64,000 bases of DNA. Source: Echinostoma caproni. Its lineage: Eukaryota; Platyhelminthes; Trematoda; Plagiorchiida; Echinostomatidae. Every line of letters begins with the position of its first letter. Within the stretch, counting starts at the first letter, position 1. Shown one piece after another: positions 1-64,000 of this stretch. The notes below the pieces were generated by a model. It searched no databases and was not told where the DNA came from. It saw only the letters and a list, made by a program, of their open reading frames with translations. The position numbers and the translations under genes were made by a program. The stretch covers positions 70,261 to 134,260 of the forward strand of contig UZAN01039591.1 in the NCBI GenBank assembly GCA_900618425.1, given 5' to 3'.

Positions 1-574
1 ATATCAGAAGTTCATTGGGATCAATTGTGAACGTGTGAACCTGTCGGTGTTTTCTCGATGGTACTGGATACGTGGGTCTCAGAATAAAAGTACAGAGTAC
101 GGTGACCTGACTTTTAGCAAGTCCTCCATCGCCGCCCACGTAACGTCCATTCCGGGCACATGTCTAGACAGTGAGCAACCCCATAGATACCACACTCTCT
201 CCTCCTTAGACAACTACGTTTTTGCTGGTGATACCAACTGTCTTTTTACTGGAATCTTTGGGATAAGACCAGGTTCTGTGATAGTTTGCAAGACAAAACG
301 CTTAATCATGCTATTGCAACAACATATGTACCACTACATACACCAATAGTACCAAATAAGGATCTACGAGGGAAAGGGGGAAGTAATTATAGTGATCAAC
401 AGTTTGTATCATAGTTGGTCCCCACTTATCGTTCGGTTAGATGTTTCACGACGGGTCACTTCTTGGCAATCCCGTCATGCCAGGTTGAGTGTATGCACAA
501 ATCGCTTTTGAGCCCGCAGAAATGGCTGCGAAAACAGATATCATTGCCTCCGCTGTGGCTAGAATGAGGAACGG
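1..574. other. No gene recognised
   Basis: The longest open frame (35-349, plus strand) has no recognisable motif and no convincing splice context. No repeat shared with the rest of the window was found. I see only non-coding-looking sequence here. Confidence 0.4.
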
Positions 575-1050
575 GACGTGTCTATACCTTTTCAACTTCA
601 AGTGAATCCAACCAATCGCATTTCACTGGGAAACCTACAAAATGAACCTCGGTTCGGTCTTTTAATGTCACCCATTGAACTGTCTAAACCCCATCCAGTC
701 AGAATGAACTAGTCTCTCTGCAAACAAACCAATGTACTTTTCGAGTGAGTAACCGGGTGAGAATGAAAGTTCTCTTGTCGTCGGGTGAGGTGCGTAGTTT
801 ACCCACTCCCTCCGCAAGACCCACCATGGAACACATTGTATGTGATCGGGTGTCCGTTAGCGACGCGAATTTACGAACACAGCGGTAAATGACCTCTGTC
901 GGGCGGGTAAAGAAGCGAATCATGCATTTCAAGATGGATTGATAAATCAATCAAAATGCCCAAACGTGAATGTCGGGATGAATCATTGCATGAATGGATT
1001 AAGTCTGGGCCCTAAATATCCTACTGAGTAAATTCCATTTGGGCCGTGAT
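575..1050 (+). repeat. R1 interspersed repeat, copy A, left block
   Basis: This block matches, in reverse complement, sequence at 5205-5500, 16335-16935 and 28245-28740. Shared landmarks are the TACTTTT..GTTTGTTTG motif (728-735 here, inverted), CATTC.GACTGGATGGG.TTTAGACAG (inverted at about 684-708), TTCACTTGAAGTT (inverted near 596-608) and the GATTCGCTTC.TTACCCG motif (inverted near 904-920). It joins the right block (1490-2800) of the same element after an unrelated 440 bp. An 83-codon minus-strand frame inside it (699-950) is not kept open in the other copies, so I treat it as incidental. The element class is unknown; no RT, transposase or terminal repeats were seen. Confidence 0.7.
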
Positions 1051-1489
1051 TCTGTGGTGATCCATGCCTACGTGAAGACGCCTACCCTGGAGCGGTGCCA
1101 CAGTTTCTGGACATCTGCGATGAAACGAATTTGAAAGGTGACGTCAATTACACGCGTACGGGTCACAGCTTCTAACTAGACGCCATTGGGTGGATCGTGC
1201 CATCCAATCCGAGGCAGTGCAGACAGAATCAGAAGTATGCAAACAATACTGCAATATGATTGGTAGACGTCTAGATAACCAATGACCGTCTTTCATACAT
1301 ATTTAATCGCCTTCATTTCTTTCCATGAACGAACTACGAGTTGTCAGTCTTGTGGCCTTTTCCTCACGTCTCGTCCACACAGGTGCTCGTGCCATTGTGG
1401 TCCAGTGCTTCCGTAATCTAGTCCGTGATAGCTGATCCTTGATTCGTGTCGTGTGAGTCCTGTTGTGTTGTTCGTGTTCCGAATTCAGT
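1051..1489. other. Sequence inserted between the two R1 blocks of copy A
   Basis: In copy C (15225-16935) the two R1 blocks are directly adjacent, at about 16335-16420. In copy A they are separated by this 440 bp, which has no counterpart in copy C. It is either an insertion in A or a deletion in C. No coding motif, tRNA-like box or terminal inverted repeat was recognised in it. A short (CTA)n-like tract lies near 1491-1512 at its right edge. Confidence 0.45.
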
Positions 1490-2049
1490 GCGTACTACTA
1501 CCACTACTACGATCATTACAAATTCCCTCAGATTACACCGATTCCTATGAATCAAATGCCATAGCCTGTGTATTTTTGACACTGAAAGGCCTGCTTGACA
1601 AAATACGGAACACTGGTACAACGATATGGTGAAAGAATTAACAGTATTTTACCTGAATATTAAGATAAAATTTGAACCCATTCGAGAGCTAACAGAAATC
1701 ACCTCCTCCTCTGTCGTTGCCGGGGTGAACATTACATTCAATGCACAATGCCAGTGGCAATAATCTGTAACCTGCAGCCTTCGCTACTGTGCTTCATCTC
1801 ATAGATTCTCATCCCTAATGTATTATTGATCACCCTCTCACATCTTTTCACATAATGATTCTTCCGTTCGATTGTGATAGTTTTGTGAATCAGATAGGTG
1901 ATGATAAGAATGCGTTACAGTTTTACATGATCCCAGACGACGATAACTCTGTGTAGGGTGCTCAATGGGGCAATTAGTTGAGATTGGTAAAGTATTCTAC
2001 CCCGGGTTTCCTTAATATTGATCCACGACTTTTTCTGCGTGAGGATCAG

Positions 2050-2261
2050 CTACCTCCACTGATGAGTTCATAAAGAATGCGGAAAATATGTTACAAAGTA
2101 GCATCCGCGATGCCATTGAATGTTGGATAAGAGAAAACTTTCAGCAGCAGCGCGGATACCACTTTGCATCATACTTCTCGGATGCGTATTACCACGAAAA
2201 ATTGTGTAGGCGACTTAAGGTGGAAATTGATAACATTTTTTCTACTCTGAACAGAGATCAG
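2050..2261 (+). CDS. Candidate internal exon inside R1 copy A (unidentified protein)
   Basis: An open frame runs from just after a TGA at 2040-2042 to a consensus splice donor, CAG|GTGAGC, at 2261/2262. A usable acceptor AG lies at 2048-2049 behind a short T-rich run. The encoded peptide of about 70 residues is charged and helix-like, with aromatic-rich stretches such as RGYHFASYFSDAYYHEKLC; no family was recognised. If spliced in frame it continues into the 26-nt candidate exon at 2476. The homologous segment in R1 copy C (about 15785-15945, other strand) has in-frame stops and has lost the donor. Copy A may therefore be the living or younger copy, or the open frame may have survived by chance. 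The call as coding is an inference. Confidence 0.35.
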
Positions 2262-2475
2262 GTGAGCGGTTGAAGACTGAGCCCCTCTCACCCTATTACT
2301 CAGCTGTTCTGTAGTCACTGGAATCTTTTGGATTACATATATTCCACTATAAAGCAGTCCGTTTTGTACAAACAGTTCCGTTTTTTACAGATAAACTGGC
2401 CTGTGTTTATTTTATCTGATTAAGATAGTTGATTTGTTTGCAAGATTCCCAAAAACTCAAATTTTGTGCTTTCAG

Positions 2476-2501
2476 CCACAACAAATCGGTATCATCTTCC
2501 G
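2476..2501 (+). CDS. Candidate 26-nt microexon
   Basis: It is bounded by a pyrimidine-rich acceptor (TTTTGTGCTTTCAG at 2462-2475) and a perfect GTAAGT donor at 2502-2507. It lies 214 bp after the donor of the candidate exon at 2050-2261. Read in that exon's phase it gives PQQIGIIF plus two bases, with no stop. Microexons are well known in flatworm genes, but a 26-nt interval between consensus sites can arise by chance. In R1 copy C both flanking splice sites are mutated. Confidence 0.25.
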
Positions 2502-2800
2502 GTAAGTCGATCTTTCACTGAATGACCACTGTAAGTTGCTTTTAACGAACAGTGAAAGGTCGAAACAGAGCGGTCGGCTTTCCGCAATAGATACACAGAC
2601 AACACAGGGAGTGTGTAAGATGACCTATGAGTTGTGATCACTCATTGCCATCGGACACAGTTTAATCGAATACAAGGGTTATTAAATCCCAATTGAAATT
2701 TTTTTCCTACAATTTGCTTTCAGCTTAGTGAATCACTGGGTATAGATTATTTGGTATTGTTTCATATAAGTGTGAACAAAGCGGATACTCTGCTGTTACC

Positions 2801-3594
2801 ATGACTATATGAATGATGACCCCATATTCCTGTGACAGCTTTAACTTTCCTCCTTTCCTCATTTGCCATCTTTTAGTCACACTTTCATATCTGTTTTAGT
2901 CCTTCTTGACCAACACCTTTCGTGTCGTGTCCACTTCAAACGTTTTACGTTGCTTTGCCCTATACATTTGTTGTGATCTGATAGATAGTTGTCCACACAC
3001 ATTCACTACCAGCTTGAGCCTTGTATTAATCCGCTGACAAATGGAACTATATATGTAAATGCTTAAAGCGATGTATAAGTTAGACTGCTCATTCAGAGAA
3101 AGGAACTACATGTTATTACATTCTACCTACACAAATTAAATGAGAAATCTGCCGAACTTATTCATTTTCATTATGGTGGCAATCGCTTCAACCATTATGT
3201 GCTCCATGCATATCCGGGGTTTGTGGAGGCAACAGTCTTCCTTTGGATTACGATGAGACAATTGTGTTATAGTTGCTATAGTGGAGAGGAATATTGAAAG
3301 TTTAGGTTTCTTGACAAAAAATACGATAACCATTGGTAGATTAGTTTACTTACCTGATTTTATATATATATATATATATAATGAATTACCACTTGACAGT
3401 TAAATCTATCTTCCGCGCTGTTGCATCTAGCAATAGACTGTTAGGATAATATATTACAGGGGTACGACAGTGGTGATGACTGATTGGTTGTCCCTGCATC
3501 ATTCGGTGTGAAGCAAAGGACAGCGATGACATGGATAAGAAGACATCAGGAAGAACCATCAGAATGAATCCACGGAGGAAGACGGTTCAATAAG
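2801..3594. other. No gene recognised; contains a TA microsatellite
   Basis: A (TA)10 tract lies at 3360-3381. The minus-strand open frame at 3136-3333 has no recognisable motif. Nothing else could be supported. Confidence 0.4.
3360..3381. repeat. (TA)n microsatellite
   Basis: An uninterrupted run of about ten TA dinucleotides. Confidence 0.9.
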
Positions 3595-3860
3595 TTATAG
3601 AATCACGCGTTTTGTTTATCCTGTAAACATTAGAACAGACGGACAATGTCGTCGGCGTACTCCACAGTGCACAGTTTTTCTCCAGCTGTCCATTCAATGC
3701 GCATGCGAGACAACTTAGAACATTCAATAGTAGTTCATCCAACAAAAAAATGAACATGAATGATGAAAGAGGGCACCCTTGAAGTGAGGGTGGTCGTGAT
3801 GGATTGAGGAGAATTCGACTGTGATAATGTCATTTATACGGATGAAACTCAAAACCGAAT
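3595..3860 (-). pseudogene. Non-LTR reverse transcriptase relic
   Basis: Read on the minus strand, 3628-3715 gives a stretch ending CTVEYADDIVRLF followed by a stop. It contains the RT catalytic YADD box with the typical preceding acidic residue. Upstream, in a shifted frame, a peptide like GCPLSSFMFIFLLDELLLN matches the usual CPLSP.LFN..ID..L region before the YADD box of non-LTR reverse transcriptases. At least one frameshift and several stops separate the pieces, so it is dead. Clade (RTE or CR1) cannot be decided from this length. Downstream sequence to about 3455 may belong to it but no motif shows. Confidence 0.6.
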
Positions 3861-4285
3861 ACAATGAGCAATAGTATCAGCAATTATTTAAATGGAAAGT
3901 TGATTACAATGAAAAAGATCAATCAAGTACCATTTAAGATAACCTTACTGGATGATGAAGAGAAGAGGAGAAAGTAATAAAACGACGTGTTTTTTAGTCA
4001 TTTTCTCTTAGATTTGGTCAACACTTACAATGGTGCGAGGCTCTTGGACGTCAGATTATCTGTATTGATGAAACCAAATTCAGTCTGCTTTGTTCAAGAA
4101 ATTTTTTTGCGTGCACTAAGACATCAACAATGTTGAATACCAGTGACCAGTTCAAGACGAAGAAATCTGCACATCACAAGTGCTATAAATGTTGAAAAGT
4201 GGGTCCCACAACTCGGTATTGTTTGCAATGGTTGCAAACGCTCGTTGATCAATTAGTGCAAGAAGAGCACCGATCGTATCGTAAA

Positions 4286-4837
4286 GACCTTGGTAACTTG
4301 CCGTTTCATTTCATTGTGAGTCGTGTTCGTATCTCACTGGACCTTTTGGTTCATGGTGTCTGCATTTTCCTCTCTTTCCGATTGCCAGTTCCCCCTCTCC
4401 ACGGAGAAACTTCTGTCTGTCGACGGTTCCAGCCCACACCTAGACTCGGCCCACTTGCGGTTGTCTGGTGTATCCGTTCACGGGGGACATCCTGCCGCAC
4501 ACGCGAGCCAAGCATCTCACATATTTGGCGACCCTGCCAGGATGCACTGCCCCCGCAACACCGGGCTCCGGAACACTGAGGACAGTGTTCTTTCGTGCAG
4601 AGGGATAGTGTAATGACCTTGGTAACTTGCCATTCTATTTGATTATGAGTCGTGTTCATGTCTCATTGGACCTTTTCGTTCATGGTGCCTCCATTTTCCT
4701 CTCTTTCCGATTGCCAGTTCCCCCTCTCCACGGAGAACCTCCTGCCTGTCGACGGTTCCCGCCCACACCTAGACTCGGCCCACTTGCGGTTGTCTGGTGT
4801 TTCCGTTCACGGGGGCATCCTGCCAAGTATCTCACAG
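4286..4837 (+). repeat. GC-rich direct tandem duplication inserted in the transposase relic
   Basis: There are two direct units with a period of 329 bp, 4286-4614 and 4615-4837 (the second truncated). Both begin GACCTTGGTAACTTGCC. They share long near-identical runs, for example TTTTCCTCTCTTTCCGATTG and CTCGGCCCACTTGCGGTTGT. They differ by scattered substitutions, so the duplication is not an assembly echo. The block is clearly richer in GC than its neighbours. All long open frames here (both strands) are duplicated with the unit and show no known motif. Nature unknown; possibly two monomers of a dispersed tandem (satellite-like) repeat. Confidence 0.8.
4571..4590. other. Perfect hairpin in the tandem unit
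   Basis: GAACACTG-AGGA-CAGTGTTC forms an 8-bp perfect stem with a 4-nt loop at the end of the first unit. The second unit is truncated before this point, so conservation cannot be tested in the window. Confidence 0.6.
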
Positions 4838-5204
4838 TATGTGATTGTGTGTGATAACGTGCCCTGTCACTCTAAACTGGAAAAGTAGTTGCCAGGGAAA
4901 CAGTGAGCATCCTCAGATTTTCTTAGTATTATCATGCGTTGAAACGGATTGAAACGAAATGGAGCATCACGAATAGTTACATAAAAACGGAGCAGCTAAA
5001 CACAACATGCTTTTCGTTGGGGTGCAAATGGTACCAATAATCAACCGGAGGCGTTTATTCCATTTCATTAAAAAATAATCAACAGTTGGATATTATTTTC
5101 ATTACGGACGAAGGAGGAGTCATCTATGATCTGTGTGGCGAGTGCTCGGTGGGGAAGACCTAGCTGCACTCGTCAAACTTATCGGATAATTTATGTTAGG
5201 TGTC

Positions 5205-5500
5205 GCTTGTCATACAGGCAGTTCTGTGTCAGAAATACGCAGGCTATCGCATTTGATTCAAAGGAATCGGTGTTATTTGAGATAATCAGGGCCCAAATGG
5301 AATTTACTCAGTAGGATATTAAGGACCCAGACTTAATCCACTCATGCAAAGATTCATCCGGACATTCACTTGTGGGCATGGTGACGGATTTATCGATCCC
5401 TTATGACATAATTCGCTTCTTTACCCGCCCGACATAGTTCATTTACCGTCGTGTTCGGAAATTCACGTCTCTGATGCATACCCAGTGAACACTCATGGAG
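5205..5500 (-). repeat. R1 repeat, copy B (partial)
   Basis: It matches the left R1 block in the same orientation as copies C and D. Landmarks include GTGTCAGAAATACGCAGGCT (compare 16352-16371), CAAATGGAATTTACTCAGTA, and ATTCGCTTCTTTACCCGCCC. It ends near 5500 without the GTTTGTTTG part of the element. It lies about 175 bp after the transposase relic. Confidence 0.7.
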
Positions 5501-6245
5501 TAATTGAACTCAAATTGTATTCAGAATGCCCACATTAATCCGAGGCATCACGTTAAATCCTTTAGAAAGTAGTCAGCAAACTAAGAAACATTTCTTTAGG
5601 GTGAACGTACCATTCAAAGGATAGGGACCACGGGTGATAGAATATTAGGAAAAGAATGCTATGGATTAACACAGAATCAGAGTTCAGTTCAGAAGATTGA
5701 AACTTGAAGCTTCTGGTCATAAACAGTTGACAAGTAAAACAAACAGTGTGAGTCTATCAAGGCAAACGTTCAAGAATCCGAATAGCGATGAGGTTCATCA
5801 AACAATAAGTGGAGTAGGATGATAACGCGGGTGCCATGCAATTTAACCAGGGGGTACATTGTGGCTTTTCGGGTAGATCAGCGAAACAAACGGAATGAAG
5901 AAGCAAGAAAACGGGGGCAGTATGGTGCTCAAAGGTATGAATCAAAAATTTATGAAAACGCTCCACTGTGCGGTGTCGTGTGGTTCAATAAACAAACAGA
6001 ATAAATCTCACCGAAATCATTTCTCCGTGTAATTATCGTTTTTTTTAAATATGCAACTCTGCGTCAAATACTATTTGGTTTCAGGTTCGAGTACATCATA
6101 CAGACAACTCAAATGATTTCATGATTTTATGAATTGAATAACAATGATTATCTTGATCCTTAATTCTTCATTCATAAACTTGATGTAAATGCATTAAGCA
6201 GAATTGCCGGTTCCGTTCACAAAACTTCCATCAGCTCAGTCTGTG
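5501..6245. other. No gene recognised
   Basis: A plus-strand open frame at 5819-6004 encodes a charged peptide (RNKRNEEARKRGQYGAQRYE region) but has no start, splice or family support. Confidence 0.4.
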
Positions 6246-6415
6246 TTCTCGGTGGTAGCCAATTATTTAGGGTACCAGGTTGTGACTCGGGTCTTGTGTT
6301 GGAACCGTTCCACCGCCAACTGTCTTCCCATTTCTGTATCTTTACAGGCAACAGTTGTATGGCCGCGGCCCCGTTTCCTAAAGTAGACTGTACATTTGCA
6401 TACACAATGAGTAAC
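6246..6415 (+). mobile_element. tRNA-derived SINE (family SINE-A), copy 1
   Basis: It matches the reverse complements of 61232-61402 and 9965-10095. In order it shows a tRNA-like head beginning GGTGGTAGCCAATT, a degraded B-box region (GTTGGAACCGTTCCACC), a central CTGTCTTCCCATTTCTGTAT, a GGCCGCGGCC palindrome at about 6362-6371, and a tail GACTGTACATTTGCATACAC. The RNA polymerase III boxes are clearest in copy 3. The open frames here (6204-6386, 6217-6417) are shadows of the SINE. Confidence 0.7.
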
Positions 6416-8564
6416 AAAGGAAGAAAAAAGATGATTATTTTATTCGTCTTCTTGTTCTTATTATTATCCTTGACGTTGCATCCACACTGAACCCGTGTCT
6501 ATTGGGCTTTGATATTAGTGTGCGTTTCACTACTTAAATTCTCATCTCTGTCTTGAACTACGTTTTAAGATTTCTAATAAATTATTTGTTGATATTGATA
6601 ATTTTCATGAGTATTTTATTTGCCTCAGAACATTATGATATTTGAGCCCAACACAAACTTATCCACACAAGCTTCGGATACATTATTCCGGATTTTATGT
6701 TCAACCCAAACAAATTAGTTTGTCTGTTTCTTATGCATTTAAACTTGCAAATCAATTGATTTTGGGTTGCATGCACCACATACACGTGAACAAGTAGATA
6801 AGTTGGTACACAAAGTTGATGTTGTACTTTCCGGACTGCAAAACTTTATGGGGATCAAACAACGCCCGGGTAACACTTTCTCCACAAATGGGGAACATTT
6901 TGTTGATTAGTCGTCAGACAAACACCTGTTGCATTTCTCATCAACTTTGGTCAAAGCCGAATTTGAATACAGTTGCTAAGGGATGCAAAATAGGAATTAA
7001 AGCAGGTCAATCGTAATTGTGCCGTGCGTATTGCATGGTGATACATTGCGAGTTATGACCGATTTTTTTGCATCCCTTCGTTGAGCATAGTATGCATCCA
7101 TGATCAGTTCCACCTTTTTCTACGTTGGTCCGAATATGATGGCGTGTAACTACAAGCATATATAGTGTCCCATGTTGGTCAAAGAATCTTAAACCAAAGA
7201 ACGCCCACATGTATTTCAAATTAATGAAGCTTAGAGAACTGCAGTAATAAACTTCATGTCTGATTGAACCTGTTCCCATCGTCGATAATATAAAATTGTA
7301 AGGGGGAAAACGCAAAGGATGAACATCAATTCGTTTTGTTTACTTTCTGCAAAATGTGCTTCACTGAGAGGGTTAAGAGGATGTAATGCAGACTCCTTAA
7401 AAGCCAAATCAAATGAACGGCAACATTTCGTTAGTTGCAAATTGTCAATTCAATGCTCGTCTCCATCCATATTTTGGCTTTGGGACTAACAATTGAACCC
7501 AAACAACTGTGACTAAATATCCATCATATCGTGAGGTGATGATTTACTCTATTTCATCAAAGTATAAATGTGCTAGCGTTAAATTAGTTACTTCACTGCG
7601 AATCAGCCCTATTCTCAAATGTTCTGTAACCTAGTGAACTTTGGAGCATCTCGGTGACTACTCAACTCGGTCATGTTAGAAAGAGTGAACATATCACATT
7701 CCCTCTTATATGGAAGTGTCTCTGGTACCGAAATAGAGCAATTTGTTAATAAGTATGCCTGTATAATACCAAGTTGTCTAATTCAAGTTAATTCACGAGA
7801 GTAGAAGAGTACTTTATTAAATTTTTCTTTCAGATTAATTATTACTCTTTGATATCGTTAGTTCCAAGCAGCGTGAATGCGAAAACAATACACTTCCCTT
7901 CACTTTTCGATGAGTAATGTTCGGTATAGTGACATTACAGAAAGTAAATGCGTGAGATTCCACTCATGAGTTAGATAATTTCAGATAAAATAATTTTAAA
8001 AGCCAGTTTTAAAAAGATGAGATTTATTGATTTATTCTTGGGTTGTCGAATTTCCCATTTCCATGGCATCTGACGCGCGATCTGGAAGAGCAGTCTACCT
8101 TTTGATTATCTGGAAATACCTGTATTTGGCGACGGGAGGAACGAAGCGCTATGGTGCTCAGTCGAAGTTTTACCTAACGATCAGTCTTTACGTTATGAGC
8201 TATGACTTCCCGGAATGTTTCATCGCTCAGCTTTTGCTGTTCGAACCGCTCAAATTATTGTTCACAAACAACGTGGAGGGGTCAAAGCGCACTGATCAGT
8301 TCATTTGGTGACCTGACTGAGAAAGGTATGAACAGATTCCGCGAGTAATTAAAGTTTTGACCCTGGCGTGAAGCCAAGCTGGATGATGCTCATGAGCTCG
8401 CTGGGTCAAGTGTCCACTCGTGCAATCAGAGTACCTTGTCTCACAGGAACAAGTGAAACGATTAAGACATAGATAGATTTCAAAACATTGGACTTTCATC
8501 TTTGAATTGCAGGCTGATATCAGCCGGAACGGGCATGTGATTAGGACGTCCTTCACATGGGATG
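6416..8564. other. No gene recognised
   Basis: Open frames up to about 100 codons (for example 7007-7315 minus and 8027-8311 plus) lack recognisable domains and convincing splice sites. I see nothing else that can be supported. Confidence 0.4.
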
Positions 8565-8650
8565 TTTGACTGATCGTAGTTGTCGACGTTCGAGTGACTC
8601 TGTCAGTTAGAACGCTGCCTTAGCAAGGCGTTCTACTCTACTCTAACAGT
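8565..8650 (+). mobile_element. tRNA-like SINE head or degraded tRNA pseudogene
   Basis: GAGTGACTCTGTCAGTTAGA resembles a tRNA D-arm/A-box region. It is followed by GCTGCCTTAGCAAGGCG, which looks like an anticodon arm: four stem pairs around a UUAGCAA loop, anticodon position AGC (alanine-like). Then comes GGCGTTCTACTCT, a degenerate B box. An 8-bp inverted repeat (TAGAACGC / GCGTTCTA, 8608-8615 and 8628-8635) overlaps it. Acceptor-stem pairing and a T-arm are not evident, so it is not a working tRNA. A SINE head is the likelier origin. Confidence 0.4.
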
Positions 8651-9855
8651 GTTCCATTTTTAATCTGATATTTTCATATGCTTTCCAAAATTCTACCTGC
8701 AACTTCATTATGGTGAAATATATGGCGTAACAAATCATATTCGTCTTTTATCATCTCAGCAGGGGAGTTCTTTCACTATCGGATAGAGATATCAGTAGGA
8801 TTCGCAATAAAGCACCCTACACGCTTCTGTGCACAAAACCAAGTGTGAAGTTATCGTATTTCCTATGTCCCTTCTCCCAGCTACCTATCCATACCCCACC
8901 TTACTCCTTGGTATCACTCGCCTATCTCCAATTTCATAAAAACTGAAAACAGGAGGTAGTAATTATTTTTTATAGTTCATTTCTGTTCCTTTGCGCCATA
9001 ATACACCATTTTAACTAGTAAGATAAATTGTGACGTACGAATCAGATAAGATGGATCACATATAACAGGTGCTATTTACTGTACCGTTGTTCTCAAAATC
9101 TGTTCTGTCGATCTTGCAGGACGACAAGGCGGTCGTTTGTTCTCGCAACAAAACTTTGAACAAAGTCGAAGCGATAACAAGAAAATCTGATACATCAGTG
9201 CTTTGTTTCATTATTCGTTATGCTTCCTTCGATGCACACTGCAAATGAAATAATCTAATCTGTTGAATATCATTACTTGAAAACCTTCACCAAATAACCA
9301 ATATCTCCAATTTCCGATAGCCTCCACCGTGTCATACAACTTCCTTTATATGAATAAATGATGCCACTCGCCAGTTTCCATTGTCCTAGAAACCAACACA
9401 ATCGGTCTGTTGTTCTGCCTCAAAAGTGCATCGATGGTAAAGTCGGAAGCGCTCATCTCAATTGGAAGCCTTGATTGTGGGTCCACATTTGACATAAGGA
9501 ATCGAAATTGATCATTAGACAGTGCCTCATAAGGCGACGCAATTTCCTCCTTGACGGAAAACAGTTATTGTTCAACCAGAATATTGAAATTTTGGGGGGA
9601 ATATTTTTATATTCATTGTGAATAATTACCTAGCAACCGGATTATTTGCTATTGAGACTTCAAACTAACTAACTAAGTAGTAAGTTACAGTTGATCCATA
9701 TAAAGATTTATAGAATAGTGTTAAATGTCAATTCCCAAGCGTCTGATTCGAGTTACTTGGCAAACACTCACTGTCCCAAGATTGTATTTCAAATTTCTAA
9801 CTATTTGCGTAGAAGAGCAGAATTCTTTCGAATCGCTCCCCCTTCTCATCAAAAC
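8651..9855. other. No gene recognised
   Basis: An acceptor-like site at 9108-9119 (ATCTTGCAG) precedes a 43-codon open frame without known motif. No feature can be claimed. Confidence 0.35.
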
Positions 9856-9926
9856 TATAATAATAATAATAATAATAGTACTACTACTACTACTAGTACT
9901 ACTACTACTACTGTTACTAATAATAG
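9856..9926. repeat. (TAA)n/(ACT)n compound microsatellite
   Basis: TAA repeats run from about 9856 to 9878, followed by ACT repeats with few interruptions to 9926. The Asn/Thr-rich and Ile/Leu-rich open frames across it (9691-10132) are products of the repeat. Confidence 0.9.
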
Positions 9927-9964
9927 TCTTCTTGCTTCTTTTAGATTTGTTATGTACAACTAAC

Positions 9965-10095
9965 GTTCAGGAAGGTGGCCGCTGTCAAACTAAGGTTGCC
10001 TGGGAAAATACAGAAATGGAAGCATTTGGAACCCGGGACTTTCGGGTAAATATTCTGATGACAGCCACTTATTCACCACAGCCCGGTAAGGCAAA
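9965..10095 (-). mobile_element. SINE-A, copy 2 (degraded)
   Basis: On the minus strand it reads GGCTGTGGTGAATAAGTGGC, then a B-box-like GGGTTCCAAATGC, then TTCCATTTCTGTATTTTCC and GACAGCGGCCACC. These align with the head, B box, centre and GGCCGCGGCC end of copy 3 (61232-61402). Confidence 0.6.
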
Positions 10096-10529
10096 GATTA
10101 CTGTCTTGCTGACCTACTCATTCACTGTCTGAAATCACGAGTTAACATTAGTTTGAATGAAACGTATCCGACAGAACTGATAAATGTGTCCAAAGCTACG
10201 AAATGTAGCAAATATCTTATTTCTGTCCAGGATCAATATCTAGTGGAATATTTCGAATACACGAATTTGAAAAAGTAATGAGAAAGGGCTTTTTCTCTTA
10301 AATGACATTTGTGAGTGTTTAGAAATGAAGGAATGTAGATCAAATTACCATTTTATTTCGTTTGTTAGTAGTGACGGGTACTTCAGCATACCAGGTTTAG
10401 TTCTTCCTGTAAATGATCTGTTTTTGTCACGACCAACTATTCATCTCATTTAGAATGCCCTTGTGATTTTGTCGTGATGCAAGCTTAGTAAGGAAATTTG
10501 ACCTAAAAGAACATCGGCACAGAGGTTAG
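10096..10529. other. No gene recognised
   Basis: No shared repeat or coding signal was found between the SINE and the Penelope-like relic. Confidence 0.35.
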
Positions 10530-11270
10530 GTGGAGTGGGAATTTTTAAACCACAACGACAACGGCTACCTTGCAAAGTTCGTTGATAAGTATGCCAGACA
10601 GCAGGGAGAAAAACATACACTGCTAACTGTTCCCCGGAAAAGTATTTTTCTTTGTTTACCCCATAAAGGTGATAACTTACCGATTCTCATCAAACGCCGG
10701 CTCAATGCGGCAGTCAATCGAACGTACCGTGCGACCAAGTTGATCTTCATTGAGCAGACACATCGAGTGCCGATACCACCGAGAAAGGATCCCATCCCTG
10801 CAACCACCAACCGAAATGTAATCAATTAATTCTCTTGTATCTGTGGATGCAGATACGTTGGTCGTACGTTGTGGCATTTGGGAACACGAATCTCGGAACA
10901 CATTCCAAAATAGATACTGGCAAACGCAACGGGAAGAGCTCGAAGGTCTATCACGAAACACATGAAGGAGGCTGGCCACCGAGTGAATCCAACGGACGCA
11001 TTCCGAATTATCTACCGTCCGAAACGACCCTACCAGCTAAACTTCGTGGAAGCCGTAACCATACGAAGAACGAACCCCATTTTGTGCGCTCAGAAGCAGA
11101 TGATGGTCGCATTGGCTTTACCGTGGAGTTAATCCGCCCCCGCCCCACCCTATCATTTATCCATCACATCATTGTGACTTTCGTTCTTCTCTCCCTGCTC
11201 CATTCACTCAAACCGTCCATCCACACACCAATACGCCTCCCCCATTTCACACGTCCATTTGAATAATGAA
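10530..11270 (+). mobile_element. Penelope-like element, 3' part with GIY-YIG endonuclease tail (5'-truncated)
   Basis: The first frame (10530-10829) reads through a segment like TVPRKSIFLCLPHKGDNLPI, matching the K..IFLCLPFKGD motif that lies between RT and endonuclease in Penelope-like elements of flatworms. A frameshift then leads to SCICGCRYVGRTLWHLGTRI and SEHIPK (about 10832-10910), the C.C..RYIGRT..L..R..EH.PKW form of the GIY-YIG endonuclease. A further frame gives GHRVNPTDAFRIIYRP and EAVTIRRTNPILCAQKQ, ending LALPWS and a stop near 11138. This is the usual C-terminus. The remainder to about 11270 is probably 3' UTR, pyrimidine-rich. No RT catalytic core is present. Broken by at least two frameshifts and a stop, so inactive. 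Confidence 0.75.
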
Positions 11271-12089
11271 ATCCAACTTTTGTTCTTGATAATCGTCAGT
11301 ATTATATAATCGGCCTATTAACTTACTGTCCTCGCATGTCCACGTGTTCTAACTTTCCCTCTCCGCCTCATACCTACTGAAACACACACACGCGCGCACA
11401 TTAACACGTTATTCTCACCCATTTGCGAACAATTTTTCACTCATCTGTATTCCAATTAGGAGAAAAAAATGTTGGTAAACTAGTTAAACTGTCTCGTGAA
11501 CAAGTTTGAATCTCGCCTTTAAATCTATTTGTCACCATACCCCGTGAACATATACAATGTCCAATTGTAATTCGCATGAAGTAACTGATGATATGCGAAA
11601 GAAATGTCGCTGCAACAGACATCTTGCATAACACTACCAGCCTTTATCAGATTAATTTTTGTTGAACAATGCCAGGAAGCAGTGTTCATGAGTGAATGTT
11701 GTATACTTTGTCGATGCCATGAGAATGAGTCTACATGACCCTTCATGTTTTAATCAGTGTTTTGAAAATCCAATTGTACAAAGAACTATCTGTGGTTGTG
11801 GTATCAGTCAAAGCTCTTACTTTGTTGAGTAAAATCTGGACCACCACGAAGGAAAGATAATACATTGCGGACGCCCGTAGTCCTATAAAGTAGAAAACCG
11901 TATTATTATCGTGTTTCTGCCGCTTAGATGAGATCGATAAATCTTTGGTAGCTCCCAGGTTTTCTAAATTGTTGGCAACCAGTATAATTAGTGGTCTATT
12001 TGAAGCTAGTGCTTGATATATTCACCAATCCTCTGCTTCAAACGTTCTAACCAAACGCTTCCATACTCTTCCATACTCTAACTTCTACT
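11271..12089. other. No gene recognised; short CA/CG alternating tract
   Basis: The alternating purine-pyrimidine run ACACACACACGCGCGCACA at about 11382-11399 has Z-DNA potential. Open frames at 11437-11746 (minus) have no known motif. Confidence 0.4.
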
Positions 12090-13390
12090 GAACTTAGGCT
12101 AGCAGAAAATGTTGTTCTTACGCGCATTCGTTCCGCATTTGATGTCCCGTATGGTCTATAAATCAAACAGATGCACGCTAGATGCAGTTTTCGCACGTGT
12201 ACATAAAATTAACAAATACTATAATGAATCTAAGAAATCTGTTTTTTGTATGATTCCGTACTACGCATCTGTTTTTGATTCTATTCCTCATGCCCTACTT
12301 CCTTGTACACCGGAAACCTTTGGTTGTCCTAAGTAGTTATAAGCTTGACTTGCCGATTACTTCTTCGGGAGAACTCAATGTACCAGGTTAGGTTGGGAGA
12401 AATCCAAACCGTTTAATAATAATTCTGGGGTACTCCGAGGTGGAGTCCTTTCCCAAAACTTATCTTCTACGTATACTAGTGAATTGTCTGCTAGTGTTCC
12501 TCGTTCTCTCTTGTAATAAGCCGACGATGTGGATATATTTCACGCCCTCTCCGATTCTTCTAGTCTTCCACAAGTTTCTCGCAACTTGAAGAAAGTTCAT
12601 AAGATTTCTGCCACATCCAACCTCTTCCTTAATCGCTCTAAATGTTTCCAAAGTCTGTTTATCCTATCACATTCATCCTTCCCATCTGAACCAGTACCGA
12701 TTAACTCCGAACCAGTATCCAAGGTAAGCTGTAATAAATATCTCGGGTAATTTGTCGATGCCAATTTGCAATAAACCTCTCACATTCAGCATATTGTCAG
12801 TAAGCTTCTATGACTTTCTCTTCGTATTTGTAATTTTTTTCAGTTTCGTAATCAACAATCGATTCTTCTCACATTTGTGTACCAGTATGTTTTCCCCGTT
12901 TCACTTTTTTGGTCATCTGTTATTTTTTCCCAATCACCTAAAGGAAGCTTTATCCTGCTTCGACATGGACTGACCATCATTAGCCGCGTGTCTTCAGTCT
13001 TACTCGAGGAGATGGTAACTAACTTATGCGCACGTTATTTTATTGCATCTGAAAAGTTTGTACGTAAGATTCTTATCTGCTCTACACATCCGCTGCACAT
13101 AGAGTTAACTTCCTGTTGTTCCCATCCTTCAACTAGACCTCAGTACGATTGTGTTCCCTGTCGAATAATCATATATCATAACTCTATGGCAACCTCATTT
13201 CGCTCGTATTCCAGTTAACAGAGAGCAGCGTTTCACAGACTTTGTTGACATTTTCGCGAGTGAAATCATTCTGTTACTATTGTTTTTTTAAAATTTTTCT
13301 CCACTATTCAACTTGTATATTTTTAACTGAGATGTAAGCCTACAGACGTTATTCCAATAACAATAACAATAATCATAACAATTATATCAA
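12090..13390 (+). mobile_element. CR1-like non-LTR retrotransposon, RT and C-terminal part (inactive)
   Basis: Frames read in order through RT motifs. Near 12150-12300 comes YKSNRCTLDAVFARVHKINK and then VFDSIPHALL (motif A region, FDS.PH.LL). Near 12400-12440 comes SGVLRGGVLS, where the family has GVLQGGVLSP. At 12514-12535 the catalytic YADDV box reads stop-ADDV because the tyrosine codon is now TAA. Next comes VSCNKYLG (KYLG motif, near 12750). A C-terminal thumb follows to about 13290, ending RFTDFVDIFASEIIL. The 3' UTR ends in a simple AATAAC/AATAAT-rich tail near 13350-13390, typical of CR1-type elements. Many stops and shifts. The frames 12109-12336, 12529-12750 and 12877-13218 are its pieces. 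Clade is inferred from overall motif style. Confidence 0.75.
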
Positions 13391-15224
13391 ACAATTTCCT
13401 TGTTGATTCTGGTGGTGGTTTGGGTTTATCTGGGTGAAATTTCGATACTACACACCAATGTTTAGTTTCAGGAAATGAACGACGCTCTCACTGAGGTATT
13501 TTCAAACAGCATTTTCATGAGTAGTGTAGAGACATAGTAAGCTATGTTCAACAATGGTGTCTGCTGTATTTGATCAACTAAATTCACACTAATGGTATCG
13601 TTCTGATTTCGTTCGCTTGTGTGGATCGTGAATACATGGTCCTTTGCGAACAACTTTCATTTTGATGGAACTTGTTAACGGATTTTTTATTTTCCTCTTT
13701 TGTAAGAAAGCGTCAGGTGACGCGTTCAACATCCATTCTTCGGATTCACGTTCTCCCTGGTCACAGCATGCCGAGTTCTTCACTTCTTCGCCTTGCACCA
13801 AGCCTCCTTAAAAAGAAAATCTTGATATATTGAGAACACTGAGCATGCTCATGCTTGCGGTTCCGCATAGAAGAACTAGTATTTGAAGACTTTTGAAAAC
13901 CTTGGACAGGATGAGTAGGGTTCGAAAGTCAGAACATTACCTTTGTCTATCAGGGTAGAATGTCATATGATGACGTTCATTCAACCACTCGACGTTCGGA
14001 AATAAAAGTCACTGTCCTTGAATGAAGCTTTGTTTCCTTTTGCCGATTGAACTTGAAATCGAAAACGTGGATGGGAAGAAATGCATGATATAGAGGTCGG
14101 AAATGAGAGAAACTAGGTACAGAACACTCCGAACACAAAGGAACACGAATATCTCGTGACGCGCAATACGCATATCTCAGGAGAAAATCCATTTATAGAG
14201 GCACTAACAGCAACCGAATTTTCCGATAGCCCAAACTCAAGTATCATATGTAACAATGGATAGAATGGCATTGATGCAGTGAAGAAAGTATAGATGGTTC
14301 GTCGAGCGTTAGTGGTAAGTATTCTGTCATTTTACAAATGCAAACAAACCTAAACAAGAGTATTGGATTCAAGGAACCATTGAGGTAACACAAGTTGTAA
14401 TAATCCATCACCAAAGCAAGTGGAAAGAACAGTTGCGGAAAAAAAATTGTTTTTGTTTCGAATGAGATCGAAGGATAGTGCAGATGAAGTTTTCATTCTC
14501 CACACTCAGCAAAACATGAGGCTTTATCCAAACGAGGATTGGAAATGCATACACAACATATTCCACTTTTAGAAAGGACCTTACAAAAAGTCAGTCGCCA
14601 TTTATGATGCTTTTGTTGCTAGGCTTTTTTAAGCCACATCTTTATTCAATGGTTTTAAGTTATTGCAATCGAGTCCTACTACTTACAAAATCCCGGTAGA
14701 TGGATTTTACCCGAAAAATTGTTCACTATTCTGCTTTAGTTTTGTGCGAAGTGAAAACAAATATCATCGTCTATTGCTCTATCGCTTCCCATCGTCTCGT
14801 CCCTCTCATCCTAACAAGTAAATTCCCTCTAACACTTTCTATGATCTGATTGGACCGTTTTCCGCTATCTGCAAAGCTTAAAATTCCTCACCCCAACACG
14901 AAAATGTCTGATTACCGGCTTGTACGTTTTACAATGCTCTTGTTGTTACGTCCAGTCCATCCGTGTGCTGATGGCACTCCTGCTGCACAGTCGAAGTTTA
15001 CTGGGCATGCCTGAGACTCACGGCTGTAAACAAGGTGTGGTTTCTCGTCTGAGTTAGCTGGGCAAGCACCAGGTCCCTTGTGGCTGCACCATCCGACCAC
15101 TCGTTATATGAACCCGATCGGTCGTGTGATTTTCGTGCTGGCACAGGGGGAGGATATGTTCCGAATCGGAGAATCACTGCTTCACAACTGATTCTCTTGT
15201 GGTGATTCTGTACTAACACTTAGT
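13391..15224. other. No gene recognised
   Basis: Several open frames of 60-73 codons lack motifs. A GC-richer patch at about 14930-15110 was examined for tRNA-like boxes and none was found. An 8-bp inverted repeat (AGAATCAC / GTGATTCT) lies at about 15168-15208. Confidence 0.35.
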
Positions 15225-16935
15225 CAGCATCGAATTTGGTAACAACAAAGTTTCCAATCTGTTCTAACTGATATGACGCAATACCTAATGATCTGTTCGT
15301 ACCATACCCAGTGATTCACTAATTGTTGAGAAAAAATTGCAGTTGACATTGCTTTGCTCTTGTATTCGATTAAACCGTGTCAGATGGCAGTGGGTGATCA
15401 TAACTCACAGATCAATTCACATACTTCCTGAATCGGTTGTGTACCTAGTGCGGAAGGCAGACCGGTCTGCTTCGACCTTTCACTGGTCGTTAAAAGTAAC
15501 TCACAGTAGTCCATCATTGCAAGATTGACTAAAAGAAAAAGGATAAAGCAGATGTGGTTTGATAGAACTCATCAAGTTTGAGTTTTCGGTAATCGTGCGA
15601 ACAAATCAACCGTCTTAATCCGCTAAAATAAAAAACGGCAGGTTTATCTGTGAAAAAATGCACCATTTTCTACAGACGGGGCGGGTTCAGAGCGGAATGA
15701 ATGAAATCCAGAAGATACCATTGAATAGAGAAAAGTTGAGTAATAATGTGAAAAGGATTATGTCTACACAACCGCCCAGCTCAGTTCAGAGTAGAAAAAA
15801 TGTCACTGTTTTCCACCTACATGGTAGATAGCTCGTTTACACAATCTTACGTGGTAACATGCGGGAAACACTGCAGAGTGGCATCCGCGGTGCAAATTAA
15901 AATTCTATCTTATTGGACATTCAGTATTAAGACAACCATGGGTAGACTAGTTTACCGACCTCTACTTAATACCTTATGGAGCAACCAGCTTTTAGGATCA
16001 CGGATAACTGTGACGCATTCATACCACCATCTGTCTCATTCACGAAACTATAAACGATCGCACAAATGCAACCAGTATGTGAAAAGATGCAACGGGTTGA
16101 GCAGTGATATAATGAAGATAAGAAACCATGCGATGAAGCTGATTAGCGCAAGGAGAGACCGAAGGTAACAGATTGTTGTCATCCGCATTCTGGATAGAAT
16201 GTATTAATCAGCCGGGGAATGACAGAGGAAAATACTATTTCTGTTAGCTAGTGCGTATGTTCGAATTTGATCTTACTATTCAGGTGAAATACTGGTAATG
16301 CTTTCATCATTGTTACCATTGTTAAGTACCTTGTCAGGTGTGCATTTTAATGTCAGAAATACGTAGGCAATCGCATTTGATTCAAAAGACTCGGTTTTAA
16401 TGAAGAGAAACTCGGCCTCAATGGAATGTACTCATTGGGCTATTGAGGGCTCAGACTGACTCCACTCATGCAATAAATCATGCTCACTCACATTCACGTC
16501 TGGGTATAATGGACGACTTATCGATCCATCTTGACCTGATTCGCTTCCTTACCCGACCGACAAAGGTCAATTAACTCCAGGTTCCTTCATCGCATCGATC
16601 AACGATCCCGAGTGGAACGTGTGTGTGTGTGACAGGGGTGGGGTGGGGTGCTAGGGGGGGGGGAAGCCCACCTCACACCACTGAAACATTCATCCTCCCT
16701 CGGTAACTCACTCAAAAAGTACTTTTGTTTGTTTACGGAGAAGTGAGTTCATTCGGACTGGATGGGTTTTAGACAGACCCGGTTCAATCGGTGACATTTG
16801 ACGGCCTAACCACCAACCTAACCACCAATCTTGTGGGATTCACAAAGCAGTGCGGTTGGTTGAATTCACTTGAAGTTACAACGGATTCAATTGAAGTTGA
16901 AAAGATACAGTTGTACCGGTAAATGGCAAGGTACG
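15225..16935 (-). repeat. R1 repeat, copy C (longest contiguous copy)
   Basis: This is the only copy in which left and right R1 blocks are directly joined. It aligns in reverse complement with 575-1050 and 1490-2800. The segment homologous to the candidate exon of copy A is broken by stops. Its donor GTGAGC has become a GGGC-like sequence, and the sites flanking the homologue of the 26-nt exon are mutated. The plus-strand frame at 15800-16168 lies across it and has no independent support. The left-block end contains a G-rich insertion (16619-16663) absent from the other copies. Confidence 0.75.
16619..16663 (+). other. (GT)n plus potential G-quadruplex
   Basis: A (GT)7 run is followed by four G-tracts of at least four (16635-16638, 16640-16643, 16645-16648, 16654-16663), which fits the G4 pattern with loops of 1, 1 and 5 nt. 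It is unique to R1 copy C. Confidence 0.7.
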
Positions 16936-18044
16936 AATCTACATAGAAGACATCGTTCTTCTCCATAGAAGGATCACAGATCCGGAAAGATTGTGACGAT
17001 TTTATTCAGTTTTTTCCAATGAATTGCCACCCACTTTTCGTAAAACCAATTTTCTACCATAGTTTCTGTTGGTCGAAACAATTAACTGCCTTATCCGTGG
17101 AGCAGTTTTATATCAAACTAAAAAAATTCAAACTGTGAAGATGACGAAAACGTAGAGTTCGATCATAGCAGGTTGATACGTGGTTGTATGCTATCGACAA
17201 CAAAAGCAATGGGAACTGGTGGACACAACCCTTTCTTTATTCATTCACTCAAACTCTCTTTGAATCTCAGTTGCCGAAAATCATTGGCAGTCAATTAAAT
17301 GGAAGAACACAGATGTGATCATAATTCATTTCTTATTAAGTTGATATAGACCAATTTAGATTTTTGCTTCCTAAACATGGGATTTATAATGCCCCGTGAA
17401 CACGAGTTAACTTATCTAACATCACAAATAATGCGTGTTTATATCGGTCCCACGTCACCCGGATGTTGTCGTAAAAACGAAACATTGAATAATGTTCCCT
17501 CTAGAATAAGTTAATTCATTTCCTTCTTTCCTTTCATCCTGTGAAGCGTTCAAAATCTGACATTTTTCCGGATGACTAACATGCAGTTCTAACGCTTTAA
17601 CTTCATACATGACATGAATATAAAGTGACAGTTGGGCATACTGTTTTTTTCGAATTTCTCATGCACTCCAGTGATCCCATGCAAAAGTCAACGGGAAAAG
17701 TCCTACACCGATATGACAGTGAATTTCATCCATCCCTATTTGTTTGTCCATAGAGTTCAAGCCTATTACGAGTGTGCCTTACGAAAGTGCGAAAAACACG
17801 TGACTCTTACACATGACTTTTAACTATCTTAAAATTATTCGACTTTACAATACCTCAAAAACGTTCGGACACTGCAATATTTGCATAAAGTTAACTCTCA
17901 GAACTAAACATCATTTCTTGTGCATTCAGGAAACGGAAACCAATAACACACTAACTTTTCTTCACCTGAAAGTTGCAAAACGATAAATGAGACACTACAA
18001 CGCTTAGTCTACCGAAAAGCGACATGAAACGGACAATACTTACA
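16936..18044. other. No gene recognised
   Basis: The frame at 17632-17823 shows no known motif. Nothing else could be supported. Confidence 0.35.
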
Positions 18045-18850
18045 TTTTCCCAGCTTTTCTTCATGACTTACAAACGTGGGCTTGTGGAAGCTTTATTTCA
18101 TTAGGTGAAAACCATTAGTTCTCCAAATACACTAAAGGAAGAAGAGGATTTCCTAAGGAGAACATCGCTAAACAATGGTTACCCAGAAAGGTTTATAGAT
18201 ATTCACAGTAGACCATTTCCAAAAGGTAACCCAACTCAAAATGTGGGTAAAAAAAGGCCATCTATATCAAGCTTGAGTTCAAAGGTGACCACATTTACAA
18301 TGATGTTCGCCAGATGCGGAGGTCAGCTTTAGACTGTACATTCCCAGCTGCTCAACTCGGACTCGTTGCCTCCAGTCGTGGAATTCATTTGGACAAACGT
18401 AAACTTGGCTGGCAAACCAGGTCCGTCTCACACACTGTATACCAGTTCATCTGCAGTTGCGGTGACAGGAACATAGGCAGAACAAACTGTCAGCTCTCAT
18501 AATGGATGGCCAAACATACTCCAAAGTGGTTAGTGAAATTATTGAAGCAACCGAAAAATGATGGCCAAGTGATTACAAGAAATCCAGGGTGATCTGTTGC
18601 AAAACATGGCAAATAGACAAATAGCTAGTCCCAATTCGTCTTTCAAACCATTATTAAAAAACCTCGAATTACGTAATCACAATGCCAAACTTTTAGTGAT
18701 TAGTGAAGCACTGCTTATTTGATTACATCACCCGACCTTATGCGCACAAACGTTTTTGATACAATCAATCCACTCAGAGTGGACTTGACGTGCTACTTCT
18801 AAAATCAGTAATCTTTGTATGTTTGTACATGTTTGTTCACCATAATTGAT
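18045..18850 (+). mobile_element. Penelope-like element, 3' part with GIY-YIG endonuclease tail (second copy)
   Basis: One frame from about 18060 reads YKRGLVEALFH, a stop, then VKTISSPNTLKEEEDFLRRT and NNGYPERFI, the segment after the RT core. The next frame gives ALDCTFPAA and then YQFICSCGDRNIGRTNCQLS (about 18439-18498), where the endonuclease motif C.C..RYIGRT has Asn for Tyr. After a stop comes MAKHTPKWL, the EH.PKWL region. A third frame ends PTLCAQTFLIQSIHSEWT and a stop near 18787, the usual PDLC.QK C-terminus. The catalytic tyrosine is changed and frames are broken, so it is inactive. No RT catalytic box is present, as in the copy at 10530. Confidence 0.75.
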
Positions 18851-18870
18851 TATATATATATATATATACA
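18851..18870. repeat. (TA)n microsatellite
   Basis: About nine TA units, directly after the Penelope-like 3' end. Confidence 0.85.
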
Positions 18871-19336
18871 TGCAGTACTCATATGAAGTTTTAGCACGGT
18901 TCGTACTGGTAAAACTGAAAGATGATACCTCATTTGGGACAAAAGTCCCGGTGTATCATCATCTCTCATACTCAAAATTAGTTGTATTATTAAAACGCCG
19001 AGGTCAAACGTTTAGCTTCAATACTTCCGACACCAGCAGTGTTTAAACATTGCACATCATTATCATAGATCGCCGAGAAAATTGAACCCAGTCCTGATGC
19101 ATAAAGCGCAGACCCCTCCCTCCACACACTGTCTCCCTCCGATCCGCACACGTCTGTACACCTCCAAACAGTGACTGTATCATCGAGCGGTCAACTATTA
19201 CACAATGCAACATAGATTCCCTTAAGCACGAGACCTGGAATAATTGCCGCATATATTAAATCCATTATTATGGTCAGTTCAGCTACACAGAGGCACATGA
19301 ACGCATCTTCAGATTGGTCAAAAAATTGCTAAGTAG
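18871..19336. other. No gene recognised, up to the gap
   Basis: Nothing identifiable; runs into the assembly gap. Confidence 0.35.
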
Positions 19337-19836
19337 NNNNNNNNNNNNNNNNNNNNNNNNNNNNNNNNNNNNNNNNNNNNNNNNNNNNNNNNNNNNNNNN
19401 NNNNNNNNNNNNNNNNNNNNNNNNNNNNNNNNNNNNNNNNNNNNNNNNNNNNNNNNNNNNNNNNNNNNNNNNNNNNNNNNNNNNNNNNNNNNNNNNNNNN
19501 NNNNNNNNNNNNNNNNNNNNNNNNNNNNNNNNNNNNNNNNNNNNNNNNNNNNNNNNNNNNNNNNNNNNNNNNNNNNNNNNNNNNNNNNNNNNNNNNNNNN
19601 NNNNNNNNNNNNNNNNNNNNNNNNNNNNNNNNNNNNNNNNNNNNNNNNNNNNNNNNNNNNNNNNNNNNNNNNNNNNNNNNNNNNNNNNNNNNNNNNNNNN
19701 NNNNNNNNNNNNNNNNNNNNNNNNNNNNNNNNNNNNNNNNNNNNNNNNNNNNNNNNNNNNNNNNNNNNNNNNNNNNNNNNNNNNNNNNNNNNNNNNNNNN
19801 NNNNNNNNNNNNNNNNNNNNNNNNNNNNNNNNNNNN
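19337..19836. other. Assembly gap (500 N)
   Basis: Exactly 500 N, the usual placeholder for a scaffold gap of unknown length. Apparent frames across it are artefacts. Confidence 1.
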
Positions 19837-22800
19837 GAATGATTCTTCACACACTGAAAGAGTTACGTTACAGAGACTTTCGCAATCGGTGAAAATCTGC
19901 AAAGTACGGGCTTTCTTTTGCCATAACATATCTATTTAATGCATTTCGAATCCACTGCAAACGCCCAGAACCCTATCCGACTTTCTCGTACAAGCTTCTT
20001 CAGCTCTTTAACATATTCTACACCCTTGCACTTGCGTAATTTAAGCATCCCAATAGTTCCCGTATTACTACTCACCAATGAAGTATACAAAAACTTGAAT
20101 CATCAAATGACTGAACTATTTTATGCTTCTGTTATGTTCGTCATGTTGATGATAAGCATACGAATATGCTGCTTATCCAAAAAGAGCATTATAACTGTTC
20201 CAAATATACAACAAGAACCTGCACTTCTTCCGTTGGCGCAGAATCGTGCATCTGGTTCTCAAGTTCTTTTCCGGCTACAAGCCTGAGCCTAACTGATCGT
20301 TTCATTCAAGATATACGTATCGGCACAAGTACAATGTGCACTTTGTTGCGCATTCACATTCAACTTTTCTCTTCCTCCTCCAGTTTTTTCTGGGTTTTCC
20401 CAAGACAGCTCCATTGAAATTATCGGTATGAATAGTTCCAAAAGGATTGGAGTTCTTTTCAAAGAAAACCAAATTCATTGTTTATTTATCAATTCATCAG
20501 GGCTTTGTTGTTCGTGATTGGTGAGGAACCAACGCCTGTCGGCGAAATAAATCATGGATCCTTATAACACACAATACCGCGCTTGCATTGGAATAAGTAG
20601 TATCTAAGCTAAAATCTGGTTGCGTGTTCAATCATCACTGTCGCTGTTTCTTGTAAGTGTTTCAAATGCTTTGGTATGAGGAGAAGCATAGTTTGTCACA
20701 TGAACAGTGAACTTCTACGAGAAGCAATGCAGCGGAAGGAGATCGATCACATCGAAGCAAGTTCAGGATTCATTTCAGTTGCATTTAAGAAAAGCTGTAA
20801 ATAACCAATATCGAGGACAGCTCAGGCGGACTGGCCACAAGTGTCGTGTGCCACCATTCGAAAAACGATAGCTAATTTTGAACTGCAGCTTAGGTCAGCT
20901 GGTGTGGAGTCTTTGTAGAACAAAAAAGGAACGGCATGTATCGGTTTTTCAAAATATCCACATCGCCCGGCGCCAGTCTATTTGATGTTCGGCTGATTTC
21001 ACTGTCAATTTTTCGGCGGTTTGCGAGCAACACACCAGACACAAAAAAAATAATCTGTTTAACTAGTTTTCCAAATAAATCCCTTTAACCAATCAAAAAG
21101 TCAAACATCTATCACGCCCAATCAGTTGAAAGCAGAGTAAATGACGGGGTTTGGTTGTTGGCCTCACCTACGTTCCAGTCTGAATAGTGCTAAATGTGTT
21201 ACACTAAGGAAACAGGTTTTCTTTGACCAGAACTCTCGAAAGGCAATTGTAAGAAGCCATAGCGTTTCAAGGTAGATCTCAATAAAATACGAACTGAAAT
21301 TTCAAAAGTTGAATTCATGTCGTTTTACCGCCCAATGTATACGAAAACCTTTGCCTGTTGTTGAAGACAGGTGTAGGTTGGTCGCCTCGTCATTGGAAAT
21401 CGCTGATCAGATTGCTGCATATATTGAAGAAAACTGACAAATGCGATTGTATTACAAAGGGGGTGGACCCCAATTTCTCATAAACAAGTGTGGTCACACA
21501 GGGCCAGGTGGCCAGGTGGCAATGATCACCAAATTATCACCACCCCATAGAGTAGGTGAGTTCAAAGCCCACCATCACCGCTTGAATTGCCTTTTAATGT
21601 GATTGGGAGCCTTTTGATTGACCGCTTTCCCTTCCTACAATAATTTATGATTGCGTATAAAATAAAAGTGTGTGACAATAAGAAAGGTGAAAAAAGGAAA
21701 TTAGGACACCTGAGAGATAGATCAACGGACAGACAAGCAGAGAGACTGACCGACTGACCGAACATTCCAAAGAAAACAAATGATTTCCAACTGAGAAATC
21801 CAAGTACTTGTGTTTGCACATCAGATATAAGAGTACGTCCTAGTATTTCTTTTCTTTTGATAAGACGGAATAAATAGCAAAATTACATTCGACGATCAAA
21901 GGGAGGAACGTTAAACGATGCTTACCGCAGGGTACACTTTTCCATATATTTAAGAGAGAACAACGTTTTTTGATTATACTGAAGAAAATGTTTAGCAAAG
22001 ATGACAAAATTGGTGATTTACTTTTGCAAAATAAATGAGTGTTTACATCTTAATGGCTGTCTGAATGTCTCTATTCATCTTCATCAACATCGGTAGGGAA
22101 TAGTCCTACAGTTTCAGATGAACAATTTCACGGGGTTTTATATGTGAAAATTTGAAAAAAGTTGACTACAATGCTTCATGGGAATTATGACATGAAAGAA
22201 TAAAATATTCATATAATTATGGGTAGGTTTTTCATCAAATTCCCACAAGTTGCCCTTCATTGAACTTCCTGATTATCGTTGTAACAGAGCTGTTTTGAGT
22301 CACAATTAAAACCCAATGAGGTCTGAATCAAACTGATTGATTATCAATAAATTTATGTCTGCGAGTGATATTCTATTACACATCTATCTGCTATAAATTA
22401 TACCATATTTTATTCATTTCTTGAAGGACTAGAAGTATATAATTCACTTCACTCCCGGACAAATGCGTCTAATCAGAATCGAATCACTTCTGCACTATTG
22501 TGACCCCATGTGGTTTCCTGCTCGAACTCTTTGGTTTTAAATTATAGGGCAGTGGATTCCCTCAAATATCAAAGCCTATCGCTCTAATATGGTACACGAT
22601 CAACATACGGGTCCTTTCTATACAGTGGCATAGTTATTGATACTAGAGTGATAATATGACAATAAGATACTGAATATCAGTCGAGAATTCTGACCAATAA
22701 AATAGGTAAGATGAAAGTTGTTCTGCATAATATCCAGGGGCCAGGTGTACTTAGGATACGGAAAACTGCGCAATCCGTAGCAATTCAAACTTTTTAAAGC

Positions 22801-24639
22801 AAAAATGAGCCTCCAGCGTGACCTGGTTCAAGCGGTGCAATTGTTGTGGCCATAAGCGTGATTACCACACATTCCCCCGTAAATGCATCTCCCATTATCT
22901 GCCGTCTCATTTGCTGACTTTCTGTGCATACCTTTTAATCCGTTTTATTCATTTTGGACCTGCACCTTTCTAATAGGGAGCAGCTTATGCTCTATAATTG
23001 TTTTACTTTCTCATGATTCCATGGTTTGATGTCAACCAACCGTATTGCATACTCAGAGAGAAACTTTCGTGCTACAGTAGTTTTGAGCTACTTGGTATTC
23101 TAGTAAAGGATTCCATCGTTTACTTATTTTCCCAAAGCGGTATATCGCGTTTATACTTTGTTCTGAAACATTGTTCGACTTTAATATGTGTGCAGTATTG
23201 GGTCCGATTTTCAGCAGTTTGCTCTAGTAATGCGTCATGTGAGGTGGAACCCGAGGCGGTCTGCCATCCCCATGGAGACAAAACGTTTAATTTGCAAACT
23301 TCTAACTAAGGCTTCCTCATATTATCAAACGCTTTCTCCAGTCGTGGCGACAGAAAGTTTAAGGAAAGTTGTAGTGTGGTTGTGATTTCAGCGGGAAACC
23401 GAGAAGTCTCCACAGGGAACTATCACAAATCACCTAAAGCATCATGGTTGTGGAATAGTTCTACCAACCTGAGTTAAATCTGTTGAATAGGCGCTTTCCG
23501 TAATTAATATTTTAAAGATATTGATTTGATGTCGTGGTTCTTTTCCGTTGGGAAAAAATATGTGTACCAATTCGAAAAGAAGAATAGCTAATAATCAGAC
23601 AGCTTCATTCAACCGTGCCAAGTGATTGCCAGGTTTTCTGTCCTAAAATGAATATCACACAGTCATTCCATCCTAATCGCTGCAGGCGGTGCTATCTGAC
23701 AACCACAGAGGGATGTTATTCCGGTTAAAGCAATCACTGTACATTTTTTTTACACCACGTCTTGTGACAGCTTGTATACCCTGGTAGCTACATCGCCATT
23801 GGTCAGTACACGTTGCCCCATATTTGACCTTATCAGAACTGGTTTACTTTTTACCATATGTTAGTCAAATCAAAGCAGGAATGCATTCTTTTTGTCCAAA
23901 ATGCAGTTCACTTTTGGTAAACTACCAGGGGACTGGGTTTTGGTCTACCGCAAAAACTGTCCGTGGTCGTGGCCTGACTGGTCTCATTCGGATAAACAAT
24001 GAACCGAATTCTGACAGTCACTATAGTCCTTCCGGTTAATCTGAACCAATTCACATCAAATTATGTTATCTATCATCTACACTCCCTGTTCTCGACTATT
24101 TGCGATCAGTGGTCAATGGGAGAGTACGATCGCTGTCAAACACTTTGGAGTAAATGAAACAATGCTTCTATCTAGTTTGTTATGTGGTGATGGGAGATGA
24201 ACTATGATCTGCAGTTTGGTGTTTATCGCATTGGACGCCCTTGAACAAATACTTTTCCGCTTGTTACAATACTACTGCATTTCCTTGTACTGAGTTATGA
24301 TTGCCAGCTAGGTTGCTGCTGCACGGAATTGGATGCAGACCAGTTACTATTCCGTATGCGAGTCAATCCAATCAGACTATCAACATAGTTAACTGATGAA
24401 AGAGTAACTAGCTCATGGATCATGGAAAGAAATATCAGTGTTTGTGTCTCTGTGATGACATGTCAAAAGTTTTCTCTCAACGATCAAATAAACAGGGTCA
24501 GCTAATGAGAGTACTTGAGAAAAATATAAAGTTTGGCTGTATCATTTGCATGTTTATGGGTGGACAGTAAAGTAGTGTTATTGGTTTGCAAGAACAGTTA
24601 CCATACATGAACAATGCGTAAAAAGCTTTGAACTTACAG
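19837..24639. other. No gene recognised
   Basis: Open frames at 19939-20417, 21562-21819, 22998-23385 and 23824-24039 were read and none matches a known family. A 55-codon open stretch at about 20700-20865 (plus strand, no ATG) has protein-like composition but no motif or splice support. This is plausibly intergenic or intronic DNA. Confidence 0.35.
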
Positions 24640-24924
24640 CAAAAAGCTGTATGGTTTATGTCTCGGCCTAACTGCGATCCAGATCCCCAAGGGGTTCGTA
24701 GGCATTTGATATTGAATAACTCATTGAAAAGTATAGTCGTGAAGTTCTCATTGCTTCACATAAAACAGTCCCTCGATACTGTTCGCGGTTTATTCGTTTC
24801 TTCACTACAACATTTCGCTCAATCAGGATACGAGATTCCAATATCTACCTCTAAAAATGTTCCAATTCAGAAGGGTTTAGTTTTGGAGGTTTTCAGTGCA
24901 AAGTTACTGGATAATTTCGCCTAG
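24640..24924 (+). CDS. Candidate exon, unidentified
   Basis: A 94-codon open frame follows an acceptor-like GAACTTACAG at 24630-24639 and ends in TAG. Its composition is protein-like, with stretches such as TVRGLFVSSLQHFAQSGYEI. No domain was recognised. A further plus-strand open stretch at about 25045-25245 in another frame could belong to the same degraded unit. Both could be chance. Confidence 0.25.
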   Translation, partial: QKAVWFMSRPNCDPDPQGVRRHLILNNSLKSIVVKFSLLHIKQSLDTVRGLFVSSLQHFAQSGYEIPISTSKNVPIQKGLVLEVFSAKLLDNFA

Positions 24925-25430
24925 CCCTAAGATTCTATGGATTCCAAATTTTCAATGTCGATAATAAGCAGTTCTTCAAAAACTCCCAATACTCGGTTGA
25001 GCATAGCAAAATTAACTTTACTATTCGTGAGCCTTTTAATACTAACAAAATTGAATGGAAAACGTATATAAAAACGGTTGGAGAATGCACACCAGAACTA
25101 AACTCAAACGAAATGCAAGTCCAACAAAATTTAACGAAAAGAGCATTGAAAATTGTAGTAATCGGAGTAAACGCCAAATACAAAATACGAAGCTCGAGCC
25201 ATGAGTCGCAAACCGAACGTGGATGCCTAATGGTAATCTCACTCTAACAGGTCCAGTCGCCGAGACGCAGGAAGACGGTCAGATAAGTAGTGGTCCCCTT
25301 CGTTGGAAGAAATCTGTGATATCAAATTATTAACACAAAAATGTAATTTGTAAAAATAGATAACCGATCACCTGCTTGTATTTCTTTCGACTCAAAGCCA
25401 CTGCTTGAACCGTACCGCATCCGATTGTTC
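24925..25430. other. No gene recognised
   Basis: A 65-codon plus-strand open stretch without ATG lies at about 25045-25245. Minus-strand frames there are shadows. No motif. Confidence 0.3.
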
Positions 25431-25517
25431 AATTACATATATATATACATTTATATACATACATTTACATATATATGTATATATATATAAATCTATGTAT
25501 ATGTATATGGATATATG
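25431..25517. repeat. Degenerate (TA)/(CATA)/(TGTATA) microsatellite
   Basis: Almost continuous alternating TA/CA/TG sequence of about 87 bp. Confidence 0.85.
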
Positions 25518-25710
25518 TTCTTTGCTGGGAAACTCCAACGCGTAGCCAATTGGTTGTTAGTATGTTGGAGAGTTGGATCACCACAAAAAATTGTTTTCTC
25601 ATCAAAAACTTGAATGGATAATTAGAAAAAACATGGATTTGCAAGATCAAAATGGAAATGCTGGTTTGATCGACCTGTAACGTTTTTTTCATTGATCGGT
25701 TGATGATTAG

Positions 25711-25879
25711 GAATGACCAGAGCATCGAAAAATGCGACATCGTCAGCCGACTGATTAGCAAACGGTTGAATCCTGTCATCGAACTGCTCTACTATGCAGT
25801 TGATCCGGTCATCGTTTTCATGATCCCCTGGATATCAGCGAATCTAATGAGAGAACCATTGTACGGCTCTACCAGATAA
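25711..25879 (+). CDS. Candidate terminal exon, unidentified
   Basis: A pyrimidine-rich stretch (CGTTTTTTTCATTGATCGGT) and TGATGATTAG form a plausible acceptor at 25710/25711. The frame then stays open for 55 codons to TAA (25877-25879). It contains a hydrophobic stretch (VIELLYYAVDPVIVFMIPWI) that could be one membrane segment. No family was recognised and no partner exon found, so coding status is uncertain. Confidence 0.22.
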
Positions 25880-26884
25880 AACAGCATTACCAATGTGTGT
25901 GCTTGGATGCTCAACGTTGCTCACAGACCGAACACAAAGGTAATTAATACGCTAACACATCCCATTGTAATATAAGATAGAGCGATGGCTAACCAATTCG
26001 AAATTCTTACGTCATCATTTGGAGAGAACCGACTAAGTCTAACTCTCGGATTGCAGTAGTTGAGTTTCCAATAAAAATTTATCTGAGTAGAAGTTGAATG
26101 TTTTATCTGATTAACTGCAGATAGTTTGGAAGATATAGAGTCTCAGCCATCGCAGTGTAGGTCAGTATTGCCCGATCACTTTGTTCAGTGTTACTTTGAC
26201 ACCAGTTACCAACACATTTCAATATTTGCTTTTGACGAACAACGGAATCAAGATTAAAACGTATTTTGATTCCCCTAAGCGAACTCAACAATCTTCTGTA
26301 TTGAAAATACCTCACAAATGGTTTTTGATAGAGCCATAAACAGCAAGCAAGAAAATATAGAATATTTTCGTCTTACTTCATATAATCTTATAAAAACGAT
26401 GGTGCAAATTGAGTACTGTCCAAACAAAGTAAAACGTCGCATCACAAACGGAACATCCGTCTCAAAGTAACTACTTTTTGTCAGACAGCTAATATTTATT
26501 GAATAACGACCAGAGATGGAACATAGAATGATGTTTGTTGAGCTCAAACCTATTTAGAGTTTGTTTAAGTACACTAGGATAGAGCTACAACGCGTGCACA
26601 AGACAGAAATCACATTGACCCGATATTCATTAAAACAAGGGTTTTCAATCACAGGGATCGGGAAAAGCATTATGTCTTCTATGGAAACACAAGATACTCT
26701 GTGAATATTTCTTTGTATATCTGTAGAAACTCAACGGAACACGTTGTAACTCCAAGTGGATCTACCAAATGCATTCTTGCGCTGCAATTCCTAGATTGAC
26801 TACTGTATTATATCAATAATGCTAAAAACGATGACGTGAGACTTACAGCTTCTCCAACCGCTGCTATGATTCGTCGCTTAAGGT
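25880..26884. other. No gene recognised
   Basis: Frames at 26103-26547 (minus) show no known motif. Confidence 0.35.
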
Positions 26885-27480
26885 CTCACTATATTTATTC
26901 GGTTCCTATAATTCGTTGAACGAAACTGAATGGGACAATAAATACTCACAGTTAGCAATGACCTTTCAAATAATGATAACTTTGTACCCAGTGTTTCATG
27001 AAATCCATGGAATATACTCCTAATCAAGCACCATATATGTTCGATAGGATTGAGTATTTGCAATCATGGTGGCATCCTCAGCAGCTTTGCCTCGCAATAT
27101 ACACTCTCAGTGGTCTTATAACTGATACCATTATGTATCGCAACCACGCGCCAATCCTGTGGTAGGCTTCGGCGATTAAACTATTGCCCCAGCAACTACG
27201 TTGATCGCTCGTCACCCACGAAAGTGCATCTTTCGGCGTACATCGTCAGCACAAAACTCGTCCCTGGTTGCAGCTACTGCGGTCATTTTTGGTGATTGAC
27301 GTTTCCTCAATGTTCGGGCAAGCTATGCTTTAGCTGTCGAGCGCATAAACAGTGCATCACCCCTTGTGATTATTGAGTAGCGTCTAAATTAGCCGTCGCC
27401 AGCAAATCACTCGGTTTCACCGATCCACCGAAAGAAAGTCCATCAGCGAGCTCCACAACATACACGACTGAGGTCTGAAT
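26885..27480 (-). pseudogene. IS630/Tc1-like transposase relic (second)
   Basis: On the minus strand the catalytic landmarks can be read in order. About 27275-27190 gives a peptide like DEFCADDVRRKMHFRG, a stop, then RAINVVAGAIV, matching the DE..F..H..R...SPRGERA..V.GA segment after the first Asp. About 27150-27070 gives RVVAIHNGISYKTTESVY, where the family has VV.DN.S.HK, so the second Asp is now His. At about 27065-27025 come LLRMPPW and LNPIEHIWCLI, with the third acidic residue intact. Several stops and at least one shift. Related in type to the relic at 3990-5030 but too diverged to call the same family. No terminal inverted repeats were identified. Confidence 0.65.
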
Positions 27481-27664
27481 CTTTTCAACACAGAAAGAGC
27501 GTTGAAAGATAGATGGTCAATCAGAGGGTAAAAAACGTGTGATCAATTAACAAATGAGTTGCACTGAACGGAAGCGGGTCGGACCACACTGTTTCTTTCA
27601 TAATTCAAGGTGTTAATAACACAAATCAAAGTGAAATTTCTTCAAATGGGTATGCTTATTAAAC
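27481..27664. other. No gene recognised
   Basis: Short spacer between the transposase relic and the hammerhead SINE. Confidence 0.3.
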
Positions 27665-27709
27665 TAATGCTCAAATGCGATGGGAATGTTTGTGATGACC
27701 AATAAAGAA

Positions 27710-27752
27710 CACTGGACAGCTGTTTCGTTCTGTTCGGGACTCGTCAGCAGTG
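27710..27752 (-). ncRNA. Type I hammerhead ribozyme with palindromic stem III
   Basis: On the minus strand the elements in order are as follows. Stem I 5' arm CACUG (27752-27748). Core box CUGACGA (27747-27741). Stem II GUCC/GAAC with loop CGAACA (27740-27727), three pairs and one C-A mismatch. Core GAAA (27726-27723). Stem III as the palindrome ACAGCUGU (27723-27716, sharing the last core A). Cleavage-site C (27715) in the triplet GUC. Stem I 3' arm CAGUG (27714-27710), fully complementary to the 5' arm. All invariant core positions are present. A palindromic stem III cannot fold as a normal hairpin with a loop, so activity would be expected mainly through dimer formation, as reported for other minimal hammerheads. 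Activity is not shown by sequence. Confidence 0.8.
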
Positions 27753-27774
27753 CGTACGTTTTGTGTCTCTGTCA

Positions 27775-27785
27775 GGATTCGAACC
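27775..27785 (-). promoter_or_regulatory. RNA polymerase III B box
   Basis: GGTTCGAATCC on the minus strand matches the consensus GGTTCGANTCC exactly. Confidence 0.8.
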
Positions 27786-27817
27786 GCGATCAGTTTGGTC
27801 GGGACTTCAAACCCTTA

Positions 27818-27828
27818 TCCCTGAGCTA
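27818..27828 (-). promoter_or_regulatory. RNA polymerase III A box
   Basis: TAGCTCAGGGA on the minus strand fits the TRGCNNAGNGG consensus except for the final base and lies at tRNA-like spacing from the B box. Confidence 0.7.
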
Positions 27829-27860
27829 TACGGTCGACTTGTATTCTTTTCAGTCCAGGT

Positions 27861-28244
27861 TCTTGCAGTTGTAACAATATAACAACAGTGGATTTCTTAC
27901 AATAGTTATTTGGGTAAAAACAGGAAAATTTAGAATTTTATTCAATAACTTTCTGTACCGCGAAATTCAGACCATTTGAAATACTGTTTGCAGGTATCAC
28001 TATTCATTAACTAACTAATGATGGTATTTTGTTTGGTTCATGGTATCGCGGATAGGTAATTGGTAGGAGTTAAGCCTGGAATAAACCATCCAGGTGCCAC
28101 CTCTGCCACATGAACTGTGCCCGGTGGAACATCGAAGGAGACTTAATTTGGAACAAACAGCTCTAACCTTGATGGATAATCGACTGACTTTGTTTAGTAT
28201 GCTCTATCAATTTCAGTTTCAAAACGTTTGGTTTTAAAAAATGC
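27861..28244. other. No gene recognised
   Basis: A small inverted repeat (CCTGG / CCAGG) lies near 28075-28094. Nothing else. Confidence 0.3.
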
Positions 28245-28740
28245 TTTGATATTCGAGGAAACCTTGAACTCAATGGAATTTACTCACTTGATTATTGAAG
28301 GCAGACTCGAGTAACGATGCACGTCAACATTCACAACTGATCATGGTGTTCCGACTCGTCTAGAAATGACTCGTTTTTTTGTTCGATTGACTGGGGCCAA
28401 AAACTACCGCGTTCATTTATTCACTTCTGGAGTTTACTCGATTATTGGTCACGGGCATGATATCCCCGGGGCTGGAGGACGAACAGTCACACCCCACCCC
28501 ATCGAAGGGTTTGTTCTGGCTAGGCAACTCACTGAACGTACTTTTGTTTGTTTGTGGCACAATCAATTCATTCCGACCGTATGGGGGTTATAATAATCCC
28601 GGTCAAATTGTGGGCCTGTGACTACGGAAGCAGCAACCACTTCGTGGGTATCCATGCAGAATTAAAGTGATGGACTGCTTTGAAGTTAAAACGGATTCGG
28701 TTGAAGTTCCGGTGAATTAACCTGAAGCTGCAGCGTTTGA
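28245..28740 (-). repeat. R1 repeat, copy D (left block only)
   Basis: It shares CAATGGAATTTACTCA, the TACTTTTGTTTGTTTGTGG landmark, and GAAGTT.AAACGGATTCGGTTGAAGTT with copy C (16700-16900). The right R1 block is not present upstream. The frame at 28366-28593 is not conserved between copies. Confidence 0.65.
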
Positions 28741-31119
28741 ACTTGAAACTGCCAGACCATTGTTATGAGTGCGCTTGTTAGATGGTTGATATTTTAATAC
28801 GCCTATGGGTGATGGGATTCTGCTCTGCAGAACACGGGGACAGTTGGTGATAACAAAATAACTTAAACCGCGATTAGGAACCATACGGAGCAAGAGTAAC
28901 ATAATGACAATAAACTTGAGCAATTAAATCAATAAAATAAATTGATGGAACGCAACTAGTAATCTTGGAAGGTGGAATGTGCGTTTGGAATGCTGTTTTA
29001 TTCATAAAATTGGCCCAGATTTAGGGTTTTGAGTTACACGTTTATCCTGGATCAGTTGATGTCAAAAGTAGTTCTAATGCTCCCAATGCAGACATTTTTC
29101 GTCATTTGATCTGGCACGGGCCCAAAATGGCTAAAAGTGATTATAATCGTTTGTTGATAATTGCGCACAACCATACACAAGAAAATACTACAATCACATA
29201 TGTGAATTCGATTGTCTTGGCGAGCAATCTGCCTAACCGTTAGCGAAGTTAATAGAAAAGTAAGTAAAAGTTGATATTTGCAAAACAGGGTAAAAAATTC
29301 AGAGCGGTGCCCATGACGCAGGAAGTGAACTAATGTATCTTACATTAAATATCAAACCTTATTAAGTCAAATGTCATCCATACCAGCCAGACCAACACCA
29401 TCAAACGATTTCTCAATTAAGCGAAGGAGAGACATCTTTTGGCAAATTTATACCTCGGTGTATTTTTATCCTCATTAAGCGGATACAATGAGCACTCCGG
29501 TTGGGACCAGGCCTCATGAATGCTGAGTTTCAACAGAACACCGGGTCCATGTTTACTACAAACCATCGTATGCCCCCTCCTCATGCAACTATCAGAGACA
29601 TTTTGTCTTAATCGTTGGAGACACACATAAGCGGCCTTTTCGCGTCCGAGCTGGGCGCCCTAAAACTGTTTGTCTATGCCCTTCATATACCTTGGCTCCA
29701 ACAACTACACTCCAACCACAAATGATGACACACAAACACTAAAAACACTTTTTGCCAACCAATATAGGGCCTTTCTCATTATGATCAGTTGAACGGTTGA
29801 TTCCCGGGGAAATCGGAACCAGAGAGAGTAAAATCATATGGGGTTGGCACATGTCTCAAGTTAAAACTATGAAAACACATGTTCACCTGTGAAACCGAAT
29901 TCCGTTGTAGCAACCATGGGGCTGCAATTCGATAAACTCCGTTCAAGCAAACTGGTTTAAGGCGAAATGCCACGAACATTCGATTGTCCATCGTCGACCG
30001 CATAAACAACATAAACTCTCAAATATGAATTCTTTTATTATCAACACGCTCGTTAGTTAGGGATGTCTCTAGTTTGTTTTGTCAAATAGTTCTCTAAAAG
30101 GATTAGCAAGATTTTTTCCGTCAAGTTAAAATCTGGGCTGCATTAAAACCACACAATATATTTGTGAAAGAAAAACCATGACCAACAATTTACCGGATGA
30201 CAATCAGAATCTGCTGCACAATCATCTTAAAAAATGAACTTGGGGTTCAATGATAGCAAAAGGTGCCGCTTATATGTTTATGTAAATATGCACATCCAAA
30301 TCTTGTACCTTGCGTGGTGTTAGTGGCATCACTTGGCAGGCGATTGAGAAGGAACTCTAAATCATCACAGATTTTTATGTCATTAGCCGCCTGAAGTCCT
30401 ATTCCTAATGTGTTTCATGCCCGTGTTTATTTGAAGTGTCAGGCTTACCTAAGTTGGAAATTTATTTTCTTATGAAATAAGCAAAGTTTCATTAGTTGCA
30501 CTCGAACTTCAGTCTACAATTTAGGACCTTCCGCTAACGAAGGCTTTGTCGTACAGTCTTCTTGATTTTACTTAAGGACTGCATGGATTTTTATTCTTGG
30601 GATTTGCTGTGAATTTTTTCTCCGATGTACGGCGCAGAAAGTACGAGATCATAGGCGCTCCTACAATTCCCCGAGTAATATGGCTGTAATCAATCGGTAT
30701 TCAGCCCATCAGTCTTTTCTCCCGCTACACACCCCATGTAACGGCGGATATAGACATGTTTTATCATGATCTTTGTTGGAAATGATCGCGCGGACAGCAC
30801 TGATTTCGGAATTCACGTGAAGAGAGAACAATTCTTTCAGCGTATTATATTTTGCGATGCAATGTTAAGGCACATTCGGACGGCTCTGTGCCTAATTCGC
30901 TGTTATTGCAAGTGATGTGAGAACATTGCCACGGCCATCGCAAGCTCATCCCACTGAAGACGATACATGTTCGCGAAACCTGCATTTTGAACCGCTTTAA
31001 ATGTCTGAAGTCCATAGGGTAACACGCGGTTCTGAATTTTGGTATTGTTACACTGGAATACAATATGATTTGAGAAAACGAGTCGATGGAGAAGTGCTTA
31101 CAGAACTACAGCTATTGGC
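28741..31119. other. No gene recognised
   Basis: Minus-strand frames at 28717-28923, 29417-29626, 29785-30012 and 30845-31063 have no recognisable domain or strong splice borders. Possible intron or intergenic DNA. Confidence 0.35.
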
Positions 31120-31507
31120 TCAAGTAAAAATCACTATAAGAGTCGGCGTGAAGAAGATGTGTGCCTGTGTGGGTAGGAGCATTTACTGTGTCAGAGCCAG
31201 GGGACACGTTCGGTTCTGTTTTGGTTTTAATACTGGGGGCAATTGAAGCACTTGAAACAGTCGTTTTCGGGCACACAGGTCGGGGCCTAGTAACCGAATG
31301 GCAATCGCCTCGGACATGGCCAGTGTCCAAACTTCGATCGATTGAGTAGGTTGAGATAAATAACATTGAAAGCTTTATTCGGTCTTCGATCTTATGTCTG
31401 GTGTCTAAGAGATGACGTACGATCGCACTGGAGATGCAGCCGGTTACATTAACTGACACAGTAAATGCTCCCACACACACGCACGCACATCCTCCTCGCT
31501 CTAACAC
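31120..31507 (-). mobile_element. Penelope-like element C-terminal fragment (third)
   Basis: On the minus strand one frame reads SSAIVRHLLDTRHKIE (about 31440-31390), the AIVKHL.DTGH.I segment downstream of the GIY-YIG domain. After a shift, LAMSEAIAIRLLGPDLCARK (about 31325-31265) matches the AEA.AIR...PDLC.QK C-terminus seen in the copies at 10530 and 18045. Only the C-terminal tail remains; neither the endonuclease motif nor RT is found upstream. The overlapping plus-strand frame 31161-31349 is a shadow. Confidence 0.6.
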
Positions 31508-33464
31508 CGGTTAATGATCTTTAACTGAGTCAATGGTTGTAATTCTGTAAGTATTTTCCACTGAATGATATGTACCGGCATGACTAGGAATATGCTAAAA
31601 CAAATGTTCACACCTCATTTGTAACTACCGGCAACCTGGGCTATGACTAGAAAAGATATTGAATCAAGTTTCGGTCAGCTATCTACCGAAAACTTGATGA
31701 TAAAAGTAGTTTGCTATGTTTTCTGATCGATAATCCCACTTTCGTTTCTCAAAGACCATCCAACTCCTGATAATATCATTAACAGTTTCAGATTCCATTA
31801 TCTGTAAATTAGATTCGAACGCATCACTTCAACCGTTTATTTTAATTCTGTGCTTTTATTTACGACATCTTGTCACATACAGCATCTAACAGCATATTGA
31901 TGTCTGAATGAAGATCATTTAGCACACAAGAAATTTTACTATGCCGCATACAGCTATTACCCTGATATCATCCTCCTTTATCTTTAAACTTCCCTTAGTT
32001 ATAGGACTAACTTAAAAGCATTCATATGATAGCCTATGATTTCGCCAAGAGTAATCCTGTTCCGAGCCAAAAGTTCACCAACTCATCTGGTGTTCGGACG
32101 GTAGCCTGAATATTTATAGATCTGTACCTGACCCGAATCCGAGTGTGATTTCACACCACTGAAGTACCCAAAGATGAATCGGGTTAACCAACTTGACCGG
32201 TTATTTGACAGGGTGACCCACATATGTTGGAGGTAACACATGTGCACTCCCCTCACAGTGGAGATGTTTTATCATCAGCGAAAAAGTATTGATTAAAGTA
32301 ACAGCGGTATTTTCTTACGGGAGTGTAACAACATGAGTTGGCGATTTCGTGCACAGCAGTGCATTGGTTGAAAAATAAAAAGTATTTGAATGAAAAGGTC
32401 ATGTGAGAATGCTTCGTAATGTACAAGAATACCTCGAACTCAAGGAAAAGAACCAAATTTCACGAACACAAAGTTCACCAAACAGTTTATGCAAACGGGT
32501 CATCTGGATATAAAGAGCACCTACGAACGTTAATTCTCGAGGAAAATGATGCTTTATTCTACATCGCTTGTTTACCTTTTGAAAAGTATGCATCTGCGTG
32601 GTGAACGTTAAACATGATCTTTATTTACGCTATCTATTAATTCTTGTTCGGGTGCAAGCATTCATGTATGAGTACTAGCGTTCCAGATCTGTGTTACTTG
32701 AGGATTGATAGAATGAAGCAGCTGCTGTAAAAGAATGATAGAGCATGCATGTACCTAGCCAAATAAACCGGCGACCAAGTGATAATTGCCGTTGGGATTT
32801 GCTGTGATATAAATTAATACAGGAAGCTGGGAGTTTATCGAGTATTGTGATTAACCATCATGTTTGGACCGATTGATGCGATGCTACGATACTACCCACG
32901 TGGCGACCAGCTGGCAACATATGTTGGTATAAAGTTTGAGCTTTTGTTGAAGTTAAAATTCATTCATTACTCTTACCATACTTTTATTCGTTGTGCAGTC
33001 GAAAGCAACTCAATGTTGTCACAGATATGAACATAAGGTGTGAGGATTGGGCAAATAATTTTATACCGAAAGATGTGCTGCTTGCAGCACATTCAGGAGT
33101 AAAATAGGGCATGATGTAAATGTTCATTATGTATAGACAAAACATGAGATAACATCACTAGTAACACTAGACTAGACATGCCTACATTTGCTTGGGTTAT
33201 AATTCCAGAAAACCGGTGCTAATTTGAGGATAATTATTTATTGCTAATCAGAGATAGAGAATGGATGATTTGACGTACATACAGGTATTGATCGTGCAAC
33301 ATTACCCTCATTTTGGAAATTCATTTCAGCTTGCAATATCATACTTATATATGGATGGCTACGAGTAAAGTGTATTTATTCCTGACTTTATCTCCAATAT
33401 CTTGGTTCACCGTTTGAATTTGCGCGACCTTGAGTGCGGCGATAAGATTTGTAGTAGTTCAAAA
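31508..33464. other. No gene recognised
   Basis: Frames at 32253-32604 overlap on both strands without motifs. A GC-richer patch at 32050-32240 was checked for tRNA boxes and ribozyme cores with no result. Confidence 0.35.
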
Positions 33465-33660
33465 GTTACAGCTGGGATTTTAATTTAATCGGAAACATTT
33501 CTCTCTATCAGAAACAGGGATAAGTTAGCTACCTTGCAATTGACCACCAGTGGTAAGAGTGTGTGGTGTATTAGCGGAAACTTGCAAATTCCGTTTGGCA
33601 GTCAACTTGGTGGATTCCATGCTAAAGCGAATGACTCTAGTGCCCAAAAATGGAGACGGG
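33465..33660 (+). repeat. R2 short interspersed repeat, copy 1
   Basis: It aligns in reverse complement with 38120-38320. Shared landmarks are AGAAACAGGGATAAGTTAGC (compare inverted 38256-38275), a central GTGTGTGGTGTAT, and CAACTTGGTGGATTCCATGC. The size of about 180 bp and a segment in copy 2 resembling an A box (GATAGTCAGTGGTTAAGG) suggest a SINE, but no B box is visible. Confidence 0.6.
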
Positions 33661-36368
33661 TAAATGAAATATGAACGAAATATAGAGTCCATGAATCATT
33701 TTAGTAAATAAATTACAAATGCGTTTTCTACTGTGAATTTATCTTACAACTGATGCACAGGCAATCGTCGTCAAAATCACGAAATCGAACGTTTTAATAG
33801 CCTGTGGCTAATAGAAGCGGCGATATAAGTGAGTATTATATCAGGTATGTTACGTCTGATGTGGGGCAATATCATATTCAATCCCGTGAATGAAGCTGGA
33901 AAAATGAAGCATTAAGAGGGACAAATGTGATGAAAGTTAGGATGTTGCACGAGTTTGGTCAATACCTGTATAACGAGATATCTTATTTCATCATGATTTC
34001 CGGCAGCACACAGGATAATGAATGGAACAGGCCGTGGTTATCATTTTGAATGCAGAAATCCGATCTTAGAAGTCTTATTCAGTTTTGATTGTTGGTAGAA
34101 ACCGCCAACGACATGCTGTTGCGTACTAACCACAAATGTGAGTATTATCCCATTACGGCTATTGTACTAATTCTACTGTTTACTCTATAATCACACTTAT
34201 GTCACTATATTTTGAAAGCTTCATTAGTGGAAAGAGGCCAATGATATTTACTCAGGAAATTTCGACTATAAATTACGCCATCTCTGAGAATGGGGTCTAC
34301 TTAGGGCTCTTTAGCGCAACCAAAGGTTATTCAGATAGACAATCGAGACTAATGTCTGTATTCAATCAAATGTGTGCTACAATTGGCAGCGAATTTGGCC
34401 GAAATTCCACATATCCTGAACATTCGAAATCTCCACTCTTGGATACGATAACTGAACCTTTGTTTTACGTGAGTACTAACACATGCTAGTTAAATCACTG
34501 TATGCCATTTTCTGAACGATATTCGTTCTATAAGTCACTATTATTCGTCTGTTTTCATACGAGGACGTTCATTGAGCTGATTGGCTTATACCTATATATA
34601 GTTATCTACCTCACTCGATTCACAGGTGATATCTGAGTTCTTTATCTTTTTCAATTTAGGAAATCCCACTTATACTCTAAGCTATCTCAAGATACATCGA
34701 GAGGCTTGTCCAAGTGATGGGATGCTCGTACGCTGCCACCAAGATTGAGGATAGACAAGTGTTTGAGTGGATCAACATATTCACTTTGGTGCTCAGTCAC
34801 AGGATTAAAACTCATCTACCATCGTCTGTGGATTTTATGGGAGAAAACTTGACCAATTTGTCTTGCATTTTTCTTGAATGACGAGAAAAACTATTCACAC
34901 TTCTCAAACTTTGCTAAATTGACTTAACCGATGATCAGGAAGCGCTTCAGGTTTGAGCTTTTAAACCATAATGATTAAACAGTAATTCACAAGGATTACG
35001 CTTTGTCAGTTGGCGGAGTGCTACTCAATTCAAATGCAAATGAATAGCATTCTCAGTTGGCACTCGCACATCATCCATAAATACGAGGACATTTCTATTG
35101 ACAATACTAGAATAAAATATCCTCGGTGTCATAAAGCTTGTTAAAACGAGTTTGCTAGATGCCTCAAAATAGAACACTGAATACCCGCTAATAAAACATG
35201 TCCACAGGTAATTAAGGAGATTGTTTTTGCAAAGTTTCTGGTGGCCTAGTAACTGATTGGATATTTTCGGTGCTGAGTCGTCAAGAGCTAAAAATGATGA
35301 CTGGATCTTTAATGCAAACAGAATGCAATACAAATTGCGATACATATTTGAGTAGATTTATTCCCGATCTGTGTTTTTATTTGCATCGTCAATAATGATA
35401 CCACGAAATATATAATTACGCCATTGTGCATTCAAAGTAGACGTGTTCATGTGCAGAGACCAACTATACCAACTAGCGCTATAGGAGAAAGAACACCATG
35501 TACACTTTGAAATTTCAGCGTATATCACGACCGGTCACTGTGAACTACACTTTCAAATAAAATGTCTGAATGCAGACTAAATTCATGAACAGTTCGTTAC
35601 ACCTATCACACTTTTAAATTCTAGTTTTCAAACCTTACCCAAAAATCAATATGATCGTTTTCAAACAATCAAACAATCGGTTGTCTTGAGCAGTTTGTGC
35701 AGTTTTGATGGAACAGCTTTGTCATGGATCCACGACAGGTCATCTCGGAGTACGTTATGCTGATGTTACCATGTATTGCCTACCTCGAGCACGTTTGTTT
35801 TCTGCGAAAATAGGGTGGAGTGATCTGTTAACCCTGAACTCAAGAGATCAATCACACAAACCGTTTGTTTCCTTTGCTAATACAACCGAGGACAAGGCGC
35901 ACACGATTTCGCAGAACAAAATTGTAGATCTCATTTTATGCGACACACATATCAAGTAATGTTTGAAATTTGCGATGTCGTCGATTTTTCACACAAAACT
36001 CCGTTGTCCACAAATTTCCAGTAGTTGGCTTACTTTGAAGAAGCAAGAGTGGATTAATGGATGTATAACATGTGATACATCAACATCAATCTAATTGTTT
36101 GAAACACACAACTCTATTTGAATGCATTTTACAATATCGAAAGAACTTTGTTGATTATGCTCAAAAGAACTACAAGTATCCCTCATAAAATATCGGTGTG
36201 AGAGAAATAAATCAAACGGTTAACTGAAGCATTTATATTAATTAGGTGTTTATAAGGGATTGTATAGAATGTGATATTAATGTTATTTATTGCTTGATTT
36301 ATTTGTCACGGAACATCGATAGGCTTCTTAATATCATACTGCATAAGGCTAACATTAAACCAACATAC
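33661..36368. other. No gene recognised
   Basis: A strong acceptor-like TTTATCTTTTTCAATTTAG at about 34642-34660 is followed by open stretches in two frames (one of about 65 codons to 34881) without motif. The frame at 35705-35959 contains GHLGV, as in retroelement integrase zinc-binding regions, but nothing else supports that. The minus frame at 35025-35345 has no confirmed domain. Confidence 0.3.
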
Positions 36369-36486
36369 CTCGAACCTGCTTATTGGAACAAACCTTACTA
36401 AAGAGATTTCGGCCGTCAACTCTGGGATCTGGTACCGAATAATGAAATAACTGACGGGGAACCGTGAAGTTCCCTGAGCTTGCCAT
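36369..36486 (-). CDS. Candidate internal exon, fibronectin III-like
   Basis: Minus strand. The acceptor GTTGCTGTCATTTTAAG ends at 36487 and the donor GAG|GTATGT lies at 36369/36368. The 118-nt exon has phase 1 entry and phase 0 exit. The peptide WQAQGTSRFPVSYFIIRYQI resembles the W..P......Y.I.Y strand pair of a fibronectin type III domain, and the following LVRFVPISRFE resembles its L..L.P.T.Y segment. The open frame extends upstream to 36542 with a plausible preceding strand (CVAVILRW), so the exon could be longer. No neighbouring exon was found. Short and unconfirmed; the domain call is an inference. Confidence 0.33.
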
Positions 36487-36549
36487 CTTAAAATGACAGC
36501 AACGCAGTTGTGCATATGTGATGAATTACCGGGAGTGATCATGGACTAT

Positions 36550-38119
36550 TGCGTGTTTCGGCACACATTTTCAGATAATAAGGAAATTAGCACTGAAATT
36601 TAAGAAAAAAATGGAACCTGCTTTGGTGGGGGAAAATGTTTGATGGTTTGACTCAGCGAAATTGGAGAACACTTTCATGATACAAAGTTTGTATGAGTCG
36701 TATACATAAAATTGATCAACGAGCGGTGAGCAAACAGCGCACTGAGAGCATCAACGATGTCATTCTGCTACTATTTTTTTTTCTCTCCACCCAGAAGCAA
36801 ACCTGATACCTTTTCACAGTTGTTTGCTGTTTCCGGTCCATAGAATTAGATCAAATAACAATGTATTTTAGCCGTCATAATACTAGACAAGTGCCTGAAA
36901 GTTGGAGCATTAGGAGGCTGATTCAATTTAGTTTCGTTCTTCGCAGCTATTTCAACAGAGATTTGCTATCCAACTGTAGCTTTCAACAGACAACAGTAAA
37001 TATGAATGTTAAAAATAATTGAGTGAAAACGGGGACAGATATGAAAGTTGATAAAGAAGCTAAAGTCCATTCAAAGCTGTTATAAAGGACTCACTGAGAA
37101 GATCCACATTTGTGTGCCAGAATTTAGAAAAGCAAAATCTGATGAAGTTATATCGCGGTGAGTATATACGCTGTTGTTGATCGAACTCAGATGTAATATT
37201 AGCAGTTGGTCGAAAAAGATGATTTTAGCGATGGAGATAAAAGGCTGAGTGGTTGCTGATTAACAAGTTAGGAGTTACCCCTCCCAGAGTAATCACATAG
37301 ACTGGTCATATAAAATGACTAAAGGGGAAAAAAACTAGTGTGTGTGGGTGTTCATGTGTGAAATCCCCCACGATATTCTATTCACTTAGAAAAGTGAGGC
37401 AATGGAAATGCTCAGACAATCATTCGTACATCTGATTTCAAACTGAATGAATAAAACGGTAAAATCCAGGGTGAATTTGCATGATGAACATTCCATGTCC
37501 TTTAAGCAGTATTGAAAAACATTGTGGGTTTAAGGTCAGCAAGGAGCGATGACATATGTGATAACACTAAATCCAGTATTCATAAATCCCGTTCCCGGAT
37601 TTCAGCGAAATTGAAAATATTACACTGATACTTCAACATTTCCATCCTCAGTCACCTAGGGATCGTATACATAAACTGCGCAAGTGTTCACATGAATTCG
37701 TGACCTTAGAGTGTAACTATCTCCTTCAGACATTGTGGAAAACAGGGACGGAACGTTTGTCCTGTCCCGAGGGGTGCAACTAAGAGCACATGGTTAGCTT
37801 ACACATCTAATTTGTATTTATCAAAGTTAAAAATAGAGAAAATGAAGTTGCACCAGGCGAAAAACCATCGAACGTTGTCCTGACGGGTTTGAGACGTACT
37901 GTGTGATCCCAAGAATGATAACGCTGGCAAAACGACATTCACAGATGTAAAAGGTAAAAAATGGCTGTATCGCGGATTTGTAACACAGCAAATTGAATTG
38001 ATAGTAGCTTTCCTAAAAATATAATAGAACAACACAATTTTAGACTACTGTACTCTCCTCATAAGGTCAATTTATATAATTGGATGTTTCTGATACATAA
38101 GTGTTGGATCATTTCTAGA
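36550..38119. other. No gene recognised
   Basis: The minus frame at 37799-38035 has no recognisable motif. Nothing else supported. Confidence 0.35.
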
Positions 38120-38320
38120 TCTTGAAGATAATTTTTGAACGAGAAACTAATCGCCTTTGCATGGAGTCCACCAAGTTCACTGCCCAAAAGCATTTGCAGT
38201 TTCCTCTAAAATATACCACACCTTAACCACTGACTATCACTTCTGCGGCAGCTAACCTATCCCTGTTTCTAACATAAGGAAAGGTTTTCTATTACATTTA
38301 CAACCCAACTACTGGGCGGT
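38120..38320 (-). repeat. R2 short interspersed repeat, copy 2
   Basis: Reverse-complement partner of 33465-33660. The minus strand reads AGAAACAGGGATAGGTTAGC, then GTGATAGTCAGTGGTTAAGG, then GTGAACTTGGTGGACTCCAT. Confidence 0.6.
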
Positions 38321-39360
38321 AATCGAATGAATGCTAACTTGTAATTGACCCCTTTAGAAAAAAATGAATGTGAAAAAAATAAAAATTATTGAGATTTAAC
38401 TTTTATGCTTTTCGAAGTGTATTTTCAATTCTTTCAAAATTAGGGATAATGCGTTAGTAATTTATCGCCGAAATATTTCTCAATTGATTTGAGCTACAAA
38501 AGGTTCACAATTTGGCTTATTTACTGTACTGAATGAAAAGAGGTAGGCTATTTATAATACTTGTCTTCAGCCTAATAAACACTTATGAAACGGGAATCAA
38601 TCATTGGAAGGAATGAGTTTCCCGATTGCTTCACATAAAATATTTTCCAAATGTGAACTGTGAATTTCTAATTACTACAAACTTTATTACAACACTCAAG
38701 GTCATGCAACTTCAGACGGTGATAGAAGAGAACTGACAACATAGAAGTGGAAGATTAATTTAGGAGTAAATACATTTTACCCACAGCCATCAATATACAA
38801 GTGTGATAGTGGTAACTAACATGTATTTCCAAAATGAGAATGATGTCGGAGGAATTTGATCAACACTTATATATGCATATATATATATTTGGTGAATAAT
38901 TATAAATCAATGGTTTTCAAGAGAAAAGCATTTAAGAATAAAATGCTGGCTACAGATAACCCGTTCCTGGATATAAATTGTCGTCGCCATTCTGCAGACA
39001 ACAAAGTTATTTGGAAAAAATTTCCCTGTCGATCGAATTCAGTCTATGCGGTTAAATGTGCCTTACAGTTGTATGCGTCTTGGAACAGTAACATATATTT
39101 TTGATAATTACGCTTGCAATGATTGATATATTCCCATTATTATAAAATATCAGACAAAACGGTTCAACAAGTTACTGTATGTAATTTGTTCAATAATATT
39201 TTCTCAAGGAATAATACTGATTTTGAACGATGTTCGGCTAAAGATACGTTTCTATCTATCAATCTCGCGACTAATATTTCTCTGAGAAATACAATTTTCT
39301 TTTATTAACAATATATAAAAAGTAAATAATATATGTATAAAACATTCTCCGAAGCCCGTT
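38321..39360. other. No gene recognised; TA-rich
   Basis: Contains a short (TA)n tract at 38867-38889. Frames at 38856-39308 lie in very AT-rich DNA and have no motif. It probably holds the upstream region of the GPCR gene, but no promoter element can be named. Confidence 0.35.
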
Positions 39361-39482
39361 TTTGTCTATCGATCGCCGACTGTCATTTCTTTGGATCCGG
39401 TGCAGGCGCTACACCATTAGTTTTTTTGGACTGTCGGTCAGTCGACCGCACATGACTGGAACGAATTTGCAGCCAATCAGAG
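39361..39482 (+). other. Possible 5' UTR exon of the GPCR gene
   Basis: A local rise in GC ends in a good donor, CAGAG|GTAAGG, at 39482/39483. A plausible acceptor (GTAATTACCTCAACAG, ending 39602) would give a 120-bp intron in the leader, 82 nt before the GPCR start codon. Purely inferred; the transcription start is unknown. Confidence 0.25.
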
Positions 39483-39683
39483 GTAAGGAAAGCCGGCTTT
39501 GCATTCGTCTTTTGAGGTATACTTCGAATAACATTGGTCAAGTGAATTGCCCAAGCTGCTGCGTGGGATATGCACAAAACTGCAATGTAATTACCTCAAC
39601 AGACATCGCAATACTCAGAGGAAAACCTGAAAGTAACCCGACAGGGTTTAGCTGAGAGCTTGTTGTAAATTCAATGAATAAAA

Positions 39684-40886
39684 ATGACAACAGTTCAGAC
39701 GTGTTCTTCAAAAGCTCGCCCCATTGAACAAATACTTGTCTATGGATTTCGTGCTTATGTAACGCCGGTCATCATTGTATTCGGTTTGATCGGCAATACG
39801 TTGGTGATAACTGCTTTTGCTCGTATGCAAAGAAAATCGCCTTGTAGATTCAATATGTACGCAATTGCCATTGCTGTGGCACACACATTGGAACTTATAT
39901 TCAATGCGTTTTTGGACGATTTTCTTGGTCGTGGATTATATTGGTTAAGCGATTGTTCCCTCTACCTGAAAGTGGACGTTCACTCCGACTTCATGTGCAA
40001 ATTTATAAGCTATGTGCCAAAAACCGCCGCTTTAATCTCTACCAGTCTACTGATCGTGTTCAGTATTGACCGTGTGTTGACCGTCTACAAGCCACTACAA
40101 TTCCGTGGAGATCATCGCTTGCGCACTGCCGGTTTTGGGATCAGTTTTGTGTATTTGATAAGCTTTATGCTATACCTCCCACTACCAATCCAATCGGGCA
40201 TCACAATTAACAGCGAACAATCCGGAGTATTGTCCAAAGAATGCGTTTACTTGGACCCGTTAAACATCGGCACTCAGTACACACTATATCTTCACATATT
40301 CGGCTCCAACATCATTCCGTCCACGATAGTGCTAATTACTAATGTGATGATATTTCTCAAGCTGAGAGATTTATTTCGTGAACGAACACGTCTCTGTATG
40401 AATATGGAACGATCCAGTGCGGAGACACGGCGTGTGCTTGGACATCTTGGGATGACCACCATATTCTCGGTCATCATGCTACCTATACTTATTGCAATAT
40501 TATTACGTCAACATGCGGACTATCACAATTATCATGATATCTATCCAGAATATGAGAAAAAACTAGTTCAGCTTTCAAAACTTTTCAGTTCCGTTGAGTC
40601 AATTTATTTTGTGACCGAATTCCCCACATTTTACATATTTCTGCCTATGTTTCGTTCGGAATTGCGCCACATGTTTACTCGTCCGTGTGCACGGAAACCG
40701 ACAGACAATGTGGCCCAAAGATTGGTCAAATTCACACCTCGAGTGATGCAGTCGTTTATAGGTGATCAAGCGCGTACCACCCCCTCGTCGTCCATTCGTG
40801 GAACTTTAATTGAATCGGTCAATACGGAGGACACAAACCGTCACAGTTTGAATGTCAACAGTGCGACAGGCGAGAAATCATACTAA
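39684..40886 (+). CDS. Rhodopsin-class GPCR, divergent flatworm-type orphan
   Basis: An uninterrupted 400-residue frame with seven membrane segments at about residues 25-48, 55-78, 103-127, 147-169, 200-226, 251-274 and 300-322. It is a plasma-membrane receptor of unknown ligand. The family marks present are GN in segment 1 (N38), the disulphide pair C105-C187, DRV in place of DRY (129-131), P212 in segment 5, P267 in segment 6, and P314/Y317 of the NPxxY site. Key residues are changed: the Asp of segment 2 is H67, the Trp of segment 4 is absent, the CWxP box reads IMLP, and NPxxY reads FPTFY. A Ser/Thr-rich cytoplasmic tail (332-400) offers phosphorylation sites. The ATG follows an in-frame TGA at 39675-39677 and starts a single coding exon. 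Such changes are typical of flatworm-restricted rhodopsin-like orphans; a peptide ligand is possible but not shown. Confidence 0.93.
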   Translation: MTTVQTCSSKARPIEQILVYGFRAYVTPVIIVFGLIGNTLVITAFARMQRKSPCRFNMYAIAIAVAHTLELIFNAFLDDFLGRGLYWLSDCSLYLKVDVHSDFMCKFISYVPKTAALISTSLLIVFSIDRVLTVYKPLQFRGDHRLRTAGFGISFVYLISFMLYLPLPIQSGITINSEQSGVLSKECVYLDPLNIGTQYTLYLHIFGSNIIPSTIVLITNVMIFLKLRDLFRERTRLCMNMERSSAETRRVLGHLGMTTIFSVIMLPILIAILLRQHADYHNYHDIYPEYEKKLVQLSKLFSSVESIYFVTEFPTFYIFLPMFRSELRHMFTRPCARKPTDNVAQRLVKFTPRVMQSFIGDQARTTPSSSIRGTLIESVNTEDTNRHSLNVNSATGEKSY

Positions 40887-41052
40887 ATCCCTGTGGGTTT
40901 GTTTTCTCTAATCACGATGTCGCGGTCTAAGATCTCGAATATTAAGTTTCATATTTTTATACCACTTTTTTGTTTATCTGCGTTTCCGAAATTGCTACAC
41001 ACTAAAAGCTTTCCAAAGATGCATTATCACTACTGTCAGAAATGAACAAATG

Positions 41053-41058
41053 AATAAA
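41053..41058 (+). terminator. Polyadenylation signal of the GPCR gene
   Basis: The first AATAAA after the GPCR stop codon, 167 nt downstream, followed by a T/G-rich stretch (CTTGGTCATGTTC). Position and context fit a 3' end near 41075-41090. Confidence 0.55.
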
Positions 41059-41089
41059 GATCTGCTCTCTTGGTCATGTTCTACAAAGT

Positions 41090-42387
41090 TAAATGGGAAC
41101 ACTGGTACGCAAGTCAAACGAACGGAATAATCTTTTCAGACAGAGTGCAATGGTGTAACGAATTTCAGTAGAAGATAACTGAATGTTTCATCTTGTAGAA
41201 AAAACCAACAGAGAATCATAATTAAATTACATATTCCTGTGCATATCTCACTTCAATCATTAGGTGTTGTAATGAAAATACCGGTAGAAGTTATGAAAGA
41301 ATTTCGAAGTTGCATGATGAAATGCGTGATTCGCTTTCATGCGTATGGGATTCATTGGGTCCTCAGATGCAGTTTTATCGATGTAGCATCTAATGGAATA
41401 AAAGTTCGTAAGAAGAACGAAATATGCATAGGGCGACTAGCTCACGAGAAAATAACTTTTCGATATTCACCGTTCTCCAATGCGTACCTAGTACAAAAGA
41501 TAATTTGAAACTTTTAGATAACTAACTTTTAGGATGAGAAGCTTTTATGAGCCAAAAAGTGTCTGTTCTAACAAATACGTTTGAGATTCGTGTAAAATGC
41601 TTACGTTGAGTCACCATCTTCAAATTACAAATGCCGAAGGAAATAAGTTAGGTCTTTGGAAAGTAATATACCATCCGTCGCTTGCTAATTTCTTTCTCAT
41701 TGAACCTAAAAGTTCATCCAAAAGATATATTCTAGATAGTTAAAATTTTCCGGGTTATCAACGTTTTATTGTATAAGAGGTTCATTATTCTACATCGCAG
41801 TTTATTCTTTCGGTTGCAATCACAATGAATCTAATTTCCCCAGTATGTACCTCTGGTTTGACATCTTGCAAATAATATTCACTAAATTCCTTAGTAAGCC
41901 AGGCTTATATAATTAATCTATTTTTAGCAAGAATATTCAATTCACACAGGTAAACAAGTACTCCGTGATCGACGCCTTATTCTACCCATTGCCTAACGCA
42001 TTATATTTTATTCTTTTAATTTTACAATCAAAACAACGATTGTTTGATCATCGTTGGTGCAAAAACTAACTAACTGCTATATGCGCAAACTGTCGCGGTG
42101 TTGTTTACTTCACCGAACAGAATGAATAACAGTTGTCAACAGATTTTTGGACTAGAGCACAATGTTTGAAAATTTCCCCTACTTTCGATCATTTTAGACA
42201 TATATGCTTACATCTAGAGGTGTGTTGTTTTACATCATGATAAGCGCCTGTATTGTTCCACTGTATAGAATTTTCGGGTGCCTCCGATTGACTTGAATGC
42301 ATTCTGACGTTTACTCTTAACAACCTTTGTTCTTATTAGTTCTTGAATATTCAACATTGTAACGACTGTTTCCGTCCTGTTCTCCAG
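41090..42387. other. No gene recognised
   Basis: The frame at 41239-41508 has no known motif. Confidence 0.35.
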
Positions 42388-42668
42388 CCGTAACAAATGT
42401 CAATGTGCTGGTGACTGAGACTGGTGCTGGATCGGTCCAGACCCAAACCGGTTCGATTATGCAAGGAAAGGAAGTGTACTTTTATAGAATTTATTGTCAT
42501 TGGGAGATTTATCATTCCAGAGATCAAAACATCGACATTTTCGTAGATTTAGCATGCGACTATGCGTTTCCTGATTTCCAGAGCAAACCTCTGTCAAGAG
42601 CTTCGGGTAGGAGTGCACATCTGGTTTATATTTTAACCCGAACAATGGTTTATGTGGTTCTTATTTAG
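42388..42668 (+). CDS. Candidate terminal exon, unidentified
   Basis: A textbook acceptor (TGTTTCCGTCCTGTTCTCCAG, trimmed: CCGTCCTGTTCTCCAG at 42372-42387) precedes a frame open for 92 codons to TAG. The first 25 residues (NVNVLVTETGAGSVQTQTGS region) have coding-like composition and higher GC than the surroundings; the rest is less convincing. No domain was recognised and no partner exon found. Confidence 0.33.
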
Positions 42669-45194
42669 TGACGTCAATCACTCGTAAGAATTTGCATTCC
42701 AAAAGGTTTGAACAGCAGTAGTAGTTGCACCGTTTTAATTAGCATTTTCATATTGTTTTTTCATTTACGCGTATCACTGTTCATCACTGATGAGAGTGAT
42801 TTTTGGATGCATATACTGTTGAATAAATAAAAATGTTTTGGTGCTTTCGGTTATCTGTGGTTTTGATGTCTATTATATTTTGATAAGCATATTTTTCATT
42901 GGTCTGCTTTGGTAGAACGTCAAGTCGTCAAGTTTCCGGTGCAAATAGAGAGCGTTTTTCTTTGTATGCAAAATAATCTAATAGTGTGCGTTTCTTCGTG
43001 TGTACAACTCTAACCCCTCAAGCATTTTTGAGCCAATTGAGGTTTTGTAGCAAGCACAAATGGCAGGCAAAAACCGTTATCCAATTCAATGCGTTTCATC
43101 TACTCATCTATTCTTATCTTCTTGGAAATGCTCCGAGCATTTCCGTCATTTTCACTCACATTATGTTGTTCCATTTGCACGGAACACTTCAGGTTGTACA
43201 AGAAGGTTTTCGGTTTTGAGGATTAGAAATAAAGAAGGTTTTGTAAAGCTATAGAGCATTGTCGAAATGAAAATGATAATTTGTTTAAACATTCCATACT
43301 GCGTCCAAAAAAATCGTTCCAATGCAGCATAACTCTAGTGAGGATTTGTTATTTGGGAGCATGGGTTAATAGTGTGATCACCCACTTATTGTTGAATGCG
43401 TTGAAATCTTGCCTTTCGCCGTTCAATACCGTGTGTGATCCTCACCGAGGTAGACCAGTGTCCATTTCGAATGGTGCTCAGAAACAGTGAAACGGAAATC
43501 AAAACTTTCCTACGTTACCTATGAGCACCGTAATTGGATCTATAGACCTGCATAAACTGTCTTCTGTCTGTCCTTCCTCATCATTGTACAGAGCGAGATG
43601 AATGAACAATTGAGTATGAAAGTGGTTTCATGTACTGTTTGCGAGTGATATATGTTTTTCAATTGTGGTTATGTGGTACTTCTCTTATAACTTTATTATT
43701 GTAGTATTATTCTCACGATGGAGTGATGTTTACTAAACGACTGAAAAATGGGTTTACTAAATAGTCCACCATGTTCCGAATTAGTCACCGAAAACAAACG
43801 AGGCCCCTAAAAATAGGAAGTGTTTTAGTGGTATCAAGGTTAGCTAAATATGTATATTTTGCTGGCGAAAGATGTGAAGAAATACTGACCATTCAAATTT
43901 TTATAAATATCTGTTACGGGGTTTATTATACATTCTCTTAGACAAAACGCAAAGTGAAATCCTGTGTGCACACATGACAATATAAGTATTTAATGGTTGA
44001 ATCCTAGTACAAGGATTTGCCAATAAAGTGTAAGAGCCTTTTTGGGTTGAATGATGAGAGTTGAATGGGACGTGTTACCAGGTTCCTGCCAACGATATTA
44101 ACAATAGTGGTTGTTTGTTGTAACCGCATACTTTTCATCGCACTAAAAGGTCCAATAGTATGTGCTCTTCAACAGTATAGCGACCATCAACATAGAACAG
44201 GGAAGGTGCTAAGGATGAACATCATAAGGGAAAGGAATCGACGATTACTGTTGGAAATGCATGATCATTAGAATGACGGATGAAACGACCAACCGAACTA
44301 ATCGGATCGGTTGCCGAACGTTCACCAATACTCTGGCAAGTCCGTGTTTGAAGTATTCATTCAATTATTCAAATCAGTTATAAGTTTTAATAGAAGCAAG
44401 TCTTGGAAGGACTTTGATTGGGGTATACATACTGTTCACTAACTGTATCATTTCCTCTTGACATATTCCTTTCCATTTATAAATGTGAAATATTTAGTTT
44501 ACCATAGACTCAAATTCTACTTGTCATCTTCACTTCAATATACACCTGAGATAATTTCAAAACCAGAATGAAATAAAATGACCAATCAATTAGTATCATC
44601 AGCTAGTCACTGGTTTGAGTTAATTAGAACAAATTAATGTGAATTTACCTATAGGTTATTGTTAATGAGTTTTGTTAAATTCATTTTTGTTCTATACTAT
44701 TTTAAAATGCGCTAACTTTGAAATGCTTCAAAACTGAAGCCCAAGCGCAGAGCATTCTCATTTTCACAATAAATGAACAAGAATCATCTTGTTATCCTCC
44801 AAGAAGATTGGTTCCCGGACGGTCTAATTATATTTAGAGTCATTTTCTTCAACCAAAAGACATATTACTTATCAAACTTTAGTGGCTTAATGGCTCTGTC
44901 AAACAAGTACAAAATTTGTCCTACTCATCGAGTTAGTAAATAACCACACACCAACCTAATCAAATCTACATTCGAAAGGTAACTGTGAAACTTCATAAGT
45001 TGCACATATGCACTTACTTTTCTTCATACACTGATGCATATCAAAATTATTTTTCATTCTCTTCAAGTTACTGTGAGAACAAACGCGGAAGAAAAGGCAA
45101 AAAGATATCAACGTGATTGACATTAAATATTTTTGTTTTCATGACTAAGTTTTTTACACTCACGCAGCCATATAAGGTCTTTAAATAAATGCAG
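42669..45194. other. No gene recognised
   Basis: Frames at 42986-43254, 43281-43490 and 44065-44271 have no known motif or strong splice borders. Confidence 0.35.
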
Positions 45195-45454
45195 CTAAAA
45201 AATCAAACCAACGAATGCCTTGACATTTGGTCTGTACCGATCTATCGGACTTTCGACAGGAAATGTAGTCTGTAGGCTGCAGCTCGTTGGCGATTGTATT
45301 GAATCAGACATGGTTAAGTCAGTCCCAGTCGTTTGTAACATGTAAGCCCTGCTCCGGAATATGGATAACTTCCAGTTGGATAAGTGATGGTATTGCCCAT
45401 GTTCCATCTGGAAAACAAAATGAGCCGACTCGCGTTCACGCTCCTCGGTAGGTT
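45195..45454 (-). CDS. Candidate terminal exon, unidentified
   Basis: Minus strand. The acceptor TTTTGTGTGTTTTCAG (ending at 45455) is among the best in the window. The frame stays open for about 86 codons to TAG at 45195-45197. It begins with an acidic-basic stretch (EPTEERERESAHFVFQMEHG) and ends in a hydrophobic tail. No family was recognised. Chance is not excluded, but this is a better candidate than most open frames here. Confidence 0.35.
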
Positions 45455-48400
45455 CTGAAAACACACAAAATTACCACAAATGTTCCAATGGGCTGCATTT
45501 TTGAATATTCAGTTGCAAGTATATCAGATAAAAAGTATAACATTAACGTTTGTAAGTATTGTGCCCATAAAATTTATCGTACAATTAAGATGGAAAGCCA
45601 TGTAGTGCACAAAATTAGTTTGCTTATACACATGTTATATGAGGCTGGGATGGATTTCCTTTTTCCAGCAAACATAAATCCAACCGGAGTTTACCGAGCC
45701 CCTAGTCACGAATCGATGCAAGTGAACCCTTGTTTAGGACAAATGTCTTTCATGCGATACAGCACCATCAAAGCGGGAAATCTCTTGTTGAATACAATAA
45801 TCACTCCATTCAAAGAAGTACTGGTTAGATTTATTTTTCCTTGGCTACTGCAAGAAAAATCACATCAGTTTTAATGAAACTTTCCCAATGAGAGCAATCA
45901 GAATAAGTCAAAAGAATTTATTTTAACTGGTAGACCCACTGTCAAAATTTGTAGCTTTTCAAATAGGTAACACTGAGAAGTGTCTTTCTGAACCATAGTT
46001 TTTATCCAAGTGAAACAGCTGCGTTATCGGTGAGATCTCTGAGAGTGCTGTCTATTGGAAAGGTTGTAAAAAGTTTCATCATTTCTATGATTTACAAATC
46101 CGGAATATTTGAGAAATCAATACCAGACAACTTATATCTACATGCTTCTGTATATACGAATTTATTTGCATTTTGCAGATTTGAACAATGAGGTGGTACA
46201 TATCTGATCTTTTTAAGTAGTGTTTATAATTATTTAATATATTTTTTTTGGTCTTAGTGTATGGATTATAGGTATTGAGCTCCTAAAGCATTCCATCTCC
46301 GAGGACCACACCAGAATAGAAACAGAATATAAAAGTGTGAATGAGTAGGCCTCTCTCACGTTAAAGTTTATCCCAGTGCAAACCTTTTGAGCACAGGCAC
46401 GTGAGGATTCTAGGATGAAGAGGTTTGCATGGCAGTAGTAGTTCCGGTGTACAGTGACTTCATTTACTGTACGTTGAGTAACTACAATTTGTGCAGCTCA
46501 GAGACAAAATGGTTATGTCATGAGTTAACCTTTGTAAATAAAACTGCATGCAGTTCAATGGATTTTTACAACGAATTTCCACGATTTTACACAAGGAGAC
46601 TCACTATAATGTGAAATAACCTTAAAGTGTTCGGGTAGAATTTGTGTGATTAGAGCAACGGAAGTGACATCGAGGTTAGCAACAGAGAGCTGCATATGAA
46701 TCGGTATTGCGATTTTACTCAGAGAGAGGGATAGTATAAGTTCAATCAACTAAATTTCGTCAACTATCTATGATTTTGTTAAGAAACCAACAACAGTCTG
46801 AGCATAACAGGACAATCTTAATAATAATCACATCATGGATATCTGTTAAACAGGCAAACAACTTTCATTGGTTCATTTCTAACTGCAATCAAACTCTTTC
46901 GTGAACGGTACATACGGACTAGAATCAATCTGTGTAACAGAGCTTACTGTTTATTCCGATCTGTTTATCAAACCAACTTACCAATAAAATCATTAAATAA
47001 ATTGCGTTTGTTGATGAATTATATTTTAGCCAAACATATAATAAATGCACTGATATATTTTAAATTACAAAGGCATACTCTACGTGGTTTCAATCGTGAT
47101 CGATCGCGCTCAGCTCAAGTAATATGCTCCTTGTTCATCTCTTGACCAAACTCCATTTGCTGATTAAATAGTACGCTTTTAACCTTATGTTTCCTCCCAT
47201 CAGTAACACATACACTACAATCTGTATATTGTGATATTATTCATCCGATTTATTTATTGCTTGACCTTGTGATTACTGTTATTCGGCACATCCATATTGC
47301 TTTCGGACAGTATTCAATTGAAAAAAGGAACCTAGTGTTTATGCATGGGACATACGTTAAACAGTAAGCTACTATGTATCTATATATCGATTTCTATCTG
47401 AATGATTATGCTTATACATTAAAAAACAGTGATGATCATTACCATTTTGACAGAAACCTCATGAGAAGCAGATGGCGAATGAACACGTTTCCCAGAAATA
47501 TAACCGCATTTCGCAACAATTTTTATGTGACCTTTTCAAGACGGAATACCCTGAATGGGGAACCAAATCGGCCCCGTAAACGGTGTTCGCCTTGCAGGAA
47601 CGGGGAAGATTTTAACTATTTGCAAAATGTATCTCTTTTTATATATCTGCATATACAGTTGCATATAATGTTTCATTTTGTGGTCATACCACATGACCAC
47701 CGACCAAACCTATAAGCTACTTAGAACTGCTGCAGAATATCCGCCACACGTTTTCTCGTTAAGCGGGTGAACAAATGAGCACCTTATTAAGCGTACAATC
47801 TATAACTGTCTTTTCGGCTTTCTGTTCGTTCCGTTCCGGGTACCGGAAATGAGGAGAAGGGGTTCTTTCTCTGACGGCAATCTGAGTGACTATGATCAAG
47901 GACGTTTCACGTGAAATAATTACTGTGAGAAACTAATTACTTCCACTTTTCCCAACTGATGCTTTTTGAGTATCCCGAGGTTTACGGATCGACCTCACAG
48001 GGTACATTGACTGCAAAGGCCATTTGTATTGAGCAGCTCAAGAGTTCCTCGAGATTCAGACGACTGATTTCTAGGGAAATCATTTCACTTCTTCAGAGGA
48101 ACTAAACTACTGACTGTAACACTAAAGAGATTTCATCCATTGAATAGATGGTATTTCAAGATACGTTCTTCACTGGTTTACTAGTATACGTTAATCAATT
48201 TAAAGACGAATATATAGGCAAAATTGAGAAACGCTTTACAACTCTCATACTATTGCCATGTCTTGGAAAACAACTACAGTATATTCAACAATACGACTAT
48301 AAATAATTCTTAGTTACTACTGATTCAGATTCTTACACCGTGTTTATGCATCTCCTTAAATATTTCTGCCGAGATATTCATCACAATAATTCCATTTGAA

Positions 48401-48914
48401 CAGAACGAGCAAGCATTGGATTAAAAGTATAGATTATGATATTTCTATACTTTATGGATCATCATGGTTTTAACAATGAGACATGTGAGACGAAACATCA
48501 GTAATGAACAATACATCGTTATTTGGTCTTTATTCAACTTACAGTCTGCTTTCTTAAGGAATTATAATTAACATTTTGGTTTCACTGCTCAAGCAAAAAC
48601 CAAATTAAAATATACAATCTGATTTTACTTTTCGTTCTTCATTTTTACACCAAATAAATAGATAAATGGCAACAAAATCAGACTCTCAGTTCAAATGATT
48701 TTCCAGAAAGGTGACAAACAATGTAAATTGCTGGGCAGTTGGTTAATGCCAACCTCATTTTTTCCGTGGGTAGCTTATGGGAATGGGGTGAATGTGGCAT
48801 TCTCGAAAAATTATAGAACTCTTCGCTGCACAAGTGTGTCCAAATGACAGGATTTACTTAACACCACACGGCAGTTTCTCTCCGGTGATATTTTTGAGGT
48901 TCACTTGAACCATT
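45455..48914. other. No gene recognised
   Basis: The plus frame at 45488-45874 (128 codons) and the frame at 47374-47715 lack domains and splice support. A short minus-strand interval at 46620-46688 has borders like splice sites (AG/GT) and an open frame of 23 codons, but no motif. Confidence 0.3.
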
Positions 48915-49050
48915 GGTCTATTCGCAACCAGAGCCGAGCGCTTGAAGCAAGCACTTTTGCAAGCACAGATCAAGGACTAGTAATCGGACAGCAATGGTTT
49001 CTGTCCGATCTACGTTCCACATTTGGGCTGCTTTGAATCGATCGCAAGGG
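48915..49050 (-). mobile_element. Penelope-like element C-terminal scrap (fourth)
   Basis: The minus strand reads ETIAVRLLVLDLCLQKCLLQ, matching the EA.AIR.L.PDLC.QK.L C-terminus of the fragment at 31120-31507. Their DNA also aligns (48935-49010 with 31225-31310). Nothing upstream of the C-terminus is preserved. Confidence 0.5.
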
Positions 49051-50223
49051 AACAGAAATACAATCTCCAAGCTCTGTCCGAGTTGATTACTCGGTTAGTA
49101 TCAAAATGCTAAATGAATACAGGCTTAGATGCAGAATTAGTTCTTTCTACGACTGGACGATTTCAGGTGACCTTGTATGTTATGTCAATATTATTGAGAT
49201 GGTTAGCTGGGAACGTTCACAAATAATTACACATATGGTGTATTTGAATCATGCACGTGAGTTTCGTCGATTGCTAGTTTATAGTTGTTGCCAATAAACG
49301 CTTTACCTTTTCAAATAATGGATACCTTTCGAACAGAGATTTGTTGGCTAATTTGTCAGCTTAGACATTCCAGTCATGATTCCTTACACTTAGCTGCATA
49401 TTAGGACATTAAGCGGTTTTAAATGGTCCATTATCTGGACAGTTGAAGAACTGCCAGAGTTATTTTTCAAAGAACCTTCTTGATGTACATGGATGGCTAC
49501 AAATAATCGTCGATGGTGTGATTTTCTTCTTATTACTTGGTGTTAGTAAAATACAGTTAATCATACTTTGACTAAATTTATCGCTTCCTCTAGTGAACTA
49601 ATCATCTTACTGATCCGTCCTCTTTATTAACCTAGGCATAAAAGGATATGTTTATGCCTCATCCAATGCTGAGATGTGGTAGATGAAATCTTTTGACTAG
49701 TTTGGTTTGTTGCATTTCCACTATGTTACCTCCATTAGCAATGATTTTAGTCAGAACAAAATCGATTTATAAAAGCTCATTTTGAACTTTCAAACCGTCT
49801 TGCATTTCTTCCAAATTGAACTTAATCACCCTTTGGGATGAAACGTGGTCATCACATCAATCAGTGGCTTGTGCATCTACACAGTTACGTAATAATTTGG
49901 AATAATACGCGATCAGTGAAACAAATTGCTTTCCATCACTTTATTCCAATTTGAGGACGGATGAATGCAAACTGTCTACAAACGTCACGTCCTATCAGTC
50001 CACGGTAGNNNNNNTAGCGTTTCTTGGTGTAACAACTTGTCCTTAAATATTGATCGTCAGTCACCATGTTACATACGGACTGACCACATGAAAACTAACA
50101 AAATTCCTACTTTGTCAATACATATTAAACTTTACCATTGATGATTGTTCCTGTTAAAATTTTCTCAGGCACACGAATGCATAAATCGATTGTTTCACAT
50201 TTAGGTGATGGCGAGCGCAGTGA
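49051..50223. other. No gene recognised; contains a 6-N gap
   Basis: The gap at 50009-50014 marks an unresolved join. The frame at 49106-49297 has no motif. Confidence 0.35.
50009..50014. other. Assembly gap (6 N)
   Basis: Six N in a row. Confidence 1.
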
Positions 50224-50673
50224 TTGTTTTGTATGGCAAAGAAATTCAATGATTGCCAGTTAGTGGGTATAGACCATCAAGAAAAACCAGCATCCGCGTT
50301 CACAGGTCTATTCAATCCCCCAACACCTAAAGCAGTGTTTACACACAAACACACACTAACTACTGTTGAGGCTGTTGGCAATCGAATTTCCGCATCCAAA
50401 CTGTGTGCATAAAGCGAATCGTCTAGGCCCCGCATTTATTCTAGATCAAATTTCATAAACATTCACGCCACATCCAAAAGTAACACAAGGACCACAATCC
50501 ATTTCACCCAAATACGACAACTCCAATCGCTTAGTCACTTGATGCAGGGCTCAACTTTCTCCCCATTCCCAAATGATCTATTTACCGGGGGTCGAGTTCT
50601 ATCATCACAAACCGCGAAACCGTGCAAGATCTGTGCACGCTGTGAACAGCATTTTGTCTTCGGACTTCAGTAA
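50224..50673 (+). pseudogene. Long open frame with a single internal stop, unidentified
   Basis: One reading frame runs from after TGA (50221-50223) to TAA (50671-50673) with only one stop, TAA at 50410-50412. That is 62 codons open, then 86. The second part ends in a cysteine cluster (PCKICARCEQHFVFGLQ) of CxxCxxC type that could bind metal. GC is higher than in the flanks, and CA-rich and Pro/Thr-rich stretches occur. It could be a decayed exon, an exon with a sequencing error, or chance. No family was recognised and no strong splice sites were seen. Confidence 0.3.
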
Positions 50674-53600
50674 ACTTTCAGATGGCCCAATTTCAAACCC
50701 CTCTTGTTTAGCTTGATTAAGGCGTACCTCCTAGCAAATGAATGCAAACGTGCATTTTGTTTTTACTGACTGCATGGTACAACATGGGGGATATGTTAAC
50801 GTTTTTTTAAGAAACATTCCAAATACCTGTTGTGAATTTCAGGTAAGTGAGTTGAAACTTATTCAAGGAGAATTTCTGTGCATTGGGGATAAAAAATTAC
50901 TTAGAAGATTACTCTAAGAAAGTAACCAAGATAATATAATTAGATCCTAACAGATTTTGGATGGATAACCAATGAAATGTAGGAGGTGGTACAAAGTATC
51001 TTACCGTTCCCCCCGGACACTTCACTCTTTGAACCCCGGCCCAAGCTCGAAGCCATCTTAATTTTTGGTGGCACACGGAATTGTTTACTATATTTTTACA
51101 ATTGCTTTTAATCTTTACATTACTATCGCATACGTTCCATTTTGGTCAAGGTTTCTATCCATCTCTGATATCAGACATCTAAGATTAACGCAGCCCAAAA
51201 ATAAATGTTCGACGCTGTTGATTGATTGCTCTCTAGTTTCTAACATCTTCCCACCGATTCAAGCACTGACTTCGCCACAACTTATTTGTACCATACATTA
51301 TATACTCTCTGTAGCCAGAATTTATTCATTTCCTTGAAATTGTTACCATCGGGAACACCAAAGTGTTTTCGTGCTATTCAAGTGCATACTTGTTGGTAGT
51401 ATAAATGAATGACACCACTGCGCTCATCAAAACGTTCCACTTTGGATACAAGTATAATTTTGGTAAAAACAAAATGTCATAGAGCAGGTCCATTTGATTA
51501 GACATATGTTCGTTGGCAATGTCTGCAAATACCCTCAAACTATTCGAAAGTTAGGATGAGTCTTAGTAAATTTTAGAGTGTTATTTCAGCCATTGCTGAC
51601 AAAGCGTGTCATGGATGACCCGAGATCACCTAATCACTTATCAATGATATCTACTTCGGTTATTTACAGAATTCCCAAATACGTGTTCCGATAACTTCAC
51701 TCAACCAGATGGTGATTCCTCATCTGGACGTATCTAGAAATCAACTAGAATTACATCATATCCGGCTTAATTATTTGAAAGGATGAGGGTAAGGAACTAC
51801 CGACAACGGATGATTCTTTGACCGGCGCGATCTTGATCGTCGCTCATGCTGTTCATTGCAGAACGTTCAGAAGGGAAAGCATTTAATTGGATGAACAAGT
51901 GCCTCAAATTTATATTTATTGAATTGTGAATCAAGTGCATCTTCTTTCGTGAGCATTATTGGTGGAATAAAGACGTCTAAGGTTGTTTCTTTGACATAAC
52001 CGTCGTCTATGTTCTGTTCAGGGTAAGACTGTTGTAGAGGTCGTATCCATCGAAAGTGTTACTAGAGTGCCATGCACCTCAATGGTTATATTTTTTCCTG
52101 AATGTGAATGTTGAAAAAAAACAGAACAAATTCTTAGGGCCCAACAAAGTACACCTACGATACTAGATATAATGTGGAATTATTGTTGATTGCAATACGA
52201 TTCAGGATGTCGTGTTCTCCGAGACGGACTTGTTCGTAAACGTATAGGGTGGCCAACATCATCATGAACACTTTTACGTCTGCTAAACCAATTCCAGTTA
52301 GGAGAACAGATCAACAGCGACACTTAAAGTTTGCTTATTTCCTTTTTGGTGGACTGTTTCCGGAGTTAAAGTTGTTCTAGAGTGGTCTTTCCTCATTTAT
52401 GGGAATCCAAATAGTTGAATTAAAAACTTATATTTGTCTCTTTGTTAGCAAAATTCACATTACTCAGATTTCCTAATAAGAAATACCAGATGTTGTTAGA
52501 ATGATCTAATGTGATATCATGGAAGGTGATATCATTCAAGTAAGTGGCTTATTACTCGAGTCTTATTAACATAGTATCCTTATGTGTTGAAGAAGACCTC
52601 ACACCGCTAATAAAAGACAATTCTCGAAGCATCACGAGCTGTATGGTGATCGTTAAATGTTTCCTTTATATCTGTATTTTCTTTGTTATCATGGTTGGCA
52701 TCAGATTATATAGAATCACGTCAAAGTTATTCAGTTTAACCAACGGGATGCACCCTTGATACTGAACTAACCAACCCCCAAAAGAAAGAAGGTTGATGGA
52801 AGTCATAAATCATATTCGTTTATACTACCCGGATAGAAAGAAACTGAATTCACCCATTCCTCTCTCTCTACACGTATATATGAAACGTTATTAAGAAAAG
52901 AAACCGAAGGAAAGCTATTGTCCGAACGATTGGCATCATAAATGTCATTAGACACAAGTGCAAGAAAGTATCACATGAAGCTAAGCCGATGAATCAATAC
53001 ACGTTTCTTAGGTCACTGTTATACCCTTGGGACTGAGAAATGAACCGATGAAACGCACGGTGGTAGTGCCAAGCACCAATCTTTGTTGGCATATCATAGG
53101 TGAACCGACGAGATAATACATATGAATGCATATGATGTTTTATAGCTAAAAATCGTGCCGACAGTCTACTGTATAATTTTTTGCTGCCACAATGTGGGGA
53201 ATACTCCAGCAGTGAAGATCAAATAAAGGAAAGAACTGTAGAGCGGTACATTTAGAAGTCAGTTGACTGAGACGTAATGATTTTTCCTGTGAAATTGGAG
53301 TTAACTGGTAATGAGTATGATCGGTGGGTATTTTGTTCACGTATTGCATAGTTAACTACTCAGTAGATACATGCAGGTGTAAGCAAACGACAGCCCGAGC
53401 ATTAGAAACATTGCAAATGTTTCACTTAAAATTCAAACTATTTTTGCAAATTGAACTGAGCAGACAAATGCAATTCAGAACATTTTCCCAAACTAACGTT
53501 TCTGTAATGGTGTTGGCTGAAGCATAGGACTTCAGTCACACATTACCACGTGGATTTATAGCAGAGGAGATCGTACTGGATAAATAAAAATAACACCGTC

Positions 53601-53868
53601 GATTCTTCCCTAGCCACGCAGTGAAATACTTATGAAACATAAGATCAATTTTCCGCTTAGCAACCTTAGCATCTATAGAAAAGAAACGAGAGAAAAGATC
53701 GAAATAACTGAATAATTTTATGCACGTAGAGATCAAGGGAATGTCAGCACATAGCTTGCATACCACATATTGTGTCCTTATCTCGCATTATTGTGTTTGA
53801 AAACGATAACCCACCTTTTTATACCCTAGCGTCTTCTAATCTCTCAATTACCTGAATTGAAATATCAG
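50674..53868. other. No gene recognised
   Basis: Frames at 51065-51337, 52544-52759 and 53146-53766 have no known motif. Confidence 0.35.
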
Positions 53869-54093
53869 CACTCAAGGAAAGAGACCTCTATCTTCCGATT
53901 GATCCATAGACGTTTTGGTGGTCAATCAATCAAGGTCACTATGTGCTCGCTCGGAGGTCAGATGTATCAAGCCCGAGAGCTCCGCTTCACTTTCCCTTTG
54001 ATGTTGGAAACCGTTTTGATTGACCGCGTTCATTTTTCCAAATATGGTCTATACAATATCGTACATGAAATAAGTGAACGAAAGGAAAAGTAA
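53869..54093 (+). CDS. Candidate terminal exon, unidentified
   Basis: An acceptor-like GAATTGAAATATCAG precedes a 74-codon frame ending in TAA. Composition is protein-like (FGGQSIKVTMCSLGGQMYQA) with a basic C-terminus. The acceptor's pyrimidine tract is weak. No family recognised. Confidence 0.25.
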   Translation, partial: HSRKETSIFRLIHRRFGGQSIKVTMCSLGGQMYQARELRFTFPLMLETVLIDRVHFSKYGLYNIVHEISERKEK

Positions 54094-55095
54094 AATTTCT
54101 GATGTTTTGCTTTTTGTTGCTGCATCTGTAGATATATATCCGCATTCTGTAGAAAATGAATAAAAGGGCTCTTCATTCCCATACAAGCTTGACACGCAAG
54201 GGAACCTAAGCACGTAGCTGAGACTACTTCAGCGAAAACAACCAACTTGTGAATGACTGGTCTGTTTTTCTGAATTGTATATTTGCATTGCAATACACCG
54301 GTTTTCAATACACGATTCCGCTAAAACAGCGCTGAATTTATGGACCAAAGTTGAATAATTTATCCCTGTTAATGACCAGCGACCCCAAGGCGTCAGTCAT
54401 TTGAGTGGATTTCATCTAACGGTCCATTGAAGTGATATCAAACTTGTACATGAGATGCGTATTTTTGTAGTACGGAAACAATCACTAAGGCTGCTTATTT
54501 CACACTGTCCTTTCCCATTTTACTTAGGAAAGAGAATTCGATGGTGTAGGGCTGTGATCACATTTTCTTTGTCGAATCAGCTTTGTTGTAGTTGAACCCA
54601 GCACTGCTATGTGGATCTGCCTTTCTTTCTAATGCAGGTCACCAATGTCAGCTTTACCGTATCACGATAATTGACTGCTAATGAAAATTATCTGAAATAT
54701 ATGTTTCAATTCAGTTCAAAATAAAACATTTCAGCAATCACGCACAGACTGAATAGTTAGCCAGAGCTATTCCATCGTTGGTAGAAAAGTCGAAATGATT
54801 GTGATGAGCAGAGCTATCCGTCATCGGTAGAACGGAATTGAAAAATGAACAAAAATATCGTTTTGCTATTAGTTAGCATATCTGGTACCATGTTGTATCT
54901 TCGAACTACTTGCTTAAATGGAACAAATTAAACAATTAAAGGAAAATTGGGGCCCTCAAAATATGATAATTTTAATATCAGTACAAAACCAAACATTGGC
55001 CGAGATTTATTTTACATGTAAACGTAAAGCTTTGCGCATTTTGCGATGTATTTTCGAATTTTCTGTATATGTATATATATCCCTTTGAATGCAAG
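54094..55095. other. No gene recognised
   Basis: Nothing identifiable; the minus frame at 54030-54308 is partly a shadow. Confidence 0.3.
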
Positions 55096-55260
55096 AGTGA
55101 AATGCGTACACATTTTATGTTTGATATTGCTGTCACAGGTCAAGTTCATTTGCCCACTTTTTCTAAAAATAATGTAGTACTTTTAGCTCAAATTTGGAAA
55201 ACAATGATTGTGTTTAAACGGAGATCACCAAAGTTGAAACGGGAAAATTGCATGAATTTG
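55096..55260 (+). CDS. Candidate internal exon, unidentified
   Basis: 165 nt, 55 codons in phase 0-0, between an acceptor-like CCCTTTGAATGCAAG and a strong donor TTG|GTGAGT at 55260/55261. The peptide (GQVHLPTFSKNNVVLLAQIW then a basic stretch) shows no known domain. Confidence 0.25.
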
Positions 55261-57333
55261 GTGAGTTTCTAGCTAAACGAATGCCATACAGCAGATGGAT
55301 GATAAATATCAACGTACCATCACCACAGGTTCCACGCATAGAGTGAACATTTTTGTTTCAGGTAGCGCATAAAATGACCATAGGTTAAGTGTACATTTTA
55401 GTGGCTCACAATTACACTGATTGGCAATCTGTGAGCCGTGGTGCACCTTCCGTTGTGTTTATTCCCAGACCTGACCTGATTAATCGCAAACCCCGGTTGG
55501 AAAAGTCACTTCCACGACGCCCTCAATGAAGAAAAACGGAAAACAAAATGTGAGTTCCATGTCACGAGTTTTTGGTTTGTACTTCTTGTGCAATATTTGT
55601 TATTGCTACATCCAGGCACGATTCAATAGAGTGGACTAAGGTTCAAAACAAATAGAGGGATACAGTCATTAGGCAGGCTGAGGAAGCGAGAGTAGGGCTT
55701 GTTGTCTATGGGGTAGTTGTTGAACCACGGTTTCATTGAGCTTTGGGGTCATTCGGCCTGTTCACTTCGAAAAGCATATGCCGAGGGATTATTACAAAGC
55801 ATGACCTGATTTCGCTTGGACTAATACGAATCATGAAAATGTCAGAACCAGAATTTGGGCTATTTTTATGATCCGTATCCTTACGGCACATCTAAGACGT
55901 GAGCTATCCAACTTCACCTCATTTTGACTAGGTGGGCATTTCAATAATGAAGCATAAGTGGTCAGTAAATTCCCAGGGCACAACCACTTACTGATACCAG
56001 TTGTATTATTGATGTAAACACTAAACCTACGGAACTCATTCAGTTTTCATTGGAAAAAACGAGACAAAGATTTTTGCTGGAGACTCTGCGGCAAACTCAT
56101 TCACTTTAATGGAAGCACTAGCATCGTCTAAACCCAGTGAATGAAACACTAAGGAAACACGAAATACAAAAGTACAAAAGGTATTGAAAATCATGCCCGG
56201 GGTGTTCACCGGAAACCAGATGTTCAGAATAAATGTTCGGCTGCTCGAGTGCTGAACGAAACAATACTAATCCAAGTCACGTGAACCAAATATATCCTTG
56301 TGCTATGTAACAGATTCCAACACACTTTGTATATGCACCAATGTTCATTATTCTTGATAATTGCTAGTTGCCGTTCCAAATTTGTAAGGAAAATTAAAAA
56401 AACAAATCATATGTTTGACTTCTGGTGTGAATGAATACAAATTTATTGCAATTGGAATACATTATGTAAGAGACGGGAACTTGAGTTCACATGATTGGTT
56501 CTGCTTAGGTATTTAAGTGTATTTTTTCTGAAATTCGTTATGTTCATGTGCAACAAGATGTGTTCTTTCATTGAGCCAACCACCTTATACCGGGTGTGAC
56601 CAAAACAACATCTCCATCTTGAAGCAACTGCAGTCTTCAAAAATAGTCAGTTATTTCAATGTGAGACATCGTGTTAAGTCAAGCCAGTTGTAGCATTTAC
56701 ATCCGATCGGGCAAGTTTCCAAGTTTGAAGTATGAGTATAGAAAATAAACGGAATCAAAAAAATTGTAAATTAAAGTAAATCAGATATGATTTTTTCATT
56801 GAAGCAATTACGTAAGTCCGTGGACAATTCATGCTTTTCAGTTGATAAATACACGACTTGTTTCAGAAGAAAATCATCATATACAGAATTGTGAGCAGCT
56901 AACCTTTTGAGTTTGTGGACGCTATTGAAACTGCTCGTGAAACTTACTTGCAGAAAGCCAGATGAGGGTCTGCGAGTAAAATGAAAATAAAAGTTTCAGA
57001 AAAAATAAGTTATCTGTCAGCGATAGAGTCCGCAATCGTTAGTTCATAACAGTCAGGGATCTATTTATAGAGCTTGCAATGAGATCAATTTTGTTCATAC
57101 AACCCGGGACGATTAATGAAAATCCGTTCAACCGGTGGGTTAGTAGACATAAATGTACAGAAAGCGCAGTAAGAGATTTTGCAGAATTATCCTTCTAAAT
57201 GCAGGGTCCATTGTAACTTGTGTGATATGGTGCTGCCAAGAGTTTATCTTTGTTGATGTTAGTACCCGTTAACGATTAGCAGACAGTGGAGGGACTCAAT
57301 TTTTGTGGACTCCCTACGATTCAGTGACCCACA
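55261..57333. other. No gene recognised
   Basis: The frame at 56443-56640 (minus) has no known motif. Nothing else supported. Confidence 0.35.
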
Positions 57334-57557
57334 TCAAAGAGAGGAAATCCTACTATTTTGAGGAATTTTGGATGACGCAGTACGGAATGGGGACGAGTTC
57401 ATAACATGAGTCTCCCTGCTGTGTAGTACCATACCCTCTTCAGAGGTGGGTACCTCATTATTGTAATCCATAAATGTAGAAGAAGCCACAAGTTGTTTGG
57501 CATACCGAGAGAGGAAATGCCGAGATAATGGCATCTTGATAGCAACAGTGTATATCC
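57334..57557 (-). CDS. Candidate terminal exon, unidentified
   Basis: Minus strand. The acceptor GTATTTGTGTGTACTGTACAG (core TGTGTGTACTGTACAG) ends at 57558, and the frame is open for 74 codons to TGA at 57334-57336. The peptide has a basic start (KMPLSRHFLSRYAKQLV) and a Ser-rich end resembling a cytoplasmic or unstructured C-terminus. No family recognised. A second open minus frame overlaps it and is less protein-like. Confidence 0.3.
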
Positions 57558-58016
57558 CTGTACAGTACACACAAATACGACAGAGTAAACGTACAGCAAT
57601 TTTAACACTGCTCAATCAGTGACAGTTTGACCGGCTTGATGGTGGACACAATTCGGCATTGTTACTCGACGAATTTTTCCGCTTAGAAGGAACTATAAAA
57701 GAAAACGAAGGATTTATAAAACCGTAGGTCGACCGATTTCGACTATTATTATCTCAGCAGAATCCCTCAAACACAAGTTAGGTATTACACTGGGACACAC
57801 ATATATACATAAATATATAAGTTAGAAAAAACTTGTTCACTATTTCATCTTCTCCTTTCTTTTAAAATTGTAAATTAATCTAAGATGTAATTCTAATAAC
57901 TGTCTGAATTCATTGGAATAATTTTTGTCCAGTCAAGATCATTGTACTATAATGATACAGTTTTTTCCCCTTTTATTAATATGATGACTGCTAATTACTT
58001 GATTTTGCCAATACAG
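57558..58016. other. No gene recognised
   Basis: Contains an alternating CA/TA tract at about 57799-57822. Nothing else. Confidence 0.35.
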
Positions 58017-58158
58017 AGCGAATAATGATCGTGCTGACACCGATCTGTGGGAACGCCTGAATCGTTTATCACTCAAGTGTATGCTTGGAAAACGTGAACA
58101 AATGTTGGAACAAGACTTTCTCGTGATCAATTTCAAAAGAAACGACGCCATCACATAA
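58017..58158 (+). CDS. Candidate terminal exon, unidentified
   Basis: A branch-point-like GCTAATTAC and acceptor TTGATTTTGCCAATACAG (ending 58016) precede a 46-codon frame ending in TAA. The peptide is highly charged and helix-like (LWERLNRLSLKCMLGKREQM). No family recognised. The minus frame 57939-58154 is its shadow or vice versa. Confidence 0.25.
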
Positions 58159-60980
58159 CGGTGCGATTCATGTCTATCATCAGCGCCTATTCTGCTTCAG
58201 GACAAACTTTAGATGGTCCAACTGCTGGTACACCATTCGGCGTCCACCATTCTCGAGTTCGTGACAAAGACAAATCGACCACATCGACAGAAGCCACAAA
58301 TATCGGGGCTGCATGCTACTGACTGAGTACTGATCGTACTGGAGCACTTCTCGCGAATCTGACTATGCACTTGTTTGCGCAAAGCCTTCTATGTACTTCG
58401 TTGGGCGTTCCGAACGCAAAATATAGCATCGATTTGACTGTAAGCTATTGTTCAAACCAGATTGTTTAACCGTCTTTCAAAACGCCCTTTCTTGAAAGCT
58501 CGAAGAAACTCCACCCCCTTACATCAATCAACACGGGTCCCTGATCAAGAACGCTTTTCTATTAGGCTGATGAATTGTAATCTTGCACCGCGTATGTGAC
58601 ACCCTAGGTTTCTGCTAAATCAACCCCGTTCCTATCTGATGTATACCGATAAATTTCGACCGGTGGCGAGCGTTAAGAAACGGTTAACGATGAGATATAA
58701 CCTCAATGCAAGAATACGCATATGACAACAGCGGGTGAATACAGTGCACATCACAGGTGAAACGAGCTACCGCTATCGGGAATTCTATGTGATATTCGTG
58801 TCTAATCCAGATCACCGGTAGTAATGTTTTTGAGTGTGAGAGAAACAATCTATCAAGCTGACAGCTGGCTCATTCATAATCAAAAACGACCTATTTCATG
58901 CTGGGCGAAGCTCTTCGATGCAAAGTTGGCCAACAGCATCAGTTTCTTGTACAGCTATTCCGGTACAGTTCCCGTGGTCTGTCTCACCAGAGCCACGTAC
59001 TAAATTGGAGGTCTCCGATGCTATTCAATGATATTGCTATTTTAGGTGTACTGGAATGCTTGTTCGAGATCTTACTTAGACTCTAACTGTTAAAAAGAAT
59101 ATTGTGATTAAAACGACACGAATTTCTAAATGTAAGCATCAATATTTCGACTTATCCTTATATATCCAATATCAGAAAGTAGACTACTAGATTTTATACC
59201 TTAGGACATATTTGTCAAAAACACCTGCTTCCTTTCTCCTATCTATAGAGTTCAAACGTTTACATACAAGAATTAATATGGCTCCCGCAACCTCAGCCTA
59301 AGGAACCTTTGTTGAACAAAGATGGTGTCTGTCATCTTTCTAGAAATAATACATTCGCACGAATATATCCTGTAGTGTTTCTTACTTGAGTTTTCACTAC
59401 AAGTATTTCATGCTTTACATTGTGCTACTCTTAAGAGATTCTATTCAGTGGAAAGAGAGAACCCAAACTGACCTCAAACCGGAGAAGGAGGAGGTTCAAT
59501 ACAGATAATATTACGACAAACTCCGGTGAAAAGACAAAATGTTTATATCAAATGCTAGTTGCAAAAAGCCCGGGTTGTTTACAACGATTCATGTTATCAC
59601 GTCTGTTTACCGCTTTCGTTGGCAAGCACTGACTTTCGCACATGTTTATACTAACCATATGGAGATATCAGATAGCGTTCCTGGTGTTAGTTCGCACGAT
59701 TAGTGCTAACTTCTTTCGATATGTATGCGAAATGTTATATGGTAGTACAACTTGTCCAATATGTGACATGAGCTTAGAATTTGATAACACCATAACTTCC
59801 AATGATATGAAATTTTAGAGATGTGGTGATCATTTTTAAATCTTACCTATCCGAATCGTTCCGCTAAAGCTGCCATAGCTAAGCAGCAACCCTTTTCAGG
59901 TAGGTCAATATAATGTTCCTAATGAATTTAGAATAGTGTTTTTATCTGTATATGTGCTAGTCAAAACACAAAGCAGTTTTATCAGATTGCTGTAAACAAA
60001 CTCAAAACAAATGATAGCTGGAATCGTTTTACTTCCTCTCTATGTAAACAGTCAGCATTGATCTATTTTCGATTGCAATCATTTACACTGAATGTTAGTT
60101 CAGAACTCGGTTACCATCGATTTGAGGCCAAAAGCGTACCATAATATAAACACTAAATTTTCATAGATTCGTTCAATAGTTCAAAACATTGATTAGTTAT
60201 TCACTGGATTTTCAAATGTCATTCATTTACGTTAGTGCTTTTGCGTCCGTGGTTCGTTGTGGAAAAAGTGAATACAGGAAAACGGTGCAAATTGTACCGA
60301 CAAAGGTAAATAGTCATCTCAAATTTGTGAACTGCTTTCCATCCATGGAGCAGTAAGATATATTTCCGTTTGCTGCGCAATACCCGGAAACACATCAGCC
60401 TCAACTTGTTATGCATCGAAGGAATCAACTGAGACAACATATCAAAACATCAAACTTCTTTGAGTCCTTTTTGATTATGCCTCTTTCACAGTAACGGGTA
60501 GTGTGTGTATGTCACAAGCATCTAAATGTAGACTGTGTGGTAAACAAATCGTAGTACAATAATCTGTATAAAAAAGAGGAGGTTCCATGATTTGCTTGTG
60601 GGCGGAATTCCGGCAGGTTTCCTAGGCCAAGGCAGGTGAATTTTCTTCCGGAATCCACAACCGCAGCCTTTGACTAGCCGAAGTCAGACTCGCAAGGTAA
60701 CGGGGGCGGTGTGTGAAAACCGCAGTGCATTAGGGGTGGGTGTGCAGTTTATCGGGTCATACGGCCTTTGGACGGGATCAAACGTCCATGTAGCCCAAAA
60801 CACCTCGATGCCCTTTCGAGACGGTGACCAGTGCCACACCCACGAAGGTGTGCGTGTGTGGTTCATACGCTTACTATGAGTTCGTTTGGAATCATGGTTT
60901 TAGTCAACTCAGATGAACTACCGGTGGTTCATTGATCCGGTTATAACCCCGGATTTTGAATTTTCATACTCTTGCTTCAG
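58159..60980. other. No gene recognised; GC-rich patch near 60590-60880
   Basis: The patch at 60590-60880 is clearly richer in GC and has overlapping open frames on both strands (60670-60879 plus, 60684-60866 minus), which is typical of high-GC sequence and not evidence of coding. It looks like a dispersed-element fragment, but no match was found in the window. Confidence 0.3.
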
Positions 60981-61109
60981 TGGGAAAACACTACGCCAAG
61001 AAAAGGCAATGTGTAAGGCTTCCACAGCAGAGGTGGTTTGAGACGCTTAATCGTATAGAAGCATTTAGTGAGCCAGCCGAAGCCCAAGTCACCTACTTTT
61101 ACTCTGATG
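60981..61109 (+). CDS. Candidate internal exon, unidentified
   Basis: 129 nt between the acceptor TACTCTTGCTTCAG (ending 60980) and a moderate donor GATG|GTATAC. Phase 1 to 1. The peptide (GKHYAKKRQCVRLPQQRWFE and on) is charged and protein-like. An AATAAA at about 61167 lies downstream. No family recognised. Confidence 0.27.
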
Positions 61110-61231
61110 GTATACGTAATCATTGTCCATCCATACAGCCTCCATTTCTTCTATTAGGGTTGTCAATAAAAATATTTTCTCTGTACAAGGTTAAATTATC
61201 CTGAAATGAAATGTCTTTTTGCTTTCCTTTT

Positions 61232-61402
61232 TATTGAATATACAAATGTACAGTTAATATTCAGGATTGGGGGCCGCGGCCATACAAAAATTATTTGGAA
61301 AACACAGAATTGGGGAAGACAGGCGGCGGTGGAGCGGTTTGAACCCGAGACTCCCAGGTAACAAGTTGCTGACCAAACCATTTCGCCACCACAACCCGTC
61401 AC
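61232..61402 (-). mobile_element. SINE-A, copy 3 (best preserved)
   Basis: The minus strand shows the whole plan. A tRNA-like head, GTTGTGGTGGCGAAATGGTT, carries an A-box-like region. The B box GGTTCAAACCG lies at about 61336-61346 in a setting GTCTCGGGTTCAAACCGCTC. Then come CTGTCTTCCCCAATTCTGTG, the GGCCGCGGCC palindrome (61272-61281), and a tail TGTACATTTGTATATTCAAT followed by AAAAAGG. No hammerhead core is present, so this family differs from the SINE at 27665. Frames 61196-61464 are shadows. Confidence 0.75.
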
Positions 61403-62119
61403 CCTTCTTACGTATTTACCTGAGAACCCTCCGTTTTAGGTTTGACGGAATTTGTTCACATTAGTTGATCAAAAGTAATATGCTATTTAACGCCAAGAAG
61501 TGTTTTATGACGAATCTTCGAAATTAACTTTCATTTTTGCTGAACTGTTGACCGAAACGTTTACAACGCGCTTTGTTCTAAATCAAAGGCATTCTGCTAA
61601 ATACTTTCATGGAAAGAAGTGGAATGTTCTGCTCGCGTGTCATTCATTTTCATAGAGTTTATATAAGTATCCACTATTCAGTTTACCATCGCTAAATTCT
61701 GAAATTTAAAGATGCCGTTGCACTTAAACAGTGACTCAGCGTAATGCAATGTAACCGAACTCATTGAGTACATTCCAGTTTACCGGACGAAAATGAATAT
61801 TGGTTCAATTTCATATACAGTCTTTTTTCAGACGTACAGGTTTTGCGCGACAACAACAAAGACATTGTTAACAATTAAAATATAAAACATGATACATTTA
61901 AAAACAACTTGATTATTATTATCAGTTTGACATTTGCAAAATTGGTAACACAGACAACAGTTTACATTGATTTCGGTAGACCTCATTTCTAACAGTTAAA
62001 ATCACAGTAATTAGGGAACAATATTTGAAGAGTAGCAGATTTGGTCCACTGGAGATAGAAAATAACAAAACAGTAAGATTCAACGTGTTTTGGTTTTTTC
62101 CTCATTACTTGGATTGCAG
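61403..62119. other. No gene recognised
   Basis: Nothing identifiable apart from a good splice acceptor at its right end, used by the candidate exon that follows. Confidence 0.3.
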
Positions 62120-62233
62120 ATTTCCTTTGTTTATCCGCGTGGACTGGCTTATTCTATCATGCGCTCGTCAGACAAAACGGCATTTTTTTCAAATGAATTA
62201 CGCCGCGCGCATAAATCGCGGTCAAAAAGATAA
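62120..62233 (+). CDS. Candidate terminal exon, unidentified
   Basis: A strong acceptor (GGTTTTTTCCTCATTACTTG then GATTGCAG, ending 62119) is followed by a 37-codon frame ending in TAA, with a very basic C-terminus (LRRAHKSRSKR). A longer open frame in another phase (62025-62360) crosses the acceptor. Either could be chance. Confidence 0.22.
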   Translation: MSFVYPRGLAYSIMRSSDKTAFFSNELRRAHKSRSKR

Positions 62234-64000
62234 TTGCCTCAATGGATACCAGGGTACTAACGCGAATCGATTTTCTGCTATCGAACTGGTTTACCGCTTT
62301 TCACTGATTCCCATCGCACACGTCAGTGTCGAATGGGATTGCAACAATGGAATCGGTTGACGCTATCTTCATTTGCATAAGCTGAATGCACAAAAAGGTG
62401 GTTTTAGGAGCTCCAACGTTTCTCGTTAAGGAATCATCACTTCACATGTAGACAAGATGATGCGGTCAACTATAAATCTCCCATGGGTGCGCCACCAGAA
62501 TATTCGCCAAACACGGAAAAATGGCAAACACATTGGATTTTTCTCTCTTATCGGTTATCACAAATTCGCTCAAAGTTTCGCCTTCAAATAACATCTGTCT
62601 CATTTCTTTAGCTAAAACAACTCTAAAAATCACAGCCTAACATACCCAGCCGTATGGTTTGCGTCTCGTCTGAAACAATGCACTTAATTCTCGCTTAATT
62701 AATGATGATGATCATAATGATCGATATTTCCACAGATCACCTGAGAAACACTCAATCAAAACGAATCCTGATCGTCATACGTTTTGAGATCAACTGATCT
62801 AGATCGACAGATGGAATTCAATATTTCTGACCATAACATTATCAGAGAAGTAAGACGCCAGGAAATATTCAACAGGTTAACTGTACAACTTCCCTGTAAT
62901 GATTGCGGTAAGTAATAGCACCGATTTGCACAACGTGTATTGGATCGATTCTCTGCACCCGTACACATAAATACCGCATTTTATGGGTTCATCAATCAGT
63001 GGTCACGAAGTGCAGGTCAAGAAATGTTCCGATCAATATCCCACACCAAGCACATATTTTTCGGGATAACACCATGGTGATGAACGAATCATGCTACTTA
63101 CACAGTGGGAAACAGCAAGTTTGAATGCCCAGTACTTGGACGTATTTTACAATTTTTGTGTTATTTTTATTGCGTAGGTATTCAAGTACCTGCGTGTAGC
63201 ATGATGCAATGATTTAGTTCAAATAACTGTCGACTGAAGGGAACTCTGCATTTCGTACAAGTTTCTGGTGAGGTCATACACTTTGAATATTCCACTCATT
63301 GTTTCATGAAATCATACGAGAATGTGGTATGTTACACAATAACAAAACGTATTCGCTCTCCATTCAAGGGTTTTTCCGTATAGATTGATCGCTTCGTAAA
63401 CGGTTACTCACTGGAGCAGACATAAGCGGATCATTTTGTGAGAAAATGAAAACGAGGTCGACTCAAAGTTCAAACATTTTTGGAACCCAAGCGAGTTACA
63501 GTAAACAATTCCGATTCTTAGATGTTCAGTTCGAAGATGCATTTTTCTTTCCACACGTTTTCACCACTGACACTGCACAGTGAAAAACATTTGGCGATAT
63601 GACAATGTACCCTTGTTCAATCGTTATCCACATACTTCAGGTATTCAATATATTTTTGCTAAAACTATTTTTTTAGGTTATGTTGTTAATTTTATTTGAT
63701 TCCATTCACGAACCACACCGCCATTAGTTTGATTGCTTATCTCCGTTTAGTTGATTGATTACCGGCACAACTTACTATTCTCTTTACTCACATAAACTAT
63801 CTGAAAGGCAGCCATCTGCCAAACTTGAAATGTTTCTACCTCACCATTTTGTTTCTTATTTTCACCGCATATATGTATTTTTATTACACTTAATTTCAAT
63901 GAAAATGAAGGGGGAAATACCCATAATCAAAACTCAAACTTTAAAATAGATAGTAGGCAACATTCATGTAAGATCCGGTTTATTGATTCTGTGTTTAAAA
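62234..64000. other. No gene recognised
   Basis: Frames at 62756-62968 and 63755-63949 have no known motif. Nothing else supported. Confidence 0.35.

What the first reader, a model, noticed from the sequence alone, without database searches (positions are those of the whole stretch)
27665..27860. Hammerhead ribozyme downstream of a tRNA-type promoter in a SINE-like element
Directly seen: A and B boxes at tRNA spacing, followed by a hammerhead with every invariant core position, a fully complementary 5-bp stem I and a GUC cleavage triplet. Established: schistosome Sm-alpha repeats have the same order, and hammerheads also occur in Penelope-like elements and retrozymes. Inference: this is a related but distinct ribozyme-bearing SINE in this flatworm, possibly making circular or multimeric small RNAs.
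Basis: partly seen in the sequence, partly recalled or inferred. Interest (0 to 1): 0.85.

Follow-up and report, generated by a model that had tools for sequence, protein, structure and literature searches.

The report
Mirror-paired ribozyme jumping element
A parasitic fluke's genome holds many copies of a small jumping element with a transfer-RNA-type promoter motif and a predicted self-cutting RNA; most of the copies examined sit as mirror-image pairs and some read past the end of one unit, so the RNA was likely circular or joined end to end when it was copied into DNA, probably from both ends of the broken target.

Summary
The window copy is a worn fragment (C·A mismatch in helix II). The window is from a fluke nearest to Fasciolidae. 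Its 426.5-Mb assembly holds many copies. The full unit is ~320 nt; the window has u71-236.

Of 39 fetched loci, 29 show a left arm inverted against a right arm, head to head. Left arms end at u36-47 (27 of 29), right arms at u227-249 (28 of 29). Flanking direct repeats score >=10 in 24 of 40 loci against 3 of 310 shuffled pairings. Arms run through the unit junction; five exceed one unit.

Best reading: a hammerhead retroposon with a Pol III-type promoter (a retrozyme) whose circular or multimeric RNA was reverse-transcribed from both ends of a staggered break, resembling Penelope-type insertions. Circle versus multimer is open, the enzyme is untested, and no activity was measured. A second hammerhead family with another tRNA-like head is paired in two of three loci. 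New variant of a known kind.

The parts
27673..27838 (-). Truncated copy of the ~320-nt unit, u71 to u236, 89% identical to the reference copy; single arm
27818..27828 (-). A-box-like TAGCTCAGGGA (last letter differs from the family majority TAGCTCAGGGG)
27775..27785 (-). B box GGTTCGAATCC
27754..27757 (-). GUAC directly 5' of stem I, as in the S. mansoni ribozyme
27709..27753 (-). Type I hammerhead, core complete, C.A mismatch in helix II
27716..27723 (-). Self-complementary stem III ACAGCUGU
27714..27715 (-). Predicted cleavage after C at 27715 (GUC)
   Evidence: position follows from the alignment; cleavage not tested
27707..27708 (-). UC directly 3' of stem I, as in the S. mansoni ribozyme

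Best explanation
The window holds one worn, truncated copy of a repeated ~320-nt hammerhead retroposon with a tRNA-type promoter motif (a retrozyme), which is likely transcribed by RNA polymerase III and predicted to cut its own RNA, and whose genomic copies were most likely written from circular or multimeric RNA primed at both ends of a staggered DNA break. Steps. (1) Shown: A box, B box and type I hammerhead in fixed order in one unit. (2) Inferred: Pol III reads the unit; the reference unit has no run of four T, so transcripts could pass through it. (3) Predicted: the hammerhead cuts after u194; ligation would give circles. (4) Shown: inserted arms run from u320 into u1, 11 of 29 left arms pass the cut site and five arms exceed one unit, so the template was not simply a ribozyme-cut linear monomer. 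(5) Shown: two preferred 3' ends, u36-47 and u227-249, lie at opposite outer edges of head-to-head pairs flanked by direct repeats of 10-20 bp. (6) Inferred: the two 3' overhangs of the break each primed a cDNA, at one of two places on the RNA, and the two 5'-truncated cDNAs were joined in the middle. (7) Inferred: the enzyme is of Penelope type, because head-to-head pieces with 8-10-bp duplications are described for Penelope elements.
For: Unit, promoter boxes and ribozyme recur together. 29 of 39 loci head-to-head with the two end classes and differing inner breakpoints. Flanking repeats: score >=10 in 24 of 40 loci (20 of the 29 two-armed) against 3 of 310 shuffled pairings. Ribozyme-selected sample: 19 of 30 two-armed, 7 of 30 with such repeats against 0 of 176 (two of the 30 repeat loci of the first sample). 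Arms of one locus are closer to each other than to other loci in 24 of 31 loci, sign test 0.0017, so both often share a source. Inner starts coincide in only 3 of 29, which speaks against self-priming as the usual route. Penelope anatomy: PMC3846280, passages.
Against: No RNA data and no activity test. Repeated same-strand stretches within one insertion are closer than controls in only 8 of 13 comparisons, and in L150 and L141 not at all, so a circle read twice is not shown. In 7 of 31 loci the arms are no closer to each other than to other loci. Ten of 39 loci are not paired, the window copy among the unpaired. L118 is counted as paired on a neighbouring insertion that the fetched stretch cuts off; L134's flanking repeat is unit sequence and is not a real duplication. 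In the ribozyme-selected sample the end classes are looser: 9 of 19 left arms at u35-47, 15 of 19 right arms at u227-249. 20 of 49 ribozymes have a broken core or an insertion. The helper enzyme was not searched: the PF01541 request did not complete.
Confidence: 0.6

Rival explanations
1. The template was a linear multimer transcribed from tandem genomic units; the ribozyme plays no part in integration.
For: L116 is a direct dimer. Repeated stretches within L150 and L141 differ as much as stretches of different loci.
Against: No longer array was seen in the loci fetched; L119, L112 and L153 have near-identical arms. These facts fit a circle but do not prove it.
Confidence: 0.3
2. Self-priming: one cDNA folds back on itself and copies itself, giving the inverted arm, as proposed for Penelope elements in PMC3846280.
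For: Head-to-head order; inner starts equal in L104, L111 and L112; in L112 the arms are identical over 98 positions.
Against: 26 of 29 pairs have unequal inner starts, and the two outer ends belong to two different unit positions, which folding back does not give.
Confidence: 0.15
3. Twin priming by an ordinary LINE, not a Penelope element.
For: Duplications of 10-20 bp, AT-rich sites; twin priming of LINEs is known (recalled). PMC4918200 compares 15-bp duplications at Nematostella repeats with those of LINEs.
Against: Two fixed ends in most loci, and no poly-A-like tail at either end.
Confidence: 0.3
4. The ribozyme is a dead relic and the family is an ordinary SINE.
For: The window copy has a C.A mismatch; 20 of 49 ribozymes have a broken core or an insertion.
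Against: The majority ribozyme is fully paired with a complete core. Between the Rfam consensus and the window copy 5 of 14 pairs changed on both sides and stayed paired. A second family changed a helix II pair on both sides.
Confidence: 0.2

Closest known systems
Schistosome Sm-alpha and Sj-alpha hammerhead SINEs (PMC2576457, PMC2770079: passages; PMC8490949: passages and ribozyme section)
   Same: A and B boxes with a type I hammerhead; about the same unit length (335 bp is given for one Sm-alpha-like W element); the ribozyme shares GUAC and UC next to stem I with the S. mansoni ribozyme of PMC7118274.
   Different: Fasciolid-like fluke; tRNA-Gln origin of the head not recognisable here; paired insertion not mentioned in the passages seen; sequence kinship outside the ribozyme untested.
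Metazoan non-LTR retrozymes (PMC7229834: abstract and passages; PMC7761336: section 9 and passages)
   Same: Type I hammerhead in a unit of 170-400 nt, units read across their junction, duplications longer than 4 bp.
   Different: Has Pol III-type boxes, where PMC7761336 says retrozymes seem to lack promoters; mostly paired or single insertions rather than long tandem arrays in the loci seen; circular RNA not shown.
Penelope-like elements (PMC3846280 and PMC6155905: passages)
   Same: Head-to-head inverted pieces, partial tandems, short duplications.
   Different: No reverse transcriptase or endonuclease frame in the unit; ribozyme not of the minimal Penelope type.

Membership tests
Type I hammerhead (RF00163) | Score above Rfam's cut-off with complete core and three stems | tested here: met
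   50.1 bits against 34; core 12 of 12, with one broken pair in helix II; majority copy fully paired
Type I hammerhead (RF00163) | Self-cleavage | not testable with these tools
   no assay
Sm-alpha SINE family | A and B boxes followed by a type I hammerhead | tested here: met
   against passages
Sm-alpha SINE family | Head derived from tRNA-Gln | tested here: inconclusive
   no tRNA recognised by Rfam or ARAGORN
Sm-alpha SINE family | Whole-unit sequence similarity | not tested
   full Sm-alpha sequence not held
Metazoan retrozyme | Type I hammerhead in a 170-400-nt unit without coding frame | tested here: met
   ~320-nt unit
Metazoan retrozyme | Tandem or multi-unit copies with duplications over 4 bp | tested here: met
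   arms across the junction, five over one unit, duplications 10-20 bp; long arrays not seen
Metazoan retrozyme | Expression as circular RNA | not testable with these tools
   no RNA data
Penelope-like element | Reverse transcriptase, often with GIY-YIG endonuclease, in the element | tested here: not met
   a ~320-nt unit has no room for it
Penelope-like element (works like) | Head-to-head inverted piece with a short duplication around the whole insert | tested here: met
   against PMC3846280
Penelope-like element (mobilised by) | Shared ends with Penelope copies of the same genome | not tested
   PF01541 request did not complete

The most novel reading that the evidence does not exclude
A ribozyme-made RNA circle that carries its own Pol III promoter has two fixed priming places, about 120 and 200 nt apart around the ring, and both 3' overhangs of one staggered break are extended on it at once: a two-ended, target-primed insertion of a circular RNA, run by Penelope-type machinery. 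This would be the missing integration step of animal retrozymes.
Probability: 0.35. Interest if true: 0.85.

Novelty: new variant of a known kind. Interest (0 to 1): 0.62.

Why it matters
How ribozyme-bearing RNA circles return to animal genomes is described as unsettled: PMC7761336 (section 9, read) finds no promoter and no motif that reveals the helper element, and PMC7229834 (passages) names Penelope elements only as strong candidates. Here the insertion scars are informative: two preferred ends, head-to-head arms, one duplication around the pair, and reading across the unit junction. That makes the integration step testable by sequence and by assay, and places hammerhead retroposons with tRNA-type promoter boxes outside the schistosomes. 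In my paper searches (open-licence library only; one search listed 20 of 626, none with the word hammerhead) I saw no report of such an element in fasciolid-like flukes, nor of this paired anatomy for retrozymes.

Tried and rejected
Other copies inside the window: none beyond a 13-base match. A duplication around the window copy: none above chance. Penelope pseudo-LTR as identity: rejected, since the unit has Pol III-type boxes and the ribozyme has a stem III. Chance hammerhead: rejected on Rfam's E-value; my own lax descriptor is far weaker (5 strand hits in 300 shuffled windows). Minimum-energy fold of the window ribozyme is not the hammerhead, but neither is that of the Rfam consensus, so it says nothing. 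Outer part of stem I: not significant, 25% of random arms do as well. B box plus hammerhead core in other collections: 2 viral and 71 prokaryote stretches, of which only L001, L002 and L067 keep hammerhead stems. GUAC plus hammerhead pattern in viral contigs: 15 stretches, read by eye only. Lower-scoring hammerheads as possible Penelope copies: the 6 that I fetched are the same unit. Gene context: nine nearby frames without a Pfam match. An earlier count said that the second family is paired in 3 of 3 loci; on rechecking it is 2 of 3 (L163, L164; in L136 both matches fall on one piece).

Full report
WHAT IS THERE. On the minus strand of 27673-27838 lie an A box (27828-27818), a perfect B box (27785-27775) and a type I hammerhead (27753-27709; 50.1 bits, cut-off 34, E 5.3e-10), the only hammerhead in the window at E<=10. 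The core is complete (12 of 12) and 31 of 45 positions equal the Rfam consensus; of 14 consensus pairs 5 changed on both sides and stayed paired, 1 changed on one side, 1 broke (C-G to C.A in helix II) and 7 are unchanged. GUAC before and UC after stem I equal the letters of the S. mansoni ribozyme in PMC7118274 (passage); that they lie in the tertiary-contact loop is recalled. Stem III, ACAGCUGU, is self-complementary, as is the consensus ACGCGCGU: a monomer can form 2 bp with a 4-nt loop, a dimer 8 bp.

WHOSE GENOME. A receptor encoded at 39684-40883 is 65% identical to a Fasciola hepatica protein, 64% to one of Fasciolopsis buskii and at most 53% to schistosomatid hits: a fluke near Fasciolidae (Echinostomatoidea), not a schistosome (Strigeidida). 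The assembly has 426.5 Mb in 12,689 contigs.

COPIES. The DNA search scored 40 of 2576 first-look candidates and gave 47 matches, 85-91% identical apart from the window itself and mostly bounded at window 27673 and 27838. The Rfam search scored 74 of 66,429 loose candidates; all 74 are over the cut-off. Three contigs with the same place are in both lists, so 111 places were seen (my count). The 30 fetched places of the second list carry the same unit, as do 6 of 6 lower-scoring ones. These are lower bounds, and both samples are the best-scoring ones, not random.

THE UNIT. Reading outward from 39 fetched loci shows that the window fragment belongs to a ~320-nt unit whose end joins its beginning. 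In unit numbers (reference copy L116:546-865; u1 is arbitrary) the A box starts at u81, the B box at u124, the hammerhead spans u156-200 and the predicted cut follows u194. Majority A box TAGCTCAGGGG and B box GGTTCGAGTCC fit the consensus; the reference unit has no run of four T. The majority ribozyme is fully paired; 29 of 49, window included, have an intact core without insertion; C.A at the window's broken pair occurs in 6 of 49.

INSERTION ANATOMY. Of 39 fetched loci 29 consist of a left arm in reverse and a right arm in sense orientation, 5' ends inward. The outer 3' end is u36-47 in 27 of 29 left arms (the others u26 and u316) and u227-249 in 28 of 29 right arms (the other u292). One of the 29, L118, is a neighbouring insertion cut by the end of the fetched stretch; the copy that brought L118 in is a single arm ending at u39. 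Inner breakpoints differ between loci, so the pairs arose anew. The other ten: eight single arms (two ending at u39-43, five at u234-252, one at u316), L107 with two arms in direct order, L116 a direct dimer. Flanking direct repeats score >=10 in 24 of 40 loci, window included (20 of the 29 two-armed), against 3 of 310 when left and right flanks are shuffled between loci; the 24 are 10-20 bp long, 21 of them 10-14. One of the 24, L134, is unit sequence and not a real duplication. The window copy scores 5. In the ribozyme-selected sample 19 of 30 are two-armed; 9 of 19 left arms end at u35-47 and 15 of 19 right arms at u227-249, and 7 of 30 have repeats scoring >=10 against 0 of 176 (L152 and L154 are L135 and L109 again).

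TEMPLATE. Arms read from u320 into u1. Left arms pass the cut site in 11 of 29; five arms exceed 320 nt (L112, L114, L119, L129, L130) and L116 spans 538 nt. A ribozyme-cut linear monomer cannot give these; a circle or a multimer can. Arms of one locus are closer to each other than to other loci in 24 of 31 loci (362 differences against 470 expected in 3539 columns; sign test 0.0017), and share rare letters more often than random pairs (0.99 against 0.17 per 100 columns). Against a simple circle: same-strand repeats within one insertion are closer than controls in only 8 of 13 comparisons, and in L150 and L141 not.

MECHANISM. Shown: the anatomy above. Inferred: two staggered nicks leave 3' overhangs; each primes reverse transcription, one near u240, one near u39; both cDNAs stop at variable points and are joined. 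Self-priming (PMC3846280, passages) predicts equal inner starts; 3 of 29 have that (L104, L111, L112). PMC3846280 describes for Penelope elements inverted terminal pieces, mostly head to head, with 8-10-bp duplications, the closest described anatomy. A Penelope enzyme was not tested: the PF01541 search did not complete.

SECOND FAMILY. In L163, L164 and L136 a different unit has a tRNA-like head with a GGTTCGA B box and a hammerhead (41.2 and 35.6 bits in L163) whose helix II is GACC/GGUU instead of GUCC/GGAC. It lies head to head in L163 and L164; L136 has one piece. ARAGORN sees no tRNA there.

COMPARISON. Sm-alpha shares the order of parts (PMC2576457 and PMC2770079, passages; PMC8490949, passages and ribozyme section). 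Retrozymes share size, ribozyme and multi-unit copies (PMC7229834, passages; PMC7761336, section 9; PMC4918200, section 10, which already lists the schistosome repeats with their tRNA among putative retrozymes). Small RNAs of S. haematobium include hammerhead-like clusters overlapping SINE/tRNA and LINE/RTE-BovB repeats (PMC5993326, passages). A study of F. hepatica transposons holds no mention of hammerhead or ribozyme (PMC11270206, term search). Added here: a fasciolid-like fluke, a second head, and a recurrent two-ended insertion scar.

LIMITS. No RNA data; fragmentary assembly; loci chosen by score; arm borders come from BLAST segments and may be off by several bases.

Noticed in passing
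L163:349-718; L164:2216-2655; L136:2194-2371 (same genome): Second tRNA-headed hammerhead family, helix II GACC/GGUU; head to head in L163 and L164.
   Followed up: partly
L001:9749-9878 (IMG/VR contig): A tRNA gene followed within about 8 nt by a hammerhead-like motif (22.7 bits, below the cut-off of 34) in a tRNA-rich viral contig. One paper search listed nothing on point.
   Followed up: partly
L002:6530-6679 (IMG/VR contig): A weak hammerhead-like motif (16.7 bits, E 0.17; stems by my descriptor) just after a tRNA in a tRNA array.
   Followed up: partly
L067 (Propionicimonas MAG), reverse strand near 4956: B box plus hammerhead core with stems by my descriptor only.
   Followed up: no
window 39684-40883 (+): Rhodopsin-type receptor, 400 aa, called allatostatin/somatostatin receptor in Fasciola by the source.
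   Followed up: partly
window 28269-28708, 16417-16898 and about 587-1051 (inverted): Pieces of an older, unrelated repeat, 71-90% alike, one about 430 nt from the hammerhead copy.
   Followed up: no
window 4281-4486 and 4610-4815: Direct repeat of 206 nt, 92% identical, 329 nt apart.
   Followed up: no
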